From the NCBI RefSeq assembly GCF_000316665.1, contig NC_019678.1:1426001-1490000 (forward strand): a DNA stretch of 64,000 nucleotides, in the 5' to 3' direction. A program made the position numbers and the translations under genes. The notes beneath the pieces were generated by a model. That model was not told where the DNA came from. It did no database searches and was given only the letters and a program-made list of their open reading frames with translations. The DNA comes from Rivularia sp. PCC 7116 (GTDB lineage: Bacteria; Cyanobacteriota; Cyanobacteriia; Cyanobacteriales; Nostocaceae). Of this stretch, positions 1 through 64,000 are shown in pieces (the stretch's first letter is position 1; every line of letters begins with the position of its first letter).

Positions 1-1
1 A

Positions 2-679
2 CGCGGTTACCAGAAAAAGAAGTCAAAATTTAAGCCCCTAGGTTTTTCTTTTGAAGCTTTAAACGGAGAGAAAGCTAAACGACTGTTCGATATAATATTT
101 TCCCTGTTAGTACTAATTCTGTTTTCTCCTGTTTATTTAATTCTGGCTTTGTTGATTGCTATAAGTTCGCATGGTCCTATTTTTTACATTCAGGAAAGAG
201 TCGGAAAAAATTACAAGCGATTTAATTGTATTAAATTTCGCACCATGGTGAGCAATGCCGATGAAGTTTTGATACAGATGATGGAAACATCTCCTCAGTT
301 CAAACAGGAATGGAAAAGTAATTTTAAACTAAAAAAAGACCCTAGAATTACTACGATCGGTAAGTTTTTGCGAATTACTAGTTTGGATGAATTTCCTCAA
401 TTCTGGAATGTTCTTAAAGGGGATATGAGTGTTGTTGGACCTCGTCCTTTGGTAGCAGAAGAATTACCAAAATATGGATGTCATATTAATCAGATTTTAA
501 CTATCAAGCCAGGAATCACTGGGTTATGGCAAGTTTCTGGACGCAATGACATACCCTATCCTAGAAGAGTGCAAATAGATTTGTACTATGTAAAATTTAG
601 AACTTTTTGGTTAGATTTATGGATTGTTTTAAAAACAATTGCTGTTGTTGTGATACCGACAGATAACGGAGCTTATTAA
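2..679 (+). CDS. Polyprenyl-phosphate sugar-1-phosphate transferase (partial at window edge)
   Basis: The reading frame is open to the left edge, so the 5' end of the gene lies outside; 225 residues are visible. The protein should start a polysaccharide repeat unit by moving a sugar-1-phosphate onto undecaprenyl phosphate at the inner membrane. Seen: KRLFDIIFS followed by one hydrophobic segment, then the family blocks PIFYIQERVG, FNCIKFRTM, KDPRITTIGKFLR, LDEFPQFWNVLKGDMSVVGP and PGITGLWQVSGR. This is the catalytic core of the bacterial sugar transferase family (WbaP/WcaJ/HepC type); a membrane N-terminus may lie upstream. Neighbouring gmd and fcl fit an exopolysaccharide locus. The sugar transferred cannot be read from sequence. 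Confidence 0.9.
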   Translation, partial: RGYQKKKSKFKPLGFSFEALNGEKAKRLFDIIFSLLVLILFSPVYLILALLIAISSHGPIFYIQERVGKNYKRFNCIKFRTMVSNADEVLIQMMETSPQFKQEWKSNFKLKKDPRITTIGKFLRITSLDEFPQFWNVLKGDMSVVGPRPLVAEELPKYGCHINQILTIKPGITGLWQVSGRNDIPYPRRVQIDLYYVKFRTFWLDLWIVLKTIAVVVIPTDNGAY

Positions 680-701
680 AAATAAGGTTCGATTTTATTA
701 T

Positions 702-720
702 GGGGCAGCTTGCTTGCCCC
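702..720 (+). terminator. Hairpin after sugar transferase
   Basis: GGGGCA and TGCCCC arms around a 7-base loop start 23 bases after the stop codon. There is no long T run, so it is a terminator-like hairpin rather than a textbook one. Confidence 0.45.
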
Positions 721-1374
721 TATATAATTATGAGTATTATTATTTATAAATTAAGAAGTCTACTTGATGTCTATTAATATTTATTTGGATTTACTCGCTG
801 CTACATTAAACCCAATAAATTCAATTAGTCTGCTGCAAATAAAACTTTTGAATCAAGAAATAATCTGTGTTCTGTTAGCTAATATCGGATAGTGTTCTTA
901 GTATTGCAAAGTCTGTATCAATATTAACTGAAAGCTAGAAATTAAAGATTATCCTTGATTCAATTGTATTTTAAGCAACAAATATTTTTTATTTGTTATT
1001 CGTTTTAATCTCGAATAAATTAGTTTTTGATTCGAGCTTTTTGATTAAAATAGAATCGCTGAATACAATTATTTTTTTTAATTAGCATTATCAATATAGA
1101 ATTATTTATTAAAAATTAATTTAATCTTTAAAATTGGTTATAAATATAAAGTATCTGTAAAGATTAAATGAATATACTGGATACATAATAAATCCCTCGT
1201 TACCGTTTAAAAGGTTTATCTTTAAAAAGACTTAGTCAGCATATTTACCTAAATGCGCGAGATATTACTTAAATAAAACTCGTAGGTTTCCCATTGGGCA
1301 AGTAAGTGTATTCCTGTTAGCTTATATCAGGCTACATGTATAAAATTCATTAAAAGTATAAGGAATAAAGGAGA
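721..1374. other. AT-rich intergenic region upstream of gmd
   Basis: About 650 bases with no open frame showing coding character on either strand. It probably holds the gmd promoter, but no clear -10/-35 pair or known operator was recognised. An AAGGA about 9 bases before the gmd ATG is the likely ribosome binding site. Confidence 0.5.
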
Positions 1375-2454
1375 ATGACCCAGCAAAAGCGAGCGTTGAT
1401 TACTGGTATTACCGGACAAGATGGTTCTTATCTAAGTGAATTTTTATTAGAGCAAGGTTACGAAGTTCACGGTATAATTCGTCGTACTTCTACCTTCAAT
1501 ACAGACCGTATCGATCACATTTATGAAGATCCTCATAGAGAAGGAGTAAAGCTATTTCTTCATTATGGTGACTTGACCGATGGTACGACGCTACGCCGCA
1601 TTCTCGAAGAAGTTCAGCCTGTAGAAATCTATAATTTGGGCGCTCAATCCCACGTAAGAGTAAGTTTTGATTCTCCCGAATACACTGTAGATGCTGTAGG
1701 AATGGGAACCCTACGCTTATTAGAAGCAATTCGCGACTATCAACAACGTACTGGTATTGAAGTACGCTTCTATCAAGCTGGTTCTTCGGAAATGTTTGGT
1801 TTGGTACAAGCAGTACCGCAAAAGGAAACAACTCCTTTCTACCCCCGGAGTCCTTATGCCTGTGCTAAAGTTTACAGCCATTGGCAAACCGTAAATTACC
1901 GCGAATCTTACAATATGTTCGCTTGTAATGGTATTTTGTTTAACCACGAATCACCCCGTCGCGGTGAGACCTTCGTAACTCGTAAAATTACTAGAGCGGT
2001 TGCTCGTATTGTTGCCGGTAAGCAGAAGAAAATCTATATGGGTAATCTCGACTCTAAGAGAGACTGGGGTTATGCAAAAGATTATGTACGGGCAATGTGG
2101 ATGATGTTGCAGCAAGATAAGGCAGATGATTATGTAATTGCAACAAATGAGACTCATTCTGTACGCGAGTTTCTAGAGTTAGCATTTAGCTACGTAAATC
2201 TTGATTGGCAGGAGTATGTAGAATTTGACCAGCGTTACTTACGTCCTGCGGAAGTAGATTTGTTGATTGGAGACTCGACTAAAGCTAGAACGCAGTTGGG
2301 TTGGACTCCATCGGTAACTTTTGAACAGCTCGTAGCTTTGATGGTGGAAGCAGACTTACAGGCTTTAGGTCTAACTTCTCCTGGTGACAAAGTAGCTTCA
2401 GCAATCAAAGATAATGCGATGATTCGTCAGGAATTAGGCGCACTACATATGTAA
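1375..2454 (+). CDS. gmd: GDP-mannose 4,6-dehydratase
   Basis: Converts GDP-D-mannose to GDP-4-keto-6-deoxy-D-mannose with tightly bound NADP, the first step to GDP-L-fucose. The 359-residue protein has full family length. It is an extended short-chain dehydrogenase: the dinucleotide motif [10 protein letters not shown] is at residues 11-20 and the catalytic Tyr161-x3-Lys165 in [10 protein letters not shown]. The ATG chosen gives the standard family N-terminus. A strong hairpin follows at 2463-2499, and fcl, the next enzyme of the pathway, starts 151 bases downstream on the same strand. With the sugar transferase upstream, the likely role is fucose supply for exopolysaccharide or lipopolysaccharide. 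Confidence 0.97.
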
Positions 2455-2462
2455 ATTTATAC

Positions 2463-2499
2463 AGCCAGCGATTATCTTTTATTAAAGTAATCGCTGGCT
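2463..2499 (+). terminator. Hairpin terminator after gmd
   Basis: AGCCAGCGATTA pairs perfectly with TAATCGCTGGCT over 12 bp with a 13-base loop, 8 bases past the gmd stop. The 3' side continues into TAATTATTTTG. It probably ends or attenuates transcription between gmd and fcl. Confidence 0.65.
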
Positions 2500-2521
2500 T
2501 AATTATTTTGACCGCGGAAGG

Positions 2522-2567
2522 CAGTCATCGCAGGCACCGCCTTTTCACGGTGGTGTAACGATGACTG
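2522..2567. promoter_or_regulatory. Nested palindrome in the gmd-fcl gap
   Basis: Outer arms CAGTCATCG and CGATGACTG are perfect 9-mers; inside them CACCG and CGGTG form a second stem. The structure sits 38 bases before the fcl ATG, so it would lie in an fcl leader. Function unknown: an RNA leader structure, an operator or a dispersed repeat are all possible. Confidence 0.4.
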
Positions 2568-2605
2568 ATTAATACTTTTAATACCAACGAGGACGAAAAG
2601 AAAAT

Positions 2606-3562
2606 ATGAGCGCATTAGACTTAAAGAATAAAAGAATTCTGGTTACTGGTGGTGCGGGTTTTTTAGGTCGTCAAGTTGTAAACCAGCTTATTAAAGCTGG
2701 GGCAGAACAGGATAAAATTACTGTACCTCGTTCGCGAGATTACGATTTGTGCGTAATGGAAAGCTGCAAGCGTGCGGTTGACCACCAGGATATCGTAATT
2801 CACCTAGCCGCTCACGTTGGTGGTATCGGTCTTAACCGTGAAAAACCTGCTGAGTTGTTTTATGACAATTTGATGATGGGAACCCAGCTGATTCATGCTG
2901 CTTATGAAGCTGGGGTCGAAAAGTTTACTTGCGTGGGCACAATTTGCGCTTATCCCAAGTTTACTCCCGTACCATTTAAGGAAGATGATATTTGGGATGG
3001 TTATCCAGAAGAAACCAATGCTCCTTACGGTATTGCCAAAAAAGCTTTGTTAGTACAGTTGCAGGCGTACCGCCAGCAGTACGGTTTTAACGGAATATAT
3101 TTGCTACCGGTTAATTTATATGGTCCGGAAGATAACTTTGACCCTAGAAGTTCTCACGTTATTCCGGCATTAATTCGTAAAGTTCAAGAAGCCCAAGAAC
3201 GAGGAGATAAAGAGATTCCTGTTTGGGGTGATGGCAGCCCTACCCGCGAGTTTTTGTATTCTGAAGATGCAGCGCGGGGTATTGTTATGGGTACTCAATC
3301 TTACAATGGTGCTGAGCCAGTTAATTTGGGAACTGGTTATGAAATTTCGATTCGCGATTTGATTAATACAATTTGCGAAGTAATGGAATTTGACGGTGAA
3401 ATAGTATGGCAAACTGACAAACCAAACGGGCAACCCCGTCGCTGTCTGGATACTGAAAGAGCGAAGCAAGAATTTGGTTTCACCGCTCAAGTAGGTTTCA
3501 AAGAAGGTTTGAAGAATACTGTTAAATGGTGGCGCGAACATGCTGCCCAACCTGTAGCTTAG
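2606..3562 (+). CDS. fcl: GDP-L-fucose synthase
   Basis: Bifunctional epimerase/NADPH reductase that turns GDP-4-keto-6-deoxymannose, the product of the preceding gene, into GDP-L-fucose. At 318 residues it has family length. The Rossmann motif GGAGFLG is at residues 15-21; GTICAYP holds Thr112 and Cys114, where characterised enzymes have Ser and Cys, and Tyr141-x3-Lys145 is the catalytic pair. GAGGA lies about 12 bases before the ATG. The gene is 151 bases downstream of gmd with two hairpins between, so it may be co-transcribed with partial attenuation or have its own promoter. Confidence 0.95.
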
Positions 3563-3578
3563 AAAACCTCACCCCATT

Positions 3579-3603
3579 CCCCTCTCCTTATTAAGAAGAG
3601 GGG
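3579..3603. repeat. CCCCTCTCC palindrome, copy 1
   Basis: A CCCCTCTCCTTATTAAG-type palindrome between the convergent fcl and GNAT genes, slightly degenerate in its right arm. Related copies lie at 25668-25692, 45066-45090 and 54719-54743, and a fifth copy at about 55060-55240 is split by an insertion. Often preceded by CCTCACCCC. It could also serve as a bidirectional terminator. Confidence 0.6.
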
Positions 3604-3607
3604 TGAT

Positions 3608-4021
3608 TTAATTTTCCCCATGATAAATCCACATTGCTTGGGTATCACCTGCTTTGCGAAAACCACATTTATAATAAAAACCGACAGTTTCTGCTTCTGC
3701 GACTAGTATCTGTTGATGAAAGTCTTGGTATTTTTGAGTAATTATTTTTAATAGATTTAAGCCGATACCTTGTTTTTGGTATTCAGGTAAAACTAATAAA
3801 TGCGGATAGTAAACTACTAAGTAACCATCGGTTATTGAATTTATCAAGCCTACTAATTTTTCTTGATTCCAAGCCGATATGAGTGAATGGGAATTCATTA
3901 AAGCATTATATAGTTCGTTAGGTTTCTTAGCTGACGACCAATTATTAGCTTGATAAAGAATTAAAATATCATCTATAGATAAATTGCGCGTGTGTTTATA
4001 TTCGATATTATTTTGATTCAT
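3608..4021 (-). CDS. GNAT family N-acetyltransferase
   Basis: A 137-residue protein with the GNAT fold signature: the acetyl-CoA pyrophosphate loop appears as LPEYQKQGIGLNLL (Q-x2-G-x-G) at about residues 77-90. It is followed by the helix and the VGFYYKCGFRKAG strand typical of motif B. Substrate unknown; the family acetylates amines of small molecules or proteins. The gene is convergent with fcl, and a second, unrelated-looking GNAT gene follows on the same strand after a hairpin repeat. Short but complete for the minimal fold. Confidence 0.8.
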   Translation of the reverse strand: MNQNNIEYKHTRNLSIDDILILYQANNWSSAKKPNELYNALMNSHSLISAWNQEKLVGLINSITDGYLVVYYPHLLVLPEYQKQGIGLNLLKIITQKYQDFHQQILVAEAETVGFYYKCGFRKAGDTQAMWIYHGEN

Positions 4022-4088
4022 CGATTTAGCTGATATTGGGACTTACAAAAATTAAAATTATAAATCCTTTAGCAATAATTGAGTATTG

Positions 4089-4120
4089 AGAAACCCGATT
4101 TTTTGAAAAACCGGGTTTCT
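4089..4120. repeat. AGAAACCCGG hairpin repeat, copy 1
   Basis: AGAAACCCG and CGGGTTTCT arms with an A/T-rich centre, lying between two same-strand GNAT genes. One of five related hairpins in the window (44213, 48108, 48979, 63270), nearly all just past gene ends. Terminator-like. Confidence 0.6.
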
Positions 4121-4154
4121 AGTAATATGCAAAATTACTATATAAAAGCTTGAT

Positions 4155-4628
4155 TTAAGAATCTAGTTTAAGATAAACCTCAGCTTCGTGATTGACAGCC
4201 CATTCTATATGCCAATCGATAAATCTAAGCCTGCGGTAAAATTTTGATGCTGCTTCGTTACCTTTTTTATAACTAGTAGCGATTAACTCAACTTCTGGAT
4301 ACAGCTTCAAACGTCTGATTACTTCTAAAATTGTAGCTTTTCCATAACCTTGCTGCTGGTATTTGGAATCAATCATCAAGCGCAAAATAAATCCAATACC
4401 GCCAACTATTTCATACATAGTAAAACCAATCATTGGTAATTGTGGTTCTATATAACCCATGACGGCAGCATCATATATCGCTAAGGGGTAAAGATTGGGG
4501 TTGACGTAAGCTTGAGCTAATGATTTCACATTTGATGCAAGAAATTCTTTTTGATTTTCATTTACTTCTAAACTGATACATTCTTGGAAATTATCAACTG
4601 TTATTTTACGTAAATGAACTTTAGCCAT
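4155..4628 (-). CDS. GNAT family N-acetyltransferase, spermidine/spermine type
   Basis: A 157-residue GNAT protein. Seen: an N-terminal LRKITVDNFQECISLEV block, the central FILRLMIDSKYQQQGYGKATI with the Q-x2-G-x-G CoA-binding loop, and NEAASKFYRRLRF near the end. The pattern resembles bacterial diamine/polyamine acetyltransferases (BltD/PaiA-like), but the substrate is an inference. It sits on the minus strand between a small hypothetical ORF and the first GNAT gene. An ATG start agrees with the family N-terminus. Confidence 0.8.
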   Translation of the reverse strand: MAKVHLRKITVDNFQECISLEVNENQKEFLASNVKSLAQAYVNPNLYPLAIYDAAVMGYIEPQLPMIGFTMYEIVGGIGFILRLMIDSKYQQQGYGKATILEVIRRLKLYPEVELIATSYKKGNEAASKFYRRLRFIDWHIEWAVNHEAEVYLKLDS

Positions 4629-4705
4629 ATTTGCTCTTGGATAACTTATTTATATTATGTCTGAGAAATAAGCTTTTTTATGATGGCTGCAAATTATGGA
4701 AAATA

Positions 4706-4885
4706 TTAACAACCCCAATGTTTAAAATAATTCATTGCTAATTCCATTGGTGTGTCGTTTTTGAACGCATTTTTTTGATTAAATATTGGATAAAGGTTAT
4801 TTGAGATAGTAAAATCTTCCGAAAGCAAGGTATCGCCAAAATTATTTACTTTTTGATGATAATTTATTAAGTTCAAAATTTTCAT
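4706..4885 (-). CDS. Hypothetical 59-aa protein
   Basis: An uninterrupted ATG-to-TAA frame on the minus strand, 59 codons, found by direct translation of the gap between the Rieske gene and the GNAT gene. It begins MKILNLINYHQK and ends TPMELAMNYFKHWGC. The composition (regular aromatic, charged and helix-forming residues, a PMELAMNYFKHWG tail) is more protein-like than a random AT-rich frame. No family was recognised and no strong ribosome binding site precedes it. It could be a small real gene or the 3' remnant of a longer one. It lies between and on the same strand as its neighbours. Confidence 0.35.
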   Translation of the reverse strand: MKILNLINYHQKVNNFGDTLLSEDFTISNNLYPIFNQKNAFKNDTPMELAMNYFKHWGC

Positions 4886-4942
4886 AAATCGGCAATTTTA
4901 TTATTACTATTATGTGAGAGTAGTGTGCATGTAATTTTCTGA

Positions 4943-5920
4943 TTATTTCCAAGTATCAAAGTGATGTTTCACCCAATCCATACCAACTTCATTATTTAGT
5001 TTTATTTTTTGTGGTGCATTAGCATAAATTTTGTTTAAAATGTCTGCATCCTGTTCTACTACAGCTTTACTTAATTCCAAAAATTGTTTTTTTAATAATT
5101 TTGCAAAAGGATTATTTGTTTTTGCGAATAATAAAATATAGGTTCGAGTTTTTGTTAATGATTCTGGAACAAAAAGATGACATTGAGCAATTTTTCCAAA
5201 AAGGCTACTACCGTGAAATATCACTAATGAAGGAAAATAATTTTCTAAATGAGCTTGAATTATCTCGGGAAGTAGAAATTGTTTGGGTTGTTTGAGCTTT
5301 TCCCAGAGAGTTTTAGGTGCAGTAGGAGCATTGAAAAAAGCTTCGGAATGATAGCCGTTATCGATGAATTTCTCAAATCTAACTTCGGTAATTTCAAACA
5401 AATCGCGGTGGGTGCCATTTTGATGATTATAATCGTGCATATTTAATAGCATCGATTTCAAATCAGTTTTGACGCTGGTATCTGCTGTATAGCCTATAAA
5501 TTCGTAACTATCGGAAATTTTTTCTAAAATATCGGGAATGGAAATTTGAGGTTTACAATCTCCATAAGACCAAATAAAATCATCTTTAACAATTAGTTTC
5601 AAAGGCTGCATTTGAGGCAAGGTTTTTTTATCCGTTCCCGGTAAAACAGTGCAACCTTCTCTATCAAATTCAAGGGCATGAAACGGACAAACAACTTTAC
5701 TTTCACCATCTGTTTCAGCTTTACACCAACCTTCCGATAACATTGCTCCCATATGAGGGCAAATATTAGGTAGAGCTTGAACATTTCCTTTACTATCTTT
5801 CCACATTACATAGTCTTTGCCGTAAACAGATATCTTATGTGGTTGATTTATTTTGAGCATGGATTTATGTGCTAATAACCAAGGCGCACCCTCTAACATT
5901 TTGGCTTTAGCTTCAATCAT
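4943..5920 (-). CDS. Rieske [2Fe-2S] oxygenase, ring-hydroxylating type
   Basis: A 325-residue protein from the ATG at 5920; a GTG at 5959 would add 13 hydrophobic residues that do not look like the family, so the ATG is preferred. The Rieske cluster ligands are visible: Cys54-x-His56 in CPHMG and Cys78-x2-His81 in CPFH. A mononuclear iron site follows: Asp163-x2-His166-x4-His171 in HDYNHQNGTH. It should therefore be an oxygenase using a separate reductase; the substrate is unknown (aromatic, sterol or pigment-like substrates are known for relatives). The AraC-type regulator directly upstream on the same strand, 144 bases away, may control it. Confidence 0.85.
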   Translation of the reverse strand: MIEAKAKMLEGAPWLLAHKSMLKINQPHKISVYGKDYVMWKDSKGNVQALPNICPHMGAMLSEGWCKAETDGESKVVCPFHALEFDREGCTVLPGTDKKTLPQMQPLKLIVKDDFIWSYGDCKPQISIPDILEKISDSYEFIGYTADTSVKTDLKSMLLNMHDYNHQNGTHRDLFEITEVRFEKFIDNGYHSEAFFNAPTAPKTLWEKLKQPKQFLLPEIIQAHLENYFPSLVIFHGSSLFGKIAQCHLFVPESLTKTRTYILLFAKTNNPFAKLLKKQFLELSKAVVEQDADILNKIYANAPQKIKLNNEVGMDWVKHHFDTWK

Positions 5921-6064
5921 GATGGTTATGACTCTAGTGATTAATGTTCTAATAAACACTATTAAAAATATCTGACTTATTCGCTTGGATATTCTTGCTA
6001 TTTTTGGATATTCTTGCCATTTGTGATTTGAAAAAAGCAGAATAATAACAGCGAACAGAAAAAT

Positions 6065-6991
6065 CTAATTTGTTTTGTATTGTTGTGAAAAGTCTTTTGG
6101 GGTAATCCCAAGCAAACGTTTAAAATGACGATTAAGATGACTTTGATCGACAAAACCTACTGAATTGGCTATTTCAGCAATTGATAATTTTCCTTGTTTC
6201 AATAATTCTTGAGCTCGTTCGATGCGACACCGAATTACATATTTATGAGGTGTAAATCCTGTAGTTTCCTTGAACAATCGCGAAAAATAATGGGGACTCA
6301 TTTGTACCGAAGCTGCTAATTTATTCAAGCTTAAATCGGTATCGAGATAAGCTTGAATGTAATCAATTATTTGCTGTAATTTGTATTGAGGCAATTTTCC
6401 CGAAATCAATTCAACTGAATTTATCCGAGTAGTTGAATAATTTTCTAATAAATGAAGGATAAGGGCATTAATTAAAGTTTCCGCATAAAGACGACTGCTA
6501 GTACCATGTTTGATTAAAGCCGATTTTAGCGCTACTCCTATTTGATAAACAAATGGATCGGGATTTGCAAACTTGGGTAAAAGCTCAATCTTATCTGGAT
6601 CTACGACTTCGTAAATAGTTTGAGCAAAAACTACAGGATCTATCGCGATCGCAACCGAACAACCTTCGCTATACCATGCTGCTTGATGAGTTGTGTTTGC
6701 AGGAACAATAATCAAATCTCCTTGAACATTGTTTTCTCGTAAAAAACATCCATCAATTATTCTTTCTGTTTGCATCGGTAATGGAATATCGGTCAAAATT
6801 CCAATACAATGCTGTTTTAAACAAATCTTAGGTAATTCGATTGGGGGTTGTCTATCGTAAATAATAGTTAGATTATCCCAACCAACAGATTGACTAGAGA
6901 CTAGAGGAGAGCGGTTGAATACACGTTTATATTCTTCTTCTTTTTCTTGATTAAAATCGATTAAAATACTTTTTGATGAGTTATTTTGCAT
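6065..6991 (-). CDS. AraC family transcriptional regulator
   Basis: A 308-residue regulator. The N-terminal 190 residues form a sensing domain of unknown ligand. The C-terminal 100 residues hold the double helix-turn-helix: LSLNKLAASVQMSPHYFSRL followed by FKETTGFTPHKYV, then the second HTH SIAEIANSVGFVDQSHLNRH and the closing FKRLLGITPKDF. It is immediately upstream of, and co-oriented with, the Rieske oxygenase gene, which makes that gene the most likely target. Divergent 5-formyl-THF cyclo-ligase lies on its other side. Confidence 0.92.
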   Translation of the reverse strand: MQNNSSKSILIDFNQEKEEEYKRVFNRSPLVSSQSVGWDNLTIIYDRQPPIELPKICLKQHCIGILTDIPLPMQTERIIDGCFLRENNVQGDLIIVPANTTHQAAWYSEGCSVAIAIDPVVFAQTIYEVVDPDKIELLPKFANPDPFVYQIGVALKSALIKHGTSSRLYAETLINALILHLLENYSTTRINSVELISGKLPQYKLQQIIDYIQAYLDTDLSLNKLAASVQMSPHYFSRLFKETTGFTPHKYVIRCRIERAQELLKQGKLSIAEIANSVGFVDQSHLNRHFKRLLGITPKDFSQQYKTN

Positions 6992-7102
6992 CTTAAATTT
7001 GAAATATTAAAATTAAAAACCAATTTTTTATACTATAAAATTTCTCAAAGCTATTACATACAGGTTCGTGGTATTTTTGATTAGCTTTCTTCAACAAAAA
7101 TC

Positions 7103-7687
7103 ATGAACGCTACCGAAAATAAATCAAAAAAATCCGAATTACGTCGTAATATTATTAAACAACGCCAATCGCTACCTGAAAAAGAATGGCGGGTAAAAAG
7201 TCAAGCTATTTGTAAAAATATTTGCAGTTCAAGTTTATTTACCAAAGCTAAAACAGTACTTGCTTATTTTAGCTTTCGTCAAGAACCCGATTTAAGCTAT
7301 TTATTCTCAGAAGATAGTACATCAAGTAATCACAAAATATGGGGATTTCCTCGTTGTGTCGATAAATCCTTAATTTGGCACCGTTGGCAACCCCAAAATG
7401 AATTAATAATAGGTAAATACGGTATTCGCGAACCAAATCCCAATTTACCGATAATTAATTACTCTGAGGTTGATTTGATTTTAGTTCCTTGCGTCGCTTG
7501 CGATTCTCAAAGTTATCGTTTGGGTTATGGCGGGGGATATTATGACCGTTTTTTAAGCTCTCCAGGATGGGATTTAATTCCAACAATAGGTATTGTGTTT
7601 GCCAACGATTATTTACCTCAAGTACCTGTAGAAGTTTGGGACAGAAAGTTAAATAGCGTTTGCACCGAAAGCGGCTTGCAAAGATAA
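7103..7687 (+). CDS. 5-formyltetrahydrofolate cyclo-ligase
   Basis: Converts 5-formyl-THF to 5,10-methenyl-THF using ATP, recycling a dead-end folate. The 194-residue length matches the family. Seen: an N-terminal basic helix KKSELRRNIIKQRQSL, and the phosphate-binding signature YRLGYGGGYYDRFL near residue 145, preceded by DLILVPCVACD. The ATG follows a short divergent promoter region shared with the AraC gene. The GAF kinase begins 61 bases downstream on the same strand, close enough for co-transcription, though no functional link is evident. Confidence 0.93.
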   Translation: MNATENKSKKSELRRNIIKQRQSLPEKEWRVKSQAICKNICSSSLFTKAKTVLAYFSFRQEPDLSYLFSEDSTSSNHKIWGFPRCVDKSLIWHRWQPQNELIIGKYGIREPNPNLPIINYSEVDLILVPCVACDSQSYRLGYGGGYYDRFLSSPGWDLIPTIGIVFANDYLPQVPVEVWDRKLNSVCTESGLQR

Positions 7688-7748
7688 ATATCGCAATCAA
7701 TCTGATATTTTGCTTATGGAAGTGGGAATCATTAGAAAAGACTGTTAA

Positions 7749-10700
7749 ATGATTTTTCCCAGCATGGATATTTCTGCCACGGAATTTTTTGAGGAATCAA
7801 ACACATCATCCCAAGAAAATCGGGCTGAAGCCATAATCTCCCTCAATTACAACGAACAACAAAAGGCTTTAGCGGGTGTAATTTCCAGGATTCGGGAATC
7901 TTTGGATATAGAAACGATTTTCAAAACTACCGTTACCGAAGTACGACAGCTTCTTGATGCTGACAGGGTTGCGGTGTTCCGTTTTTGCGATGAGCAAGAA
8001 TGGGAAGGGGAATTTATCTCTGAAGATGTAGCGCCCGAATGGGATTGTGCATTAACTGCAAAAATCCAAGATCGTTGTTTTAGTATCCGATTCGCTGATT
8101 TATACAAACAAGGAAGAATCAGCGCAATTTCTGATATATATCAAGGTAATTTTAAAGATTGTTATATTCAAATTCTGGAGAAATTTCAAGTTCGTGCTAA
8201 TGTTGTTGCTCCTTTGCTCAAGGGCAATCGTCTTTGGGGTTTGTTATGCATTCACCAATGTAGCGCTACCCGTGAATGGGAGCAATCGGAAATTGATTTT
8301 ATCAGTCAAATTAGCGAAAATTTAGGAGTTGCTCTGCAACATACCGATTTACTTCGTCAAGCAAGATATCAAGTTGAACTCCATAAGGCTTTAAATCAAG
8401 TAGTTTGCCGCATTCGTAAGTCTTTAGATTTGGGTACCACTTTCATAACTACAGTTACAGAAGTTCGTCAGTTATTGAAAACAGATAGAGTCGGGGTATT
8501 TCGCTTTTATCCCCAACAATGGCAGGGAGAATTTATTTATGAAGATATTGGTTCGGATTGGGATTCTTTGATTGAAAATGAAGTTGGTGCTGATTGTTTT
8601 GGTGAAGAATTCGCCGAGCAATATGAACAAGGTAAAATTCGTGCTGTAAGTGATATTAATGCAGCCAATATTCATGGCGATCGCATCAAAATTTTAGAGA
8701 AAATCCAAGTACGGGCTAATATGGTCGCACCTTTGATTAAAGGTGAAGAATTATGGGGATTGCTGTGCATTCATCAATGTAATGCCCCCCGCGACTGGGA
8801 AACAACCGAAATTGAGTTTGTAGAGCAAATTTCGGAACATTTGGGAGTCGCATTACAACAAGCCGATTATCTTGAACTTGTTAAAGCCCAATCAGCACAG
8901 CTAAGCCAAGCAGTAGAAAGAGCAAAAGTTGCAGAATGGCAAAAAGCAATCGCAGGGGTTGTAGAAAAAATTCGTCAGTCTCTAGATTTAGAAGTTATTT
9001 TCCGCAATACAACTTCTGAAGTCAGAGAATTGCTTGATGCTGATAGAGTCGTAATTTATCGCTTTAATGATGATTGGAGCGGTAAATTTGTCTCGGAGTC
9101 GGTGATGGAAGGTTGGACTTGCTTGATTCACGAGCAGCGAAATCGACCAGAATTGGTAGAAAATATTAACGAATGCAGCGTCAAAGATTTATCTGCATCT
9201 CCGATAGTTGATACCTATCTTCAAGATACTCGGGGGGGAGATTTTAGTAAGGGTGAAGTTTACCGTGTTTGTAATGATATTTATGATGCAGGTTTTGATG
9301 ATTGCTACATTAATTTATTAGAAAACTATCAAGCGAAAGCCTATGTTATTGTCGCAATTTACCTCAACGATTGTCTTTGGGGTTTACTAGCTGTTTATCA
9401 AAATTCTGGGGTGCGTACATGGCATTCGGAGGAAGTTTTTTTTCTCACCCAAATCGGTACGCAGTTGGGAGTAGCTTTACAGCAAGCTGAATTTTTGCAA
9501 AAAACCCAGCAGCAAGCTGAAGAATTAGCCAAAGCCGCAGAAAGACAAAGAGCTTTGGCTAATACAGTTGATAAAATTCGCCAAACTCTCGATATTGACA
9601 ATATTTTTAAAGCCACTACTCAAGAAGTGCGGCAATTGTTAGAAGTAGAAAGAGTGGCAATATATCGTTTTTACAACGACGGTAGCGGGGAATTTGTTGC
9701 TGATTCGATTGTAGATGGCTGGGCACCGTTGACTAATCCCCAGCGAGTCAACGAACCTTTGTTATTGCAAGCAACTAAAGCCGGAAAATATCCCCGCAAT
9801 GAGGTTTTTGTACCAATTACCCTTGGAGATAAACTTTGGGGGCTGTTGGTAGCTTATCAAAATTCCCAACCGCGTTATTGGGAAGATGAAGAAATAAATT
9901 TGCTCGCTCAGGTAGGGATACAGTTAGGAGTCGCACTACAACAAACAACAACCTTGGTAAAGCTACAGCAGCAAGCTGAGAAATTATCCCAAGCAGCACA
10001 AAGGGAACGTAAAGCAACTCAACGGGAAAGAGCTTTGGCTGCAACGGTACAGAAAATCCGCGAATCTCTAGACTTAAATACAATTTTCAATACCACTACG
10101 AAGGAGATTCGCCGACTTTTAGAAGCTGATAGAGTGGCAATTTACCGCTTTCGGAAAGATGAAATTGGGGAGTTTGTTGCCGAGTCAGTTGGTTATAATT
10201 GGACTCCGGTACGGGAATTAGTACCCGTAATTGTGGATGATTATTTACGAAGCTATCAGAATGAAGCCGATACTAAGAGTAATATTCTGGTTGTTAATAA
10301 CATTTACGATATTAACGATTCTATTTCTAACATTAAGCTTCTCGAAAAAATGCAGGCTAAAGCCTATGTGATTATACCCGTTTTTAAAGGCGCTAAACTT
10401 TGGGGGTTGTTGGCAGCTTATCAAAATCGCGGAAGCCGCGATTGGCAAGAAAACGAAGTTGATTTGCTAATACAAATTGCGATTCAGTTAGGAGTTGGAT
10501 TGCAGCAAGCAGAATTGCTCGAACAAACTCAAAGCCAAAAAGAGAAGATTGAACAAACTTTAAAAGAACTGCAAAATACTCAAGCTCAGTTAATACAAAG
10601 TGAAAAGATGGCTGGTTTGGGACAATTAGTTGCTGGTGTTGCTCATGAGATTAATAATCCAGTTAATTTTATTTATGCCAATCTCTCTCATATAGATAAT

Positions 10701-11402
10701 TATATGAAGGATTTATCGTCAATAATTGAACTCTACCGCAATGCCTATCCGCATCCAGAATCTCATATTCAAGAACAAGCTACAACCATCGATTTAAACT
10801 ATATTTTGGAAGATTTACCCAAAATAGTTGATTCAATGCAGATAGGTGCAGAAAGAATTCGTTCTTTGGTAATTTCGTTACGAACTTTTTCGCGACTCGA
10901 TGAAGCACAAATGAAGCTGGTTGATATTCATGAAGGGATTGAAAGTACGCTATTAATTTTGCAGCATAAAATCAAGCAAAATTCTAATCATTCAGGGATA
11001 AACATTGTTAGAGAATATGGAAAATTGCCTAAAGTAGAATGTCATGCTGCACAGCTAAATCAGGTATTTATGAATATCTTGAGTAATGCTGTAGATGCTA
11101 TTGAAATCAAGTTTGAGAAGTCTGAGGAGAAGGAATTACCGCAAATTAAGGTTTGTACGAATGTTGTCAATGAAAAATATGTTTCGATTTGTATCTCCGA
11201 TAATGGCTGTGGAATCCCCGATCAAATACGTTCTAAAATTTTTGACCCATTTTTTACTACTAAAGAACCTGGAAAAGGAACTGGTTTGGGTTTATCTATT
11301 AGCTATCAAATAATTGTTGATAAACATGCAGGTCAATTTGAATGCGATTCTCAGGTTGGTAAAGGTAGCAAGTTTAAAATAGAAATTCCGATTAAAAGTT
11401 AA
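7749..11402 (+). CDS. Five-GAF sensor histidine kinase, possible cyanobacteriochrome
   Basis: A 1217-residue soluble sensor kinase. Five tandem GAF domains lie at about residues 40-200, 215-375, 395-600, 615-740 and 770-935, each starting with an I-R-x-S/T-L-D block and ADRV-x-V/I-Y/F-RF. A short coiled coil leads to the HisKA box AGVAHEINNP with His966. The ATP-binding domain has ILSNAVDAIE (N box), DNGCGIPD (G1) and GKGTGLGLSI (G2). GAF1 and GAF3 carry DCYI (Cys138, Cys519) at the position where cyanobacteriochromes attach bilin; GAF2 and GAF5 lack it, and GAF4 is shortened there. Light sensing is therefore an inference. No receiver or partner regulator adjoins. The protein is probably cytosolic, with no membrane segments. 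Confidence 0.9.
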   Translation: MIFPSMDISATEFFEESNTSSQENRAEAIISLNYNEQQKALAGVISRIRESLDIETIFKTTVTEVRQLLDADRVAVFRFCDEQEWEGEFISEDVAPEWDCALTAKIQDRCFSIRFADLYKQGRISAISDIYQGNFKDCYIQILEKFQVRANVVAPLLKGNRLWGLLCIHQCSATREWEQSEIDFISQISENLGVALQHTDLLRQARYQVELHKALNQVVCRIRKSLDLGTTFITTVTEVRQLLKTDRVGVFRFYPQQWQGEFIYEDIGSDWDSLIENEVGADCFGEEFAEQYEQGKIRAVSDINAANIHGDRIKILEKIQVRANMVAPLIKGEELWGLLCIHQCNAPRDWETTEIEFVEQISEHLGVALQQADYLELVKAQSAQLSQAVERAKVAEWQKAIAGVVEKIRQSLDLEVIFRNTTSEVRELLDADRVVIYRFNDDWSGKFVSESVMEGWTCLIHEQRNRPELVENINECSVKDLSASPIVDTYLQDTRGGDFSKGEVYRVCNDIYDAGFDDCYINLLENYQAKAYVIVAIYLNDCLWGLLAVYQNSGVRTWHSEEVFFLTQIGTQLGVALQQAEFLQKTQQQAEELAKAAERQRALANTVDKIRQTLDIDNIFKATTQEVRQLLEVERVAIYRFYNDGSGEFVADSIVDGWAPLTNPQRVNEPLLLQATKAGKYPRNEVFVPITLGDKLWGLLVAYQNSQPRYWEDEEINLLAQVGIQLGVALQQTTTLVKLQQQAEKLSQAAQRERKATQRERALAATVQKIRESLDLNTIFNTTTKEIRRLLEADRVAIYRFRKDEIGEFVAESVGYNWTPVRELVPVIVDDYLRSYQNEADTKSNILVVNNIYDINDSISNIKLLEKMQAKAYVIIPVFKGAKLWGLLAAYQNRGSRDWQENEVDLLIQIAIQLGVGLQQAELLEQTQSQKEKIEQTLKELQNTQAQLIQSEKMAGLGQLVAGVAHEINNPVNFIYANLSHIDNYMKDLSSIIELYRNAYPHPESHIQEQATTIDLNYILEDLPKIVDSMQIGAERIRSLVISLRTFSRLDEAQMKLVDIHEGIESTLLILQHKIKQNSNHSGINIVREYGKLPKVECHAAQLNQVFMNILSNAVDAIEIKFEKSEEKELPQIKVCTNVVNEKYVSICISDNGCGIPDQIRSKIFDPFFTTKEPGKGTGLGLSISYQIIVDKHAGQFECDSQVGKGSKFKIEIPIKS

Positions 11403-11709
11403 CATTTTGCACAATTATCAACAAGCCCTACATAAGCCTCGGTTCTCTTGGTGAAAGCAGTAATAAACCGAGTTTCTTACACTGCGGTAAGATGTGGATA
11501 AGCATAAAATTAAACATAATAGAACCCCTTAATCTTCTTATTATGTAAGAAGACTAAGGGGCTAAGAAGTAGTATTTCATAAAAAATTGGTAGAAGCCCA
11601 AGTATTTTTTATATTCTCCGCGAAGGAGATTTCGACTTTCTCTGAACTTACAAAAACTAGGAATATTTTTAACAACAAAATAAAAAGCAATTATCAACCG
11701 ATAATTACT
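11403..11709. other. Gap between convergent kinase and sugar transferase genes
   Basis: Apart from the hairpin at 11525-11561 no coding frame or other element was recognised in these 307 bases. Confidence 0.5.
11525..11561. terminator. Strong bidirectional hairpin
   Basis: CCCCTTAATCTTCTTA pairs with TAAGAAGACTAAGGGG, 16 bp with a single A-C mismatch and a 5-base loop. It lies between two convergent genes, so it probably ends both transcripts. Confidence 0.6.
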
Positions 11710-12414
11710 CTAACAAGCACCACTTTTGTTAAATACTACCCAAATAGTCTTAAATATTAGAAATAAATCATAAGATACAGACCATTTACGCTGATAGTCC
11801 AAATCCATTTTGACTATATCCTCAAAATCTTTAATACTAGAACGACCATTAGCTTGCCATTCTCCAGTCATACCGGGTTTAACTCGCAACCTTTCCCAGT
11901 GGTGTGGTTGGTATTTCATGACTTCATCGGGAGTAGGTGGACGAGTTCCCACCAAACTCATTTCTCCTTTGAGTACGTTCCAAAATTGAGGTAGTTCATC
12001 TAAACTTGTCCGGCGTAATAATCTACCCACGCGGGTAATGCGAGGATCTTCTACACATTTAAATATATGACCGTTAGCTTCGTTTTTTACTAAATGCTTT
12101 AATTTCTCGGCATCTATAACCATAGAACGAAATTTCCATATACGGAAAGTTGTTCCATCATTTCCACAGCGAATTTGACTGTAAAAAATAGGTCCGGGAT
12201 TATCTAACAAAGTCGCAATTGCTACTGGAATAGCAACTACAGCAGTTATAACTAACCCTACAATTGCCCCTAATATATCAATCAATCTTTTCGCGATACT
12301 CGTTCGCGAAGCATGAGGAAATTGGTAATTTAAGCTAAATGATTCCGGTGGACTCATCAAGACTAAGTCTTGCTTGATAGAATCTTCTGTTGCAGAAGTA
12401 ACATTGAAAACCAT
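11710..12414 (-). CDS. Polyprenyl-phosphate sugar-1-phosphate transferase
   Basis: A 234-residue initiating transferase for polysaccharide synthesis. About 40 N-terminal residues precede KRLIDILGA and one long hydrophobic segment (about 48-70). Then come PGPIFYSQIRCG, FRIWKFRSM, EDPRITRVGRLLRRTSLDEL, PQFWNVLKGEMSLVGTRP and PGMTGEWQANGR. It shares the fold of the partial transferase at the left window edge but differs in detail (GTRPPTPDE, EWQANGR), so the two may load different sugars. Heterocyst envelope HepC proteins are of this type; that assignment is only suggested by the host and not proved. Monocistronic by context. Confidence 0.9.
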   Translation of the reverse strand: MVFNVTSATEDSIKQDLVLMSPPESFSLNYQFPHASRTSIAKRLIDILGAIVGLVITAVVAIPVAIATLLDNPGPIFYSQIRCGNDGTTFRIWKFRSMVIDAEKLKHLVKNEANGHIFKCVEDPRITRVGRLLRRTSLDELPQFWNVLKGEMSLVGTRPPTPDEVMKYQPHHWERLRVKPGMTGEWQANGRSSIKDFEDIVKMDLDYQRKWSVSYDLFLIFKTIWVVFNKSGAC

Positions 12415-12909
12415 TTGTGCGTGTTAATACATATTTACAATAGTTACCAGTGTTAATATAAACAACTTATTTGCGTAAAAGTTACAAAAATATGAAAATT
12501 TACGTAATCTTCTAATCCCACACCGGATATATAAAATTTATGTATTCTTTTTAATTAATGTAACCAGCGAACAGTTAATTTTTGGGGAGTTTTTAGTAAG
12601 CAGCTATAAGTAAATAGCGAGCAGCAAATAAAAACCCTTTGTTATTTGCTGTCAGATGTTTACTATAAATCACTATTTTATACTGAAAATCTGTCAGATT
12701 ATCTCCGAAAAACTACTCATAATATCGTGTTCGTTAAAATTACGGTCAATGTTCGGCAAGGGTAGCATTCAGGGTTTATTTTAGATGTGGCTCATCGCAT
12801 AGTGTTGGTACAAACCGCACCTATAGTGATGCTGAATACCCTTCGGGAACATCCCCTGCTTCAACGGACACGATCAACTCGTTAATGAATGAGCTTATCT
12901 CCCTATCTC
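12415..12909. other. Intergenic region with a compositionally distinct segment
   Basis: The first 320 bases are AT-rich and show nothing coding. About 12750-12885 is noticeably richer in G and C, with GGGTAGCATTCAG near 12772 and CTGAATACCC near 12832 as a partial inverted repeat. No open frame of credible length crosses it. It may be a small RNA gene or the relic of a repeat; neither can be shown from sequence alone. Confidence 0.35.
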
Positions 12910-15900
12910 CTATTTGCTGACTCCAACAGCAAAATTAACAATGTAAGGCTCTTCTAAAGATTGATGAGCGCTGGTTTTGATTGCGTCAAGATAATCGCGT
13001 AGATATTTTAATTGTCGTAAATTGGGACGATAGGAAAGACTTCCTTGTTTATCAAATAATGGCGATGCGCTAATAACTTTGTAGTGAGAATTTTCTACGG
13101 AACTTTTATTAAGCCATTGCATATCTTGGTTGCTTGGTATTAAACCTGGAGGTATTTCTCCTTCTAAGAAAGCTAATAATCTTTGCTGACAGGTGCGAGT
13201 GTTGATACCTCGTGATTCAAATAACTGAACGACTTCACCGAAGGTTGTAGCTTTTTCTGGTATCAACCGCAGTAATTCGGTAAACAAGAAATAATCTGTA
13301 TATTGCTGTCTGGGTATTTCCAATACTAAAGGATGCAAGGGCAGTAGGCACAATCCGGTTGCGACTCTTGAACAAGCAGGGGTACCGTTTTCGTTGAGGT
13401 ATTTTTCTTGAATAATTGTGGCGCTAGGAAGTTTCTGGCGCAACCAACGGCTAATTGCAGCTATGGATGAAACACCACCACTAAGAATAACCATGTTGAT
13501 GGCTTCTGTTGGTATACCTTGTGTCCTTAATAATTTATTCAATTCGCGATTAATCCGACGCACAAAGGGGACAAATACTTTACTTTCTAAGTCTCGGCGC
13601 TGTAAGTCCCATTTTTGATCTGCTAGTTCGATGGTGAAAGATTCCTGATGCTGCAAGATTAATTTTAGCGCGATCGCTGCGTCTAATAAAGCTTTACCAA
13701 GGGGAGAACTTTCGAGTCTCTGCTGTAAGCTAATGCGTTGGCTGATGTCGGGTTCGCCAGCACGAGGTAATTCTAGATGCTCTAAACCCAAACTAGAAAA
13801 ACGTACTTGTTCTAAGCCAGGAATATTTGGCTTCCAATGTAGGGGATTGTCGTCGTTGCTACTATCTAAAGATTTGTTATTTCGAGATGTACGCCATTTT
13901 TCCGGTAGCAGCAATTGAGTAATAATATCTTGTTCCATTGCTTTTCCGCCGCAGGTAAAGCCGTGGAGCATAAAATCGTTATGTGATAAATCCTGCAAAT
14001 CTTCTGGTAGTTCTACTAGCGCCATTTCGGTAGCGCTGGCTCCGATATTAATGACTAGGGTATTACCCGTAAGTTCGCTATTACTTGCAACAATCGGTGA
14101 GGAGTTTTCCTGCTGCAATAGTTTGACTATTTCGCCATTAGCGCCTTCAAGTTCCCCTAGTAAGGAGGCTATAGCTTCTTCAACAAAGAATACTTGTTGA
14201 GGATGTTCTACCAATTGAGAAATAAGTAGCGATTCTCGGATGTTAAAGCGATATTGCTCCGACCAATTAGAAGGACAGGTGCAAATTATACCGGCGATAT
14301 TATTAATAATGTCGGAAAATTGTTCTTGTTTGATACCGATTGCGGTGGCAGTTAATCCTAAAGTAGTGCTATTGGAATCGGATTTTAAAGTTAACAGTAG
14401 TTTTGACAGAGAACGTATAATCCATACCAAAGGAACTGCGGAAAATTCGTTAAGTTGCAGTATCGGTTCCCATTTTTGTCGTACTTCGGTTGAACTAGTT
14501 TCTGAAATATTTTTGTAAGGAAGGGAAATTGGTAAATATGGTTTTAGATATGCTGAATAAATATTTTGTTCGGCGGGGTTTTCTGTGGAATTTTGATTAA
14601 TAGAGGTTCTAGGAAGATAAACTTCTGCTGGTAAACGGTAATTTTGAGAATTTCCCTGGGGTTGGTTTCCCTGCGCCCAGTAAATCGGATGTACTATTTG
14701 GTTGGAACGATTTAATAATGCAGCCGATATTCCTGTAGTACCTATATCCAGTCCCAAATACCAAACCGTATCGCTAGAATTTATGGAAGGAATTTCGGTA
14801 TTACCTAGCGCGATTGAATTATCTTGTGAGGGGTTTTCTGGCTCTGATGGAATTGTTTTTTCTGTTTGGGGAAGAGGAGTTTCTAATGGAGTATTTAAAG
14901 TACTTGTATCCTCATTTTGATTGGGCTGACGAAGAGAAGTGGTAGGAAGGGTAATTTCTTGTAACTGCGGTCTTTTTTCAGTGGTTTGAATCGCGGGTTC
15001 TGATTGAGTTGACTGTTCGGTTGAGGTAGCTGGTTGATTCTCGACAATTGGTTGAGCAGTTTCTTGGGCAACTGGGGGTTGATGCTCTGGCTGGGGTTGA
15101 GAAGTTTCAGTGGTTGGTGTAACTACTTGTGGTGGTGTTGCTTCTTCAAATAAAAGTTCTGTAAGTGTGGAAACTGTATCTTCAGTTGCTGCTTGGGTTT
15201 TTCGTTTATAGGTTTTGACAGGGGTTTGATTTACCTGCTGAAGATTTTGGGTGGTAGATTGACTAGTTTCAATATTTTCGGCTAAACCTTTATTAGCATT
15301 AGACCAAGGATCGGGTACTGATGACTGATTTTCAGAATCATTGGAGGTTTCATCAGTTGAAGATGAGGGAATATATTCAAAAACTACTTCCCGAGATACG
15401 ACTTCTTTTTCTGTTTGCTGTAATTGTGAATCTAATATGGCTGTGGTTGGAGAATTTTCGACATCAATGGCTTTATTTATAACTTGTTGAGGAGAGGTTT
15501 GGGGATTGGGGTTAGTTAAATTTTCGCTGTCGAATAAGCTGGCATAAAGTTCATCAACTTCATCTTCGTTAGCATTTTCGGAAAAAGCATCTGCTGCTAA
15601 TTCTTCTGTTTGGGAAGATGATTTTTTGAGTTCGGACAATACTGCCTGCATTTTTTCCGGAGAATCAAAAGCATCCGGTTCTGTGACTATTTCTTGTTCG
15701 GTTAATTCTTCTGTTTCTACTTCCTCTGGAAAATCTACTTCTAAATAATCATTGCCATCTAGCTGTTCGGTTGTAGAGTTTTGTTCTAACTCAGAAATAG
15801 CTGTTTCTAAATCGGAACTATCGGAACTATTAGATATATTATCTGTATTATCTACATTATCTTGGGCTTGAGAAAATTCGATATTACCAATCGTATCGTC

Positions 15901-16896
15901 GGGAATAACAACTAAATTATCTTTGGTATCTGAATTATTATCAGTAGTTTCAGTAGTTTCAATCGTTTCAATACTGTCAACAGCTTCAACAGTTTCAAAA
16001 TCTTCTTTTAACTGATTATTTGTATCTATTAATTCAATTGATTCAATACTTTGAGCATCAATAGTTTCCACATTAGTTTCATCTATTGCTTGCTTTAATG
16101 ATTCTTGATTAACTTGAGCGGGCGAGAGATTGGCAACATTCTGAATAAAACCATTCAGCAACTGTTCTCCTTGGACTCCTTTATAATGCATTCTTGCTAA
16201 TGCCTGGGATAAAGAGTCATGATAAGCGTGAATATTACGCTGCAATGCTTCAAAAACAACATTTACAGTGCCATCTAAAGCAACTATTCGCCGATCTAAA
16301 TCATTTGTCAATTGAGTTAAGTTCTCTACCCGCGCTGAATCTATTTGATTCCCAGCACTTAAAGCTTTTCGAGGCGCAGCATTAGGAGAATTACCACCAA
16401 CTGTTAAAGCAACCCCGCCATCAATATCATCTTCCAAGCGATTTCTCAGCACCTGCATAAACTCAGAAATTATTTTCTCCTGGGTTGCTAACTGTTGCGC
16501 TAGAGAATAATCATGCAGTCGCTTTTTTTCTAACTCGCGGATTTCGCTTACCAAATTAGCTCTTTCTTCAAACAGCGTTTTTAATTCCGCCTTCAACGGC
16601 TCGATGAACTCCGCGAATTGATTATCAGAAGATCCAGAAGATGGCGATCGCTGGGGTTCGTCAACATTCTGGTTGCCTTCTTGCATAAATTTTGCCACTA
16701 AAGGCGGTAACTGCGCTCGTGAAGAAGTCTCGCTCGAAACTTGAGCTTCATTAACCAGAAAATCCCGAATACGCTCTAAAACCTGACGCGGTTCTTCCTG
16801 AGAAGATATTGCCCCCCACAAACGCTTACCTTTGTGGGTGAGTAATTTATCAATGTCTGCAATCATGCTTTGGATTTGGTTTGCGCGGGAAGTCAC
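12910..16896 (-). CDS. Giant Hsp70/actin-like ATPase protein with coiled-coil and acidic N-terminus
   Basis: 1328 residues. Residues 1-280 are mainly helical coiled coil (SEIRELEKKRLHDYSLAQQL and similar). About 280-460 is strongly acidic and rich in E, D, T and S; about 460-705 is low-complexity and rich in P, Q, T and E. From Trp712, WYLGLDIGTTGISAALLNR starts an actin/Hsp70-type nucleotide-binding domain: its phosphate-1 loop is DIGTTG, with a later TLVINIGASATEMAL (phosphate 2-like) and VILSGGVSSIAAISRWL (adenosine motif). A C-terminal segment of about 110 residues lacks the usual Hsp70 substrate-binding domain. The domain layout is unlike DnaK. Function unknown; a scaffold or assembly ATPase is a reasonable guess. 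It stands alone on the minus strand. Confidence 0.8.
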   Translation of the reverse strand: MTSRANQIQSMIADIDKLLTHKGKRLWGAISSQEEPRQVLERIRDFLVNEAQVSSETSSRAQLPPLVAKFMQEGNQNVDEPQRSPSSGSSDNQFAEFIEPLKAELKTLFEERANLVSEIRELEKKRLHDYSLAQQLATQEKIISEFMQVLRNRLEDDIDGGVALTVGGNSPNAAPRKALSAGNQIDSARVENLTQLTNDLDRRIVALDGTVNVVFEALQRNIHAYHDSLSQALARMHYKGVQGEQLLNGFIQNVANLSPAQVNQESLKQAIDETNVETIDAQSIESIELIDTNNQLKEDFETVEAVDSIETIETTETTDNNSDTKDNLVVIPDDTIGNIEFSQAQDNVDNTDNISNSSDSSDLETAISELEQNSTTEQLDGNDYLEVDFPEEVETEELTEQEIVTEPDAFDSPEKMQAVLSELKKSSSQTEELAADAFSENANEDEVDELYASLFDSENLTNPNPQTSPQQVINKAIDVENSPTTAILDSQLQQTEKEVVSREVVFEYIPSSSTDETSNDSENQSSVPDPWSNANKGLAENIETSQSTTQNLQQVNQTPVKTYKRKTQAATEDTVSTLTELLFEEATPPQVVTPTTETSQPQPEHQPPVAQETAQPIVENQPATSTEQSTQSEPAIQTTEKRPQLQEITLPTTSLRQPNQNEDTSTLNTPLETPLPQTEKTIPSEPENPSQDNSIALGNTEIPSINSSDTVWYLGLDIGTTGISAALLNRSNQIVHPIYWAQGNQPQGNSQNYRLPAEVYLPRTSINQNSTENPAEQNIYSAYLKPYLPISLPYKNISETSSTEVRQKWEPILQLNEFSAVPLVWIIRSLSKLLLTLKSDSNSTTLGLTATAIGIKQEQFSDIINNIAGIICTCPSNWSEQYRFNIRESLLISQLVEHPQQVFFVEEAIASLLGELEGANGEIVKLLQQENSSPIVASNSELTGNTLVINIGASATEMALVELPEDLQDLSHNDFMLHGFTCGGKAMEQDIITQLLLPEKWRTSRNNKSLDSSNDDNPLHWKPNIPGLEQVRFSSLGLEHLELPRAGEPDISQRISLQQRLESSPLGKALLDAAIALKLILQHQESFTIELADQKWDLQRRDLESKVFVPFVRRINRELNKLLRTQGIPTEAINMVILSGGVSSIAAISRWLRQKLPSATIIQEKYLNENGTPACSRVATGLCLLPLHPLVLEIPRQQYTDYFLFTELLRLIPEKATTFGEVVQLFESRGINTRTCQQRLLAFLEGEIPPGLIPSNQDMQWLNKSSVENSHYKVISASPLFDKQGSLSYRPNLRQLKYLRDYLDAIKTSAHQSLEEPYIVNFAVGVSK

Positions 16897-17770
16897 GTTG
16901 ATTTTCCTTATTGTGAGCTTTACGGGGATAATAACGAACGCAGCACCGCCTTGGCGACGATAAATGCAATCAATTTACAACTACTAGGTGGATATTATCT
17001 GTCAGGTTGGCAGTATGCAATTATTTTCAAGACAATAATACTAAGAAGTCTAATAATCATGCTTTTGGTATAATCTTGCCACTAAGTGCAAAAATAACAA
17101 CGCCGGTTGTGGCGATATTACACCGAGACTGTTAAAAATTGCCATGTTAGCAAAAATTAGCTGACTTGAGTATGTTAATCCGATGCGGGAAAATAGCATT
17201 TCTCTCTTCTTCGTAACAGCGCTTCGTGTAATATGCACCCCTAATAAAGCACTTTTCTCCCTAGCGAAAACCTTCCCCTACTTATACTAAGGCACTTACA
17301 GATAATAAAATGTCCCACCGTCGGTGTCGCCTGAAAGGCGACACCCCAGTATATCTAGGTTTTGACCGGAATATTTGTAAAACGGTGGGACATTTTATTT
17401 CTTGGATCTCCCTAAAGCCGAAAATTCAGATTGAGTTTGGGGTTAATTTCGATTAAACATCAATAGGAGTAAGCAAAAGGGTACATTTTTTCTTGTAGGC
17501 TTGTAGTGCGTGACACTTAAAGGTAACTTAAACTCCTAATAACTAATAGAATTTTGTGCTCCCAAGAAGTATACAAAGAGGTTTGATTCTGTTTAAAGCA
17601 ATAAATCAGTTTTTTAAAAAACTTGTCCAAACGGCAAAATACACCTTTTTTTAGCTAGCATAGTCTAGCTTTGTTGTATTTTCGTTAGTTGGCATGTTTT
17701 GATCGCGATTAGCCAAAAACTGGTACAGATAGAAAGTGATTCGTATTACAGCTAAATAGAAAATGTCCCA
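16897..17770. other. Long divergent intergenic region
   Basis: 874 bases between the divergent Hsp70-like and CRP-like genes. It holds a 96-bp inverted-repeat element (17304-17399). Open frames of 60-67 codons exist on both strands but have atypical composition and no ribosome binding site, so they are not called. Promoters for both genes are expected here; no CRP- or NtcA-type palindrome was found by eye. Confidence 0.5.
17304..17399. repeat. 96-bp nested inverted repeat
   Basis: Outer arms AATAAAATGTCCCACCGT (17304-17321) and its exact complement (17382-17399) are 18-bp perfect. Inside, GGTGTCGCC-TGAAA-GGCGACACC (17323-17345) is a perfect 9-bp hairpin. No matching direct repeat flanks it. 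MITE-like or a complex regulatory hairpin. Confidence 0.65.
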
Positions 17771-18469
17771 ATGGAAGATAGGAATAGCTTGCATACCCCC
17801 GCCAAAGAATTAACCTTCTCAACTGTTTTTTTTGAAGGTTTACCGAAAAATACGATTAAATCGGCTTTAAGTAATCTTGTTAGCCGTTCTCACCCAGCAA
17901 ATCAAGTTATTTTGCTCGAAAATGACTGGGGGGGTTCCGTATATTTTATTTTGGAGGGTTGGGTTAAAATTCGCACTTACAATTTAGAAGGCAAAGAATT
18001 AACGCTTAATATTTTAGGTAAAGGGGAATTATTCGGCGAAATGGCTGCGTTAGATGAAGTACCTCGCTCTACAGATGTGATTACTTTAACTTCAACGCAA
18101 ATCGGTAGTTTACCATCACAGGATTTTATCAAATTACTTAATACAGAGCCTTTAGCAGGAGTGCGGTTGGCACAATTGATGGCAAGACGCTTAAGGCAAG
18201 TTAATCGACGCTTACGGTTGCGCGAATCGGATTCAACTTCTCGCGTCGCAGATACTTTATTATTTTTAGCAGAAGGACAAGGAATTGAAGGTTCCACAGG
18301 TGTGGAAATCCCTAACTTACCCCACCGGGAATTAAGCAGTTTAAGCGGATTGGCGCGAGAAACCGTAACAAGAGTATTAACTAGGTTAGAAAAGAAAAAG
18401 CTGATTAAACGCAGTGGGGAAGTTATTTGTATTCCCGATGTATCAGCATTAGAAAAAATGATAATTTAA
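17771..18469 (+). CDS. Crp/Fnr regulator, cAMP receptor type (SyCRP1/AnCrpA-like)
   Basis: A 232-residue regulator. The cyclic nucleotide-binding domain spans about 15-145: GGSVYFILEGWVKIR, then the phosphate-binding cassette GEMAALDEVPRSTDV with the Arg-Ser pair that contacts the cAMP phosphate in CRP. The DNA-binding domain at about 165-225 contains LPHRELSSLSGLARETVTRV (recognition helix) and ends LIKRSGEVICI. The intact cassette favours a true cAMP receptor over NtcA, which lacks it. The DUF2232 membrane protein follows 23 bases downstream, so the two are probably co-transcribed. Cyanobacterial CRPs of this type govern motility, carbon and nitrogen genes. Confidence 0.82.
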   Translation: MEDRNSLHTPAKELTFSTVFFEGLPKNTIKSALSNLVSRSHPANQVILLENDWGGSVYFILEGWVKIRTYNLEGKELTLNILGKGELFGEMAALDEVPRSTDVITLTSTQIGSLPSQDFIKLLNTEPLAGVRLAQLMARRLRQVNRRLRLRESDSTSRVADTLLFLAEGQGIEGSTGVEIPNLPHRELSSLSGLARETVTRVLTRLEKKKLIKRSGEVICIPDVSALEKMII

Positions 18470-18492
18470 CCCTTACGGAGCGCGTCTTTGAC

Positions 18493-19215
18493 ATGGATAT
18501 TGTTAGTTCTTCACCAGACGATAAAGGAGGTAATAGTTCCTTTAATGGCAAAACATCCAACCATACGGACAATCAAAATTTAGCCCGTCCCCAGCTTCAA
18601 ACCGATGCACCATTAAAAATGGTGGAAACGGCATTTTTAGCAAGCACCGCTAGTTTAATTTGGTTTATTAATTTTTATTTTCCTTTAGGTCTTCTCAAGG
18701 TTTTCTTTCCCATACCCATTGCTTTAGTTTATCTACGCTGGAATAGCCGAGCTGCATGGATGTCAGCATTAACCTCTGGCTTGCTGCTATTAGTGTTAAT
18801 GGGGCCTACTAGGAGTATGCTATTTGTAATACCTTATGCTTTTATGGGCGTACTTCTCGGCTCTACCTGGCAGCGTGGCGTTCCCTGGATTGTCTCGATT
18901 AGTTTGGCTACTCTATTAGGCGCAATCGGTGTATTTTTTCGATTATGGTTACTATCGCTACTCTCAGGTCAAGATCTATGGATTTATTTGATTAATCAAG
19001 TAACTAATTTTTTGGAATGGTTATTCGTCAATTTGGGATTTCTTACGGTTCCTAATCCCTTCCTGATTCAAATAGGTGCCATTTGCTTAATATTACTTAA
19101 TAATTTTATATATTTATTCGTAGTGCATATAGCAGCATGGTTATTATTAGATCGTTTAGGAAATTCTATACCGCGTCCACCGCAGTGGGTACAGGTTCTG
19201 ATGGACTATGACTAA
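18493..19215 (+). CDS. DUF2232-type multi-pass membrane protein
   Basis: 240 residues from the ATG at 18493. An alternative start at 18427 would overlap the CRP gene by 43 bases and adds a poor N-terminus; GGAG lies 13 bases before the chosen ATG. After about 45 hydrophilic residues there are roughly six hydrophobic segments (for example ALTSGLLLLVLMG, IVSISLATLLGAIGVFF, LIQIGAICLILLNNF, LFVVHIAAWLLL). Cyanobacterial members of this family are conserved but uncharacterised. Its position directly behind a CRP-type regulator suggests an operon. Plasma membrane location is expected. Confidence 0.75.
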   Translation: MDIVSSSPDDKGGNSSFNGKTSNHTDNQNLARPQLQTDAPLKMVETAFLASTASLIWFINFYFPLGLLKVFFPIPIALVYLRWNSRAAWMSALTSGLLLLVLMGPTRSMLFVIPYAFMGVLLGSTWQRGVPWIVSISLATLLGAIGVFFRLWLLSLLSGQDLWIYLINQVTNFLEWLFVNLGFLTVPNPFLIQIGAICLILLNNFIYLFVVHIAAWLLLDRLGNSIPRPPQWVQVLMDYD

Positions 19216-19392
19216 TTGGGAATTGGGGATTGGGCATGGGGCATAGGGCATGGGATAGGGAAATTGTTTATTGATGCAGTGGAGTAATAGGGATCTGTTT
19301 GGCTCCCACTACAGGTGCTTATTCATAACTCATAACTCCTAACTCATAACTCCTAACTATTAACTATGCCCAATTACCAATTACCAATTTTC
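19216..19392. repeat. Degenerate heptamer repeats (STRR)
   Basis: Runs of ATTGGGA/GGGCATG-like and CTCATAA/CTCCTAA heptamers fill the gap between two co-oriented genes. Short tandem heptamer arrays of this sort are typical of heterocystous cyanobacteria. Confidence 0.7.
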
Positions 19393-19399
19393 AAATCAA

Positions 19400-20539
19400 A
19401 TGCTCAGCATTCATACAAACATTACTCAAAGCGAATCTTGGATATCTAAATATCGAGGTAAAAAACCTTTATTTGCTTGCGTTCTAGGTTTTACAGAAAC
19501 AGGCTTAATTCCTGGGATTTCCGCAGCTGGCAGCACTCCCGATGACCGAAAATATACAGCGCTCGCTGATGCTGAATTTTTATACTATGGAGCGGATAGA
19601 AAAGGGCAATATCCTTTACCTCCACTGATTGCGGGTGCTTCTCCAGTATTTATTACTCGCGCTGTAGTGGAAGAGTTAAATATTCCAGTTTATTTATTTA
19701 ATGCAGGTTTATTAGTTTTACCAACCGTGCCAACAATCGATTTAGAAGGCGTACCAGCTAAATGTTTAAGTCAAGGTGCGGCAATGGATATAGCAACGGT
19801 ACGGCATTTATTTAATCAAGGAATGATTTGGGGTGAAAAACTTTCGCTTCAGCAAGAAAATGGATATTTGGTTATAGGTGAGTGCGTTGTTGGTGGAACT
19901 ACTACTGCTTTAGCTGTGTTAACGGGCTTAGGTATTTCCGCAGGAGGTATGATTAATAGTTCTCACCCGGTTTGTAATCATGCACAGAAATGGGAGATTG
20001 TCCAAGCAGGATTGAGGAATATGAGACTGCCAGACAACCAGACAAGGGTACAAAAGGAAATTGAGAATATAGATCCGCTTCAAATAGTTGCGAGTGTGGG
20101 AGATCCAATGCAGGCTGCTGTGGCTGGAATGGCTATTTCTGCAAGTCGTAATAGTGGTGTTTTGCTTGCTGGCGGTACGCAAATGTTAGCCGTTTTTGCC
20201 TTGGCAAGCGCAATTTGTGAGTTTTATCATCTTTCTTGGCAACCTAAAGAAATAGTAGTTGGTACTACTCGCTGGGTTGCCTGCGATTCTACTGGTAAAA
20301 CAGTGGAATTAGCCCAAGAAATAGCTAGAGAAAGGGCGATAGCACCATCTCTACTTGCTACAGAACTGTCTTTTGAGAATTCCCGTTACGTACAGTTACA
20401 AGCTTACGAACAAGGCTTTGTTAAAGAGGGTATGGGTGCTGGGGGAGCTTGCATTGCTGCTTATTTAAATGAAAACTGGCAGCAAAAACAACTGTTGGAG
20501 GCTATTGAAGCCCAGTTAAGCCGTTATTGGCAGATATAG
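19400..20539 (+). CDS. CobT/UPF0284 family nicotinate-nucleotide phosphoribosyltransferase
   Basis: A 379-residue member of the UPF0284 (TIGR00303) family, related to CobT, which activates the lower-ligand base of cobalamin by transferring phosphoribose from nicotinate mononucleotide. Seen: PGISAAGSTPDDRKYTALAD, a Gly-rich VVGGTTTALAVLTGLGISAGGM in the centre, and SASRNSGVLLAGGTQMLAVF. These Gly-rich phosphate-binding regions match CobT-fold enzymes. Length is normal. It stands alone between STRR repeats and a convergent small gene; no cobalamin riboswitch is visible upstream. The exact base substrate in cyanobacteria (pseudo-B12) is not readable from sequence. Confidence 0.85.
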   Translation: MLSIHTNITQSESWISKYRGKKPLFACVLGFTETGLIPGISAAGSTPDDRKYTALADAEFLYYGADRKGQYPLPPLIAGASPVFITRAVVEELNIPVYLFNAGLLVLPTVPTIDLEGVPAKCLSQGAAMDIATVRHLFNQGMIWGEKLSLQQENGYLVIGECVVGGTTTALAVLTGLGISAGGMINSSHPVCNHAQKWEIVQAGLRNMRLPDNQTRVQKEIENIDPLQIVASVGDPMQAAVAGMAISASRNSGVLLAGGTQMLAVFALASAICEFYHLSWQPKEIVVGTTRWVACDSTGKTVELAQEIARERAIAPSLLATELSFENSRYVQLQAYEQGFVKEGMGAGGACIAAYLNENWQQKQLLEAIEAQLSRYWQI

Positions 20540-20617
20540 GAATTTTACGCAGTGGAAGCAGTCTCGACAGCAGCCGATTGCATCTTTAATTAGGAAAAGC
20601 CCTTTCCCCCTGCTTGC

Positions 20618-20998
20618 TTAGGAATTGATTCTCTTGAGTAGTAATTGCTCTTCTAATGCAGCAATACGATTATATGCTGCCGTTAATTGTGCTGTAAGTC
20701 TTTGAATTTGGATATCTGGAGTTAAGTGCTTATCCCCTGCTTCAAAATTGCCGTCTAAATAAACATCATCTACTAACACATCTTTGTGTTCTAAGTCGGA
20801 ATTGAAAGCAATAGAATCTTTCAATTGATATTCTCCTAAATCGCCTACCGTTTCATGATTTTCTTGACCTTGACAGGCTGCTGCTAAATTACATTCTGTT
20901 AAAGCTTGAGAAACTTTACCATCTAGCTGCTCAACCACTTGATAAAGGTCGTCGAGCTTACTACTCAAGCTCAACACTTGATGCTTTAACTGCTCCAT
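20618..20998 (-). CDS. Hypothetical coiled-coil protein, 126 aa
   Basis: A small hydrophilic protein. Residues 1-35 (LKHQVLSLSSKLDDLYQVVEQL) and 98-122 (IQRLTAQLTAAYNRIAALEEQL) are heptad-patterned and should form coiled coils. The middle is acidic. There is no signal peptide or membrane segment and no catalytic motif. The ATG start has no close ribosome binding site but gives a sensible N-terminus. Convergent with the CobT-like gene. The family was not recognised; it looks like a small cyanobacterial structural or adaptor protein. Confidence 0.65.
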   Translation of the reverse strand: MEQLKHQVLSLSSKLDDLYQVVEQLDGKVSQALTECNLAAACQGQENHETVGDLGEYQLKDSIAFNSDLEHKDVLVDDVYLDGNFEAGDKHLTPDIQIQRLTAQLTAAYNRIAALEEQLLLKRINS

Positions 20999-21985
20999 TT
21001 CATACCCTCGTTTTATACATTTCTCTATATTATTCTTTCTATTGCTGAAGTTAACTATACTTATGATTTATTTAACCTTTAGGTCTTTGTTTTTCAAATC
21101 TATACTTAACTCATTCATTAGAAATAAATCTAAACAATACTTCGGGTAGATGCTTTAATTATTTTATAGAAACTTTATCTAAATTCTTATGAGTTGATAG
21201 CATTAAAAATATCGAGTAAAAAAATAGTGCAGCTATGACTGCAAATGTTATACATCAACAGTTTAACGCAAATATAAAGAAAACATAAAGGCAAAACAGT
21301 AAGTGATTTAACAGGAATCTAATCAAACTCTTTTATGCCTGCAAGCTATATATATCAAAGCTTTTGACGATATTATGGCTCATTTTATTAGGTTGCCTAA
21401 TTGTCAATTTTAGACATAGAAATTTTATGCATGTTAACGAATTTGATAACTGCATTTATTTGAGAATCGAGGATAGTTAGCTCAGCCCAAATATTTAGCC
21501 TGATTCGCTTTAGGCAACAAGTATTGAACATCAGCCAATACCGATAGTGAGTAAGTCAGTGTATCTTTACAAAAAATTGTTACAAACAGCTTCTATAGAT
21601 ACAAATATAACTAGATAATTAGAATAAAAAAATCAGCGTTTTATGGCATTTATCAAGTTATTTTTGCTTATATTGCCAATAATGATGTGAATAATAAAAT
21701 TTGAGTCTCTAAATATTGGATTGATTATGGGAAAAATAAATCATATATATTGCACGATACAGCCTTTTTCTGTTGTCTAGAATACAGAAAATTGAATGAG
21801 CGAGAGAATTTCACGATCCTGTAATTGACTGAAATGAAAATGGTTATACTCAAAAATTTGAGGCTGGCATAAAATAATTAGCTGTGATAATTAGCTCCAA
21901 CCTTACCAGGTTACGAAATATATCAGTTACAATCGGCGAAAGCAGTTCATAGAATACATAAAAAGCACTAAAACTAACAGTTAGT
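20999..21985. other. AT-rich intergenic region, about 1 kb
   Basis: No convincing frame on either strand. A weak hairpin with TTTTCTGT and ACAGAAAA arms lies near 21767-21790. Presumably contains the divergent promoters of the coiled-coil gene and the lipoprotein gene. Could hide a small RNA; nothing decides it. Confidence 0.45.
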
Positions 21986-23152
21986 ATGCACAGACGCTCA
22001 TTTTTGTTCGGAACATCTACACTTCTTATATCGCAAATGCTTGTAGGATGTAATGCTTCCAAACAGCCTCAATTAACAGTACAGGTACTCAAAGGTTCTA
22101 TTCCGGGAAGAATACTTAAAGAATTTCAAGAAAGTTTATCTCAAAAAGCACAGCTGAAGTTTTCGCCGGTAGTGCAGTTGCGACAGTTATTCAAGCAATT
22201 GCGAAGCCTGCAAAAAAACGAAGCAGCACAAAAGGAATCTGAAGGTTTTGATATCTCTGGGTTATTTGGCAAATCTCCAGCCAAGAATATTGATTTACTT
22301 ACTTTAGGAGATTTTTGGTTGCAAGAGGCTATTGAAAAAGAACTTATTCAATCATTATCCCGCGAAGACTTACAAAATTGGTCTAATTTATCCCCGAAAT
22401 GGCAAGATTTGGTAACTCGTAACAATCAAGGTTTGGTAGATAAGCAAGGACAAATTTGGGCTGCACCTTACCGTTGGGGTAGTACGGTGATTATATATCG
22501 TAAGGATAAATTAAAAAAATTTGATTGGAAAATCGAAGATTGGAGCGATTTGTGGAGAGAAGAGCTAAAAGGACGAATTTCCTTACTCAACCAACCACGT
22601 GAAGTTATTGGATTAACGTTAAAAAAATTAGGGAAGTCTTATAACAGCGAAAATTTACAGTCAATAAAATCTTTAAAAGAAGAGTTACAGGTTTTAAATC
22701 AACAGGTAAAATTTTATAATTCAACTAACTACATCGAACCGTTAATTCTTGGAGATACTTGGTTAGCAGTAGGTTGGTCTAATGATATTGTGTCTTTAGT
22801 TTCTCGTTATCCGCAATTAGGCGTAGTCGTTCCGAATTCAGGAACTGCACTTTGGGCTGATTTATGGGTACAACCCAAAGTTACAGGTAAAAAGGATGAA
22901 ACTCAAGAGAGTTTATCAAATAAATGGATTGATTTTTGCTGGAAACCTCAGATAGCAAAACAAATTGCAGTGCTTACTAAAGCTAATTCCCCGATTGATA
23001 CAGAAATACCAGCATCTGAAATTCCCAAACCGTTGCAAAACTTGTTGTCTGCAAATCCTGAAGTTTTCGAGAAAAGCGAATTTTTACTTCCTTTATCTTC
23101 CTCAGCAGTTAAGGAGTATGATTCATTATTCAGGGAAATGAAAAGTAGCTAG
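21986..23152 (+). CDS. PotD-like substrate-binding lipoprotein
   Basis: A 388-residue periplasmic binding protein. The N-terminus MHRRSFLFGTSTLLISQMLVG followed by Cys22 is a lipoprotein signal with an RR pair, so lipidation at Cys22 is expected. The mature part has the type II binding-protein pattern: IDLLTLGDFWLQEAIEKELI, WAAPYRWGSTVIIYRKDKL, GRISLLNQPREVIGLTLKKL and ILGDTWLAVGWSNDIV, all as in spermidine/putrescine PotD relatives. No permease or ATPase genes adjoin, so it is an orphan component; the ligand is unproven. Confidence 0.8.
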   Translation: MHRRSFLFGTSTLLISQMLVGCNASKQPQLTVQVLKGSIPGRILKEFQESLSQKAQLKFSPVVQLRQLFKQLRSLQKNEAAQKESEGFDISGLFGKSPAKNIDLLTLGDFWLQEAIEKELIQSLSREDLQNWSNLSPKWQDLVTRNNQGLVDKQGQIWAAPYRWGSTVIIYRKDKLKKFDWKIEDWSDLWREELKGRISLLNQPREVIGLTLKKLGKSYNSENLQSIKSLKEELQVLNQQVKFYNSTNYIEPLILGDTWLAVGWSNDIVSLVSRYPQLGVVVPNSGTALWADLWVQPKVTGKKDETQESLSNKWIDFCWKPQIAKQIAVLTKANSPIDTEIPASEIPKPLQNLLSANPEVFEKSEFLLPLSSSAVKEYDSLFREMKSS

Positions 23153-23164
23153 TACCGCTTCGCG

Positions 23165-23190
23165 GAAGTAAGAAGTAAGAAGTAAGAAGT
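23165..23190. repeat. Heptamer repeat (GAAGTAA)x3.7
   Basis: Three perfect tandem GAAGTAA units and a partial fourth just after the lipoprotein stop codon. STRR class. Confidence 0.85.
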
Positions 23191-23256
23191 GTGATTTTCG
23201 AGGCTTTTCAGGCATTTTTAATGGTTGCCTTATTTACGCCGACTTATACTAGAGTA

Positions 23257-23763
23257 TTAGTTAGAAGTGTTAGTCAGCAAGCTGGTAGCATTCATATCGA
23301 TATTACATAGAGGAGTAGTTAAACTCAAATTACACGTATAGGTTGCTAAAGGTTCTTTTTCGTAGTTAAAAACGCGGATATTGTAACCGTAAGTTCGTGC
23401 TACGCTACCCAAATGATTAACAAATTTATAACGTTCTAAATAATCTAATACGCTCCAAATTTGCTCGTTGACAATCAAATCCACTCTTCCCGGTTGAGAA
23501 TTAATCGCGGGGTATGCTATCCAATTATCTAGAAGTTTATTTTCAGATTGTTCCTGCGCCCACCACAGACTGGGAACAGTTAACTGCTGTTGATAAATAG
23601 TATCTGCCGTAATTACATTACCTCTAGGGTTAGTTAGTAAATCTAATTCTAATGAAGCTTGAGAAGGTGCGGGGATTCGAGAATCTCGTGCTTGTGCAAA
23701 TTGAGCCGGTAATACAGAAAGCGTGCTAATAACAATACTGAAAATTACAGAAAATTTAGACAT
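23257..23763 (-). CDS. Hypothetical secreted protein, 168 aa
   Basis: Begins with a signal peptide: MSKFSVIFSIVISTLSVLPA followed by QFAQA, with a likely cleavage after AQA. The mature part is about 143 residues, with two cysteines late in the chain (TCNLSLTTPLC) that could form a disulfide, and a WSVLDYLERYKFVNHLGSVA segment. No family was recognised. It is probably periplasmic or exported. The gene is alone, flanked by the lipoprotein (convergent) and the TauE exporter gene (same strand, 110 bases upstream). Confidence 0.65.
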   Translation of the reverse strand: MSKFSVIFSIVISTLSVLPAQFAQARDSRIPAPSQASLELDLLTNPRGNVITADTIYQQQLTVPSLWWAQEQSENKLLDNWIAYPAINSQPGRVDLIVNEQIWSVLDYLERYKFVNHLGSVARTYGYNIRVFNYEKEPLATYTCNLSLTTPLCNIDMNATSLLTNTSN

Positions 23764-23873
23764 GATAAATTATTAATGTTTATTAAAAATATATTGACTA
23801 GTTTGTTATGCTGTGATGTTCCGTTGTTATTATAATCTTCAAATATAACTTTTTCTAGTTAAGTAATTAACCT

Positions 23874-24644
23874 CTAAATTTTATTTGTCTGTTGAATAAA
23901 AAAGTAGCAAGTCATACTTAAACTAACTCCGATAATGAAACTACGTATCCACAATGGATGTAGTTTGCGAGCTAGATAAGCACTACTGTAAGCACCAATA
24001 ATTGCACCGGCAGCCATAATACATGCTTCAAACCAAATAATTTTATCGGCAAAAGCAAAATGGGTAATAGCAGCTGCATTAATACAGCTTGCTAACCAAG
24101 ATTTATAAGCATTTATTCTGTGGATATTTTGCAAACCAGTAAAATTCAATAGAGCTAACATCAAGATTCCACTACCACCACCAAAGTAACCTCCATAAGT
24201 TGCAATAGCTAATTGCCAAGGCAAAATCACAGTTAACGGCAAGCGAATTGATTCAGAATTTTGATTGCGTTTATTTAAAAATTTCATCAGCGGTTGACTG
24301 AAGATAAATAAAAGCGTTGCTATTAGCATTAAGTATGGAACTAAAGCGGAAAATTTAGCTGGGGATGTATGTAAAAGTAAGTAAGAGCCAAAAATACCTC
24401 CCAGGATGCTGACACTACTTAGTAATAGTAATAAATGACGTTGGCTCAAGAATTCCCGACGATAAGCCACAGTACTAGCAACAGTACCAAACCATAATGC
24501 TGTTGCATTGGTAGCATTTGCATTAATAGAAGGAATCCCCGATATTAAAAGTGCAGGAAAAGCAATCAAACCACCACCACCAGCTACACCATTAACAATT
24601 CCTGCAAGCAATGATGCGGTGAATAAGAAAATTATTGATTCCAT
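23874..24644 (-). CDS. TauE/SafE (TSUP) family permease
   Basis: A 256-residue membrane protein with seven to eight hydrophobic helices. The family start GVAGGGGLIAFPALLISGIP and the repeat-half motif YGGYFGGGSGILMLALLNF are both present, as expected of the two inverted halves of a TSUP carrier. Members export sulfite, sulfoacetate or related organosulfur anions; which one applies here is unknown. It follows the methyltransferase gene on the same strand by 67 bases and may be co-transcribed. Confidence 0.88.
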   Translation of the reverse strand: MESIIFLFTASLLAGIVNGVAGGGGLIAFPALLISGIPSINANATNATALWFGTVASTVAYRREFLSQRHLLLLLSSVSILGGIFGSYLLLHTSPAKFSALVPYLMLIATLLFIFSQPLMKFLNKRNQNSESIRLPLTVILPWQLAIATYGGYFGGGSGILMLALLNFTGLQNIHRINAYKSWLASCINAAAITHFAFADKIIWFEACIMAAGAIIGAYSSAYLARKLHPLWIRSFIIGVSLSMTCYFFIQQTNKI

Positions 24645-24711
24645 AGTAAAAGCTAGTTATCAGTTATAACGCAATCAGTGAAATCAGCGAAATCCATTTA
24701 ATCCGTGATAG

Positions 24712-25488
24712 TCACTTTTTTATTGCTTTAACTTGAATCCTTCGATAATCAGCAAACCATCTTCCATCTCGATATAGCTTTGGTTTCAACTGCTTTTCGA
24801 CATCATTAATTACTTGATTAATTTCTTCTGCTGATAATCCCTTAAAGAAATTACCAGCAAACATTTTTATCCAATTACTCAAACCAGCATCGTCTTGTAA
24901 TAAAGTTGGACGGTAAAATAAATTGCTATAAACAATTTCAAAACCATGATTTTCTAACTTTGCAGCATATTCACCTATGCTAGGAAAATACCAAGGATTT
25001 AATTTTGATGCATCAACACCAATTTTTTCTAATGCTGCGTACAAAGCTTTCACAATTGACTCAATATTTCCTTTGCCACCAAATTCAGCGATAAATCTTC
25101 CACCTGTTTTAAGCGATTTATTAACACTGCTAATTACTTCATCTGCTTGAGGAATCCAATGGAGTACAGCGTTAGAAAAAACAGCATCTACGGGTTGTGG
25201 TAATTCAATTTGTCTAGCATCCGCAACTTTAAATATTAGTTGCGGATAATTTTTTTGCGCTTTTTCAATCATTTCAGATGCGCTATCAATTCCAATTATT
25301 TCGGCACCCGATTCGGCCATTTTCGCTGTTAATTGTCCCGTACCACATCCTAAATCTAAAACTGTTTCGTTTGGTTGTGGGTTAAGAATTTCTAATAAAT
25401 TTTCGCCGTATTTCCAGACAAAAGCGTGTTTATCTTGGTACAGCGAACTGTTCCAACTATTATTATTGGATACTGATGTTTTATTCAT
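24712..25488 (-). CDS. Class I SAM-dependent methyltransferase
   Basis: A 258-residue methyltransferase. SAM-binding motif I is VLDLGCGTGQLTAKM (about residues 42-56), motif II acidic IIGIDSASEMIEKA, and the motif IV region is VFSNAVLHWIPQADEV. The overall layout resembles trans-aconitate 2-methyltransferase and UbiE-like enzymes; the HWI after motif IV is shared with the former. Substrate unproven. It probably heads a two-gene unit with the TauE exporter gene downstream. Confidence 0.85.
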   Translation of the reverse strand: MNKTSVSNNNSWNSSLYQDKHAFVWKYGENLLEILNPQPNETVLDLGCGTGQLTAKMAESGAEIIGIDSASEMIEKAQKNYPQLIFKVADARQIELPQPVDAVFSNAVLHWIPQADEVISSVNKSLKTGGRFIAEFGGKGNIESIVKALYAALEKIGVDASKLNPWYFPSIGEYAAKLENHGFEIVYSNLFYRPTLLQDDAGLSNWIKMFAGNFFKGLSAEEINQVINDVEKQLKPKLYRDGRWFADYRRIQVKAIKK

Positions 25489-25667
25489 TTGGGTTAAATT
25501 ATTTGTTTGGTTTCAAATAGATGGAGACGTAGCACTGCTGCGTGTCTACATTTATTACTTTAAATAAGGTTTGGAATAGTGTCCAATACTTATTTGATAC
25601 ATGATTAATATATAAAAGATATATATTGATTTTACTTGGATAAAATGCAGATGAACCTCACCCCCTT

Positions 25668-25692
25668 CCCCTCTCCTTATTAAGGAGAGGGG
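25668..25692. repeat. CCCCTCTCC palindrome, copy 2
   Basis: CCCCTCTCCTTA and TAAGGAGAGGGG, a perfect 12-bp palindrome in the promoter region upstream of the LysR gene, followed by a partial second copy (CTCTCCTTATTAAAG). Confidence 0.75.
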
Positions 25693-25772
25693 TGTCTGTT
25701 GAAAACTAATTTTCTCTCCTTATTAAAGGGTGTTTGTTGAAAACCACTATAATTACAATTCAAAATTGAAAG

Positions 25773-26639
25773 ATGGAACTAAGACATCTACGTTATTTCG
25801 TAACCTTGGCGGAGGAATTGCACTTCGGTAGGGCTGCCCAAAGACTACATATTGCTCAACCTCCGCTGAGTCAACAAATCCGTCAGCTAGAAAATGAGTT
25901 GGGTTTTGAATTATTTCACCGTACTAAACGTAAGGTGGAATTAACTGAAGCGGGAAAAGTGTTTCTAGTTGAAGTACAGCGAATATTTCGACAACTCGAA
26001 CAAGCAATCTTTTTAGGAAAACAAGTTAGTCGGGGAGAAATCGGACAGTTGGTTATTGGGTTTGTCAGTTCTGCTGCGTATAATATTTTGCCCGATATCT
26101 TACAAAATTCTCGGAATAGCATTCCTAATGTAAGTTTGGAATTACACGAATTAACTACAGACGAACAATTACGCTGGTTAAATTTGGGTAGGATTGATGT
26201 TGGTTTTGTACGCCCACCAGTAGATCAAAAAAAATACGAATCAAAAATAGTTTTTCAAGAATCGTTGATAATTGCAGTACCAGAAAATCATCCTTTAGCG
26301 AATCAAGACAAAATCAGTTTGAAATCCTTAATTAATGAATCTTTTATCTTATTTCCTCGCTTTTTAGCTCCGGGGCTTTACGATTTAATTATTAGCTTTT
26401 GTCAGCAAGTTGGTTTTAGTCCGAAACTTGCTCAAGAAGCGATTCAAATGCAAACTATAGTAAGTTTGGTTGCTGCCCAAATAGGTGTTGCAATCGTTCC
26501 AGAATCGTTACAAAATCTACAACGCAGGGGAGTAGTTTATAAATATTTCGTAGAAGAAACGCCAAAAGTTAGTATTGCGATGATTTGGCGTAAAAATGAT
26601 GTTTCGGTGGTTTTGGAGAGGTTTTTGGAGATATTTTAA
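25773..26639 (+). CDS. LysR family transcriptional regulator
   Basis: 288 residues. The N-terminal winged HTH is classical: MELRHLRYFVTLAEELHFGR then AAQRLHIAQPPLSQQIRQLE and LFHRTKRKVELTEAG. The C-terminal co-inducer domain has QLVIGFVSSAAYNILPDIL at about residues 90-108. The pattern fits the CatR/BenM-like subgroup that responds to small organic effectors. The methyltransferase-TauE genes are divergent from it across a 284-base promoter region, and LysR proteins commonly control the divergent neighbour, so those genes are the best target guess. Confidence 0.92.
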   Translation: MELRHLRYFVTLAEELHFGRAAQRLHIAQPPLSQQIRQLENELGFELFHRTKRKVELTEAGKVFLVEVQRIFRQLEQAIFLGKQVSRGEIGQLVIGFVSSAAYNILPDILQNSRNSIPNVSLELHELTTDEQLRWLNLGRIDVGFVRPPVDQKKYESKIVFQESLIIAVPENHPLANQDKISLKSLINESFILFPRFLAPGLYDLIISFCQQVGFSPKLAQEAIQMQTIVSLVAAQIGVAIVPESLQNLQRRGVVYKYFVEETPKVSIAMIWRKNDVSVVLERFLEIF

Positions 26640-26677
26640 GTATGCTTATGAATACCTCCATTTACTTTAGGATTTCT

Positions 26678-27190
26678 CTAAGACTCAGGTGCTCCGAGAA
26701 AATCTCTTTTACCTAGCTCTACTCCACAATGTCTGAGAATGTCATAAGCAGTGGTGACATGAAAATAGACGTTGGGCAGAATAAAGTAAAGTAAAAAAGG
26801 CATTCCTTCAAACGTCATAGTCTCTTTACCAACTGGAAGAGAAATCGATTTTTCCTCCGAGCCATCAATGACATCAGGTGTTAAAGTTTCTAAGTAAGAA
26901 GTGGTTTTTTGAAGACGAGCAATTAGTTCGGGAAAAGTTGTTTCATTATCTTCAATGTTTGGTGCTTCCGATTCCGCTAATCTTGCTGCACCTCTTCTAG
27001 CAACGTCTGAAGCAATTTGAACTTGCTTACTTAAAGGGAACATATCCGGATACAAACGGCTATTAATCAGTACAGAAGGGTCTATATTTTTAGCTTCAGC
27101 ATGAGCAGCACCTTTTTCAAGAATCGCTACGAGGTTATTCAGCGAGTGAATAAGTGGAGGTACACAAGCTTGATACATCGAAATTGTCAT
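26678..27190 (-). CDS. DUF1993 family protein
   Basis: 170 residues from the ATG at 27190; a TTG 24 bases upstream is less likely. It shows the DUF1993 features: MTISMYQACVPPLIHSLNNL at the start, DMFPLSKQVQIASDVARRGAAR, and a late FILPNVYFHVTTAYDILRHCGVELG with the conserved His of this DinB-like four-helix fold (metal binding is possible). Function unknown. The DUF433 gene lies 34 bases upstream on the same strand, so they may share a transcript. Confidence 0.85.
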   Translation of the reverse strand: MTISMYQACVPPLIHSLNNLVAILEKGAAHAEAKNIDPSVLINSRLYPDMFPLSKQVQIASDVARRGAARLAESEAPNIEDNETTFPELIARLQKTTSYLETLTPDVIDGSEEKSISLPVGKETMTFEGMPFLLYFILPNVYFHVTTAYDILRHCGVELGKRDFLGAPES

Positions 27191-27223
27191 GAATTTTATC
27201 CTAGTAATTACCAATTAAAATTT

Positions 27224-27454
27224 TCATGAAATAGCAATAGGTACTTCTACCTCTTCTGTACGCCATGCAGCGTAAGAAAGTGCTTCGTAAATATCCTCAG
27301 ATTCTAAATAGGGATAAGCTTTGAGGATATCTTCTGGAGTATGTCCGCAAGCCATCAAGCCAACAATTGTACCCACAGTGACGCGCATTCCTCGAATACA
27401 AGGTTTACCTCCCATTACTTCTGGGTTAAAGGTAATTCTAGTTAATGTTTTCAT
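27224..27454 (-). CDS. DUF433 antitoxin-like protein
   Basis: A 76-residue protein with the DUF433 signature: RITFNPEVMGGKPCIRGMRV, then TVGTIVGLMACGHTPEDILK and YPYLESEDIYEALSYAAW, a winged-helix DNA-binding fold. DUF433 proteins are usually antitoxins of a type II pair with a PIN-like DUF5615 toxin encoded immediately downstream. Here the downstream gene is DUF1993 instead, so it is an orphan or has been recruited as a regulator. Confidence 0.88.
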   Translation of the reverse strand: MKTLTRITFNPEVMGGKPCIRGMRVTVGTIVGLMACGHTPEDILKAYPYLESEDIYEALSYAAWRTEEVEVPIAIS

Positions 27455-27495
27455 TTAATAGATATCAATTTTTTATATTTTAATAAATAAATACA

Positions 27496-30066
27496 TTAGT
27501 TTCCAACAGTTCCCCGAGTCACACCCAACTGACTTTGTAAATTCAATTCTCTCCACAATTGAGAACCTTTTATTTCACCATTAAGCAACTGTTGATATCT
27601 ATAAATTGTTTGCTCAACTTCTTCAGGCTTTTCATTGACAAATTCAATCCGAAAATTCTGCAAACCCAAATCCAAAAGCTTATGTACGTATTCCGCACCA
27701 GTTTGAGGAGTACCGTTAAATACTGTATTCCGACAACCAGCGTCGGCTTGTAAAACGTGTTCGGTTCCGACTCTATCTTTTATTTTTACCTCATATTCTT
27801 CGCAAGGTCTTCCACAATTGCGGAAGTCGGTACCTTCGGAAAGAAAAGCACAGAATACACAATGTTCCATATGAAACATCGGCATATGTTGGTGTATTGT
27901 CACCTCATACCAATCGGGAGGGGAGGTTTTTAATAAATCTTGGAGTTGATGAATATTTAAATCGTAAGATGCGGTGAGACGTTCTAAATGAAAGCGATTT
28001 TTGAAATAATCCGCTGTTAAGGAATTAGCAACATTTAACGAAAAATCCCCAATACATCTTTCATCCGCAAAGAATTTTAAATGGTCATAATTCCGAATCA
28101 AATAACCATCAGCATTAGAATTAATTACCTGCTGTAAAATCCAATTTTCAGAAGGTTTTGTAATTCTTGGAGGTGCAACAAATAGGAGGGGGGGATTGGG
28201 GGATGGGGAGAGGGGGGGAGAAGATTTTTTAACTGTTTCAACTGCTTCGCGATATTTTCTTGGGTCTTCAAATTCGCAATATATTGTTTTAATTTCAGTT
28301 TTTAATGCTGCTTCTAATTGATTTAAATTTCTAACTAAAACAATTAAGTTTGCAGAATCGGAAATTATAGAATTTGAATCAATAGAAGGAAGTAAATTTT
28401 TCAAAGAAGCATTTTCGTTAATGACCCATCTCTTAGGCTGACTTCTCAATTCTTCCAATTTCGTAACAATTTCCCGACGCATTTTATTTAATTCGCTGAC
28501 TGGCAACATCAATCCACCATTGATGCAATTTGTCACATCTTTTAAATAAAAAGGAGTATTACCCAAACGTCCGAATTGCTCTGTTAATCTTTCTGTTGTT
28601 AAAGGTTTATTATGCGCTTCTACTAATACAATCCCAGATTCAACCTTTACTAAATTGCCAATTTCATCGCGAGCAATTGCAATTAAATTTCCTTCAACTT
28701 CCCCATGTACTTCTATATCAATCGGACGCTGAAGCTTTGGTTTATCCCCTGCAAAACTTTGTCTTAACTGCTTATCCAGTTCCGGATCTGAAGTTTTCCA
28801 TAACTTGTCACCAACATGAATTCGTCGCCAATTTAAATTACCTTTCCCGAAGCTGAGTACAACATCCTTACCTTGATTTTCCACCCCATAAATTCTGCCA
28901 CCTTCCTCCTTAGCTTCCGGGTGTCCGCAATCAAACACCACACCATCACCGGGTTTAATAGGGATGGAGACGTTATGTATAACGTCTCTACATGATATTG
29001 TTACTTTTTCTTTGTTAATACTTTTAACTTCTCCTAAATAAACTCCACGCTTCTTACCAAACCGAGCGTGAACCAATTCTTGATTATTAATTCCCTCAAA
29101 CCATCCCGTATAAATTCCCCGAGAAAACGCCATTTCGAGATTGTATTTTTCTCGATCCCCCCAACCCCCCTTAAGAAGGGGGGCTTTTTTCTCCCCTTTC
29201 TTTTCCCCTCTTTTATAAGGGGGGCTAGGGGGGATCTCAACCTTTAACCCGTCCAATGCTTCGCGATAAACCTTAGTCACATTCGCAACATACTCCGGCG
29301 ACTTTAAACGTCCTTCAATCTTCAAACAACTAACGCCGGATTTTACTAAATCCGGTAGAACATCAAGCCCAGCCAAATCTTGAGGACTCAATAAATATTT
29401 GCGATCGCCTAAATTTATTGTTTCACCATCTGCTATTAACTCGTAGGTCATCCGGCAAGCTTGGGCACATTCACCACGGTTAGCGGAACGTCCTCCCAAA
29501 GCTTCGGAAGTTAGACATTGTCCGGAATAAGCAACACACAAAGCACCATGAACAAAAACTTCCAAGGGTAAGGAACTTTCTTGTGTCTGCTGCTGAATCT
29601 TATTAATTTCCTTAATCGAACATTCCCGAGCCAATACAACCAAATTACAACCAAGCTCCTTCGCAAACTCCACCCCAATCGCACTAGTTACCGTCATCTG
29701 CGTAGAAGTATGAATGGGAAAGTCGGGTGAAATGTGGCGAATTAAACGACAAATTCCGACATCTTGAACGATAACCGCATCAACCCCAGCAGCAATAATT
29801 GATTTTATGTAGCGCTGTGCTTGTTTTAATTCTTGGGGAAAAATCAAAGTATTGAGAGTAACGTAACCCTTAACTCCACGGAGGTGAAGAAACTGCATTA
29901 ATTCCGGTAAATCCGCTTCCGTGAAATTCTCCGCACGCATTCTAGCGTTGAACTTATCCAAACCAAAATAAATCGCATCAGCACCGTTTTCTACAGCAGC
30001 TTTCGCGCATTCCCAGTTACCAGCAGGAGCGAGAAGTTCGGGTATTTGTGGGGAGTTGGTTGTCAT
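27496..30066 (-). CDS. U32 family peptidase (YhbU/RlhA-like) with in-frame repeat insertions
   Basis: 856 residues. The N-terminal TIM barrel starts PELLAPAGNWECAKAAVENG and contains the U32 signature region HGALCVAYSGQCLTSEALGG with RGECAQACR (cluster-type cysteines). The C-terminal part has HMEHCVFCAF and NCGRPCEEY, more conserved cysteines. Relatives act in 23S rRNA hydroxylation or tRNA modification rather than proteolysis. Three stretches interrupt the domain: residues about 277-305 (Pro/Lys/Gly-rich), 360-367, and 614-628 (Ser/Pro-rich). Each corresponds to a dispersed DNA repeat that stays in frame. The start ATG matches the family. Monocistronic; MazF-type gene upstream on the same strand. 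Confidence 0.9.
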   Translation of the reverse strand: MTTNSPQIPELLAPAGNWECAKAAVENGADAIYFGLDKFNARMRAENFTEADLPELMQFLHLRGVKGYVTLNTLIFPQELKQAQRYIKSIIAAGVDAVIVQDVGICRLIRHISPDFPIHTSTQMTVTSAIGVEFAKELGCNLVVLARECSIKEINKIQQQTQESSLPLEVFVHGALCVAYSGQCLTSEALGGRSANRGECAQACRMTYELIADGETINLGDRKYLLSPQDLAGLDVLPDLVKSGVSCLKIEGRLKSPEYVANVTKVYREALDGLKVEIPPSPPYKRGEKKGEKKAPLLKGGWGDREKYNLEMAFSRGIYTGWFEGINNQELVHARFGKKRGVYLGEVKSINKEKVTISCRDVIHNVSIPIKPGDGVVFDCGHPEAKEEGGRIYGVENQGKDVVLSFGKGNLNWRRIHVGDKLWKTSDPELDKQLRQSFAGDKPKLQRPIDIEVHGEVEGNLIAIARDEIGNLVKVESGIVLVEAHNKPLTTERLTEQFGRLGNTPFYLKDVTNCINGGLMLPVSELNKMRREIVTKLEELRSQPKRWVINENASLKNLLPSIDSNSIISDSANLIVLVRNLNQLEAALKTEIKTIYCEFEDPRKYREAVETVKKSSPPLSPSPNPPLLFVAPPRITKPSENWILQQVINSNADGYLIRNYDHLKFFADERCIGDFSLNVANSLTADYFKNRFHLERLTASYDLNIHQLQDLLKTSPPDWYEVTIHQHMPMFHMEHCVFCAFLSEGTDFRNCGRPCEEYEVKIKDRVGTEHVLQADAGCRNTVFNGTPQTGAEYVHKLLDLGLQNFRIEFVNEKPEEVEQTIYRYQQLLNGEIKGSQLWRELNLQSQLGVTRGTVGN
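28184..28221. repeat. G-rich repeat inside U32 gene
   Basis: A purine-rich run of GGGGATTGGGGGATGGGGAG type encodes the Ser/Pro-rich stretch at residues 614-628 on the minus strand. Similar G-rich runs occur between genes elsewhere in the window. Confidence 0.5.
28967..28988. repeat. GAGACGTTAT palindrome inside U32 gene
   Basis: GAGACGTTAT and ATAACGTCTC, a perfect 10-bp palindrome with a 2-base centre, read in frame as part of the U32 protein. Degenerate relatives with GAGACGT/ACGTCTC lie near 25524, 44591, 48492 and 48940. Confidence 0.65.
29154..29236. repeat. GATCCCCCC...GGGGGGATC element inside U32 gene
   Basis: An 83-bp element with arms GATCCCCCCAACCCCCCTT and AAGGGGGGCTAGGGGGGATC, containing further C-rich and G-rich blocks. 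It is carried in frame by the U32 gene. A related copy lies at 61319-61387 inside a MITE. Confidence 0.75.
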
Positions 30067-30151
30067 AGCGGATTGGAAGCAGTTTGATTACACCATTGTG
30101 ATTGTAGCGTTGGTGGTGGGGAAAGAAACTTTGATTAAGTATTAAGTCATT

Positions 30152-30493
30152 TTAAACAATGCTTAAAACGATAGCTAATGCTTGTGAAACTAATTCCATT
30201 TGTGTATCTGAAAGTTTTCCCAACTGTTTGATTAATCTCGTTTCAGAAACAGAGCGAATTTGAAACGTATCAATCGCAGACACTTTTACCAAACTATTTT
30301 CAGTATTTGGTTCAACTTTAATCATCCAAGGACGAATTGCAAACCTTTCCTTCCAGTCGGTTATTGGTACAATTACCTTCAAAGGTAAAATACCGATGGC
30401 ATTATCATTTACTATGACACAAGGACGAGTTTTATTAATTTCCTTACCAATTGTTGGATCTAAATTAACTAACCAGATTTCACCTCTATTCAT
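30152..30493 (-). CDS. MazF/PemK-type toxin
   Basis: 113 residues from the ATG at 30493, which overlaps the antitoxin stop; an ATG 15 bases earlier is possible. The PemK/MazF fold signature is clear: MNRGEIWLVNLDPTIGKEI at the start, KTRPCVIVNDNAIGILPLKV and VIVPIT, then the C-terminal helix. Such toxins are sequence-specific endoribonucleases acting on mRNA. The eight-base overlap with the preceding small gene is typical of a type II toxin-antitoxin operon. Confidence 0.9.
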   Translation of the reverse strand: MNRGEIWLVNLDPTIGKEINKTRPCVIVNDNAIGILPLKVIVPITDWKERFAIRPWMIKVEPNTENSLVKVSAIDTFQIRSVSETRLIKQLGKLSDTQMELVSQALAIVLSIV

Positions 30494-30752
30494 GAGTATG
30501 CTTCTCAATTAACTCATTATCTGAATATTCGTAAAATTCTTCCCCATCAATAGCAGTAAAAATATTTAATTCTCCTTCTGGAGCATAATCAGCAATTGCT
30601 GTCATAGCAGCCAAAGCTAACTGGTGCTTTTGTTCTTCTTTTGTAAGTGAATCTTGTTCTTTGCTAATTAATAACAAAGCAGCTTCAGCTATTTGTAAGC
30701 GTTCGCTAATACTAAGGTTTGGCAGTACTTCGATGATTTGACTAGTTTCCAT
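30486..30752 (-). CDS. Probable antitoxin partner of MazF-type toxin
   Basis: 88 residues, acidic, helical (LSISERLQIAEAALLLI near the start) with an acidic C-terminal tail that would wrap the toxin. The stop overlaps the toxin start codon. No MazE-type DNA-binding fold is obvious, so the call rests mainly on position, size and charge; short cyanobacterial antitoxins of this kind beside MazF genes are common. Autoregulation is expected but no operator palindrome was identified in the 63-base upstream gap. Confidence 0.7.
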   Translation of the reverse strand: METSQIIEVLPNLSISERLQIAEAALLLISKEQDSLTKEEQKHQLALAAMTAIADYAPEGELNIFTAIDGEEFYEYSDNELIEKHTHE

Positions 30753-30815
30753 AGGTACTTGAAGAAGGTTTATTTTAATTATGAGTCAGGAAGGTAGAAG
30801 AAAAGAGACTATGAT

Positions 30816-32612
30816 TTAAGAAAATTTAAGAAAAAACTCTAAGTATCCTGCTGGTTCAACTTCTTCAACGTTTGCACCAATTCGCTGATAATACCTATTG
30901 TCATACATTACAGGAGCTTTACCACCCTTTATAGAAAATACTACAACATCTTTGCTGTAATAATTAACAATCTTAATGTTTGTGCCAATATTATCTTTTA
31001 CTGCTTGCTCAATAGGTTGAGATTTAACTTTTTGTATCAACCATTTGAAAAAATTATCAAGATTACCTTTAAGTCTCGTAGCTTCATGACCTATACCTGT
31101 AATTTTAAATTTATTGTATTCAACATTCTTAATAGAATATAAATTCTCTATTCTTTTCGCATCAGCTTCGTTATCAGCTACCCCAACACATATATATCCA
31201 ACTGCACTACAAGAATGATTAGCCATAGCAGTAAGAGTTTTGATTATCTTACTAAAACTAGCTTCATCGAATTCTCCTTTTCCATCTAATCTTGTAAAGC
31301 CTTGTTTGAAATCAAAAAGAGTTTGTTCTGTTTTAGATTGTGTTAATAGTGTTTCAAATTCAGTTAACCAACTATCAGTAGCAGGATCTGCCTGTTTCTT
31401 CTTTTTAAATGCATCTTTTATAATGCCTATAACCGCACTTATATTAGTATTTTTGTTTTTCGCACTCCAGTTACCTCCTGTTGTTATTGTAATATGTTGA
31501 CCTATATTTTTTAATTTTGATACAAGTATTTTATAGCTCTTTACTTCCATATTTTCTTTAAACATCAAATCATGAATACTTAAAAAAACTATTTGAAAAT
31601 AGCGAGGCATACTTTGCAGTGGTCGTGGAAATATCAATTCACTAAATCTACACTTCGATTCATCTAGAATCTGACGTATTTGGTCATATACCTTTAAAAA
31701 TCTTTCTCTAATTTTTTCCGGATTAATTTTTTGGAGTGCTATTTCAATTTCTTCTTGTTTTGAGCTTCCTTTTACTCCATAAAATTCATCTAATCTTTCG
31801 GAACTGCTTCCTGTGACTTCTGGTAATGCCATATAAGCAACTAAATCTGCGACTATTTCTTCATCGTTAGACTCTCTAAACTTTTCTTTTGTTAAAACAT
31901 TATTTACAACCCAAAAAATATCATCAATCTTGATTCCATATTCAAGGTCTTTATTCGTTATACTTATTAATTTCATATCATTTAAAAGTAGTATATCCGA
32001 AGCTGAGATATCTGTTCTTATTTCACTAGATATTTTTCTAACTAGTTCAGGAAAATAAGCTGTTGCCCCAGAAGTTCTTAGTTCTTGTCTAGACAAATAT
32101 TTACCATTTGAATTAATTCTTCTGAATACTTCATCAATTTTATCTTCATCATTAAATGAATAAACTGAAAGCGGCATTACATAACTAGCTATAACTTCAC
32201 ATACACTTCGTTCTAGTATTGGTGTTTTTTGATTAACTATTCCTTGATCAAAACAAGATTTAGACTCGACCATTGTTGCTAGATCAAAAAACTTACCATC
32301 AATTTCAAATTCACCTTCTATAAAAGATGTTATTGCATTTAACCTTTGCATTCCATCTATAATTTCAAAGACAGATTTACCTTCTTTATCTGTTTGGGCT
32401 AATAATATTATTGGTACAGGGAAACCTTGTAGTATTGAGTCAATAAATGCTCTCTTTTCCTCAATTGTCCAGACTAATTTTCTCTGATATCTTCTGTTAA
32501 CGTAAAAAATATTATTAATATAAAAGTTATAAATTCGTTGTATAGGTTCGCTTCTGATAGAAAGCTCTTTTTGGACAGAAGACGGAGAAAATTGAACTGA
32601 AGAATTCGACAT
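30816..32612 (-). CDS. DUF262 protein with C-terminal AlbA_2/Schlafen-like domain
   Basis: 598 residues. The N-terminal ParB-like DUF262 domain has RYQRKLVWT (41-49), the nucleotide-associated DGxQR motif as DGMQR (86-90) and VFRRINSNGKYLSRQELR (about 164-181). The C-terminal 170 residues begin EQTLFDFKQGFTRLD (near 430) and contain GYICVGVADNEADAKRI, as in the AlbA_2/Schlafen nucleic-acid domain. DUF262 domains are NTP-dependent DNases in GmrSD and SspE restriction systems; AlbA_2 domains are nucleic-acid binding or RNase-like. Anti-phage defence is inferred. It sits just upstream of the MazF-type pair on the same strand, 63 bases apart. Confidence 0.82.
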   Translation of the reverse strand: MSNSSVQFSPSSVQKELSIRSEPIQRIYNFYINNIFYVNRRYQRKLVWTIEEKRAFIDSILQGFPVPIILLAQTDKEGKSVFEIIDGMQRLNAITSFIEGEFEIDGKFFDLATMVESKSCFDQGIVNQKTPILERSVCEVIASYVMPLSVYSFNDEDKIDEVFRRINSNGKYLSRQELRTSGATAYFPELVRKISSEIRTDISASDILLLNDMKLISITNKDLEYGIKIDDIFWVVNNVLTKEKFRESNDEEIVADLVAYMALPEVTGSSSERLDEFYGVKGSSKQEEIEIALQKINPEKIRERFLKVYDQIRQILDESKCRFSELIFPRPLQSMPRYFQIVFLSIHDLMFKENMEVKSYKILVSKLKNIGQHITITTGGNWSAKNKNTNISAVIGIIKDAFKKKKQADPATDSWLTEFETLLTQSKTEQTLFDFKQGFTRLDGKGEFDEASFSKIIKTLTAMANHSCSAVGYICVGVADNEADAKRIENLYSIKNVEYNKFKITGIGHEATRLKGNLDNFFKWLIQKVKSQPIEQAVKDNIGTNIKIVNYYSKDVVVFSIKGGKAPVMYDNRYYQRIGANVEEVEPAGYLEFFLKFS

Positions 32613-32720
32613 GATTGAAATTTTACATAATAGTATTTACATAGAATATATATTAGCTAAGTAAGTTAAACAAGTTGGGTAAAATAGAAGACAATCCAAA
32701 ATCCAACATCCAAATCCCCC

Positions 32721-33863
32721 TCACTCCCACAATCTCCTCCCTTCTTTCCCCTTCAATCTCTCATGGGTATCTTTCAACAAAGCGGGAATATCCAACTCCT
32801 CGGGACACTTGGGTAAACATTCCCCGCATTCGGTACAGCGACTACCCTTCATTCCCGGAAACCAATGTCCGGCATTTTCAAACATTCCGTAGCGATATTT
32901 CCCGTAATCTTCCATCTCATAAGCAACTGCTAAATTCCGCAGTCGCAATACTTCGGGAATGTTAATATTTTCGGGGCAGGGTAAGCATTCATAACACTGA
33001 CTGCATTTTTCAGCGTCTAAAACTGTATTTTGATGCTTTTCTAATTTTTCAAATACCGAAATTTCTTCTAAAGTTAATTCCCCGTCGTTATTGGCAACTT
33101 TTAACGGTTCAATTAATTCTTCAGGATTCGCAGCACCGATACTCAATGTTGTTACGCGCTTGTCACTGAGTAAAAAACGATAATTTAATTCTAAGGGAGA
33201 AAACGGATAAGTTAATTCTTCTAATTTTTCTGGTGGTGTATATAATCTTCCTCCTTTGTCGGCAGGAGAAATTATAAAAATACCCATGTCTTTTTCTGCT
33301 GCTAACTTAACCGCAGCAGCATTACGCTGAAAAAAATAGTAATAATGCAGATTGATAAATTCAAAAAAATCTGTGTTTATCGCTGCCAAGATTATTTCTA
33401 AGGGCGCATGAGTAGAAAAACCGACGTGACGTACTCTACCGTACTCTACTGCTTCCCGTACTGCTTGCATACAGCCATTTTCAGCCCGTACCCACTCAAG
33501 ATGCTGCCATGTATTTAAACCATGAATACCCAAGCAATCAAGATAATCTAGCTGCAATCTTTCTAAAGATTCATCGATGCACCGACGCATGGTATCAGCA
33601 TCAACTGTGGGTGGAATTTTACTAGTGATATGCAGTTGGTTGCGGGATACAGACAATCGGGCTTTTAACGCTTCACCCAAATACTCCTCACTTTTACCAT
33701 AACCACTAGCAGTTTCTATATGATTAATTCCCTGTGCTACTGCTTCATTAATAGTTCTTCTTGCATTTACAGGTGAAGCCAGATAGCGCATCGTTCCCAA
33801 GGAAAACACTGATAAACGTAGATTTGTTTTCCCGAAGCGTCGGTATTGCATCTTTTGTATCAA
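32721..33863 (-). CDS. Aldo/keto reductase with C-terminal ferredoxin-type domain
   Basis: 380 residues. The N-terminal TIM barrel is an aldo/keto reductase: MQYRRFGKTNLRLSVFSLGTM at the start, INHIETASGYGKSEEYLGEA with the catalytic Asp/Tyr region, and LDYLDCLGIHGL. After residue 280 come two 4Fe-4S-like cysteine groups, CSQCYECLPCPENINIP and CTECGECLPKCPEELDIP. This fusion is widespread in bacteria as a predicted oxidoreductase; the electron partner and substrate are unknown. Start at the ATG just after an STRR heptamer array. Confidence 0.9.
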   Translation of the reverse strand: MIQKMQYRRFGKTNLRLSVFSLGTMRYLASPVNARRTINEAVAQGINHIETASGYGKSEEYLGEALKARLSVSRNQLHITSKIPPTVDADTMRRCIDESLERLQLDYLDCLGIHGLNTWQHLEWVRAENGCMQAVREAVEYGRVRHVGFSTHAPLEIILAAINTDFFEFINLHYYYFFQRNAAAVKLAAEKDMGIFIISPADKGGRLYTPPEKLEELTYPFSPLELNYRFLLSDKRVTTLSIGAANPEELIEPLKVANNDGELTLEEISVFEKLEKHQNTVLDAEKCSQCYECLPCPENINIPEVLRLRNLAVAYEMEDYGKYRYGMFENAGHWFPGMKGSRCTECGECLPKCPEELDIPALLKDTHERLKGKEGRRLWE

Positions 33864-33891
33864 GTTAGGAGTTAGGAGTTAGGAGTTAGGA
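33864..33891. repeat. Heptamer repeat (GTTAGGA)x4
   Basis: Four perfect tandem GTTAGGA units abutting the aldo/keto reductase start codon, so its promoter or leader includes the array. Relatives of the same heptamer lie near 39241, 39650 and 46290. Confidence 0.9.
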
Positions 33892-34022
33892 GCCAGAGTT
33901 GTAAAAACTGTGTATCGAATAAGTATTTTACCTCTTAACTTCCGCCCTCATATACCGCCATCAAGAGTACTTTTCGCCCTTTAACTTAACTCTTAACTCG
34001 TAACTTAAAACTCATAACTTTT

Positions 34023-34526
34023 CTAACTATTACTTGTACTATCGCCAAAACGCTTGATTAAATCTTCTGGACGGAGATTAGAAACGAATTCCCGGAAGGC
34101 TTCTCTTTCGGCTTCATCTGCATCCCTATCCACCGGAATTGAAGCTTCTGCAACCACTTCTTCCATTACCCAAATTGGTGAATTTGTACGCAACGCAACG
34201 GCGATCGCATCACTAGGACGAGCATCAATTTCCTTATGAGTGTCACCTTGCTTTAAAATTAAAGATGCATAAAAGGTGTCTTTTTGCAGGGAGTGAATAA
34301 CCACTTTATCCAAAACCATATCCCACCCCTCTAAAATATTCACTATTAAATCGTGAGTTAAAGGTCTAGGAGCTTTTTGATTTTCTTGTGCTGCCATAAT
34401 CGCTTTTGCCTGCTCTTGACCAATATAAATTGGCAAAGCACGGCGGTCTGTTGCATCTTTTAAAAGTACTATCGGACTGCGAGTAATTGCATCCAACGCT
34501 ATACCAGCAACTTTCATTTCTATCAT
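34023..34526 (-). CDS. DUF151 bifunctional nuclease family protein
   Basis: 167 residues. Matches the BFN/DUF151 family: MIEMKVAGIALDAITRSPIV at the start, LKDATDRRALPIYIGQEQAK and EIDARPSDAIAVALRTNSPI in the centre. The family includes plant proteins with RNase/DNase activity and mycobacterial members; biochemical activity in cyanobacteria is unproven. Full length, soluble. It is divergent from ribE across 344 bases and is flanked downstream by heptamer repeats. Confidence 0.9.
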   Translation of the reverse strand: MIEMKVAGIALDAITRSPIVLLKDATDRRALPIYIGQEQAKAIMAAQENQKAPRPLTHDLIVNILEGWDMVLDKVVIHSLQKDTFYASLILKQGDTHKEIDARPSDAIAVALRTNSPIWVMEEVVAEASIPVDRDADEAEREAFREFVSNLRPEDLIKRFGDSTSNS

Positions 34527-34870
34527 CGGCTATGCCTCTACATTCCTTTGAGCGCTTCGATAAGTTTGGTAACAAATAATACTATTGCCTGAGCAAATTA
34601 GAAAAACCTTAAACATAAGTCAATATGTTTCTATAATTGTTTATATTGAACTCCCCGCCATGTCATGAACACCGCTCGGCTATTCTAACCTTATTGGTTC
34701 TACAATAGTCTACTTACCCCCCTTTTGCCCTGTCTTCGTTATAAATACGTTTATGGCTTTATACATTCAAAGGTGACTATTTATACTTAGCAATAATAAA
34801 TTATGGCAGAATTACTAATTAATTTAAGTTGAAAATAAGCAATATATAGAGTTAGTCGCACAAAAAAGCC
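34527..34870. other. Divergent promoter region, DUF151 and ribE
   Basis: No gene seen. An FMN riboswitch was looked for before ribE and not found. AT-rich with a pyrimidine-rich stretch near 34720. Confidence 0.45.
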
Positions 34871-35551
34871 GTGTTTACAGGAATAATTCAAGCATTAGGA
34901 ACGATGAGACCCCTAGGGGGGGATTCTTGGCAAATTACTAGCCAGGACTCTTCATGGTCGGCAATCATGCAAGACTTAGCTTATGGTGATAGCGTAGCAG
35001 TAGATGGAGTTTGCTTGACCGTAGAAGATATCACTAAAGACGGTTTTGTCGCCACTGCTTCCCCAGAAACTTTGCGCCGCACAATTTTGGGAGAAGCGGT
35101 AAACCAAGGGAATTACGTTAATTTAGAAACTTCTTTAAGAGTTGGTAGTAAAGTTGGCGGTCATTTTGTGATGGGACACGTTGACGGTATTGGTAAGTTA
35201 ATTTATGCCGAACAAACAGCGACTTCTTGGGAAATGACATTTAGCGCATCTGATACGATTGACCGCTATATAGTACCTAAAGGTAGTATTGCTATCAACG
35301 GTATTAGCCTTACTGTAGCTGAATATGAGCCGGAAATCTCTCAGTTTAAGGTAGCGGTAATTCCGGTAACGTATGCCGAAACAAATCTTCGCGATTTGGT
35401 TGCTGGTAGTTCGGTAAACTTAGAAGGTGATATTCTCGGAAAATACGTAGAAAAATTTATTTATTTTGGTAAGGAAAATAATCCCGTTTCATCAGAATCC
35501 CTCCAAAATGAAATTACACCTACATTCTTAGCCCAGCATGGGTATTTGTAA
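34871..35551 (+). CDS. ribE: Riboflavin synthase alpha chain
   Basis: Condenses two lumazine molecules to riboflavin. The 226-residue chain shows the two similar lumazine-binding halves: MFTGIIQALGTM with VDGVCLTVEDI in the first, and GHFVMGHVDGIG with INGISLTVAEYEPE in the second. The GTG at 34871 gives the invariant MFTGI N-terminus, so it is the start. Slightly longer at the C-terminus than most. Alone in its direction; no riboflavin operon neighbours, as is usual in cyanobacteria. Confidence 0.95.
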   Translation: MFTGIIQALGTMRPLGGDSWQITSQDSSWSAIMQDLAYGDSVAVDGVCLTVEDITKDGFVATASPETLRRTILGEAVNQGNYVNLETSLRVGSKVGGHFVMGHVDGIGKLIYAEQTATSWEMTFSASDTIDRYIVPKGSIAINGISLTVAEYEPEISQFKVAVIPVTYAETNLRDLVAGSSVNLEGDILGKYVEKFIYFGKENNPVSSESLQNEITPTFLAQHGYL

Positions 35552-35583
35552 GAAATAGGGAACAGGGCGTTAAGAGCAATTAA

Positions 35584-35604
35584 GGTCAAAGGTCAAAGGT
35601 CAAA
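35584..35604. repeat. Heptamer repeat (GGTCAAA)x3
   Basis: Three perfect tandem GGTCAAA heptamers between the convergent ribE and M23 peptidase genes. Confidence 0.85.
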
Positions 35605-35658
35605 GGCTAAAATTTTCCTTGACCATTTGTCCCTTTGTTACCTTATATTTTTTCTTCC

Positions 35659-37401
35659 TTAGCTACCAGAGTCTTCGGTGACTTGTGCTGTCTGTAAAGA
35701 CTGTAGGAACTGATTGAGCGCATATTGTAATTGCGCTCCTGGATTTGTAGCTACCCAACCGTTAGGAGTTAGCTGGCGTGTTTCAAAGTGTAGGTGAGGT
35801 CCAGTAGAATTACCTGTATTTCCTACGCGACCGATAATGCTTCCTCGTTCTACCCACTGACCGGGGCGAACAAATAGCTCGGACATGTGTCCGTATAGTG
35901 TTTGTTGGGCGCTGTTGTGATTTAATATAACGGTTAAACCGTAACCGCTTACCCAATCAGAAATTTCTACTTGTCCCGAATAAGCTGCCAGAACTGGAGT
36001 TCCACTAGCTGCTGCAATATCTATACCCGAATGAAAACGGCGATCGCCAGTTATTGGGTGTTGCCTCCAGCCAAATACGGAACTGATTGCAGAAGGTACG
36101 GAAAGAGGAAATACTAATCCGTTGGGATTATAAGCAGCGCGTTGGTAAGTAACTTTTGGTAGTGCAGATGCCAGAGGGATATCGTAATTTACAGCACTAG
36201 GACGAGGTGCGGTATTGTTGGCCATGATTGGCGCTGGTAGCATTCCACCGCTTGGTGCTATAGCTTCTTTGCTAACTGTAGTCTGGGGAGTAAAGCTACT
36301 TGGTTGTGGAATAAAACGATTAGAACTATATGCCTGCTTGGGAGTTCTACGAGAAGCTACTCTAGCAGTATTAGTACGAATCGATGGAGTAGCAGATTTA
36401 ACTGCTTTCTTGACAACATTCGGTGTCACCGAAGCAACACGCTTAATAGTGTTAGTTGGGCGATAAGTATTAGCTGCTGATTTTGCAGGCAATACAGTTT
36501 TCTTTACTTTTGCTGAGCTTACTGTTTTAGGAGATTGTGTAGCTGTCTTGGTTTTTGCAGTAACACTTCTTGGAGAAGTAACAGAGGCAATGGAAGCGTT
36601 TTGACTCGCTTTTAGCCAGCTAGGTGTTGTTTTCTTAGCAGGATTTGTTTTCTTGGAGCTAACCCGAGTTCGACTTCTAGAAGCACCACAGTTACCAGAA
36701 ATTCCTTGTCCGCTTGCAACGGAGCTACAGCCGTTATTGCGTCCTGTTATAACTACAGAATTAGGCGCTTGATATTTTTTACCGTAATTAGTCGGGTCAA
36801 TTAAAGCGTTATTGTAATCTTTCTTTGGCTTTCTTACGGTAGTAGTTCTGGGAAGAATTGTCCGAGGCTTTTGAGGTGAAGCAATACGAGTTTTTGGCGC
36901 GCTAGGCTTCAATCTAGTCGAATTCTTCTTGATAACTACTCTTTGACGGGTAGTTGGCGCTTTCTTTTTGAGTTTGACGACTACAGAATTAGTGCGGGAA
37001 CGCTTTAGTCTAGTTCTTAAAGTACTCTTTTTTTTGTTATTAGTTGTAACCTTGACTCTTGGTGCGGGCTTTTTCGCAGCTGGGGAAGCGGTCGATTTCT
37101 TACCCGATAACCTTTGTTTAAGTCTGGTTCGACGTTTAGAAAATTCAACTTTAGGTCTCGCAGGCTCCGGTGTCGGAGCGCCACTGATAATAACAGCTTT
37201 TCCTTGTGCTGCTTTTTGGATACTGCTTGCCTGTGAAGATTTCACAGGAACAATATTGTCTATTCCCGAAGTTGTTTGAGCAACTACAAAGCCGCTGCTT
37301 AGTAAGCTAAAACTACCAAGCCAACAAAGGCTTTGGGCTGGTAGCGACCGTTGCCACGCGGATTGCGAATTGTTATGGGCAGAGTTTTTGCGCTGCGTCA
37401 T
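35659..37401 (-). CDS. M23 family metallopeptidase, secreted cell-wall hydrolase
   Basis: 580 residues. A signal-like segment lies at about 25-42 (LCWLGSFSLLSSGFVVAQ). Residues 70-400 are a very basic Lys/Arg/Ser/Thr/Pro-rich linker of low complexity. The C-terminal LytM domain starts at about 440 with SAISSVFGWRQHPITGDRRF; zinc ligands are His and Asp in HSGIDIA and the His pair in GPHLHFE, with LYGHM also present. It should cut peptidoglycan cross-links in the periplasm, with the basic linker probably binding acidic wall polymers. Such proteins serve in daughter-cell separation or septal nanopore drilling in filamentous species. Confidence 0.88.
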   Translation of the reverse strand: MTQRKNSAHNNSQSAWQRSLPAQSLCWLGSFSLLSSGFVVAQTTSGIDNIVPVKSSQASSIQKAAQGKAVIISGAPTPEPARPKVEFSKRRTRLKQRLSGKKSTASPAAKKPAPRVKVTTNNKKKSTLRTRLKRSRTNSVVVKLKKKAPTTRQRVVIKKNSTRLKPSAPKTRIASPQKPRTILPRTTTVRKPKKDYNNALIDPTNYGKKYQAPNSVVITGRNNGCSSVASGQGISGNCGASRSRTRVSSKKTNPAKKTTPSWLKASQNASIASVTSPRSVTAKTKTATQSPKTVSSAKVKKTVLPAKSAANTYRPTNTIKRVASVTPNVVKKAVKSATPSIRTNTARVASRRTPKQAYSSNRFIPQPSSFTPQTTVSKEAIAPSGGMLPAPIMANNTAPRPSAVNYDIPLASALPKVTYQRAAYNPNGLVFPLSVPSAISSVFGWRQHPITGDRRFHSGIDIAAASGTPVLAAYSGQVEISDWVSGYGLTVILNHNSAQQTLYGHMSELFVRPGQWVERGSIIGRVGNTGNSTGPHLHFETRQLTPNGWVATNPGAQLQYALNQFLQSLQTAQVTEDSGS

Positions 37402-37497
37402 TGTGTTTAAATAATCTTCGTAGTGTAACTATGACAAATCAGATAATCTCAGTAAAATCCTCGTCCAAATTTAAAATTTTGGATAAGAAGTGGCAAT

Positions 37498-38313
37498 TTA
37501 ATCCTTATATTTACGGTACCCTAAACTGATTGTACCGGGCTGGAGGAAAATAGATGCAGGTGTTACAGATAAAGTGTTTGGTGATAACTTATGAAGATGA
37601 AGATTCCCTGCCGCAGTAACGCCGACTACGGTTCCAGAAAAATCATCGTTAACGTAAACTTTATCGCCCATATTAGAAAGTAATTTGATATAGCGAGACA
37701 ATAATATATTGACTCCTTCTCTCTCCAAACACTCTATACCGGAATGTATTCCGAGCAAAACCACAGCAGCTAATTTTTCTAAACAAGAAATTTGAATTGG
37801 ATTTCCTCGTTCTTTCAGGGAGTGTAAATTAATCCCAGTAGAAGGAACCGGATTTTTCCAGTTAATTCCCACTCCAATAACTGCCTGAGTAATTTTTCGG
37901 CCACTTACTTTGGTTTCAGTAAGAATTCCACCTAACTTACGACCATCTAACACTAGATCGTTAGGCCACTTGATTTCAACATCAATCCCATACTTTCTTA
38001 ATTGTTCGGCAATCCCCCATGCTGTTGCTAAAGTTAACTGATAGCCTAAATTTATATCTAATTTAGGAGCAAAACCGAAAGAAAGATACAATCCATCTTT
38101 TTGAGATAGCCACTGACGACCCCATTGTCCTCTTCCGGCAGTTTGTTCGGCTGCAATTACTACACATTCCGAACCGGGTTTTTGACTAAGCAATTCCCAC
38201 AAAGTTTTGTTGGTTGAAGCGACACTTTCAAAAATATGTAAGCTAAAAGGTAAGTCAGTATTTTTACCTTCTGTCAAAAGAACTGCTTGCAGCTTTTGCT
38301 TATTTAATACCAC
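37498..38313 (-). CDS. birA: Biotin--[acetyl-CoA-carboxylase] ligase
   Basis: Attaches biotin to the carboxyl carrier protein of acetyl-CoA carboxylase through biotinyl-AMP. The 271-residue chain has the class II synthetase motifs: AAEQTAGRGQWGRQWLSQ (adenylate-forming loop) and VEIKWPNDLVLDGRKLGGIL with the catalytic Lys, then QAVIGVGINW. The N-terminal helix-turn-helix of E. coli BirA is absent, so it is a ligase without repressor function. Divergent from pgeF by 88 bases. Confidence 0.95.
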   Translation of the reverse strand: MVLNKQKLQAVLLTEGKNTDLPFSLHIFESVASTNKTLWELLSQKPGSECVVIAAEQTAGRGQWGRQWLSQKDGLYLSFGFAPKLDINLGYQLTLATAWGIAEQLRKYGIDVEIKWPNDLVLDGRKLGGILTETKVSGRKITQAVIGVGINWKNPVPSTGINLHSLKERGNPIQISCLEKLAAVVLLGIHSGIECLEREGVNILLSRYIKLLSNMGDKVYVNDDFSGTVVGVTAAGNLHLHKLSPNTLSVTPASIFLQPGTISLGYRKYKD

Positions 38314-38401
38314 AGTTACTAACCAAAAATTGCTTATTCAAGCTAGCATGAATTGGCTAAATTGATTTTTATTAATAGAAAAACTAAAAAGGTAAACTAG
38401 T

Positions 38402-39199
38402 ATGCATACTTGGCACTGGCGCAGTTGGCAGGAATTGCCATATTTGAGTTGTAGTCTGCTCGAACAATTTCCTCACGGCTTCTTTACCCAACAGTTCTGG
38501 TCTCACAATCTTGAAGATATGACCAAAATACTTCACCCAGAGGCTTCATCTTACCGTCTCAAGCAAGTACACGGCAATAAGGTTCTCACCCCACAGGAAA
38601 TTGAACACCTATTAACCGTAGGTGGAGATGAAGTAGAGCAAGTCGGTGAAAAAACCTTTGCCAAAGCAGACGGTTTAATTAGCGAACAAGCTTTACAAGC
38701 TTTATGGACTGCGAGCGCAGACTGCACTCCTGTATTAATCGGCGATATAAAAACCGGACAAGTAGCAGCCGCTCATGCAGGATGGAGAGGTACGGCGGAA
38801 AAAATAGTTCCTCAAGCCATTTATCGGATGCAGTCTCAAGGAAGCAAGCTCCAAGATTTGAGAATTGCAATGGGACCATCTGTTGAAGGAAAAGTTTATC
38901 AAGTATCCGAAGACGTTGCAGCAAAATTGGGTTCGACTTTAATACCAGAAGCAGACGAAACAGACATCATCAAAGGCTTACAAGAGATAGATAATTCTCC
39001 CCTAATTGCCGATTCAGAACCTGGAAAAGTCCGTATCGATGTGCGTCAAGTAAGCGCTATACAACTAGAGCATTTAGGAATCAGTCCCGAACAAATTTCC
39101 CTCGCACCATATTGTACCTACCAAAATCCAGAAAACTTTTTCTCTCACCGTCGCGCTAAAGAAGGAAAAGTTCAGTGGTCTGGAATTGTCAGTATGTAA
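38402..39199 (+). CDS. pgeF: Peptidoglycan editing factor, multicopper polyphenol oxidoreductase-like family
   Basis: 265 residues of the DUF152/YfiH/PgeF family. Characteristic blocks: KQVHGNKVL, KADGLISEQALQALWTASAD followed by CTPVLIGDI, then AAAHAGWRGTAEKIVPQAI and the C-terminal FFSHRRAKE. The His and Cys residues in these blocks form the zinc site. YfiH acts in E. coli as an amidase that removes wrong amino acids from UDP-MurNAc precursors; other members show purine nucleoside phosphorylase or laccase activity, so the in vivo role here is not certain. Confidence 0.9.
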   Translation: MHTWHWRSWQELPYLSCSLLEQFPHGFFTQQFWSHNLEDMTKILHPEASSYRLKQVHGNKVLTPQEIEHLLTVGGDEVEQVGEKTFAKADGLISEQALQALWTASADCTPVLIGDIKTGQVAAAHAGWRGTAEKIVPQAIYRMQSQGSKLQDLRIAMGPSVEGKVYQVSEDVAAKLGSTLIPEADETDIIKGLQEIDNSPLIADSEPGKVRIDVRQVSAIQLEHLGISPEQISLAPYCTYQNPENFFSHRRAKEGKVQWSGIVSM

Positions 39200-39205
39200 T
39201 TATTT

Positions 39206-39295
39206 GGTAATTGGTAATTGGTAATAGGAATTGGGAAAAAGTTAGAAGTTAGGAGTTAGGAATTATGAGTTATGAATTATGAGTTATGAGTTATC
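39206..39295. repeat. STRR cluster (GGTAATT, AGTTAGG, AGTTATG heptamers)
   Basis: Several imperfect tandem heptamer families in succession between pgeF and the small TIGR03643-type gene. Confidence 0.8.
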
Positions 39296-39373
39296 AAACT
39301 ATCTGCACTACTAGCAGAGCATCTAACAAAATTTTTTCTATGCCCAATGCCCAATGCCCCATTCCCTAATATC

Positions 39374-39631
39374 ATGAGTAAATCACCAGAATTAAGTACA
39401 GAAACTATCGACCGCATAGTTGAAATGGCATGGGAAGATAGGACACCGTTTGAAGCAATTGAAACTCAATTTGGTTTGAGTGAAAAAGAAGTCATTGCTA
39501 TCATGCGCCGCTACATGAAAGAATCTAGCTTTCGGATGTGGCGTAAAAGGGTTACAGGACGCAATACCAAGCATTTACAAAAGCGCGATTTTGTAGAGGG
39601 AAGATTTAAGTCGGATAATCAAAAGACTTGA
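39374..39631 (+). CDS. TIGR03643-type small HTH-like protein
   Basis: 85 residues from the ATG at 39374; an upstream start at 39347 only adds repeat-derived residues. Seen: DRIVEMAWEDRTPFEAIETQ, FGLSEKEVIAIMRRYMKESS then FRMWRKRVTGRNTKHLQKR. This matches the TIGR03643 family of small proteins, with a helix-turn-helix-like centre and a basic tail. Function unknown; nucleic-acid binding is plausible. Alone between repeat arrays. Confidence 0.8.
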   Translation: MSKSPELSTETIDRIVEMAWEDRTPFEAIETQFGLSEKEVIAIMRRYMKESSFRMWRKRVTGRNTKHLQKRDFVEGRFKSDNQKT

Positions 39632-39645
39632 GAGGTTAAAGGTAT

Positions 39646-39690
39646 TAAGTTAGGAGTTAGGAGGTAGGAGTTAAAAGTTATAAATTACGA
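39646..39690. repeat. STRR heptamers
   Basis: AGTTAGG-type heptamers, partly degenerate (AGTTAGGAGTTAGGAGG), after the TIGR03643-type gene. Confidence 0.7.
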
Positions 39691-39736
39691 ATTAACTACC
39701 TCCTTTTTTCACCTAACTATGCCTAATTCCCTAAAC

Positions 39737-41092
39737 CTAAGAAATAGGTATATCTAAATAATTACTAATTTCTTGTGCTAACCATTCCAATTCTTCCAAA
39801 GTAAAATTACCGTACCTGCTAATACAAAATTTTTTTTGTTTTCCAGTTAAAGATAATACGGGTTTCACTCCGATTTCGATTAAATGCGGAGATGTCAATT
39901 CCAATTTATATTGATTTTGTCTAATCTGTTGAATTTTAGATTTCCAGTCAAATCCTGGTAGTTCATATGTAGATGAGATATGATTTTTACTTATTTGTAT
40001 CCGGGTGCGTTTGAATAATGACCAAAGTATAGTAATTACAATCAATATTAATGCGAGAAATTGCATTAAAAAAATTGTAGGATGTAATACAGATGGCTCG
40101 TCAACGGTGAAAATAAATAATCCAATAGCTACTGGAGCAGCAAGAGCAATTAAAGCAATTTGAGCAAATCCAAAACCTTGAGATGGGATAACAATTTCTA
40201 AATTATCTAAATATTTATTTAATTTAATTTCACTACTCGGTGGCTTCTCTAATTTTTGCTTTGATAAATTTTTCTTTTTTCTAGGTAAAGGATTATCTAA
40301 AGCTTTTATTGCTTCTTGCGTCGATTTATATCTTTGACTTACACTTGGTTCTGTTATCCATTCCAACCAATCAGCAAACTCTTCACTAAAATTAGCTGTT
40401 TGACGAAATTGAATTCTTAAATCTTTTTGAGGTAATTCTGTTGGATGCAAACCCGTAATTAAAAAGATTAAAGTCGCACCCAAACTATATAAATCAGAAG
40501 CAACAACACATCTACCACCAAATTGTTCGGGTGGCATATAACCGTAAGTTCCAACTACAGTAATTGTCCCACCATTGGTTGCAGCAACAGTTTGTACCGA
40601 ACCAAAATCTACTAAATAAACTTTTCCGGCACTATTACCAGAACGATTTGTTAATAAAATATTACTGGGTTTAATATCGCGGTGAATAACAGGTGGTTCG
40701 TGTTGATGTAAATAAGTCAGAATTTCAAGTAATGATTTAGCTAATTGTTTAACTTCATCTTCGCTAAAAGTTCTTCCTGCTTGTAAATGTTGTTCTAAAG
40801 TTTGCCCTTCTGCATAAGTTTGTACCAAACCAAAACCTTTATCGTCATCATAATCTAGTTCAAAATAATCCAGATAGCTAGGGATATTAGCATGATTCAA
40901 AGTTTTTAAGGTTTGCGCTTCCCTTTCAAATAGCTTTAAATCTTGCCAATCAAAATCTTGTCCTAACAACAATATTTTAATAACAACTTTCTTTTGCGTT
41001 TGTAAGTCTTCAGCTAAAAAAGTTCTTCTTCCCGTTTGTCTACCTAATTCCTGCTGAACTTGATAGCGTTCATTTAAAATTTGATTCACCAT
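39737..41092 (-). CDS. Serine/threonine protein kinase, membrane-associated
   Basis: 451 residues. A Hanks-type kinase fills residues 10-270: catalytic Lys39 in VVIKIL, HRDIKPSNILL at about 140, DFGSV, and GTYGYMPPEQFGG in place of the usual APE. Two hydrophobic segments follow (IALIALAAPVAIGLFIF and FLMQFLALILIVITILW), then a cytosolic C-terminal region of about 90 residues. The loop that binds the ATP phosphates (LGRQTGRRTFLAED) is atypical and shared with the neighbouring kinase. It lies 62 bases downstream of its paralogue, probably in one transcript. Substrate unknown. Confidence 0.93.
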   Translation of the reverse strand: MVNQILNERYQVQQELGRQTGRRTFLAEDLQTQKKVVIKILLLGQDFDWQDLKLFEREAQTLKTLNHANIPSYLDYFELDYDDDKGFGLVQTYAEGQTLEQHLQAGRTFSEDEVKQLAKSLLEILTYLHQHEPPVIHRDIKPSNILLTNRSGNSAGKVYLVDFGSVQTVAATNGGTITVVGTYGYMPPEQFGGRCVVASDLYSLGATLIFLITGLHPTELPQKDLRIQFRQTANFSEEFADWLEWITEPSVSQRYKSTQEAIKALDNPLPRKKKNLSKQKLEKPPSSEIKLNKYLDNLEIVIPSQGFGFAQIALIALAAPVAIGLFIFTVDEPSVLHPTIFLMQFLALILIVITILWSLFKRTRIQISKNHISSTYELPGFDWKSKIQQIRQNQYKLELTSPHLIEIGVKPVLSLTGKQKKFCISRYGNFTLEELEWLAQEISNYLDIPIS

Positions 41093-41154
41093 ATAGCAAT
41101 TTTGCTTTTATAAATTATTTACTTGTAGTAAGAACAGAAAATAAAAATCTAAAA

Positions 41155-42459
41155 TTAATTTTTTCGCCGAGACTGTGTATCATACCAGCGAGCAAAAGAT
41201 TTAGTAGCTACACCCATACTTAATCCAGATATAACAGCAGGAACAAATATGGAAAAAAGTATTACTTGAAAGTGTTTTGAGCCAAACAACGAAGTACCTG
41301 CATTTAGTATGCTGAAGCCAATCACACCTGCGGCAGTACAAATCGACATACTAAGCCAAACAGCTATACGACGATAATAAAAAGAATTTTTTAAAGGATA
41401 GAAAAACACACGAGTAATAATTCCTACTAATAAGCCATTTCCTATGCTTAGAGGTACACCAACAAATCCGCCAAAAATTGCTCCAAAATAAGTACCAATT
41501 ATCGGAAAAAAAACAGTACCGTAAATTGCAGCAGCAGTTATAACAACTCCACCTCCCACACAGAGACTGCGCCACATAATATGCCAAAATAATTTAACAG
41601 TACCAACTCGCTTATACTGAATTACCTTTTCGGTTTCTGCTTTAATAAGCTTTCCCGTTTCCAAAGCTTCTAGTGCAACTTCTGCCGACGAAGCACGTTT
41701 ATCCAAACTCGGCTCAATCAACCATCCCAACCACTCCGCAAAACTAGGTGTCAAATTTGCAACCTTCTCAAATGCAATCCGCATATCTTCTTGAGGTAAA
41801 TCCGCAGGTTGAATACCCGTAGCCAAAGTTATTAACGTAGCTCCCAAACTATACAAATCGGAAGCCGCAGTTGCCGCACCACCAAATTGTTCGGGTGGCA
41901 TATAACCGTAAGTCCCCACTACAGTTACGGTTTGACCGCCTTTACTTGCCAATGTTTGTACCGAACCGAAATCTACTAAATAAGGATGCTCTGCCAAAAT
42001 AATATTGCTGGGTTTAATATCGCGATGAATTAAAGGCGGTTGGCGGCGATGTAAATATGTCAGTATTTCTAACAAATATTTAGCAATATTTATAATTTCC
42101 GATTCCGTAAGCTTTCCCTTTGCTTTCAAAACTTCCTCTAAAGATTCACCTTCGATATAGCTTTGAACTAGAGCATAAGTTTTGCCACTCTTTCCGTCTA
42201 ACTCAAAGTAGTTAACATAGCTTGGGATTGCCGGATGTTGTAAAGTTTGTAGAGTCTGGGCTTCCCGTTCAAATAATTTCAAATCTTCCCAAGAAAAATC
42301 ATTACCAAAAGCCAGTAATTTTATGACAACCAATTCCTGAGAATTTAAATCTTTCGCTAATAAAGTACGTCTTCCCGCTTTCTTTGCTAACTGTCGCTGA
42401 ATTTCATAACCTTTTTTGATAATTTCTTCGGAAAAATCACGTTGTTTTTCATTTCTCAT
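41155..42459 (-). CDS. Serine/threonine protein kinase with C-terminal membrane domain
   Basis: 434 residues. Kinase domain at about 18-275: Lys48 in VVIKLL, HRDIKPSNIIL, DFGSV, GTYGYMPPEQFGG. The C-terminal third has about four hydrophobic segments (LCVGGGVVITAAAIYGTVFF, YFGAIFGGFVGVPLSIG, LSMSICTAAGVIGFSI, FSIFVPAVISGLSMG). Clear paralogue of the next kinase: the catalytic halves align nearly throughout, while the membrane parts differ, suggesting tandem duplication followed by different sensing domains. First gene of the probable pair. Confidence 0.93.
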   Translation of the reverse strand: MRNEKQRDFSEEIIKKGYEIQRQLAKKAGRRTLLAKDLNSQELVVIKLLAFGNDFSWEDLKLFEREAQTLQTLQHPAIPSYVNYFELDGKSGKTYALVQSYIEGESLEEVLKAKGKLTESEIINIAKYLLEILTYLHRRQPPLIHRDIKPSNIILAEHPYLVDFGSVQTLASKGGQTVTVVGTYGYMPPEQFGGAATAASDLYSLGATLITLATGIQPADLPQEDMRIAFEKVANLTPSFAEWLGWLIEPSLDKRASSAEVALEALETGKLIKAETEKVIQYKRVGTVKLFWHIMWRSLCVGGGVVITAAAIYGTVFFPIIGTYFGAIFGGFVGVPLSIGNGLLVGIITRVFFYPLKNSFYYRRIAVWLSMSICTAAGVIGFSILNAGTSLFGSKHFQVILFSIFVPAVISGLSMGVATKSFARWYDTQSRRKN

Positions 42460-42700
42460 ACAGTTATTCCGAGTCTTCTGATATAAAGACGGTTATAAAT
42501 TAGTTTTCAAATTAGCTACAACAGCGGAAATACAGATTCCAGCAAACAGTGAGCAGTTATCAGTTAACACTCAGAAAATTATTTATTTCTACCCCCCTCT
42601 TCCCCCTCTCTTGAATTTTTTAATCCCCTAACCTTTACTATTGAGTAATTAAACTTATGCCGTTGAAGGATTTAAGTAATCAAATTGACATTTAAATCCT

Positions 42701-43188
42701 ATGTTCACTCGTCGCAATTTTCTGAAAACGGAACCCAGCAAACTGAATCTTTCCGTAAGCTTTTATTCGCTGGAGAAAAAGTAATATTCAAAAATCACAA
42801 AGACGCAAGCGATCGCGATCGTTTGATGCAAGTTAAATATCGTATTCGTACTATCAACCCCGCAAAAATCCCAGGAAAATTGATTGATGGGAACCTTTAG
42901 GTGTTTTCTACTTTGGTAGGTTCTCCTTATCTGCCCAATTTAAAAGCAGCAATTTTATTTTTAGAAGAAATCGGCGAAAATATTTACCGCATTGACCGTT
43001 TTCTACCCCATCTCAAATTAGCTGGTGTCCTAAATCAGATAAGCGGTTTCATTTTCGGTTAATGTCCCGGATGCACTCCCGGCAGTGATTATGGTTCACT
43101 CACTTTAGAGCAAGTATTATCCGACCACATCAAACCTTTAAATATTCCAGCTTGGCATGGAGCAACAATTCAGCAGTTAGTCAGGTTA
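42701..43188 (+). pseudogene. Decayed S66 LD-carboxypeptidase gene
   Basis: The 5' end MFTRRNFLK looks like a twin-arginine start of this family but is in a different frame from what follows. In the next frame come FRKLLFAGEKVIF and KIPGKLIDGNL, then a TAG (42898-42900). The same frame continues VFSTLVGSPYLPNLKAAILF, ENIYRIDRFLPHLKLAGVL and ISGFIFG, then a TAA where Gln is expected, then CPGC, LTLEQVLSDHIKPLNIPAWH. The N-terminal half with the catalytic Ser is missing, so there is at least one large deletion, a frameshift and two nonsense codons. It ends in repeat-like sequence. Confidence 0.8.
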
Positions 43189-43269
43189 AAGGTCAAAGTT
43201 TTAAATTATTCTTTCCCCTCTTCCTCCTCTTCTCCCTCCTGCCAACAATAAATTTTCATTAAAGTTAGT

Positions 43270-43322
43270 CATAACGACTTCGTTTAAGTTATAATCAAAT
43301 TCATAACGACTACGCTTAACGA
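43270..43322 (+). promoter_or_regulatory. Direct repeats upstream of rubrerythrin
   Basis: CATAACGACTTCGTTTAAG (from 43270) and CATAACGACTACGCTTAAC (from 43302) are near-identical and start 32 bases apart, three helical turns. They end about 55 bases before the start codon. This looks like a tandem regulator site, perhaps for peroxide or redox control; the binding protein is unknown. Confidence 0.45.
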
Positions 43323-43376
43323 GTGATGCTAAAACAGTAATCTTGTCTGCGTATTATTAAAGAGAGGTTGCATAGG

Positions 43377-44099
43377 ATGGATTTATCAAATTCCAACACA
43401 GCGAACAACTTAGAAGCTGCTTTTGGTGGAGAGTCGATGGCGAATCGGAAATATTTGTTCTTCGCCGAAGTGGCTAAGCAGTTAGGAATGAAAGAACTTT
43501 CCAAGCTTTTTAAGGATACAGCGAATCAAGAAACAGAACACGCTTTTGCTCACTTTCGGTTAATGCATCCGGAATTGGTAGTTGATGATGTTGATTCTTT
43601 AACCGAAGAACAAAAGAAAGCTATAGCATCTCGCTGTTTGGAATTGGCAGTAGAAGGTGAAACTTACGAATACGAAACTATGTATCCAGGTTTTGCAGAA
43701 CAAGCGCGTGCTGATAGAGATGGAAAAGCTGAAGAAGAGTTTAAAACCCAGGAAGAAGAATCTCGCGAACACGCCGACATGTTCCGTAAAGCTACTCACA
43801 ACTTTGGTTTACTAACTAGCATCGAACACCATCATGCTCGTCAGTACACTATCGCACTAGAAGCCCTAGATGGTAAAACAGCCCCAGAAAAGAAAGCTAG
43901 TGGCGACCCCGCAACACAGAAATGGATTTGCCGTCAATGTTCGATGATATACGACCCCGTAGTTGGCGATCCAGATTCAGGAATTGCACCGGGAACAGCT
44001 TTCGAGGACATCCCTGAAGACTGGCATTGTCCCATCTGTAACGCTACCAAGAAAACCTTTATGCCTTACGAACAAGAAGAGGCTGCGGTTGCTGCATAA
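43377..44099 (+). CDS. Rubrerythrin
   Basis: 240 residues from the ATG at 43377, with AGAGAGG nine bases upstream; a TTG nine bases earlier is rejected. The ferritin-like di-iron domain occupies residues 1-165 with paired Glu and ExxH elements (ESMANRKYLFFAEVA, TANQETEHAFAHFRL, EEESREHADMFR, IEHHHARQY). A rubredoxin domain follows: CRQC near 185 and CPIC near 218, binding one Fe. It reduces hydrogen peroxide, protecting the cell, possibly in micro-oxic heterocysts. Direct repeats at 43270-43322 may control it. Confidence 0.95.
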   Translation: MDLSNSNTANNLEAAFGGESMANRKYLFFAEVAKQLGMKELSKLFKDTANQETEHAFAHFRLMHPELVVDDVDSLTEEQKKAIASRCLELAVEGETYEYETMYPGFAEQARADRDGKAEEEFKTQEEESREHADMFRKATHNFGLLTSIEHHHARQYTIALEALDGKTAPEKKASGDPATQKWICRQCSMIYDPVVGDPDSGIAPGTAFEDIPEDWHCPICNATKKTFMPYEQEEAAVAA

Positions 44100-44212
44100 T
44101 TAACAGCTTAATTGTAGGGTATATGACGGCTACTATAAATTACCGAGCATAATCAAACAATTTGCCGAATGTTGTCACGCAGCAATTGATTGACATAGTG
44201 CGTTATATATAT

Positions 44213-44245
44213 AGAAACCCAGTTTTTCAGAAAAACCGGGTTTCT
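44213..44245. repeat. AGAAACCCGG hairpin repeat, copy 2
   Basis: AGAAACCCAGTTTTT and AAAAACCGGGTTTCT arms, about 115 bases after the rubrerythrin stop codon. Same family as 4089 and 48979. Confidence 0.65.
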
Positions 44246-44364
44246 GTATTTTTATGAACAGTTTTTTCAAGAAGTAATAATTAATCAGATAACTGACAAT
44301 CTTGCTCTACAGAACTTAGTTTTTCACCGACTGTGATTAAAAATTTTCTTGATTCATTAGTTTT

Positions 44365-44550
44365 TTAAGAATTAAACCTCGAATTATTGCTCCTATCTTG
44401 GTTTAAATATATATCCGGATCTGGTGCATAGTGAGGACATGATTTATCTTCGGGGCCATTAGGATACATTTTGCAGACAATAAAATTGCCTTGGTAAAAG
44501 CGACATTGGATGCACTTTGGCATTTTACGTTTGATTTTTGGCTTAATCAT
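44365..44550 (-). CDS. Small Cys-rich protein, 61 aa
   Basis: A basic small protein with a possible metal site: Cys pair in KCIQCRFYQG, then VCKMYP and SCPHYAPDPD (C-x2-C-x9-C-x11-C-x-H). An internal ATG (residue 10) just before PKCIQC is an equally good start. The regular cysteine and His pattern makes a real zinc- or iron-binding peptide likely. Family not recognised with certainty. On the same strand as the DUF6745-like gene upstream. Confidence 0.55.
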   Translation of the reverse strand: MIKPKIKRKMPKCIQCRFYQGNFIVCKMYPNGPEDKSCPHYAPDPDIYLNQDRSNNSRFNS

Positions 44551-44621
44551 AAGAAATTTTAGCTAAAGTGCAATTTATAAAGCTCATATAGAGACGTAAA
44601 ATTTCACATCTCCTCAAAGAT

Positions 44622-44960
44622 TTAGCTTTCCACAGCGAAATATAAAGGATCTACACCCCAATTTATCCAAGTTATCGCTTCACGTGCAGATTCCATACTG
44701 GGGGGAACCCGCAAAACATGAGTATATCCGGTGCTAGGACAAATCATCTTCAGTAATACTATCGGTTCCACATCAGCATCGGCATCAATTTTGATTAAGT
44801 CATATTCGCGAAAAGAATCCAGTTGAATCGCTTTTAATTCATCACAAATACGGTTGTAACCAATAGCTTGAATTAAAATTCCACGCAATTCAGTATTATT
44901 TTCTTCTAATAACCTAAAAGATTGATGTTGATTTAATCCCGATATCCCAAAGCACCACAA
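44622..44960 (-). CDS. DUF6745-like protein, possibly 5'-truncated
   Basis: 112 codons from a TTG. The pattern AIGYNRICDELKAIQLDSFR then EPIVLLKMICPSTGYTHVLR and VPPSMESAREAITWINWGVD matches the C-terminal part of DUF6745-type proteins, which are normally much longer. Upstream the frame stays open for nine more codons of repeat-like CTGTTTG sequence to a TGA without an ATG, so the gene has probably lost its 5' part and may be a remnant. Function unknown. Confidence 0.5.
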   Translation of the reverse strand: MWCFGISGLNQHQSFRLLEENNTELRGILIQAIGYNRICDELKAIQLDSFREYDLIKIDADADVEPIVLLKMICPSTGYTHVLRVPPSMESAREAITWINWGVDPLYFAVES

Positions 44961-45065
44961 ACAAACAGCAAACAGTAAATAAAAACATCACTGCTCCTTC
45001 TTAACACACAGACAAAATATCCCCTCAGCAAACCTCCGCGTACCTTTGCGTTGAAACTCATTTCT

Positions 45066-45090
45066 CCCTCTCCTTACCAAAAGGAGAGGG
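45066..45090. repeat. CCCCTCTCC palindrome, copy 3
   Basis: CCCTCTCCTT and AAGGAGAGGG, perfect 10-bp arms with a 5-base centre, followed by TTGGGGTGAGG, the usual flank of this family. Lies just past the csaB stop codon. Confidence 0.7.
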
Positions 45091-45110
45091 TTGGGGTGAG
45101 GTTTTACACT

Positions 45111-46148
45111 TCACGTCAAAGCTTTCTGCAAAACCTCTTTATGTATCAAAGCCCTATCCGTAAGAAACTTAATTCTATCGTCCGAAAGCGCCTCCCCATT
45201 GGCAAAATGCTCAATCCAAGCCATACTCATCGCATTCGCATCATCGGGTAACTTATCAATATCCCATCCCGGTATTTCCAATTCTTCCATCAACCGATTA
45301 ATTTTGGGATCGTAACTCAACGCAAAACAACGACTTCCTTGACTTGCAGCCATTATCAAACTGTGCAAGCGCATCCCAATCGTCATTTCGACACCGTTAT
45401 ATATTCCTTTTAATACAGTCGGTTCTTCTACTGTGATAATTTTACTGACATCTTTTAATGCTGGTTGAATTGCTTGTGCAATATCCAAATCTTTGCTTTT
45501 TTGAAACGGTATCAGCAAAATAAAAGTTTCTGTAGCCTTTTGAAAGTCAACCAAAGCCTTAGTTAAATTACCCAACCGCGTTGGTGTAAGTTCGGGATGA
45601 GCGCGTAAAGTAACAGCAACTCTCGGAGCCGGAGTATTCCAAATACCAGGTGTAGAAACAGATTCAAGCGCCCAAACTGGATCGGGAGCTAAAACGTGGT
45701 TAACCTCCCATTCCCTCAGTAAAGCAGCAGAAACCGAATCGCGAACGCTCACCCCAGTACAGCCAATGTAATTTTGACGAGCTAACCATTTAGTAGCATT
45801 ACGTTTCAAAGGACCAATACCTTGTGCCCAAGCCACGGTTTTCATGCCTCTTTTTTGAGCGATCGCCATCAAACCGGCGTAGTAAAATGGGCTAATAGCA
45901 CTAGTGACATCTTGAATTAAACTACCACCACCCCAGATAAAAGCATCGCAAGAACGCAAAGACTCCATAACCGTATTAAAAGCCTTACGCTCGCAAGCCT
46001 CAACATTGTAACGCTGTTGAGTTTCTTCGGGATTACCAGAAAGAACCACAGGAGTCACCGACGACGGAAGCATTTGTAAAAGCGTAGCCAACAAAGCTTC
46101 GTCACCACCATTTCCTTGCCCGTAATATCCAGATAATAAAGCACGCAT
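45111..46148 (-). CDS. csaB: Polysaccharide pyruvyl transferase
   Basis: 345 residues. Transfers pyruvate ketal to a sugar of a cell-wall or surface polysaccharide. Seen: MRALLSGYYGQGNGGDEALL at the start (Gly-rich), CDAFIWGGGSLIQDVTSAIS, ARQNYIGCTGVSVRDSVSAA and TIGMRLHSLIMAASQGSR near the C-terminus. In Bacillus CsaB makes the wall ketal recognised by SLH domains; this genome has SLH porins (this window, 59.6-64 kb) that would bind such a ligand, so a functional link is an attractive inference. Monocistronic. Confidence 0.92.
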   Translation of the reverse strand: MRALLSGYYGQGNGGDEALLATLLQMLPSSVTPVVLSGNPEETQQRYNVEACERKAFNTVMESLRSCDAFIWGGGSLIQDVTSAISPFYYAGLMAIAQKRGMKTVAWAQGIGPLKRNATKWLARQNYIGCTGVSVRDSVSAALLREWEVNHVLAPDPVWALESVSTPGIWNTPAPRVAVTLRAHPELTPTRLGNLTKALVDFQKATETFILLIPFQKSKDLDIAQAIQPALKDVSKIITVEEPTVLKGIYNGVEMTIGMRLHSLIMAASQGSRCFALSYDPKINRLMEELEIPGWDIDKLPDDANAMSMAWIEHFANGEALSDDRIKFLTDRALIHKEVLQKALT

Positions 46149-46287
46149 AATTATTTCGGATTTTGGATTTTGGATTTTTGATTTGGGATTAATAAACGGA
46201 AAAATATTTATTCTCCACCATCATGTATTTCCCACGAATCGACGCACACAACAAGACACCTCCGCAACAAGTTTCGTGAAAATAACT

Positions 46288-46395
46288 TAGGAATTAGGAG
46301 TTAAAAGTTAGGAATTAGGAATTATGAACCACAAACTATGAAATCATGACTGGTAACTAGTAACTGATAACTGTTCACTGTTCACTGATAACTGA
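46288..46395. repeat. STRR cluster
   Basis: Degenerate heptamers (TTAGGAA/GTTAGGA, then GTAACTA, TAACTGA, TTCACTG) running up to the DUF2499 start codon. Confidence 0.75.
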
Positions 46396-46396
46396 T

Positions 46397-46735
46397 ATGC
46401 AAGCACTTTCAATTCCCACTTGGATAATTCACGTTTCCAGCGTTATAGAATGGATTGCCGCGATATGGTTAATTTGGAAATACGGCGAAGTCATAGGCAA
46501 TCGAGCTTGGGGAGCTTTATCTTTCGGTATGTTACCTGCATTAGTTAGCGCCATGTGTGCTTGCACTTGGCACTTTTTCGAGAATTCCCCATCTCTCGAA
46601 TGGTTGGTAACATTACAAGCAAGCATGACAGTAATTGGTAACTTTACCCTTTTTGTCGCAGCTTGGTGGATATATAGCTCTACCAAAACAAACGATACCG
46701 AAACAAATCAAGCCTCCCAAGAACTTGTAGAATAA
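46397..46735 (+). CDS. DUF2499 (Ycf49-type) membrane protein
   Basis: 112 residues with three hydrophobic segments: VSSVIEWIAAIWLIW, ALSFGMLPALVSAMCACTWH and SMTVIGNFTLFVAAWWIY. The sequence SIPTWIIHVSSVIEWIAAIW is typical of the Ycf49 family found in cyanobacteria and plastids. Function unknown; a thylakoid or plasma-membrane location is expected. The DUF3593 gene follows on the same strand after an STRR-filled gap of 197 bases, and hisA after that. The two small families are often neighbours in cyanobacteria. Confidence 0.85.
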   Translation: MQALSIPTWIIHVSSVIEWIAAIWLIWKYGEVIGNRAWGALSFGMLPALVSAMCACTWHFFENSPSLEWLVTLQASMTVIGNFTLFVAAWWIYSSTKTNDTETNQASQELVE

Positions 46736-46756
46736 TCCTGATATTAAGAATTAGCA

Positions 46757-46783
46757 AAGAGGGGGAAGAGGGGTAGAAATAAG
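46757..46783. repeat. GAGGGGGAAGAGGGGTAGAAATAA repeat
   Basis: This purine-rich stretch matches, inverted, the sequence at about 42583-42610 (TTATTTCTACCCCCCTC...). Another dispersed repeat family. Confidence 0.6.
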
Positions 46784-46863
46784 CAATTTATAATTCCTAA
46801 CTATTAATAAACAATCGAAAATTCAAAACATCCGTTGCGAAGAAAATCCATTGTTAAAATCCA

Positions 46864-46925
46864 AAATTGTATAACTGATAACTGATAACTGTTCACTGTT
46901 CACTGTCAACTGCTGACTGCTCGCT
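46864..46925. repeat. STRR heptamers (ATAACTG, TTCACTG)
   Basis: Tandem ATAACTG units, then TTCACTG and related CTG-ending heptamers, up to the start of the DUF3593 gene. Confidence 0.8.
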
Positions 46926-46932
46926 GTTTAAT

Positions 46933-47229
46933 ATGATTTCCAAAGAAACCTTATTCGCATTATCATTATTTCCATACTTAGGCTTTTTATGGTTTATCGC
47001 TCGCACCCCCGAAACCCCAAAATTAGCTTTGTATGGATTTTACGGTACTTTAGTATTTGTAGCCGTGACCATTCCAGCAGGTATTTACGCACAAGTACAT
47101 TACGGTGAAACCTTAGCAAACGTTGATTGGCTACACGGAAGCGCAGAAGTATTTTTAACCCTGTCAAATATTTTAGTTGTAATAGGCTTTCGTCAAGCAA
47201 TAATAAATAAGTCAAAGGTTAAAGGTTAA
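46933..47229 (+). CDS. DUF3593 membrane protein
   Basis: 98 residues, three hydrophobic segments: ETLFALSLFPYLGFLWFIA, LALYGFYGTLVFVAVTIPA and EVFLTLSNILVVIGFRQAI. Matches the small DUF3593 family of cyanobacteria and plants; function unknown. The last codons (KVKG and the stop) fall inside a GGTTAAA heptamer array, so the C-terminus seems to have been set by the repeat. Follows the DUF2499 gene. Confidence 0.85.
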   Translation: MISKETLFALSLFPYLGFLWFIARTPETPKLALYGFYGTLVFVAVTIPAGIYAQVHYGETLANVDWLHGSAEVFLTLSNILVVIGFRQAIINKSKVKG

Positions 47230-47290
47230 AGGTTAAAGTTTATGCTTTTAATTTTTAACTCCTAACCACTATCAACTAACCACTATCAAC
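47217..47290. repeat. STRR cluster (GGTTAAA)x3 and a 14-mer x2
   Basis: Three tandem GGTTAAA heptamers (47217-47237) supply the DUF3593 stop codon; the 14-mer TAACCACTATCAAC is repeated exactly at 47263 and 47277, ending six bases before the hisA ATG. Confidence 0.85.
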
Positions 47291-47295
47291 TAATA

Positions 47296-48066
47296 ATGCA
47301 AGTAATTCCAGCAATTGATTTATTAAATGGTCGTTGCGTGCGGCTTTATCAAGGTGACTACGAAAAATCTGAGGTATTTGGCGAAAATCCCGCCGATACT
47401 GCTAAACAATGGGTTGAGCAAGGTGCTACGAGGTTACACGTTGTCGATTTAGATGGCGCTAAAGCTGGCAAAGTCGTCAATTTATCGGCAATTGAAACTA
47501 TTGTGAATGCAGTTTCCATACCTGTGGAAGTTGGTGGTGGGTTACGCGGCAAGGAAAGCGTCCAACAATTATTTAATATTGGTGTGGAATGGGCAATTTT
47601 AGGAACTGTTGCGGTTGAACAACCCCAATTAGTGCAAGAACTTGCTGAAGAATTTCCTCAAAAAATTATCGTTGGTATTGATGCTCGTAATGGTAAAGTT
47701 GCAACTCGCGGATGGTTGGAAACTTCGGAGGTTTTAGCAACTCAGCTCGCTGTGCAAATGCAGGAATTTGGAGCAGCAGAGATAATTTACACCGATATTC
47801 ACCGCGATGGTACTCTTAGTGGCCCCAATTTAGATGCTTTACGAGAACTAGCTGCTGTTGTTGATATTCCAATTATTGCTTCTGGTGGAGTCAGTTCGGT
47901 GACGGATTTATTGAGTTTGTTAGCGCTCGAACCTCAAGGTGTAACTGCTGCGATTGTCGGACGTGCTTTATATACTGGTGATATCTCTCTTCGGGAAGCA
48001 GTAAGAGCGGTAGGTGATGGACGAATTCAAGATATACCACCTAGTGGTTTTTCAACCTTCGCTTGA
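47296..48066 (+). CDS. hisA: ProFAR isomerase (histidine biosynthesis)
   Basis: Phosphoribosylformimino-5-aminoimidazole carboxamide ribotide isomerase, fourth step of histidine synthesis. 256 residues, a half-barrel-repeat TIM barrel. Catalytic Asp8 is in [20 protein letters not shown] and the second acid in [28 protein letters not shown] and GGVSS are the phosphate sites. Start immediately after the 14-mer repeat, with no clear ribosome binding site. Not in a his operon. Confidence 0.96.
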
Positions 48067-48107
48067 TAACTATATAGCAATATTTTTTATTTATCACTAA
48101 CTTTTAT

Positions 48108-48136
48108 AAGCCCGGTTTTTTGGAAAAACCGGGTTT
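48108..48136. repeat. AGAAACCCGG hairpin repeat, copy 3
   Basis: AAGCCCGGTTTTT and AAAAACCGGGTTT arms, 41 bases after the hisA stop codon; terminator-like. Confidence 0.65.
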
Positions 48137-48779
48137 GTTGTTGGGTTTTTTATCGGCTTTTATTTTATTCCCTCCCAGCCTGTTAAATTAGCAGGAAACA
48201 TCGGATTTTTTAGAGATATATACGCCATATCCCTAACCTGAGAGGGTTTTGAGAATAATGTAGGGTGGATGAATGAACCATTTATAAATATCTTTGATAA
48301 CAAAAAAGTTAAGAAAAATAACAAATTAATTAATCTCTTACTATATTTCCGGATTCGTCATCCTTATTCCTGTATTCAAAGTGGTAAGGAATTACAATTC
48401 ACAATTAACACTAAATAAATCTATATGTATAAATCAATGTTTATAATTTTCAAATATAAATATTGAACTTAAAAAAATTGGGTTTCCTATACAGAGAGGC
48501 TGTAAATGCGTCTCTGTTTTCGTCTCTAGAAACAGTAATTAAGTAAGTAGGCAGAAAAAAACATACCTATATAACAGAATGTAAATTAGCCTTAAACCCT
48601 TACTCCGACTGCCGACTGCCTTGCCCTAATTACAATTTTCAACACCAACCTACTTAATCAAAAATGGAAGCATAAAAAATACATTACTTTCTTTCTGGAA
48701 TCAAACTAGAGACAATGTAGATAAATACAGAGATAAGAAAAACAATACAAACCTAAACAAATTAACAAGGAGAAAGATT
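48137..48779. other. Intergenic region with a MITE-like repeat
   Basis: No gene seen apart from the 40-codon ORF that follows. Contains a MITE-like copy at 48541-48660 and the GAGAGGCTG/GCGTCTCTG motif near 48492. Confidence 0.5.
48541..48660 (-). mobile_element. 120-bp MITE-like repeat, copy A
   Basis: An almost identical sequence occurs inverted at 54791-54905, including TTGAAAATTGTAATTAGGGC and AAGGCAGTCGGCAGTCG. The ends are AAGTAGG and CCTACTT, a 7-bp terminal inverted repeat. No clear target duplication. No coding capacity. Confidence 0.75.
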
Positions 48780-48902
48780 ATGGCTTCAAGAAAAAGAAAA
48801 AAAGTACCCAATTACGGTAGACCAAAAAGAAGAGAACTAGGCTTTGCACAGTATATTAGTAATAGAAAGCAACCTCAAAATAAGAATCATAATATAGTTT
48901 AA
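48780..48902 (+). CDS. 40-aa very basic protein
   Basis: ATG-to-TAA frame of 40 codons, preceded by ACAAGGAG eight bases upstream, one of the best Shine-Dalgarno matches in the window. The product is rich in Lys, Arg and Asn: MASRKRKKVPNYGRPKRREL at the start, then GFAQYISNRKQPQNKNHN. It should bind nucleic acid or an acidic partner. Convergent with the coiled-coil gene pair, and followed at 48979 by a perfect hairpin. No family recognised; resembles the short basic cyanobacterial peptides missed by length cut-offs. Confidence 0.6.
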   Translation: MASRKRKKVPNYGRPKRRELGFAQYISNRKQPQNKNHNIV

Positions 48903-48978
48903 ACTGTTTGCGGATATTTTTTATTACTAATATAGAGATGTTGCAGTTTAACGTCTCTGATTATTTTATAAATCAACC

Positions 48979-49011
48979 AGAAACCCGGTATCTTCAAGAT
49001 ACCGGGTTTCT
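48979..49011. terminator. AGAAACCCGG hairpin repeat, copy 4
   Basis: AGAAACCCGGTATCTT and AAGATACCGGGTTTCT form a perfect 16-bp stem with one unpaired base, between the convergent basic-protein and coiled-coil genes. Good bidirectional terminator. Confidence 0.75.
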
Positions 49012-49033
49012 ATTCTTAACATTCTCTATTCAA

Positions 49034-50113
49034 TTATTTATTTTTTGCTTGATTTTTAGCTTGTTCTAAAGCAATTTCTTTCATTGCTTGATATGTATTG
49101 ACGTTTGCAGAACCTTCAATAGCTTTCACTGCCAAATCTTGAACCTGCTTGAGTGCTGAATCAAGCTGCTTGGAAAGGTTTTGTACTCTTTCTTCCTGAC
49201 TGTCAATTGTCTGTTGTAAAGACTGTATTTTTTGCTCGTAGGAAGCTTTTTCACCTTCCACTTCTTTTGCAAACAAATTAGCTTTAATTTTAGCTTGATA
49301 CTCCGCAATACCTTTTCCCTTTTCACTTGCTTTTTTGATAGCAGCTTCTTTTTGTTGAGGAAAGGCTTCAACTTTAACTTTTAAATCTTCAAACTCTTTT
49401 TCTTTTTCTGAAATTGCTGTTTCTCGTTCGTTCCACTGTTTTTCGGTTTCCTGCTGAAATTCATCTAGAGCGCGATACAGTTCTTTTTGCTGCTGTTCGT
49501 ATTCATCTACTTCTAAATTACGTTCTCGCTCTAAATCATATTTATATGTAGAAATATCTCGCTGACGATTTTTATTTAAATTTTCGTTTCTTTCTTTGGC
49601 AGTGCGTTGATATTCTTCTTGTTCTTTTCTCCAAACTGCTCTTAATTCTTGTATTTCTTGATTTAATGTATCGGAAAGTTGATGAAATTCTTCTTGATAA
49701 GCCGAGTTATTTTCTTCGTAGCTTGCGATTAAATTATCTAAAGTATCATCAACAACTTCTAAATCGTGCAGTTGCTGTAGTTGTTCTAATTGTTCTTCTA
49801 CTATTTGCTTAATTTCTGCGAGTCTAGAGGCTTTTGTGGTTAACTGTTCTGATAGTTCATTTGCAGCACTACCAAATCCCAACTGAATTTTTGCTAAATT
49901 TTCAATAGTAAAATTCATTTTCTGTTGCACTTTAGAGTATTGAGTAGCTGGTGTTTTATCAAGTTTCTTAAAGTTCTCAGCTTTTACAGAATTTCCGGCT
50001 TTGACAAGTTGATCGACTTGTTTTTTCAACTCTAACCTTTCTTTGCTTAATTCATCATAAGCTTCTAAAATTTCATTTTTAGTATTTCTTTGATTAATTT
50101 TCTTTGCAGACAT
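49034..50113 (-). CDS. Coiled-coil protein, paralogue B
   Basis: 359 residues, almost all heptad-patterned helix rich in Glu, Gln and Lys; no signal peptide or membrane segment. It aligns throughout with the gene upstream: KIQLGFGSAANELSEQL, VVDDTLDNL, VWRKEQEEYQ, VEAFPQQKEAAIKKA, LFAKEVEGEKASYEQKIQSL and QVQDLAVKAIEGSAN each have a counterpart there. Long coiled-coil proteins encoded as tandem paralogues are known to form cytoskeletal heteropolymers in some filamentous cyanobacteria (ZicK/ZicS); that role is an inference. Second gene of the pair, 63 bases after the first. Confidence 0.8.
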   Translation of the reverse strand: MSAKKINQRNTKNEILEAYDELSKERLELKKQVDQLVKAGNSVKAENFKKLDKTPATQYSKVQQKMNFTIENLAKIQLGFGSAANELSEQLTTKASRLAEIKQIVEEQLEQLQQLHDLEVVDDTLDNLIASYEENNSAYQEEFHQLSDTLNQEIQELRAVWRKEQEEYQRTAKERNENLNKNRQRDISTYKYDLERERNLEVDEYEQQQKELYRALDEFQQETEKQWNERETAISEKEKEFEDLKVKVEAFPQQKEAAIKKASEKGKGIAEYQAKIKANLFAKEVEGEKASYEQKIQSLQQTIDSQEERVQNLSKQLDSALKQVQDLAVKAIEGSANVNTYQAMKEIALEQAKNQAKNK

Positions 50114-50176
50114 AATAATACTCCAAAAAATTTTATGCTTGTTGTAAAAATTTTGACACGATAAGGCAGCAATTAC

Positions 50177-51157
50177 CTATTTATTAGAACTACCAAAAGC
50201 TCTCATCGATAAATCTTGTGCTTGTTTTAAAGTTTCTTGTAGCTGAGTCGAAATACTTTCAATTTGCTCTTTCTGCCTTTCAATAGTTTGTTCTAAAGAG
50301 GATATTTTTAGCTCGTAACTTTGTTTACTGCCTTCCCACTCTTTCTCAAATAAATCGGCTTCAACTTTAGCTCTTTGAGAAGTATTTTTAATCGCATCTT
50401 CTTTTGCTTTCTTATATGCTGCATCTAACTCAGCCGGAAAAGATGCAACTTTTTTCTGATATTCTTCTAATAAAGACTGACGCTGTTGATTAACTGCTTC
50501 TCTTTCTACCCAATCTTTTTCTTTCTCACGAGTGGCTAGAGCAAGCTCCCTTTCTAACTGGCGTTTTGTTTCTTGGTAACTATCTTCGTTGATTTTGCGA
50601 GAGTTTTCTAACTTATATTGATATTCTTCTACTTCTTTCTCGCGATTTTTGGTTAACAACTCGTTGTATTCTTGCTCTGCTTCCTCAAATTTAACTTGCT
50701 CTTTTTCCCAATCTTTTAATACTTGCTGCTTCTCTTTCTCTAATGCTTCCTTTTTTTGAGCAATATCTGCTTCTAATTTGCTCAGATTCTCTTGATGTTC
50801 TTGAGTCAAAACATCCAAAGTATCCGCAACAATTCTAATTTTTTGTAATTCCTGTAAATACTGAGTTTCTACTTCTATTGCACGATTTAACTCGTCCAAT
50901 TTCGAGTTTTCTTTAGCTAGCTTTTCAGAAAGCTCGTTGATGATAGTACCAAACTCTAACTGTAAATCCGCTAAACCTTTGACAATTCCATCAACTGTAT
51001 AAGCTGAAGCTGCCGCTGATATTTCTTTGTCTTTTTCTTTTTCTGCTTCCTCCTGCTTAGTAGCAATCTTTGAATCTAATTTCCGCTTTTCTGCGATAAT
51101 CTGCTCAAATGCTTGCATTAATTGTTGCTTACTGTTGTTGACTGCAACTGTATTCAC
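50177..51157 (-). CDS. Coiled-coil protein, paralogue A
   Basis: 326 residues, continuous charged coiled coil between about 5 and 310 with a short break at AASAYTVDGIVKGLADLQ. Counterparts to the downstream paralogue: LQLEFGTIINELSEKL, VADTLDVL, DWEKEQVKFEEAE, VASFPAELDAAYKKAKED, LFEKEWEGSKQSYELKISSL, QAQDLSMRAFGSSNK. The conserved FP..L and LF-KE-EG elements are more specific than random coiled coil, so these define a family. No enzymatic motif. Probably transcribed from the 51158-51597 gap, whose palindrome at 51331 may be an operator. Confidence 0.8.
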   Translation of the reverse strand: MNTVAVNNSKQQLMQAFEQIIAEKRKLDSKIATKQEEAEKEKDKEISAAASAYTVDGIVKGLADLQLEFGTIINELSEKLAKENSKLDELNRAIEVETQYLQELQKIRIVADTLDVLTQEHQENLSKLEADIAQKKEALEKEKQQVLKDWEKEQVKFEEAEQEYNELLTKNREKEVEEYQYKLENSRKINEDSYQETKRQLERELALATREKEKDWVEREAVNQQRQSLLEEYQKKVASFPAELDAAYKKAKEDAIKNTSQRAKVEADLFEKEWEGSKQSYELKISSLEQTIERQKEQIESISTQLQETLKQAQDLSMRAFGSSNK

Positions 51158-51597
51158 TCTTGGACTCCTTTTTCAGTATGTTTGATGATTTCCGGAATAC
51201 ACGAATATCACAAAGACATACTCCTTGCTATGTATTAGAGTAGCCTTTTTGACATATACACCAGCGCAGTAAAAATACTTAAATAGTCTCTCTACGCGCA
51301 AATGCCATTGGGTTGTGATTCAGAAAATCTTTTATAGTTCATATGTACTATAAATATTAGTCTAGCAAAAATACTTTTGTCAAGGGTTAATCAAAATCTG
51401 GCGTAAAAGTCTAAAAAAAGTCGCTGAAGCCACTGGTGTTTGGGTAATTTTTACGGTAGTGTTTTATAATAATGTGGGTGCTGTTACATATGTTACATTT
51501 TGTTTTCAAAGATAGTAACTAGTATCAAATTAAAGTAAATATACTCACAACGCACTGCTAAACAGCTACAAGTGAAAACCCCGTATTTTGTAAGTCA
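51158..51597. other. Divergent promoter region between coiled-coil pair and sphR
   Basis: No gene seen. TTTATAGT and ACTATAAA (51331-51354) form an 8-bp palindrome around TCATATGT, a possible operator. A TGTTACATATGTTACA repeat lies near 51484. Confidence 0.5.
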
Positions 51598-52350
51598 ATG
51601 TATACCAACGAATCCACTAAGTATGCTCACGCGGCTGATATCGGACAAAAGAGTCGTGTTTTGGTAGTAGAGGATGAAGAATTAATTAGGGAAATGCTGG
51701 TTTTGGCTTTGGAAGGAGAAGGTTATGAAGTCGAAACTGCTACTGATGGGCGTTTAGCTGTAGAGCAACTCCAAAATTTTGACGCTAATAACAATGAGGC
51801 TGTTTTTGATTTAGTTATTTTGGATTTGATGTTGCCTCAAATTAATGGGTTAGATATTTGTAGATTAGTGCGTCATCAAGGAAATCCGGTACCGATCTTA
51901 ATGTTGAGCGCTAAAGGCAGCGAAACGGATCGCGTTTTAGGTTTAGAGGTGGGAGCAGATGACTACTTAAGCAAGCCCTTTAGTATGAGGGAGTTGGTAG
52001 CACGCTGTAGAGCTTTGTTGCGTCGTCAGCGTTTAATTACTACTACCGAACCTCCAGTCTTAAATTACAAAGAAATTACTTTATATCCTCAAGAATGTCG
52101 TGTATTAGTTCGCGGAGAGGAAGTAAATTTATCGCCGAAAGAATTTCGCCTGCTAGAATTATTTATGAGCTACACTCGTCGCGTATGGTCGCGAGAGCAG
52201 CTGCTCGATCAGGTATGGGGTCCCGATTTTGTTGGAGATAGCAAAACTGTAGATGTTCATATCCGGTGGTTGCGAGAAAAACTAGAGCAGGAGCCTTCCC
52301 GTCCCGAATATATTGTTACAGTTCGAGGTTTCGGGTATCGCTTTGGATGA
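51598..52350 (+). CDS. sphR: OmpR-family response regulator (PhoB/SphR type)
   Basis: 250 residues. Receiver domain at about 20-135 with acidic pair VVEDEE and phosphoacceptor Asp76 in VILDLMLPQ, then LSAKGS and DDYLSKPF (conserved Lys). The winged-helix output domain occupies 150-250 (LSPKEFRLLELFMSYTRRVW and TVDVHIRWLREKLE). The following genes, a membrane sensor kinase and PhoU, identify it as the phosphate-starvation regulator SphR/PhoB rather than RpaB. It should activate PHO-box promoters, perhaps including phoX 3.7 kb downstream. Confidence 0.85.
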   Translation: MYTNESTKYAHAADIGQKSRVLVVEDEELIREMLVLALEGEGYEVETATDGRLAVEQLQNFDANNNEAVFDLVILDLMLPQINGLDICRLVRHQGNPVPILMLSAKGSETDRVLGLEVGADDYLSKPFSMRELVARCRALLRRQRLITTTEPPVLNYKEITLYPQECRVLVRGEEVNLSPKEFRLLELFMSYTRRVWSREQLLDQVWGPDFVGDSKTVDVHIRWLREKLEQEPSRPEYIVTVRGFGYRFG

Positions 52351-52398
52351 TTGTTCGCTATCATTATCATCTGTCCCAAAACAACTTGCCTTTTTGTG

Positions 52399-53709
52399 AT
52401 GCTGTTACTGGGAATTTTTATAGGTCTAGGGGTAAGTATCTGCTTATGGGTCTGGTACAATATACAGTTCAATCGCTATTTCGGACGTTTTGACTATTCT
52501 AGAAGAAAGTCTTTCGTTGTTGGCTGGCCGTATAAATTTTCCAGATTAAAAGAACGGCAGCAGTGCTTGGAACAGCAACTTTTTTCTTTACAAAATTTGC
52601 TTGAAAATGCACCTATAGGGTATTTACAAGTTGACGAAGAAAATCAATTGCTATGGTGTAACCAACAAGCTCGTCAAATGCTGTCATTAGAAAAGTGGCA
52701 ACCCGGACAAGTGCGTTTGTTATTAGAGGTAGTACGTTCTTACGAACTCGACCGTTTAATTGAAAAAACTCGCGATCGCTATTATTCTCAAGAGAAGGAG
52801 TGGGTGTTTCACCCCTCTTGTGAGAATGCTGAAGCCATGTTAGAACAAAAGTCAGTAGTTTTACGGGCTACCGGGTTGCCCTTACCTCAAGGTCAGGTAG
52901 GAGTATTTCTGGAAAACCGCCAGCAGATATTGGAAATCAGCCAATCACGCGATAGAGCTTTTTCAGACCTCGCCCACGAACTCAGAACGCCCCTAACTTC
53001 AATGCGTTTAGTTGTGGAAACTTTACAAGACCGTGTAGAACCATCAATTGTGCGCTGGGTTAACCTTCTTCTCAAGGAAGTTGATCGACTAATTGACTTA
53101 GTACAAAGTTGGTTAGACTTGACTCGACTTGAGACAAATCCTTCTACTCAATTAAATTGTCACCCTTTAGAAATAAAAGCGTTAATAAACTCGGTCTGGG
53201 ATACCTTAGAACCCATAGCGCAACGCCAAACGGTTCAACTCTCTTTAACGGGCATTGAAAATATCTGGGTAAATGCCGATAAATCCAGGCTTCACCAAGT
53301 TTTTTTCAACCTAATTCATAACAGTATAAAATACAGTCCTCCTAACGGAGTTGTTAGAGTAGAAGTTAGTGTTAATATATCTTTAGAAAATAAAAATCAA
53401 GACGAGCCTAACGCTTCACCATTCTTAGAAATTAATATTATAGATTCCGGTGTCGGCTTTGCTCAAGAAGATTTACCCTATATATTTCAGAGATTTTACC
53501 GAGGGGATAAAGCGCGTTCTCGCTCTATAAAAGGAGATGGTGATTCAACTCTGGATGGAAGCGGCTTAGGATTGGCTATTGTTCATCAAATTTTAAGCGC
53601 TCACGGGGGAACTATCAAAGCAATGAATCATCCACAAACAGGTGGTGCATGGCTACAAATTCATCTTCCCCAAGTTATGGCAGAATCCGCCGTTCAAAAT
53701 TATATTTAA
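52399..53709 (+). CDS. sphS: Phosphate sensor histidine kinase (PhoR/SphS type)
   Basis: 436 residues from the ATG at 52399; a TTG at 52351, abutting the sphR stop, would add 16 residues. One N-terminal membrane segment (MLLLGIFIGLGVSICLWVWY), a PAS-like region (about 70-170: LENAPIGYLQVDEENQLLWC), HisKA with His193 in DLAHELRTPLTSM, and an HATPase domain with LIHNSIKYSPPNG, IDSGVGFA and GSGLGLAIVHQIL. Directly follows sphR and precedes phoU, so it belongs to the phosphate-sensing operon. The hydrophobic N-terminus keeps it at the membrane, as for Synechocystis SphS. Confidence 0.88.
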   Translation: MLLLGIFIGLGVSICLWVWYNIQFNRYFGRFDYSRRKSFVVGWPYKFSRLKERQQCLEQQLFSLQNLLENAPIGYLQVDEENQLLWCNQQARQMLSLEKWQPGQVRLLLEVVRSYELDRLIEKTRDRYYSQEKEWVFHPSCENAEAMLEQKSVVLRATGLPLPQGQVGVFLENRQQILEISQSRDRAFSDLAHELRTPLTSMRLVVETLQDRVEPSIVRWVNLLLKEVDRLIDLVQSWLDLTRLETNPSTQLNCHPLEIKALINSVWDTLEPIAQRQTVQLSLTGIENIWVNADKSRLHQVFFNLIHNSIKYSPPNGVVRVEVSVNISLENKNQDEPNASPFLEINIIDSGVGFAQEDLPYIFQRFYRGDKARSRSIKGDGDSTLDGSGLGLAIVHQILSAHGGTIKAMNHPQTGGAWLQIHLPQVMAESAVQNYI

Positions 53710-53721
53710 GAAAATAACTTC

Positions 53722-54408
53722 ATGTTTGAGATTACAAGCGTGAAAGCTATCCCAACTCGTCCTAATTTTGCAAAACCTCAACTAGCACGCGACATCAGGC
53801 GGCTAGAAAGAGATATTTTGCGTATGGGTGCTTTAGTGGAACAGTCCTTCCGTTTCTCGCACCAGGCACTATTTGCTCGTGATTTATCAGTAGTCGAGCA
53901 GCTGCCTTTATTAGATAAGAAAATAGACCGATTTTATAAACAAATCGAATCAGAATGTACGGCGATTATGACCTTACATTCGCCTAACGAGCAAGATTTG
54001 CGTTGTTTAAGTGCTTTTATGCAGCTAGTGCGCGATTTAGAGCGCATTGGCGATTATGCTGAAGATTTAAGTGAAATAGCTGTAAAGCTCTTCCCTTACG
54101 AACCACATTCGTGCATACCAGAAGTAGCAGTAATGTCTCGTCACGCTCAAGCAATGTTAGCAACAAGCTTGGGAGCCCTAGCCGATTTGGATGAAATCGG
54201 GGCAAATAGCATAAAATCACTTGATGATGCTGTAGACGAAGCATACGAACGAGTTTACGATATTTTGGCAAATCAGCGAGATATCCAAGGCTCTGTTGAA
54301 CCGATTGTGCTATTAGCATTAGCTATTCGCTGTTTAGAACGTATGGCAGACCACGCAACCAATATCGGTAAAAGAGTTGCATATATTGTGACCGGACAGC
54401 GCTCTTAA
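53722..54408 (+). CDS. phoU: Phosphate signalling protein PhoU/SphU
   Basis: 228 residues forming two three-helix PhoU repeats: RDIRRLERDILRMGALVEQS in the first and SLGALADLDEIGANSIKSLD in the second, each with the E/D-x-E-x3-D-type metal motifs (LVRDLERIGDYAED and CLERMADHATNIG). PhoU restrains SphS kinase activity in high phosphate by linking it to the Pst transporter. It starts 13 bases after sphS, in the same operon. No pst genes are present in this window. Confidence 0.93.
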   Translation: MFEITSVKAIPTRPNFAKPQLARDIRRLERDILRMGALVEQSFRFSHQALFARDLSVVEQLPLLDKKIDRFYKQIESECTAIMTLHSPNEQDLRCLSAFMQLVRDLERIGDYAEDLSEIAVKLFPYEPHSCIPEVAVMSRHAQAMLATSLGALADLDEIGANSIKSLDDAVDEAYERVYDILANQRDIQGSVEPIVLLALAIRCLERMADHATNIGKRVAYIVTGQRS

Positions 54409-54718
54409 TTATTTCTTTATAATTCAGGCTTTGTTCAATCGTCAACAGTATAGGGTGAATATTTTATTATTAATTCTCGTTAGCTTAAATTTATTTCATA
54501 ATTGCGATTCAACCCCTAAAACCTTAGTTATAAGGATAGGGGTTTTTAATTTTGTTTGGGGGCTGAGAACTGAGTCCACATAATTGGACAACTACTAACA
54601 TAAGTAACTACGTACAAACAAGCCTAAATATGTAAGAAAATGCAAAACATCAAAACTATAGCACTTTTCATTTGAGTGCAATACAAATATTACCTCACCT
54701 CACCCCGCCCTCCGGGCA

Positions 54719-54743
54719 CCCCTCTCCTTAACAAGGAGAGGGG
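54719..54743. repeat. CCCCTCTCC palindrome, copy 4
   Basis: CCCCTCTCCTT and AAGGAGAGGGG perfect 11-bp arms; the outer CCTCACC and GGTGAGG extend the hairpin to about 54691-54757. The most complete copy in the window. Confidence 0.75.
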
Positions 54744-54790
54744 ATGGGGGTGAGGTGACCGAATGTATGGTACTCAACTGAGATTCGCTA

Positions 54791-54905
54791 TATAAGTAGG
54801 TTAGCGTTGAAAATTGTAATTAGGGCAAGGCAGTCGGCAGTCGAAATAAAGGTTTAAGGCTAATTTGCATTTAGTTATATAGTTATGTTTTTCTACTGGC
54901 TTACT
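54791..54905 (+). mobile_element. 115-bp MITE-like repeat, copy B
   Basis: Near-identical inverted copy of 48541-48660 with AAGTAGGTT at the left end and TGGCTTACTT at the right, where the inverted repeat is degenerate. No coding capacity. Confidence 0.75.
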
Positions 54906-55075
54906 TATCACTTTTCATTTGAGTGTAATGTAATACAGTTTGAGAAACCTCACCACGCCACTTGCTACAACGTGGGGAACCCCTCCGGGTTCACTAGTTT
55001 GGGGGACGGAAACCGACACCCCCAACTAGATTCACCGCGCAACGCAGTGGCTCCCCTTCCCCTCTCCTGATTAAG

Positions 55076-55220
55076 GATACTGCTGGCGAATCAAGGGTAA
55101 GACCCCTTAATCACCGAAAAATAAGGGTTTGAGGAGTGCGATCGCACTCCTGTTAATAGCTCAAAATCCCTATTAATTTGTTCGGGTGAGGGGTGAGACA
55201 TACCATTCGCCAGCAGTATC
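55076..55220. mobile_element. 145-bp MITE with 16-bp TIRs and 9-bp target duplication
   Basis: Terminal inverted repeats GATACTGCTGGCGAAT (55076-55091) and ATTCGCCAGCAGTATC (55205-55220) are perfect. CTGATTAAG stands directly outside both ends (55067-55075, 55221-55229), a 9-bp target duplication. The interior includes GGAGTGCGATCGCACTCC, an 18-bp palindrome built on a HIP1 site. Inserted into a CCCCTCTCC palindrome (left half before 55075, right half AGAGGGG after 55230). No coding capacity. Confidence 0.88.
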
Positions 55221-55931
55221 CTGATTAAGTAGAGGGGTGTATTCTATTCAACAGAAGACTGCTATATTACGACGATCCACAGTTGAACCGCACATAAATG
55301 TGAACGTTGAATGCTTTGTTTAACTATGTCCTGCGGATACGCGCTCGCGAGCGATCCAGTTTTAGAATCAAAAAATAGGTCTAATCTAAAAAAACTATCT
55401 ACGAGAGATATTCCGCCTCCCCATTTTTAGCGGTCAAAACTAATGAAAAGGATTACCAGCTATCTGCTTTAATAGTCTTATCAGCAAAGCAGTTAACCGA
55501 TTTTTAACAATTGACAAACAAATTCATTTTACACATATATTTATTCAAAGCAAAAATACGGCACACCTATTCATGTTGTAACAAATAGAACTTTTAGACT
55601 AATATTTTGGCTTTTATTTTTGTGTTTTAGAGTTATATAAAATACATATATAGAGTTTTTATATAAGGATAAATACTCTGCCGTTTACAGGTATTAATCA
55701 ACAAGCTGAGTTGAGATTATATCTTGTGAAAAGCTTATTAAAACAATATTATTAGTCTCTCAACAAAACAAATAAAAAAATGAAAAACATTTGACACTTT
55801 TCATAATTGTCTGTTTAAATGAACACAGATTTTTAAGTTTGCTTAGCCGGAAAATACTTAAATAATGAAAGTGAATAAAGAAAAAAAAGACACAGAAAAG
55901 CTTTGTCAACTAACTTACTTTTTACAAAAAG

Positions 55932-55949
55932 CTTACCTATTCTTAAACT
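55932..55949 (+). promoter_or_regulatory. Candidate PHO box upstream of phoX
   Basis: CTTACCTA and CTTAAACT start ten bases apart, 80-97 bases before the phoX ATG, and resemble the cyanobacterial PHO-box half-site (YTTAAYYW); the spacing is one short of the usual eleven. A second candidate with exact 11-base spacing (TTAAC at 55493 and 55504) lies farther upstream. Weak evidence. Confidence 0.3.
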
Positions 55950-56028
55950 TTCACTATTAAAGTAACAAAGGCGATATAAAATTGTTTCCTATCTAACTAA
56001 AAATGCTGGTGTCATTGAAATTAAACTG

Positions 56029-58266
56029 ATGAGTATCAAACGTCGTGATTTTTTGTTGTTGATGGGAGGTAGTGCGAGTGCGGTTGCATTTGGTTCGCTT
56101 TCGGGGTGCGATAGAAAACTAACAATGCAGCCAAGTACGCAGAGTAAGGCTTTATCGGTATTTCAACCCGTTAAAGGCCCGATTCCATTGCAGAATGCTG
56201 CGTTTACTCCAGAACAACAGAAAGAAGCTTACCGCAACTATGAAGTAATAGATGATTTGGTATTACCAGATGGTTTTGAGTATCAAGTTATTGCTGCTTG
56301 GGGTGATAAAGTTGGGGATTCTCGATTTGGTTACAACAACGATTATTTGTCTTTTGTTCCAACAGTCGAAAATGAAGGATATCTCACAGTAAATTTTGAA
56401 TACATTAGCGCTATTCCTTGGATGCAAAATTACGCCAAGGTGATAGGAAAATCGTTACCTTTAGATGAAGCTATTGGCAAGCTAAACACCGATTCCCAAG
56501 GAAAAGGTCAGGTAAATGCTTACGCTTTAGCAGAAGATGACCCGTTAAAAGCTCAAATACGAGAAATTTGTTCCGAAGCATTAGTAGATCAGGGTTTAGG
56601 TATTATTTCCATTCGCAAAAATGCCGATGGAAAATGGGAACGCACTAATAGTAATGAAGATAGACGTATTAGTGGAATTTCCGGTTTAGAAGACGGGCGA
56701 TATCTTAAAGCAACAGGTCCTGCCGTGCTTGTATTCAATAAACAGCAAGGGCTTGGCTATACAGACAAACTTGGCGATCGCATAATTGGTTCGTTTGGTA
56801 ATTGTGCTGGTGGAACTACACCTTGGGGAACGGTATTAAGTGCGGAAGAAAATTTTCAGGCACAGGTACCAGAACCGGTCTATGCTGATGGAACATCTTT
56901 CGAGCCAGAAAAAGTTCCTTTCTTTTTAAGTAAAGGAAACCTTTCCGGGCAGGGGAATGTTTTTGGATTGGCTGGGAATAAGTACGGTTGGATAGTTGAA
57001 GTAGATCCAGCGAATCCTAATGATTACGGCACAAAGCATACTTGGCTGGGACGTTACCGTCATGAAGCAGTGGGCGTTCGTGTCGAATCTGGTAAACCTC
57101 TAGCATTTTATTCAGGGTGCGATAGAAGAGGAGGTCATGTTTATAAATTCGTTAGTCGCGATAAAGTTTCCAACCCTAAAGACAAAGCAAATTCTCAGCT
57201 TCTTTCGCAAGGAATGCTTTACGCAGCTAAATTTAACTCTAACGGTACGGGAAGCTGGATACCTTTAAATGCAGATACTGCGATAAATCCAGAACTTCCA
57301 AGCAATATCGTTGGAAATATGCTGAATCTACCGTCAGGACCGCAATCTTCAGAAGATAAGCGAACCCTTTTTGAAGTCCCAGAACCAATTAAAGGCAACT
57401 ATTTTGCAGCAAAAAATGACGAAGAAGTTGCCAAGTATAAGCAGCAATTTAATCGGCTTGGCGATTTATACGTGGGTAATGCAGAAGAAAAACAGGGTGC
57501 GATCTTAATTGATGCACATTATGCCGCGAATGCCGCAGGTGCAACTTGTACGGCTCGTCCGGAGGACACCGAAATTGCACCGAATGGAGATTTGTATATT
57601 AGCTTTACCTCTGGTTATCCAAGTAAAGACGGTGGCCCGGATAGTAGAATTTTCAAAGGTCCTGAAGGTGAAATTCCTTACGAGTACGGATGGGTAATGC
57701 GTTTAACGGAAGACCGCAACAACCCCGCAGCAAATACTTTTAAATGGGAAATGCTTGCTACAGGCGGCGAACCAAACAGTGGCGGAATGGGTTTTGCAAA
57801 TCCCGACAACCTGCTGTTAGATAAAGGTGGAAATGTATGGATGGTTACGGATACTTCAACTTCCAAGTTAAATAATGCCGTTACAAACCGTACTGACGAC
57901 GCAGGTAAAACTGTAAATATATCCGGATTATTTGGCAATAATACTATATGGTATATCCCTACTTCCGGTGAAAATGCAGGTAAAGCCTCGTTATTCGGTA
58001 TTGGACCGATGGAATGTGAAGTCACTGGACCTTGCTTATCCCCTGACCAACAAACGATGTTTCTTGCCATCCAGCATCCCGGAGAAGCTAATGGTACTCG
58101 CCTGAACCAAGCTTCGGAAAGTCGAGAGTATTTGCTGTATAACACTACAGGAGAACAATTTACGCAAACCCGTACAGTTCCTATTGGTTCTAACTGGCCG
58201 GGTAACACAATCGATGTGCCTCCTAAGCCTGCGGTTATATATGTAACCAAAACTTCCGAAGTCTAG
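56029..58266 (+). CDS. phoX: PhoX-type alkaline phosphatase (DUF839)
   Basis: 745 residues. A twin-arginine signal starts the chain: KRRDFLLLMGGSASAVAFGS followed by a lipobox-like LSGC, so export through Tat and perhaps lipid anchoring are expected. The mature part has the DUF839/PhoX blocks: YNNDYLSFVP, NFGNCAGGTTPWGTVLSAEE (conserved core, seen as GNCAGGTTPWGTVLSAEEN), GRYRHEAVGVRVESGKPLAF, and GPCLSPDQQTMFLAIQHPGE. PhoX enzymes use Ca and Fe to release phosphate from organic esters outside the cytoplasm. It lies downstream of the SphRS-PhoU operon, which probably induces it in phosphate starvation. Confidence 0.9.
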   Translation: MSIKRRDFLLLMGGSASAVAFGSLSGCDRKLTMQPSTQSKALSVFQPVKGPIPLQNAAFTPEQQKEAYRNYEVIDDLVLPDGFEYQVIAAWGDKVGDSRFGYNNDYLSFVPTVENEGYLTVNFEYISAIPWMQNYAKVIGKSLPLDEAIGKLNTDSQGKGQVNAYALAEDDPLKAQIREICSEALVDQGLGIISIRKNADGKWERTNSNEDRRISGISGLEDGRYLKATGPAVLVFNKQQGLGYTDKLGDRIIGSFGNCAGGTTPWGTVLSAEENFQAQVPEPVYADGTSFEPEKVPFFLSKGNLSGQGNVFGLAGNKYGWIVEVDPANPNDYGTKHTWLGRYRHEAVGVRVESGKPLAFYSGCDRRGGHVYKFVSRDKVSNPKDKANSQLLSQGMLYAAKFNSNGTGSWIPLNADTAINPELPSNIVGNMLNLPSGPQSSEDKRTLFEVPEPIKGNYFAAKNDEEVAKYKQQFNRLGDLYVGNAEEKQGAILIDAHYAANAAGATCTARPEDTEIAPNGDLYISFTSGYPSKDGGPDSRIFKGPEGEIPYEYGWVMRLTEDRNNPAANTFKWEMLATGGEPNSGGMGFANPDNLLLDKGGNVWMVTDTSTSKLNNAVTNRTDDAGKTVNISGLFGNNTIWYIPTSGENAGKASLFGIGPMECEVTGPCLSPDQQTMFLAIQHPGEANGTRLNQASESREYLLYNTTGEQFTQTRTVPIGSNWPGNTIDVPPKPAVIYVTKTSEV

Positions 58267-58809
58267 TTGTTAAAAATTCTCAATTGCTCTAGAATGAATC
58301 TGACTGTAATTCAATATACTGCACATTTAATTCTTTTGAGAGGATTTCGCAACAAAGCATAAAAGTAATTTAACGTTCCCATAAACACAAAGTAGCAAAT
58401 TTGCGTAATAATGGTAATTGTTGTGCCAACATTAAGTGGCTAAATATACTTTTGATTTTTTATATTTTTACTGCTAACAATTTGTAGCCTTCCGATAATT
58501 TTGATGGAGCCAACAATTAAGCCAACAGCAGTAATTTTCTCAAGGGATATATTCTTGATGAACTATGCACTCATCACTGGGTTATCTATAAATTAGCAGA
58601 GTTCCTTGAGACACTTCATCTACCTTTTGGCTGAGCCAGATATAAACTATCTACTAAATGAACATAGCGAATACAAATCGCTAATGGTATGAGCTAAATC
58701 CTAATTTGATTTGACCATGTTTTACAGGGTGATGGCAAATCTATTGGATACCTTTGACCGCTTTAAATTCTAGCAAGTACAAACCTTAACAACAAAGGAA
58801 TCTTAGAGA
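58267..58809. other. Intergenic region with possible gene remnant
   Basis: 543 bases between phoX and the DevH-like gene. On the minus strand 58311-58562 is an open frame broken by one TAG; otherwise no features were recognised. AAAGGA about 14 bases before the next ATG is a likely ribosome binding site. Confidence 0.45.
58311..58562 (-). pseudogene. Possible remnant of a small membrane protein gene
   Basis: One frame runs 84 codons with a single internal TAG (58440-58442) and no ATG at its head. Before the stop: KITAVGLIVGSIKIIGRLQI; after it: NVGTTITIITQICYFVFMGT, then LNYFYALLRNP. Two hydrophobic segments and basic loops suggest a decayed membrane protein, but chance cannot be excluded. 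No family recognised. Confidence 0.25.
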
Positions 58810-59421
58810 ATGTATTCTACAAATCGTCCTGTAAACAGTAGTTTCTCGCAAAACCCTAACAACACTAGCAGCAGCTCGTTACCACAAAGACTGTTTACCC
58901 GTCGCGAAGTAATTCCCCCACGTAACGATGTACTTTGGAGAATTGAGCGTGGTGCAGTTCGGACATTAACCTGGAGTGAAGATGGGGCATTCATCACTCT
59001 AGGCTACTGGGGTCCGGGAGATTTGGTTGGCTATCCACTTTCCAGAGTTAAGCCCTACCAAATTGAATGTCTAACCAGCGTTGAAGTAAGCGTTCTACCA
59101 CCTCAAATGTGGCATCAAGACGTTGAAGCCTTGGTTTCTCATATTCAACAATCTGAAGAGTTACTTAGTATAGTACATCGCAAACCAATTTCGCTACGTT
59201 TGTGGCAGTTTTTGGTTTGGCTGAGTGAGAAGTTCGGTCGTGAAGTTGAACAAGGTAAGCTTATCGACCTTAACGTCACTCATCAGGAAATGGCTGAAGT
59301 GTTAAATACTACAAGAGTAACTGTTACTCGTTTGCTGCAACAGTTTGAAGATGAGCAGGCTTTAGTACGTCACAAACGTCGCATCATTATACGTTTACCT
59401 AATAAAGATGGTAGAAAATAA
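58810..59421 (+). CDS. Crp/Fnr family regulator, DevH-like
   Basis: 203 residues. After a Ser/Asn-rich head, LFTRREVIPPRNDVLWRIER then GAVRTLTWSEDGAFITLGYW and GPGDLVGYPLSRVKPYQIEC form a degenerate cyclic nucleotide-binding-like domain without the Arg-Ser cAMP contacts. The HTH is VTHQEMAEVLNTTRVTVTRL followed by LQQFEDEQALVRHKRRIII. The sequence agrees with my recollection of DevH, required for the heterocyst glycolipid layer in Anabaena; without alignment this is provisional. It precedes the SLH-porin cluster on the same strand, whose first gene starts 193 bases after its stop. Confidence 0.7.
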   Translation: MYSTNRPVNSSFSQNPNNTSSSSLPQRLFTRREVIPPRNDVLWRIERGAVRTLTWSEDGAFITLGYWGPGDLVGYPLSRVKPYQIECLTSVEVSVLPPQMWHQDVEALVSHIQQSEELLSIVHRKPISLRLWQFLVWLSEKFGREVEQGKLIDLNVTHQEMAEVLNTTRVTVTRLLQQFEDEQALVRHKRRIIIRLPNKDGRK

Positions 59422-59500
59422 TCATATTGTTAGGTGATTAACACTGTTAACCACTTAACCTTTCTCTGGTAGAATAAGCTTGTTTATTCATAAGTATAAT

Positions 59501-59561
59501 CCCTTAAATTAACCTTAAACTAAAATTTTCTTAAAAATTTTAAGTTGAGTTAATTTAAGGG
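59501..59561. promoter_or_regulatory. Long hairpin in the leader of the first porin gene
   Basis: Outer arms CCCTTAAATTAA and TTAATTTAAGGG are perfect 12-mers; TAAAATTT and AAATTTTA form an inner stem. It ends 53 bases before the porin ATG at 59615. It may be the DevH-gene terminator or a structured porin leader; it lacks a T run. Confidence 0.5.
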
Positions 59562-59614
59562 CAGGGCTTATGATTCTACTATTAAGCAATAATTTTACCG
59601 GTGTGAGTGAGAAG

Positions 59615-61204
59615 ATGAGAAAAGCAATTTGGAAGGTTCTAAAACTAAGCCCAGTTATCTTTGCAGCTACAGTATTTACAGCTAATAGTGCATTAGCTGA
59701 AGAAATTAATAAACAAGTGACACCTGTTGCCGATCTATCTGAAGATACAGCTTCTATGGAGCAGGTTACTTCAGTATCGCAGTTTTCTGACGTACAGCCG
59801 ACGGATTGGGCATTTCAAGCATTGCAATCATTGGTAGAGCGTTACGGTTGTATTGCAGGTTATCCCAACGGAACATATCGCGGAAATCGTGCTTTAACTC
59901 GTTATGAATTTGCAGCAGGTTTAAATGCTTGTTTGGATAGAGTTAACGAATTGATTGCAACGGCGACAGCGGATATTGTTAGTAGAGAAGATTTAGCAAC
60001 TTTACAACGTTTGCAAGAAGAATTTAGCGCAGAGTTAGCAACCTTGCGCGGTAGAGTTGATGCATTGGAAGCTCGCACTGCTGAATTAGAAGCAAATCAA
60101 TTTTCTACCACTACTAAATTGAAGGGTGAAGTCATATTTGCTTTATCTGATGCTTTCGGTGAGGCTATTGATGGTACAGACTTAGATGGTAGTTCAGATA
60201 ATACAACCTTTACCGATAGGGTACGTTTAAATTTTGATTCTAGCTTTACGGGTAGAGACAAATTAAGAGTCCGCCTGCAAGCTCGGAACGTGACAAGATA
60301 CGATAACGTCACCGGTACCGACATGGCTAGGCTGGCTTTTGACGGAGAAGATGGAAACGACTTTACAGTAAGCGAATTATGGTATCAGTTTAAGCTCGGT
60401 GATGCATTACAGGTAAAAGTTGATGCTGTTGATGCCGAAATGAACGATAACATGGAAGTATTTAACCCTGCTTTTGAAAGCAGTGGTTCCGGTGCTATTT
60501 CTCGCTACGGACGTTTTAGCCCGATTTACCGTCAAGGTGGTGGTGCTGGTTTAACCTTAACCTTCGCTCCTAAATCTCCAATCAGCGCTTCAGTTGCTTA
60601 TACGGCTGACGAAAACAGCGATCCCACATCCGGTAGAGGACTTTTTGACGGTAATTATACAGCCCTCGGTCAAATTGCTTTCAACCCCAGCAAATCTTTT
60701 GGTGTTGGTTTTACCTACGCTCGTAGATATCAAAATCAAGAAGGTGGCGTTAGCTTATTTAATTCTACAGGTGGTACCTTAGCCAATCAGCCCTTTGGTG
60801 ATATTGCAACTACTGCTAACCACTACGGTATACAGGCTTTAGTAAGACCGACTTCTAACATATCTGTTTCCGGTTGGGCTGGTTATTCGGATGCTACAGC
60901 TAAAGCCGGACCAAACGAAGGTGATGATGCAGAAATGTTCTACTGGGCTGCTGCACTGGCTTTGAGAGATTTGGGTGCTAAGGGTAGTACTCTAGGTGTG
61001 ATTTTTGGTCAACCACCTAGAGTAACTGAGAGCGATTTAGTTGAAGACACTGATACTTCTTACCACTTAGAAGCACTCTACAAGTTGCCTATCAACGATA
61101 ATATTGCCATTACTCCTGGTGTGTTAGTTATCTTCAATCCAGAACATGATAACGATAACGACACTATCTATGTTGGTACGCTTCGCACCACATTCAAATT
61201 CTAA
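59615..61204 (+). CDS. SLH-domain OprB-type porin, copy 1
   Basis: 529 residues from the ATG at 59615; a start at 59570 would put 15 residues before the signal peptide. Signal peptide ends NSALA. One SLH domain (about 48-112: SQFSDVQPTDWAFQALQSLV and ERYGCIAGYPNGTYRGNRAL then TRYEFAAGLNACL) anchors it to peptidoglycan-linked polysaccharide. A coiled coil (LQRLQEEFSAELATLRGRVD) is the periplasmic spacer, and from about 165 a beta-barrel of the carbohydrate-selective OprB family ends in TLRTTFKF, with C-terminal Phe as in outer-membrane proteins. The leader GGTGTGAGTGAGA is shared with copy 3. Confidence 0.93.
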   Translation: MRKAIWKVLKLSPVIFAATVFTANSALAEEINKQVTPVADLSEDTASMEQVTSVSQFSDVQPTDWAFQALQSLVERYGCIAGYPNGTYRGNRALTRYEFAAGLNACLDRVNELIATATADIVSREDLATLQRLQEEFSAELATLRGRVDALEARTAELEANQFSTTTKLKGEVIFALSDAFGEAIDGTDLDGSSDNTTFTDRVRLNFDSSFTGRDKLRVRLQARNVTRYDNVTGTDMARLAFDGEDGNDFTVSELWYQFKLGDALQVKVDAVDAEMNDNMEVFNPAFESSGSGAISRYGRFSPIYRQGGGAGLTLTFAPKSPISASVAYTADENSDPTSGRGLFDGNYTALGQIAFNPSKSFGVGFTYARRYQNQEGGVSLFNSTGGTLANQPFGDIATTANHYGIQALVRPTSNISVSGWAGYSDATAKAGPNEGDDAEMFYWAAALALRDLGAKGSTLGVIFGQPPRVTESDLVEDTDTSYHLEALYKLPINDNIAITPGVLVIFNPEHDNDNDTIYVGTLRTTFKF

Positions 61205-61237
61205 GATTTTGCAAACAATTTTATAAATCAAAAACAG

Positions 61238-61261
61238 CCTGCGAAAGCAGGTTTTTTTTTA
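61238..61261 (+). terminator. Rho-independent terminator after porin copy 1
   Basis: CCTGC-GAAA-GCAGG with G-T and A-T extensions, followed by a run of ten Ts. Starts 34 bases after the stop codon. The clearest intrinsic terminator in the window. Confidence 0.85.
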
Positions 61262-61297
61262 TCTACTGTAGATTAAGCCATTGGAAATAATAAGATT

Positions 61298-61423
61298 CAA
61301 TACTGCTCGGTTAAGAGGAGATCCTCCCTAACCCTCCTTAAGAAGGAGGGAACTAAGCCCCCAATTTAGCGGGGGTTTAGGGGATCTAACCATTGTGTCC
61401 AATTCCTTAACCGAGCAGTATTG
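61298..61423. mobile_element. 126-bp MITE with 18-bp TIRs between porin genes
   Basis: Terminal inverted repeats CAATACTGCTCGGTTAAG (61298-61315) and its exact complement (61406-61423). TAATAAGATT and TAATAAAATT stand directly outside, a 10-bp target duplication with one change. The interior 61319-61387 is a GATCC...GGATC repeat like the one at 29154. No coding capacity. The ATACTGCT core is shared with the TIR at 55076. Confidence 0.88.
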
Positions 61424-61590
61424 TAATAAAATTCTATTTCTTAAGTAGAATTACGCGGCAATATAACCCTGATACAATATTCATTCACCATAAGTGAAAT
61501 CGCTTACTGAATAAATGTATACAAGTAAAAGTTCCTACTTATGGTTAGATGTGTCGATATCAACCTTCCAGGGGATAATCATCCAGGATT

Positions 61591-63234
61591 ATGAAAAAAC
61601 GTTTTAAAAATCTTCTTCAATTAAGCTCAGTTTTGACAGCAGTTTCTTGTATTGCTGCAAATCCTGTATTGGCGGCAGAAGACCGGCAGCTAACTACTGT
61701 TGAGGAATTGTCAGAAGAAGCAAACCCAATGGCTCAGGTAACGTCAGTATCGCAGTTTTCTGACGTACAGACAACAGATTGGGCATTTCAAGCATTGCAA
61801 TCTTTAGTCGAGCGATATGGATGTATCGCAGGTTATCCTAACGGTACTTATCGCGGCAATCGCGCTATGACCCGTTATGAATTTGCTGCTGGTTTAAATG
61901 CTTGTTTGAATCGGATAAACGAGCTAATCGCTACAGCAACAAGAGATTTACTAACTAGAGAAGATTTAATTACCTTACAAAGGTTGCAGTCAGAATTTAG
62001 TGCTGAATTGGCTACTTTGCGCGGTCGTGTAGATGCACTCGAAGCAAGTACTGCTCAATTAGAAGCAAATCAGTTTTCTACCACAACTAAACTAAAAGGG
62101 CGAGCGATATTTAACATATCCAATGCTTTTGGCGACGAACAAGCAGATATCAATAATAATCCAAATGATAATCCCGACCTTGATAGCAATACAACTTTTA
62201 CTAACCGCGTTCGATTAGAGTTACTTAGTAGTTTTACTGGGACTGATGAGCTACAAGTTCGTTTGAATGCTGGCAATATCACTAGGTACAATCGAGGACC
62301 TTTTCTAGACGGTGTTACGGGTACCGATATGACTCGCCTTTCCTTCGACAATGTTTTTGGGGAATCTGACAACGATGTTGGTCTCGATAAACTTAACTAT
62401 GGCTTCAATTTAGGAAAAGCACTACGGGTAAAAGTTGACGCTACCAACGCCGAATTATTTAAAAACGTCAACACCTTCAATCCCAACTTTGAAGATAGTG
62501 GCACGGGTTCAATATCTCGCTACGGACGTTTTAGTCCGATTTATCGTCAAGGTGCTGGTGGTGCTGGCGTAACCGTAACTGCTAATCCCCGAGGAAAAAT
62601 TAAATTGACAGGTGCTTATCTAGCACGCAGACCTAGCGATCCCGGAGACCCAAATGGAGTTTTCAACGGTGCCAATAGCGTTTTCGGTCAAGTAGACTTT
62701 GAGCCTTCTAAATCTTTGAATCTTGGTTTTACTTTTGCTCGTACTTATCGTAATACTGGTGCAGGAAATAGAGTAAATTTGTTTAGAAGTACGGGCAGCA
62801 GTTTTGCTAATCAACCCTTTGGAAACGTAGCTAGTACAGGCAATCATTACAGCGTACAAGCAAACTTTCGACCTGCTTCTAAAATAAGTGTCGGCGGTTG
62901 GGCCGGTTATTCTACTATGGAAGCTTTAGCCGGAGCAAATGAAGGTGCGGCTGCAGAGGTATTTTACTGGGCTGCAAATTTAGGCATCAGAGACTTTGGT
63001 ACAAAAAATAGTCTTTTAGGTATTGTTTTTGGTCAACCGCCAAAAGTTACCGATAATGATATCAATGCTCGTGAAGATGTAGATACTTCATATCATTTAG
63101 AAGCTCTTTACAGGTTGCAATTAAGCGATAATGTTTCGGTAACACCGGGTTTACTGGTTATTTTTAATCCAGAACACAACAACGATAACGATACTGTTTA
63201 TGTCGGAACCTTGCGGACTACTTTCAGTTTCTAG
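61591..63234 (+). CDS. SLH-domain OprB-type porin, copy 2
   Basis: 547 residues. Signal peptide (LLQLSSVLTAVSCIAANPVL then AA) and the same plan as copy 1: SLH domain, coiled coil RLQSEFSAELATLRGRVDAL, and an OprB barrel ending TLRTTFSF. The SLH, coiled coil and barrel ends are almost identical to copy 1. The central barrel differs, including an insertion around INNNPNDNPDLDSNTTFTNR in the first loops. Loop change after duplication suggests altered solute selectivity. Its leader differs from copies 1 and 3. Transcribed separately, given the terminator and MITE upstream. Confidence 0.93.
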   Translation: MKKRFKNLLQLSSVLTAVSCIAANPVLAAEDRQLTTVEELSEEANPMAQVTSVSQFSDVQTTDWAFQALQSLVERYGCIAGYPNGTYRGNRAMTRYEFAAGLNACLNRINELIATATRDLLTREDLITLQRLQSEFSAELATLRGRVDALEASTAQLEANQFSTTTKLKGRAIFNISNAFGDEQADINNNPNDNPDLDSNTTFTNRVRLELLSSFTGTDELQVRLNAGNITRYNRGPFLDGVTGTDMTRLSFDNVFGESDNDVGLDKLNYGFNLGKALRVKVDATNAELFKNVNTFNPNFEDSGTGSISRYGRFSPIYRQGAGGAGVTVTANPRGKIKLTGAYLARRPSDPGDPNGVFNGANSVFGQVDFEPSKSLNLGFTFARTYRNTGAGNRVNLFRSTGSSFANQPFGNVASTGNHYSVQANFRPASKISVGGWAGYSTMEALAGANEGAAAEVFYWAANLGIRDFGTKNSLLGIVFGQPPKVTDNDINAREDVDTSYHLEALYRLQLSDNVSVTPGLLVIFNPEHNNDNDTVYVGTLRTTFSF

Positions 63235-63625
63235 GATTATTGCTCCTTTAGATTGTTAATTAGTAAAAAAAGCCCGGTATCTTGAAGATACCGGGCTTCT
63301 AAATAGTTTCCTTACGCACTTATTTTTACTTTTAACTTCTTTTATCCTCAAATTATATGTAGTGTGATTTAGAATACCTAATACAATAAAAATATCTGCT
63401 ATAAAATTTAAACAATCATCCAACGTTAATATACTCACAATCTCTATTTTTCCTACGTCAAATAGATTAAAAAAAAAGAAATCTGAGAAAAGTGTATTAG
63501 TTGACTTGTTTTAACCACTATTAATGACTTTAAATTTAACACAACAGCAACTAGTAAATATTCGTAAAAGAAAAAACGAATAATTTGGTGGTGGCTAAAA
63601 CGGTAGGTGTGAGTGAGAGAAAAAA
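63235..63625. other. Gap between porin copies 2 and 3
   Basis: Contains the terminator at 63270 and an ATTCGT/ACGAAT small stem near 63559-63583; otherwise AT-rich with no gene. GGTGTGAGTGAGAG just before the copy 3 start matches the copy 1 leader. Confidence 0.5.
63270..63298. terminator. AGAAACCCGG hairpin repeat, copy 5
   Basis: AAGCCCGGTATCTT and AAGATACCGGGCTT, a perfect 14-bp stem with one unpaired base, 36 bases after the stop of porin copy 2. The core GGTATCTT is the same as in copy 4 at 48979. Confidence 0.75.
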
Positions 63626-64000
63626 ATGACAAAGCTTTTCTGGAACGTTTTCAAGTTGAGTCCAGTGGTTCTTGCTGCAACATTTTTCGCTGCTAACAGC
63701 GCATTCGCTGGTGAAGCAACCGAAAAAAACACTTCTGTTGCTGAGCTATCTGAAGAATCTAACATTGGTCAGGTAACATCCGTTTCCCAGTTTACCGACG
63801 TACAGCCCACCGATTGGGCATTCCAAGCACTGCAATCTTTGGTTGAGCGTTACGGTTGTATTGCTGGTTATCCCAACAGCACCTTCCGTGGCAATCGTGC
63901 TTTAACTCGTTACGAATTTGCTGCTGGTTTGAACGCTTGCTTGGATCGCGTTAACGAATTGATTGCGATCGCAACCGAGCAAGTTAATTCTGGTGACTTA
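63626..64000 (+). CDS. SLH-domain OprB-type porin, copy 3 (partial, cut by window edge)
   Basis: 125 codons are visible and the frame stays open to the edge. MTKLFWNVFKLSPVVLAATF starts a signal peptide ending NSAFA; the SLH domain follows: SQFTDVQPTDWAFQALQSLV then ERYGCIAGYPNSTFRGNRAL and TRYEFAAGLNACL. Very close to copy 1 in both protein and leader, so copies 1 and 3 are the most recent duplicates or are homogenised. The barrel lies outside. The HIP1 octamer GCGATCGC falls in the last codons seen. Confidence 0.92.
   Translation, partial: MTKLFWNVFKLSPVVLAATFFAANSAFAGEATEKNTSVAELSEESNIGQVTSVSQFTDVQPTDWAFQALQSLVERYGCIAGYPNSTFRGNRALTRYEFAAGLNACLDRVNELIAIATEQVNSGDL

What the first reader, a model, noticed from the sequence alone, without database searches (positions are those of the whole stretch)
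30152..32612. DUF262-AlbA_2-like protein next to a MazF-type pair: possible small defence cluster
The 598-aa protein joins a DUF262 nuclease-type N-terminus (DGMQR, variant of DGQQR) to an AlbA_2/Schlafen-like C-terminus, and lies 63 bases upstream of an overlapping toxin-antitoxin pair on the same strand. DUF262 proteins work in type IV-like restriction (GmrSD, SspE). A single-gene fusion coupled to a toxin would be a distinct architecture.
Basis: partly seen in the sequence, partly recalled or inferred. Interest (0 to 1): 0.62.

Follow-up and report, generated by a model that had tools for sequence, protein, structure and literature searches.

The report
Restriction-type sensor fused to Schlafen RNase
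A cyanobacterial gene joins the sensor half of a virus-DNA restriction enzyme to an RNA-cutting domain like those of human antiviral Schlafen/SAMD9 proteins; it belongs to a large, apparently unnamed bacterial family that sits in known virus-defence sites, and the toxin pair beside it is a chance neighbour.

Summary
Observation confirmed. The 598-aa gene (30816-32612, -) encodes a DUF262 (ParB/Srx-type NTPase) domain, a helical linker and a Schlafen/AlbA_2 domain. It lies 63 bp upstream of an intact antitoxin/MazF pair. Pfam and an AlphaFold2 model (pLDDT 88.7) support both domains: residues 17-400 superpose on BrxU, 416-598 on the SAMD9 tRNase and Schlafens. Across 101 homologues the DUF262 motifs are invariant and the Schlafen acidic triad is kept almost without exception.

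Defence is well supported: in congeners the gene's chromosomal slot carries a canonical GmrSD enzyme, a type II restriction-modification pair, or little; homologues occupy the gpA-gpQ (old/tin) defence hotspot of P2-like prophages. The toxin coupling is not supported: fusion and TA pair occur separately in relatives, and MazF is nearly absent beside other homologues.

The architecture is not unique: at least 293 loci across bacterial phyla, including E. coli IncF plasmids, where IS1 often splits the gene. No paper I could read describes it; a 2025 preprint on bacterial Schlafens could not be read.

Best model: nucleotide-regulated foreign-DNA sensing by DUF262 switches on a Schlafen-type tRNase (abortive infection). 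Trigger, RNA target and phage protection are inferred. New variant of a known kind.

The parts
30816..32612 (-). DUF262-linker-AlbA_2/Schlafen fusion, 598 aa, intact
32073..32537 (-). DUF262/GmrSD_N (ParB/Srx-fold NTPase-type) domain, residues 26-180
   Evidence: Pfam E 2.7e-24; fold match to BrxU, SspE, ParB
32343..32357 (-). DGMQR motif (residues 86-90), nucleotide-pocket motif; D, G, Q, R invariant in 101 sequences
32112..32126 (-). FxxxN motif (residues 163-167), F and N invariant
   Evidence: motif named for GrwAB/GmrSD in PMC12137116
31368..32072 (-). helical linker region (residues 181-415); the BrxU match spans model residues 17-400
30858..31328 (-). SLFN_AlbA_2 domain (residues 429-585)
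   Evidence: Pfam E 6.8e-10; VIA-align Z 10.7 and 10.2 to SAMD9, 7-8 to Schlafens
31326..31328 (-). E429, putative first acidic residue of the Schlafen triad (101/101)
   Evidence: compare SLFN13 E205
31311..31313 (-). D434, putative second acidic residue (D 72, E 29 of 101)
   Evidence: compare SLFN13 E210
31173..31175 (-). D480, putative third acidic residue (D 95, E 5, N 1 of 101)
   Evidence: compare SLFN13 D248
30486..30752 (-). antitoxin ORF, 88 aa, no Pfam family; homologues lie directly upstream of MazF homologues elsewhere
30152..30493 (-). PemK/MazF toxin, 113 aa from the ATG at 30493 (118 aa from TTG 30508)
30067..32720 (.). variable slot between the U32 peptidase and aldo/keto reductase genes; swaps GmrSD, RM, Uma2+TA or nearly nothing in congeners
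27496..30066 (-). flanking anchor: U32 peptidase, conserved in relatives
32721..33863 (-). flanking anchor: aldo/keto reductase with 4Fe-4S domain

Best explanation
The gene is a stand-alone, single-protein anti-phage defence gene. Its N-terminal DUF262 domain and helical linker are the NTP-regulated sensor module known from type IV restriction enzymes (BrxU, GmrSD, SspE). The DNA-cutting His-Me nuclease is replaced by a Schlafen/SAMD9-type RNase domain. Proposed action: DUF262 recognises a feature of invading DNA (most likely a base modification) in a nucleotide-dependent way; the change is passed through the linker and activates the AlbA_2 domain; this cleaves tRNA (or another structured RNA) with E429, D434 and D480; translation stops and the infection aborts. 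Shown: the domains, conserved active-site-like residues in both halves, the predicted fold, pan-bacterial conservation as one gene, and residence in slots that exchange restriction or defence genes. Inferred: DNA as trigger, tRNA as target, abortive outcome, phage protection. The MazF pair downstream is an independent TA module that shares the slot.
For: Both domains by Pfam in window, P2, plasmid, Firmicute and actinobacterial homologues (in the P2 homologue L147 AlbA_2 is below cut-off). 101-sequence alignment: Q43, R44, D86, G87, Q89, R90, F163, N167, E429, K436 invariant; D/E434 in all; D/E480 in 100 of 101. Model pLDDT 88.7, pTM 0.84. Fold: residues 17-400 on BrxU Z 8.8, SspE Z 8.0; 416-598 on SAMD9 tRNase Z 10.2, SAMD9 DBD 10.7, SLFN14 7.9, SLFN13 7.2. 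SLFN13 uses the E205/E210/D248 triad and SAMD9L the E186/E198/D243 triad. Same-slot swap with a canonical DUF262-DUF1524 GmrSD (G006), a D12 methylase + SacI-like REase pair (G004) and Uma2+TA (G002). P2-like prophages: next to portal gpQ in 10 viral contigs, with gpA on the other side in 9, the published defence hotspot (PMC9122126); also in another P2-like prophage in a tail-gene gap. IncF plasmids; a Lactiplantibacillus copy follows dcm, PLD-REase and Z1 genes.
Against: No assay. No recurrent second gene or modification enzyme is linked, so the self/non-self rule is unknown. PADLOC tallies show only a modest excess of defence families in near neighbours over distant genes (138 against 69 family models, mostly one protein each), and many copies sit beside housekeeping genes. 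TM-scores over the whole chain are low because single domains align. DUF262 could sense something other than modified DNA. AlbA_2 domains also bind DNA.
Confidence: 0.62

Rival explanations
1. A two-part defence cluster: the fusion and the MazEF pair work together, e.g. the fusion senses phage and frees or guards the toxin.
For: Same strand, 63 bp apart. On IncF plasmids of E. coli a relative lies about 285 bp downstream of pemIK, also a MazF-family pair, so the neighbourhood recurs, in the opposite order. A Clostridia MAG (L100) has a MazF homologue two genes away on the other strand.
Against: MazF is near the fusion in only 3 other loci of 131 surveyed, one of them the same locus in a congener; a rough estimate from MazF density gives about 0.4 by chance. 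Window-type antitoxin-MazF pairs occur alone in 10 other genomes. G025 and G029 carry both genes, unlinked. G005 keeps an intact TA after losing two thirds of the fusion; G002 has TA remnants and no fusion at the slot; G015 has a fusion remnant and no TA.
Confidence: 0.06
2. A modification-dependent DNA restriction or nicking enzyme in which AlbA_2 acts as a DNA-binding or DNA-cutting domain, so that it works like BrxU and not by RNA cleavage.
For: N-terminal sensor and linker match BrxU; a true GmrSD occupies the same slot in G006. AlbA_2 of SAMD9 was solved bound to DNA (7ksp).
Against: No DUF1524/GmrSD_C match, although the same search finds it in the G006 enzyme. The conserved acidic triad is that of Schlafen RNases.
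Confidence: 0.22
3. A non-defence regulator or stress protein: an AlbA_2 nucleic-acid binder with a ParB-like domain, carried by mobile elements for their own maintenance.
For: Plasmid copies lie near pemIK and parM; no phage phenotype is known.
Against: Patchy presence (10 of 386 cyanobacterial genomes), slot exchange with restriction genes and the P2 old/tin hotspot position fit defence cargo better.
Confidence: 0.1

Closest known systems
BrxU / GmrSD type IV restriction enzymes (DUF262 + DUF1524)
   Same: DUF262 with QR, DGxQR and FxxxN motifs plus a helical linker; single chain; BrxU match over model residues 17-400; a canonical member takes the same slot in G006
   Different: DUF1524 His-Me nuclease absent, AlbA_2 in its place; motif is DG[M/L]QR and not DGQQR
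SspE (phosphorothioate-sensing DUF262-DUF1524 effector)
   Same: N-terminal fold match Z 8.0; NTP-regulated effector logic
   Different: No DUF1524, and no conserved neighbour family was found that could be sspABCD
Schlafen and SAMD9/SAMD9L RNase domains (vertebrate antiviral proteins)
   Same: C-terminal domain fold (Z 7-11) and acidic triad at the expected spacing E-x4-D/E...D/E
   Different: Fused behind a bacterial restriction-type sensor; single AlbA_2 unit per chain
Bacterial Schlafen defence proteins (Taboada et al. 2025 preprint, cited in PMC12839542)
   Same: Prokaryotic Schlafen RNase as anti-phage effector
   Different: PMC12839542 names Schlafen fused to a histidine-kinase-like module and wHTH; whether the preprint covers DUF262 fusions could not be read
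ptuXYZ, HEPN-ParB(DUF262)-HNH fusions and CoCoNuTs
   Same: Other cases that join DUF262 or type IV-like modules to RNases (PMC11980606; PMC3710099; PMC11090510, title and abstract only)
   Different: Different RNase folds (BECR, HEPN, CoCoNuT nucleases); ptuXYZ has three genes

Membership tests
GmrSD-type (type IV) restriction enzyme | DUF262 domain with QR, DGxQR and FxxxN motifs | tested here: met
   (third motif position M/L and not Q)
GmrSD-type (type IV) restriction enzyme | C-terminal DUF1524 (GmrSD_C) His-Me/HNH nuclease | tested here: not met
   No PF07510 match at E 0.1; the positive control L228 matches at 2.2e-20
GmrSD-type (type IV) restriction enzyme | Cleaves modified DNA | not testable with these tools
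   Needs an enzyme assay
Schlafen/AlbA_2 RNase | PF04326 domain above gathering score | tested here: met
   40 bits against 25.3; also above cut-off in four of five homologues tested
Schlafen/AlbA_2 RNase | Three conserved acidic active-site residues | tested here: met
   E429 101/101, D/E434 101/101, D/E480 100/101; assignment to SLFN13 E205/E210/D248 by motif and Pfam register, not by superposed coordinates
Schlafen/AlbA_2 RNase | Schlafen/SAMD9 fold | tested here: met
   VIA-align Z 10.7 and 10.2 (SAMD9), 7-8 (SLFN5, 11, 13, 14)
Schlafen/AlbA_2 RNase | Endoribonuclease activity on tRNA/rRNA | not testable with these tools
   Needs an assay
Fusion + MazEF as one system | Conserved co-occurrence of fusion and MazF pair | tested here: not met
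PADLOC systems NsnA, PD-T4-2, HEC-05 | Full-length match to the system's protein | tested here: not met
   Only the N-terminal part aligns (e.g. NsnA over residues 20-322, E 1.7e-22; PD-T4-2_A 27-196)
PADLOC systems NsnA, PD-T4-2, HEC-05 | Partner genes of the multi-gene systems | not tested
   Not searched one by one; no recurrent neighbour family was seen outside prophage genes
P2 gpA-gpQ hotspot cargo | Gene lies between gpA and portal gpQ in P2-like prophages | tested here: met
   Portal family at +1 or +2 in 10 viral loci, gpA family upstream in 9; phrog_68 portal and phrog_91 nicking protein in L147. True of homologues, not of the window copy
Type II toxin-antitoxin pair (MazF/PemK) | MazF-family toxin with an overlapping upstream antitoxin ORF | tested here: met

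The most novel reading that the evidence does not exclude
A pan-bacterial, unnamed one-protein immune system in which a type IV restriction-style sensor of foreign (probably modified) DNA directly controls a Schlafen/SAMD9-type tRNase, so that DNA recognition leads to translation shut-off and not DNA cleavage.
Probability: 0.4. Interest if true: 0.75.

Novelty: new variant of a known kind. Interest (0 to 1): 0.55.

Why it matters
If the model holds, the GmrSD-type sensor is modular and can drive RNA-level suicide as well as DNA cutting. It would give a bacterial form of the Schlafen/SAMD9 antiviral strategy under a well-studied DNA sensor. Versions already sit in E. coli P2-like prophages and on IncF plasmids, so the idea can be tested at once in laboratory strains. 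On many IncF resistance plasmids the gene is split by IS1, so the resistance plasmid may have lost a defence gene.

Tried and rejected
Toxin coupling: rejected on distribution. Viral contigs with the window protein alone found nothing; the alignment query found 36 loci. In the phage collection no record covers 80% of the query; the listed rows cover only the DUF262 half. PDB by sequence gave only a weak BrxU hit, and a probably spurious photoreceptor hit at 0.001. NCBIfam has no family for the fusion. PADLOC neighbour tallies were too sparse to prove a defence-island link. Promoter and terminator scan no better than shuffles. The 2025 preprint on bacterial Schlafens is not held. Literature searches for DUF262 with Schlafen or AlbA found no description of the fusion. 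One structure search used wrong coordinates and was not repeated.

Full report
WHAT IS THERE. The ORF 30816-32612 on the minus strand encodes 598 residues. Pfam gives GmrSD_N (DUF262) at 26-180 (E 2.7e-24) and SLFN_AlbA_2 at 429-585 (E 6.8e-10), both above the curated cut-off. Sixty-three bases downstream lies an 88-aa ORF with no family and, overlapping it, a PemK/MazF toxin (E 9.8e-27). The better toxin start is the ATG at 30493, which overlaps the antitoxin stop. One correction: DUF262 is the ParB/Srx-fold, nucleotide-binding part of the GmrSD enzymes; their nuclease is DUF1524 (PMC10952713), which this protein lacks.

FAMILY. Homologues were sought in whole genomes, plasmids, phages, GTDB genome contigs and viral contigs. 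The genome-contig scan found 293 related loci and kept 80. Nearly all the kept ORFs are single genes of about 590-620 aa with the same architecture, from Cyanobacteriota, Pseudomonadota, Bacillota, Bacteroidota, Actinomycetota, Myxococcota, Spirochaetota and Acidobacteriota. The tree groups mostly by phylum, with some mixing; the window falls in a cyanobacterial clade (SH-aLRT 99). Presence is patchy: 10 of 386 cyanobacterial genomes at a strict cut-off.

CONSERVATION AND FOLD. In 101 aligned sequences, Q43, R44, D86, G87, Q89, R90, F163 and N167 are invariant. These are the three DUF262 motifs named for GrwAB and GmrSD (PMC12137116). Position 88 is always M or L. In the C-terminal domain E429 and K436 are invariant, 434 is always D or E, and 480 is D or E in 100 of 101. 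This fits the three-acid Schlafen active site, E205/E210/D248 in SLFN13 (PMC5862951) and E186/E198/D243 in SAMD9L (PMC11221667). The assignment rests on motif and Pfam register; I had no coordinates to superpose. The AlphaFold2 model has pLDDT 88.7 and pTM 0.84. VIA-align puts residues 17-400 on BrxU (Z 8.8, rmsd 12, so a hinge between sub-domains is likely) and 11-171 on SspE (Z 8.0); it puts 416-598 on the SAMD9 tRNase domain (Z 10.2), SAMD9 bound to DNA (10.7), DIP2311 (11.2) and Schlafens (7-8). So the protein looks like BrxU with its nuclease replaced by a SAMD9/Schlafen domain.

THE CHROMOSOMAL SLOT. The fusion and the TA pair lie between a U32 peptidase and an aldo/keto reductase. I compared this site in congeners and relatives. 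In G005 the TA is intact, but bases corresponding to 31340-32652 are deleted, leaving only the AlbA_2 end of the fusion. In G006 the slot holds a 572-aa canonical GmrSD enzyme with both GmrSD_N and GmrSD_C. In G004 it holds a D12-class adenine methylase and a SacI-like nuclease; the latter is just under Pfam's cut-off. In G002 it holds a Uma2 protein, the antitoxin and a MazF broken by an internal deletion. In G007 it is nearly empty, with a 3' scar of the toxin. In G015 a C-terminal remnant of the fusion stands beside the peptidase with no TA. The site therefore exchanges restriction and TA genes. The fusion and the TA come and go independently; the G002 similarity starts just after the fusion's stop codon, so the TA carries its own leader.

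TOXIN COUPLING. In 131 loci with the fusion, a MazF homologue was found only in G005 (same locus), an IncF plasmid and one Clostridia MAG. MazF homologues with a window-type antitoxin occur in ten other genomes without the fusion. G025 and G029 have both genes far apart. The IncF case deserves mention: there the fusion follows pemIK by 285 bp, in the opposite order to the window. I regard coupling as unlikely.

DEFENCE CONTEXT ELSEWHERE. In ten viral contigs the fusion is next to the portal gene of P2-like prophages, and in nine the gpA homologue lies on the other side. Rousset et al. showed that this gpA-gpQ region is a hotspot of anti-phage systems, with old and tin in P2 itself (PMC9122126). 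In E. coli KE47 another version sits in a P2-like prophage between the baseplate V and tail-completion genes, on the opposite strand; 28 of 5,426 complete E. coli genomes carry that version and 17 carry the gpA-gpQ version at 80% coverage or more. A Lactiplantibacillus plasmid copy follows a cytosine methylase, a PLD-type nuclease and a Z1 protein; a Klebsiella plasmid copy lies near TIR and Lit-like genes. A PADLOC tally of near against distant neighbours gave 138 against 69 matching models, mostly one protein each: suggestive only.

MECHANISM. Known GmrSD-family proteins use DUF262 to sense DNA modification and to regulate a C-terminal nuclease through nucleotide binding and hydrolysis. Schlafen and SAMD9-type domains cleave tRNA or block translation, and prokaryotic Schlafens have been proposed to do so in abortive infection (PMC12839542). 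Joining these, the simplest reading is a sensor-effector protein that answers foreign DNA with RNA cleavage. Architecture, conservation and context are shown; trigger, target and outcome are inferred. I give 0.62 to the whole model, about 0.85 to defence of some kind, and about 0.7 to RNA as the effector target.

NOVELTY. It fails membership in the GmrSD family, since DUF1524 is absent. It meets the sequence and fold criteria for an AlbA_2/Schlafen domain protein. PADLOC 2023 models match only its N-terminal part, NCBIfam has none, and the PHROG for the P2 version has unknown function. No paper in the library describes the fusion, but the library lacks most preprints, and the key Schlafen preprint could not be read. 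Related combinations of DUF262 with other RNases are published. Hence: new variant of a known kind.

Noticed in passing
L051 5923-7233; L242 3995-4498; NZ_MK092064 (L241): On IncF plasmids of E. coli the fusion gene is usually split: 803 of 5,426 genomes have a match but only 105 a near full-length copy. In L051 the gene stops at nt 1284 exactly where an IS1 end begins (7207), and the two halves overlap by 9 bp (1276-1284), as expected of an IS1 target duplication.
   Followed up: partly
window 30067-32720; L228, L238, L240, L239, L044: The interval between the U32 peptidase and aldo/keto reductase genes is a small exchange site for restriction and TA genes in this genus.
   Followed up: yes
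window 29150-29240: The U32 peptidase gene carries an in-frame stretch of about 90 bp that is absent in several congeners and related to a dispersed repeat with 22 other partial matches in the genome.
   Followed up: partly
L043 8631-10408; L070; L158; L162: Some homologues are broken into two ORFs, which suggests frequent decay or frameshifts in this family.
   Followed up: no
NZ_CP026085.1 3130217-3131998: A record titled E. coli DH5alpha carries the P2-type fusion, which is odd for that laboratory strain and may be a mislabelled or lysogenised isolate.
   Followed up: no
window 27224-27454: A DUF433 protein (often antitoxin-like) stands alone near the slot without an obvious partner toxin.
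   Followed up: no
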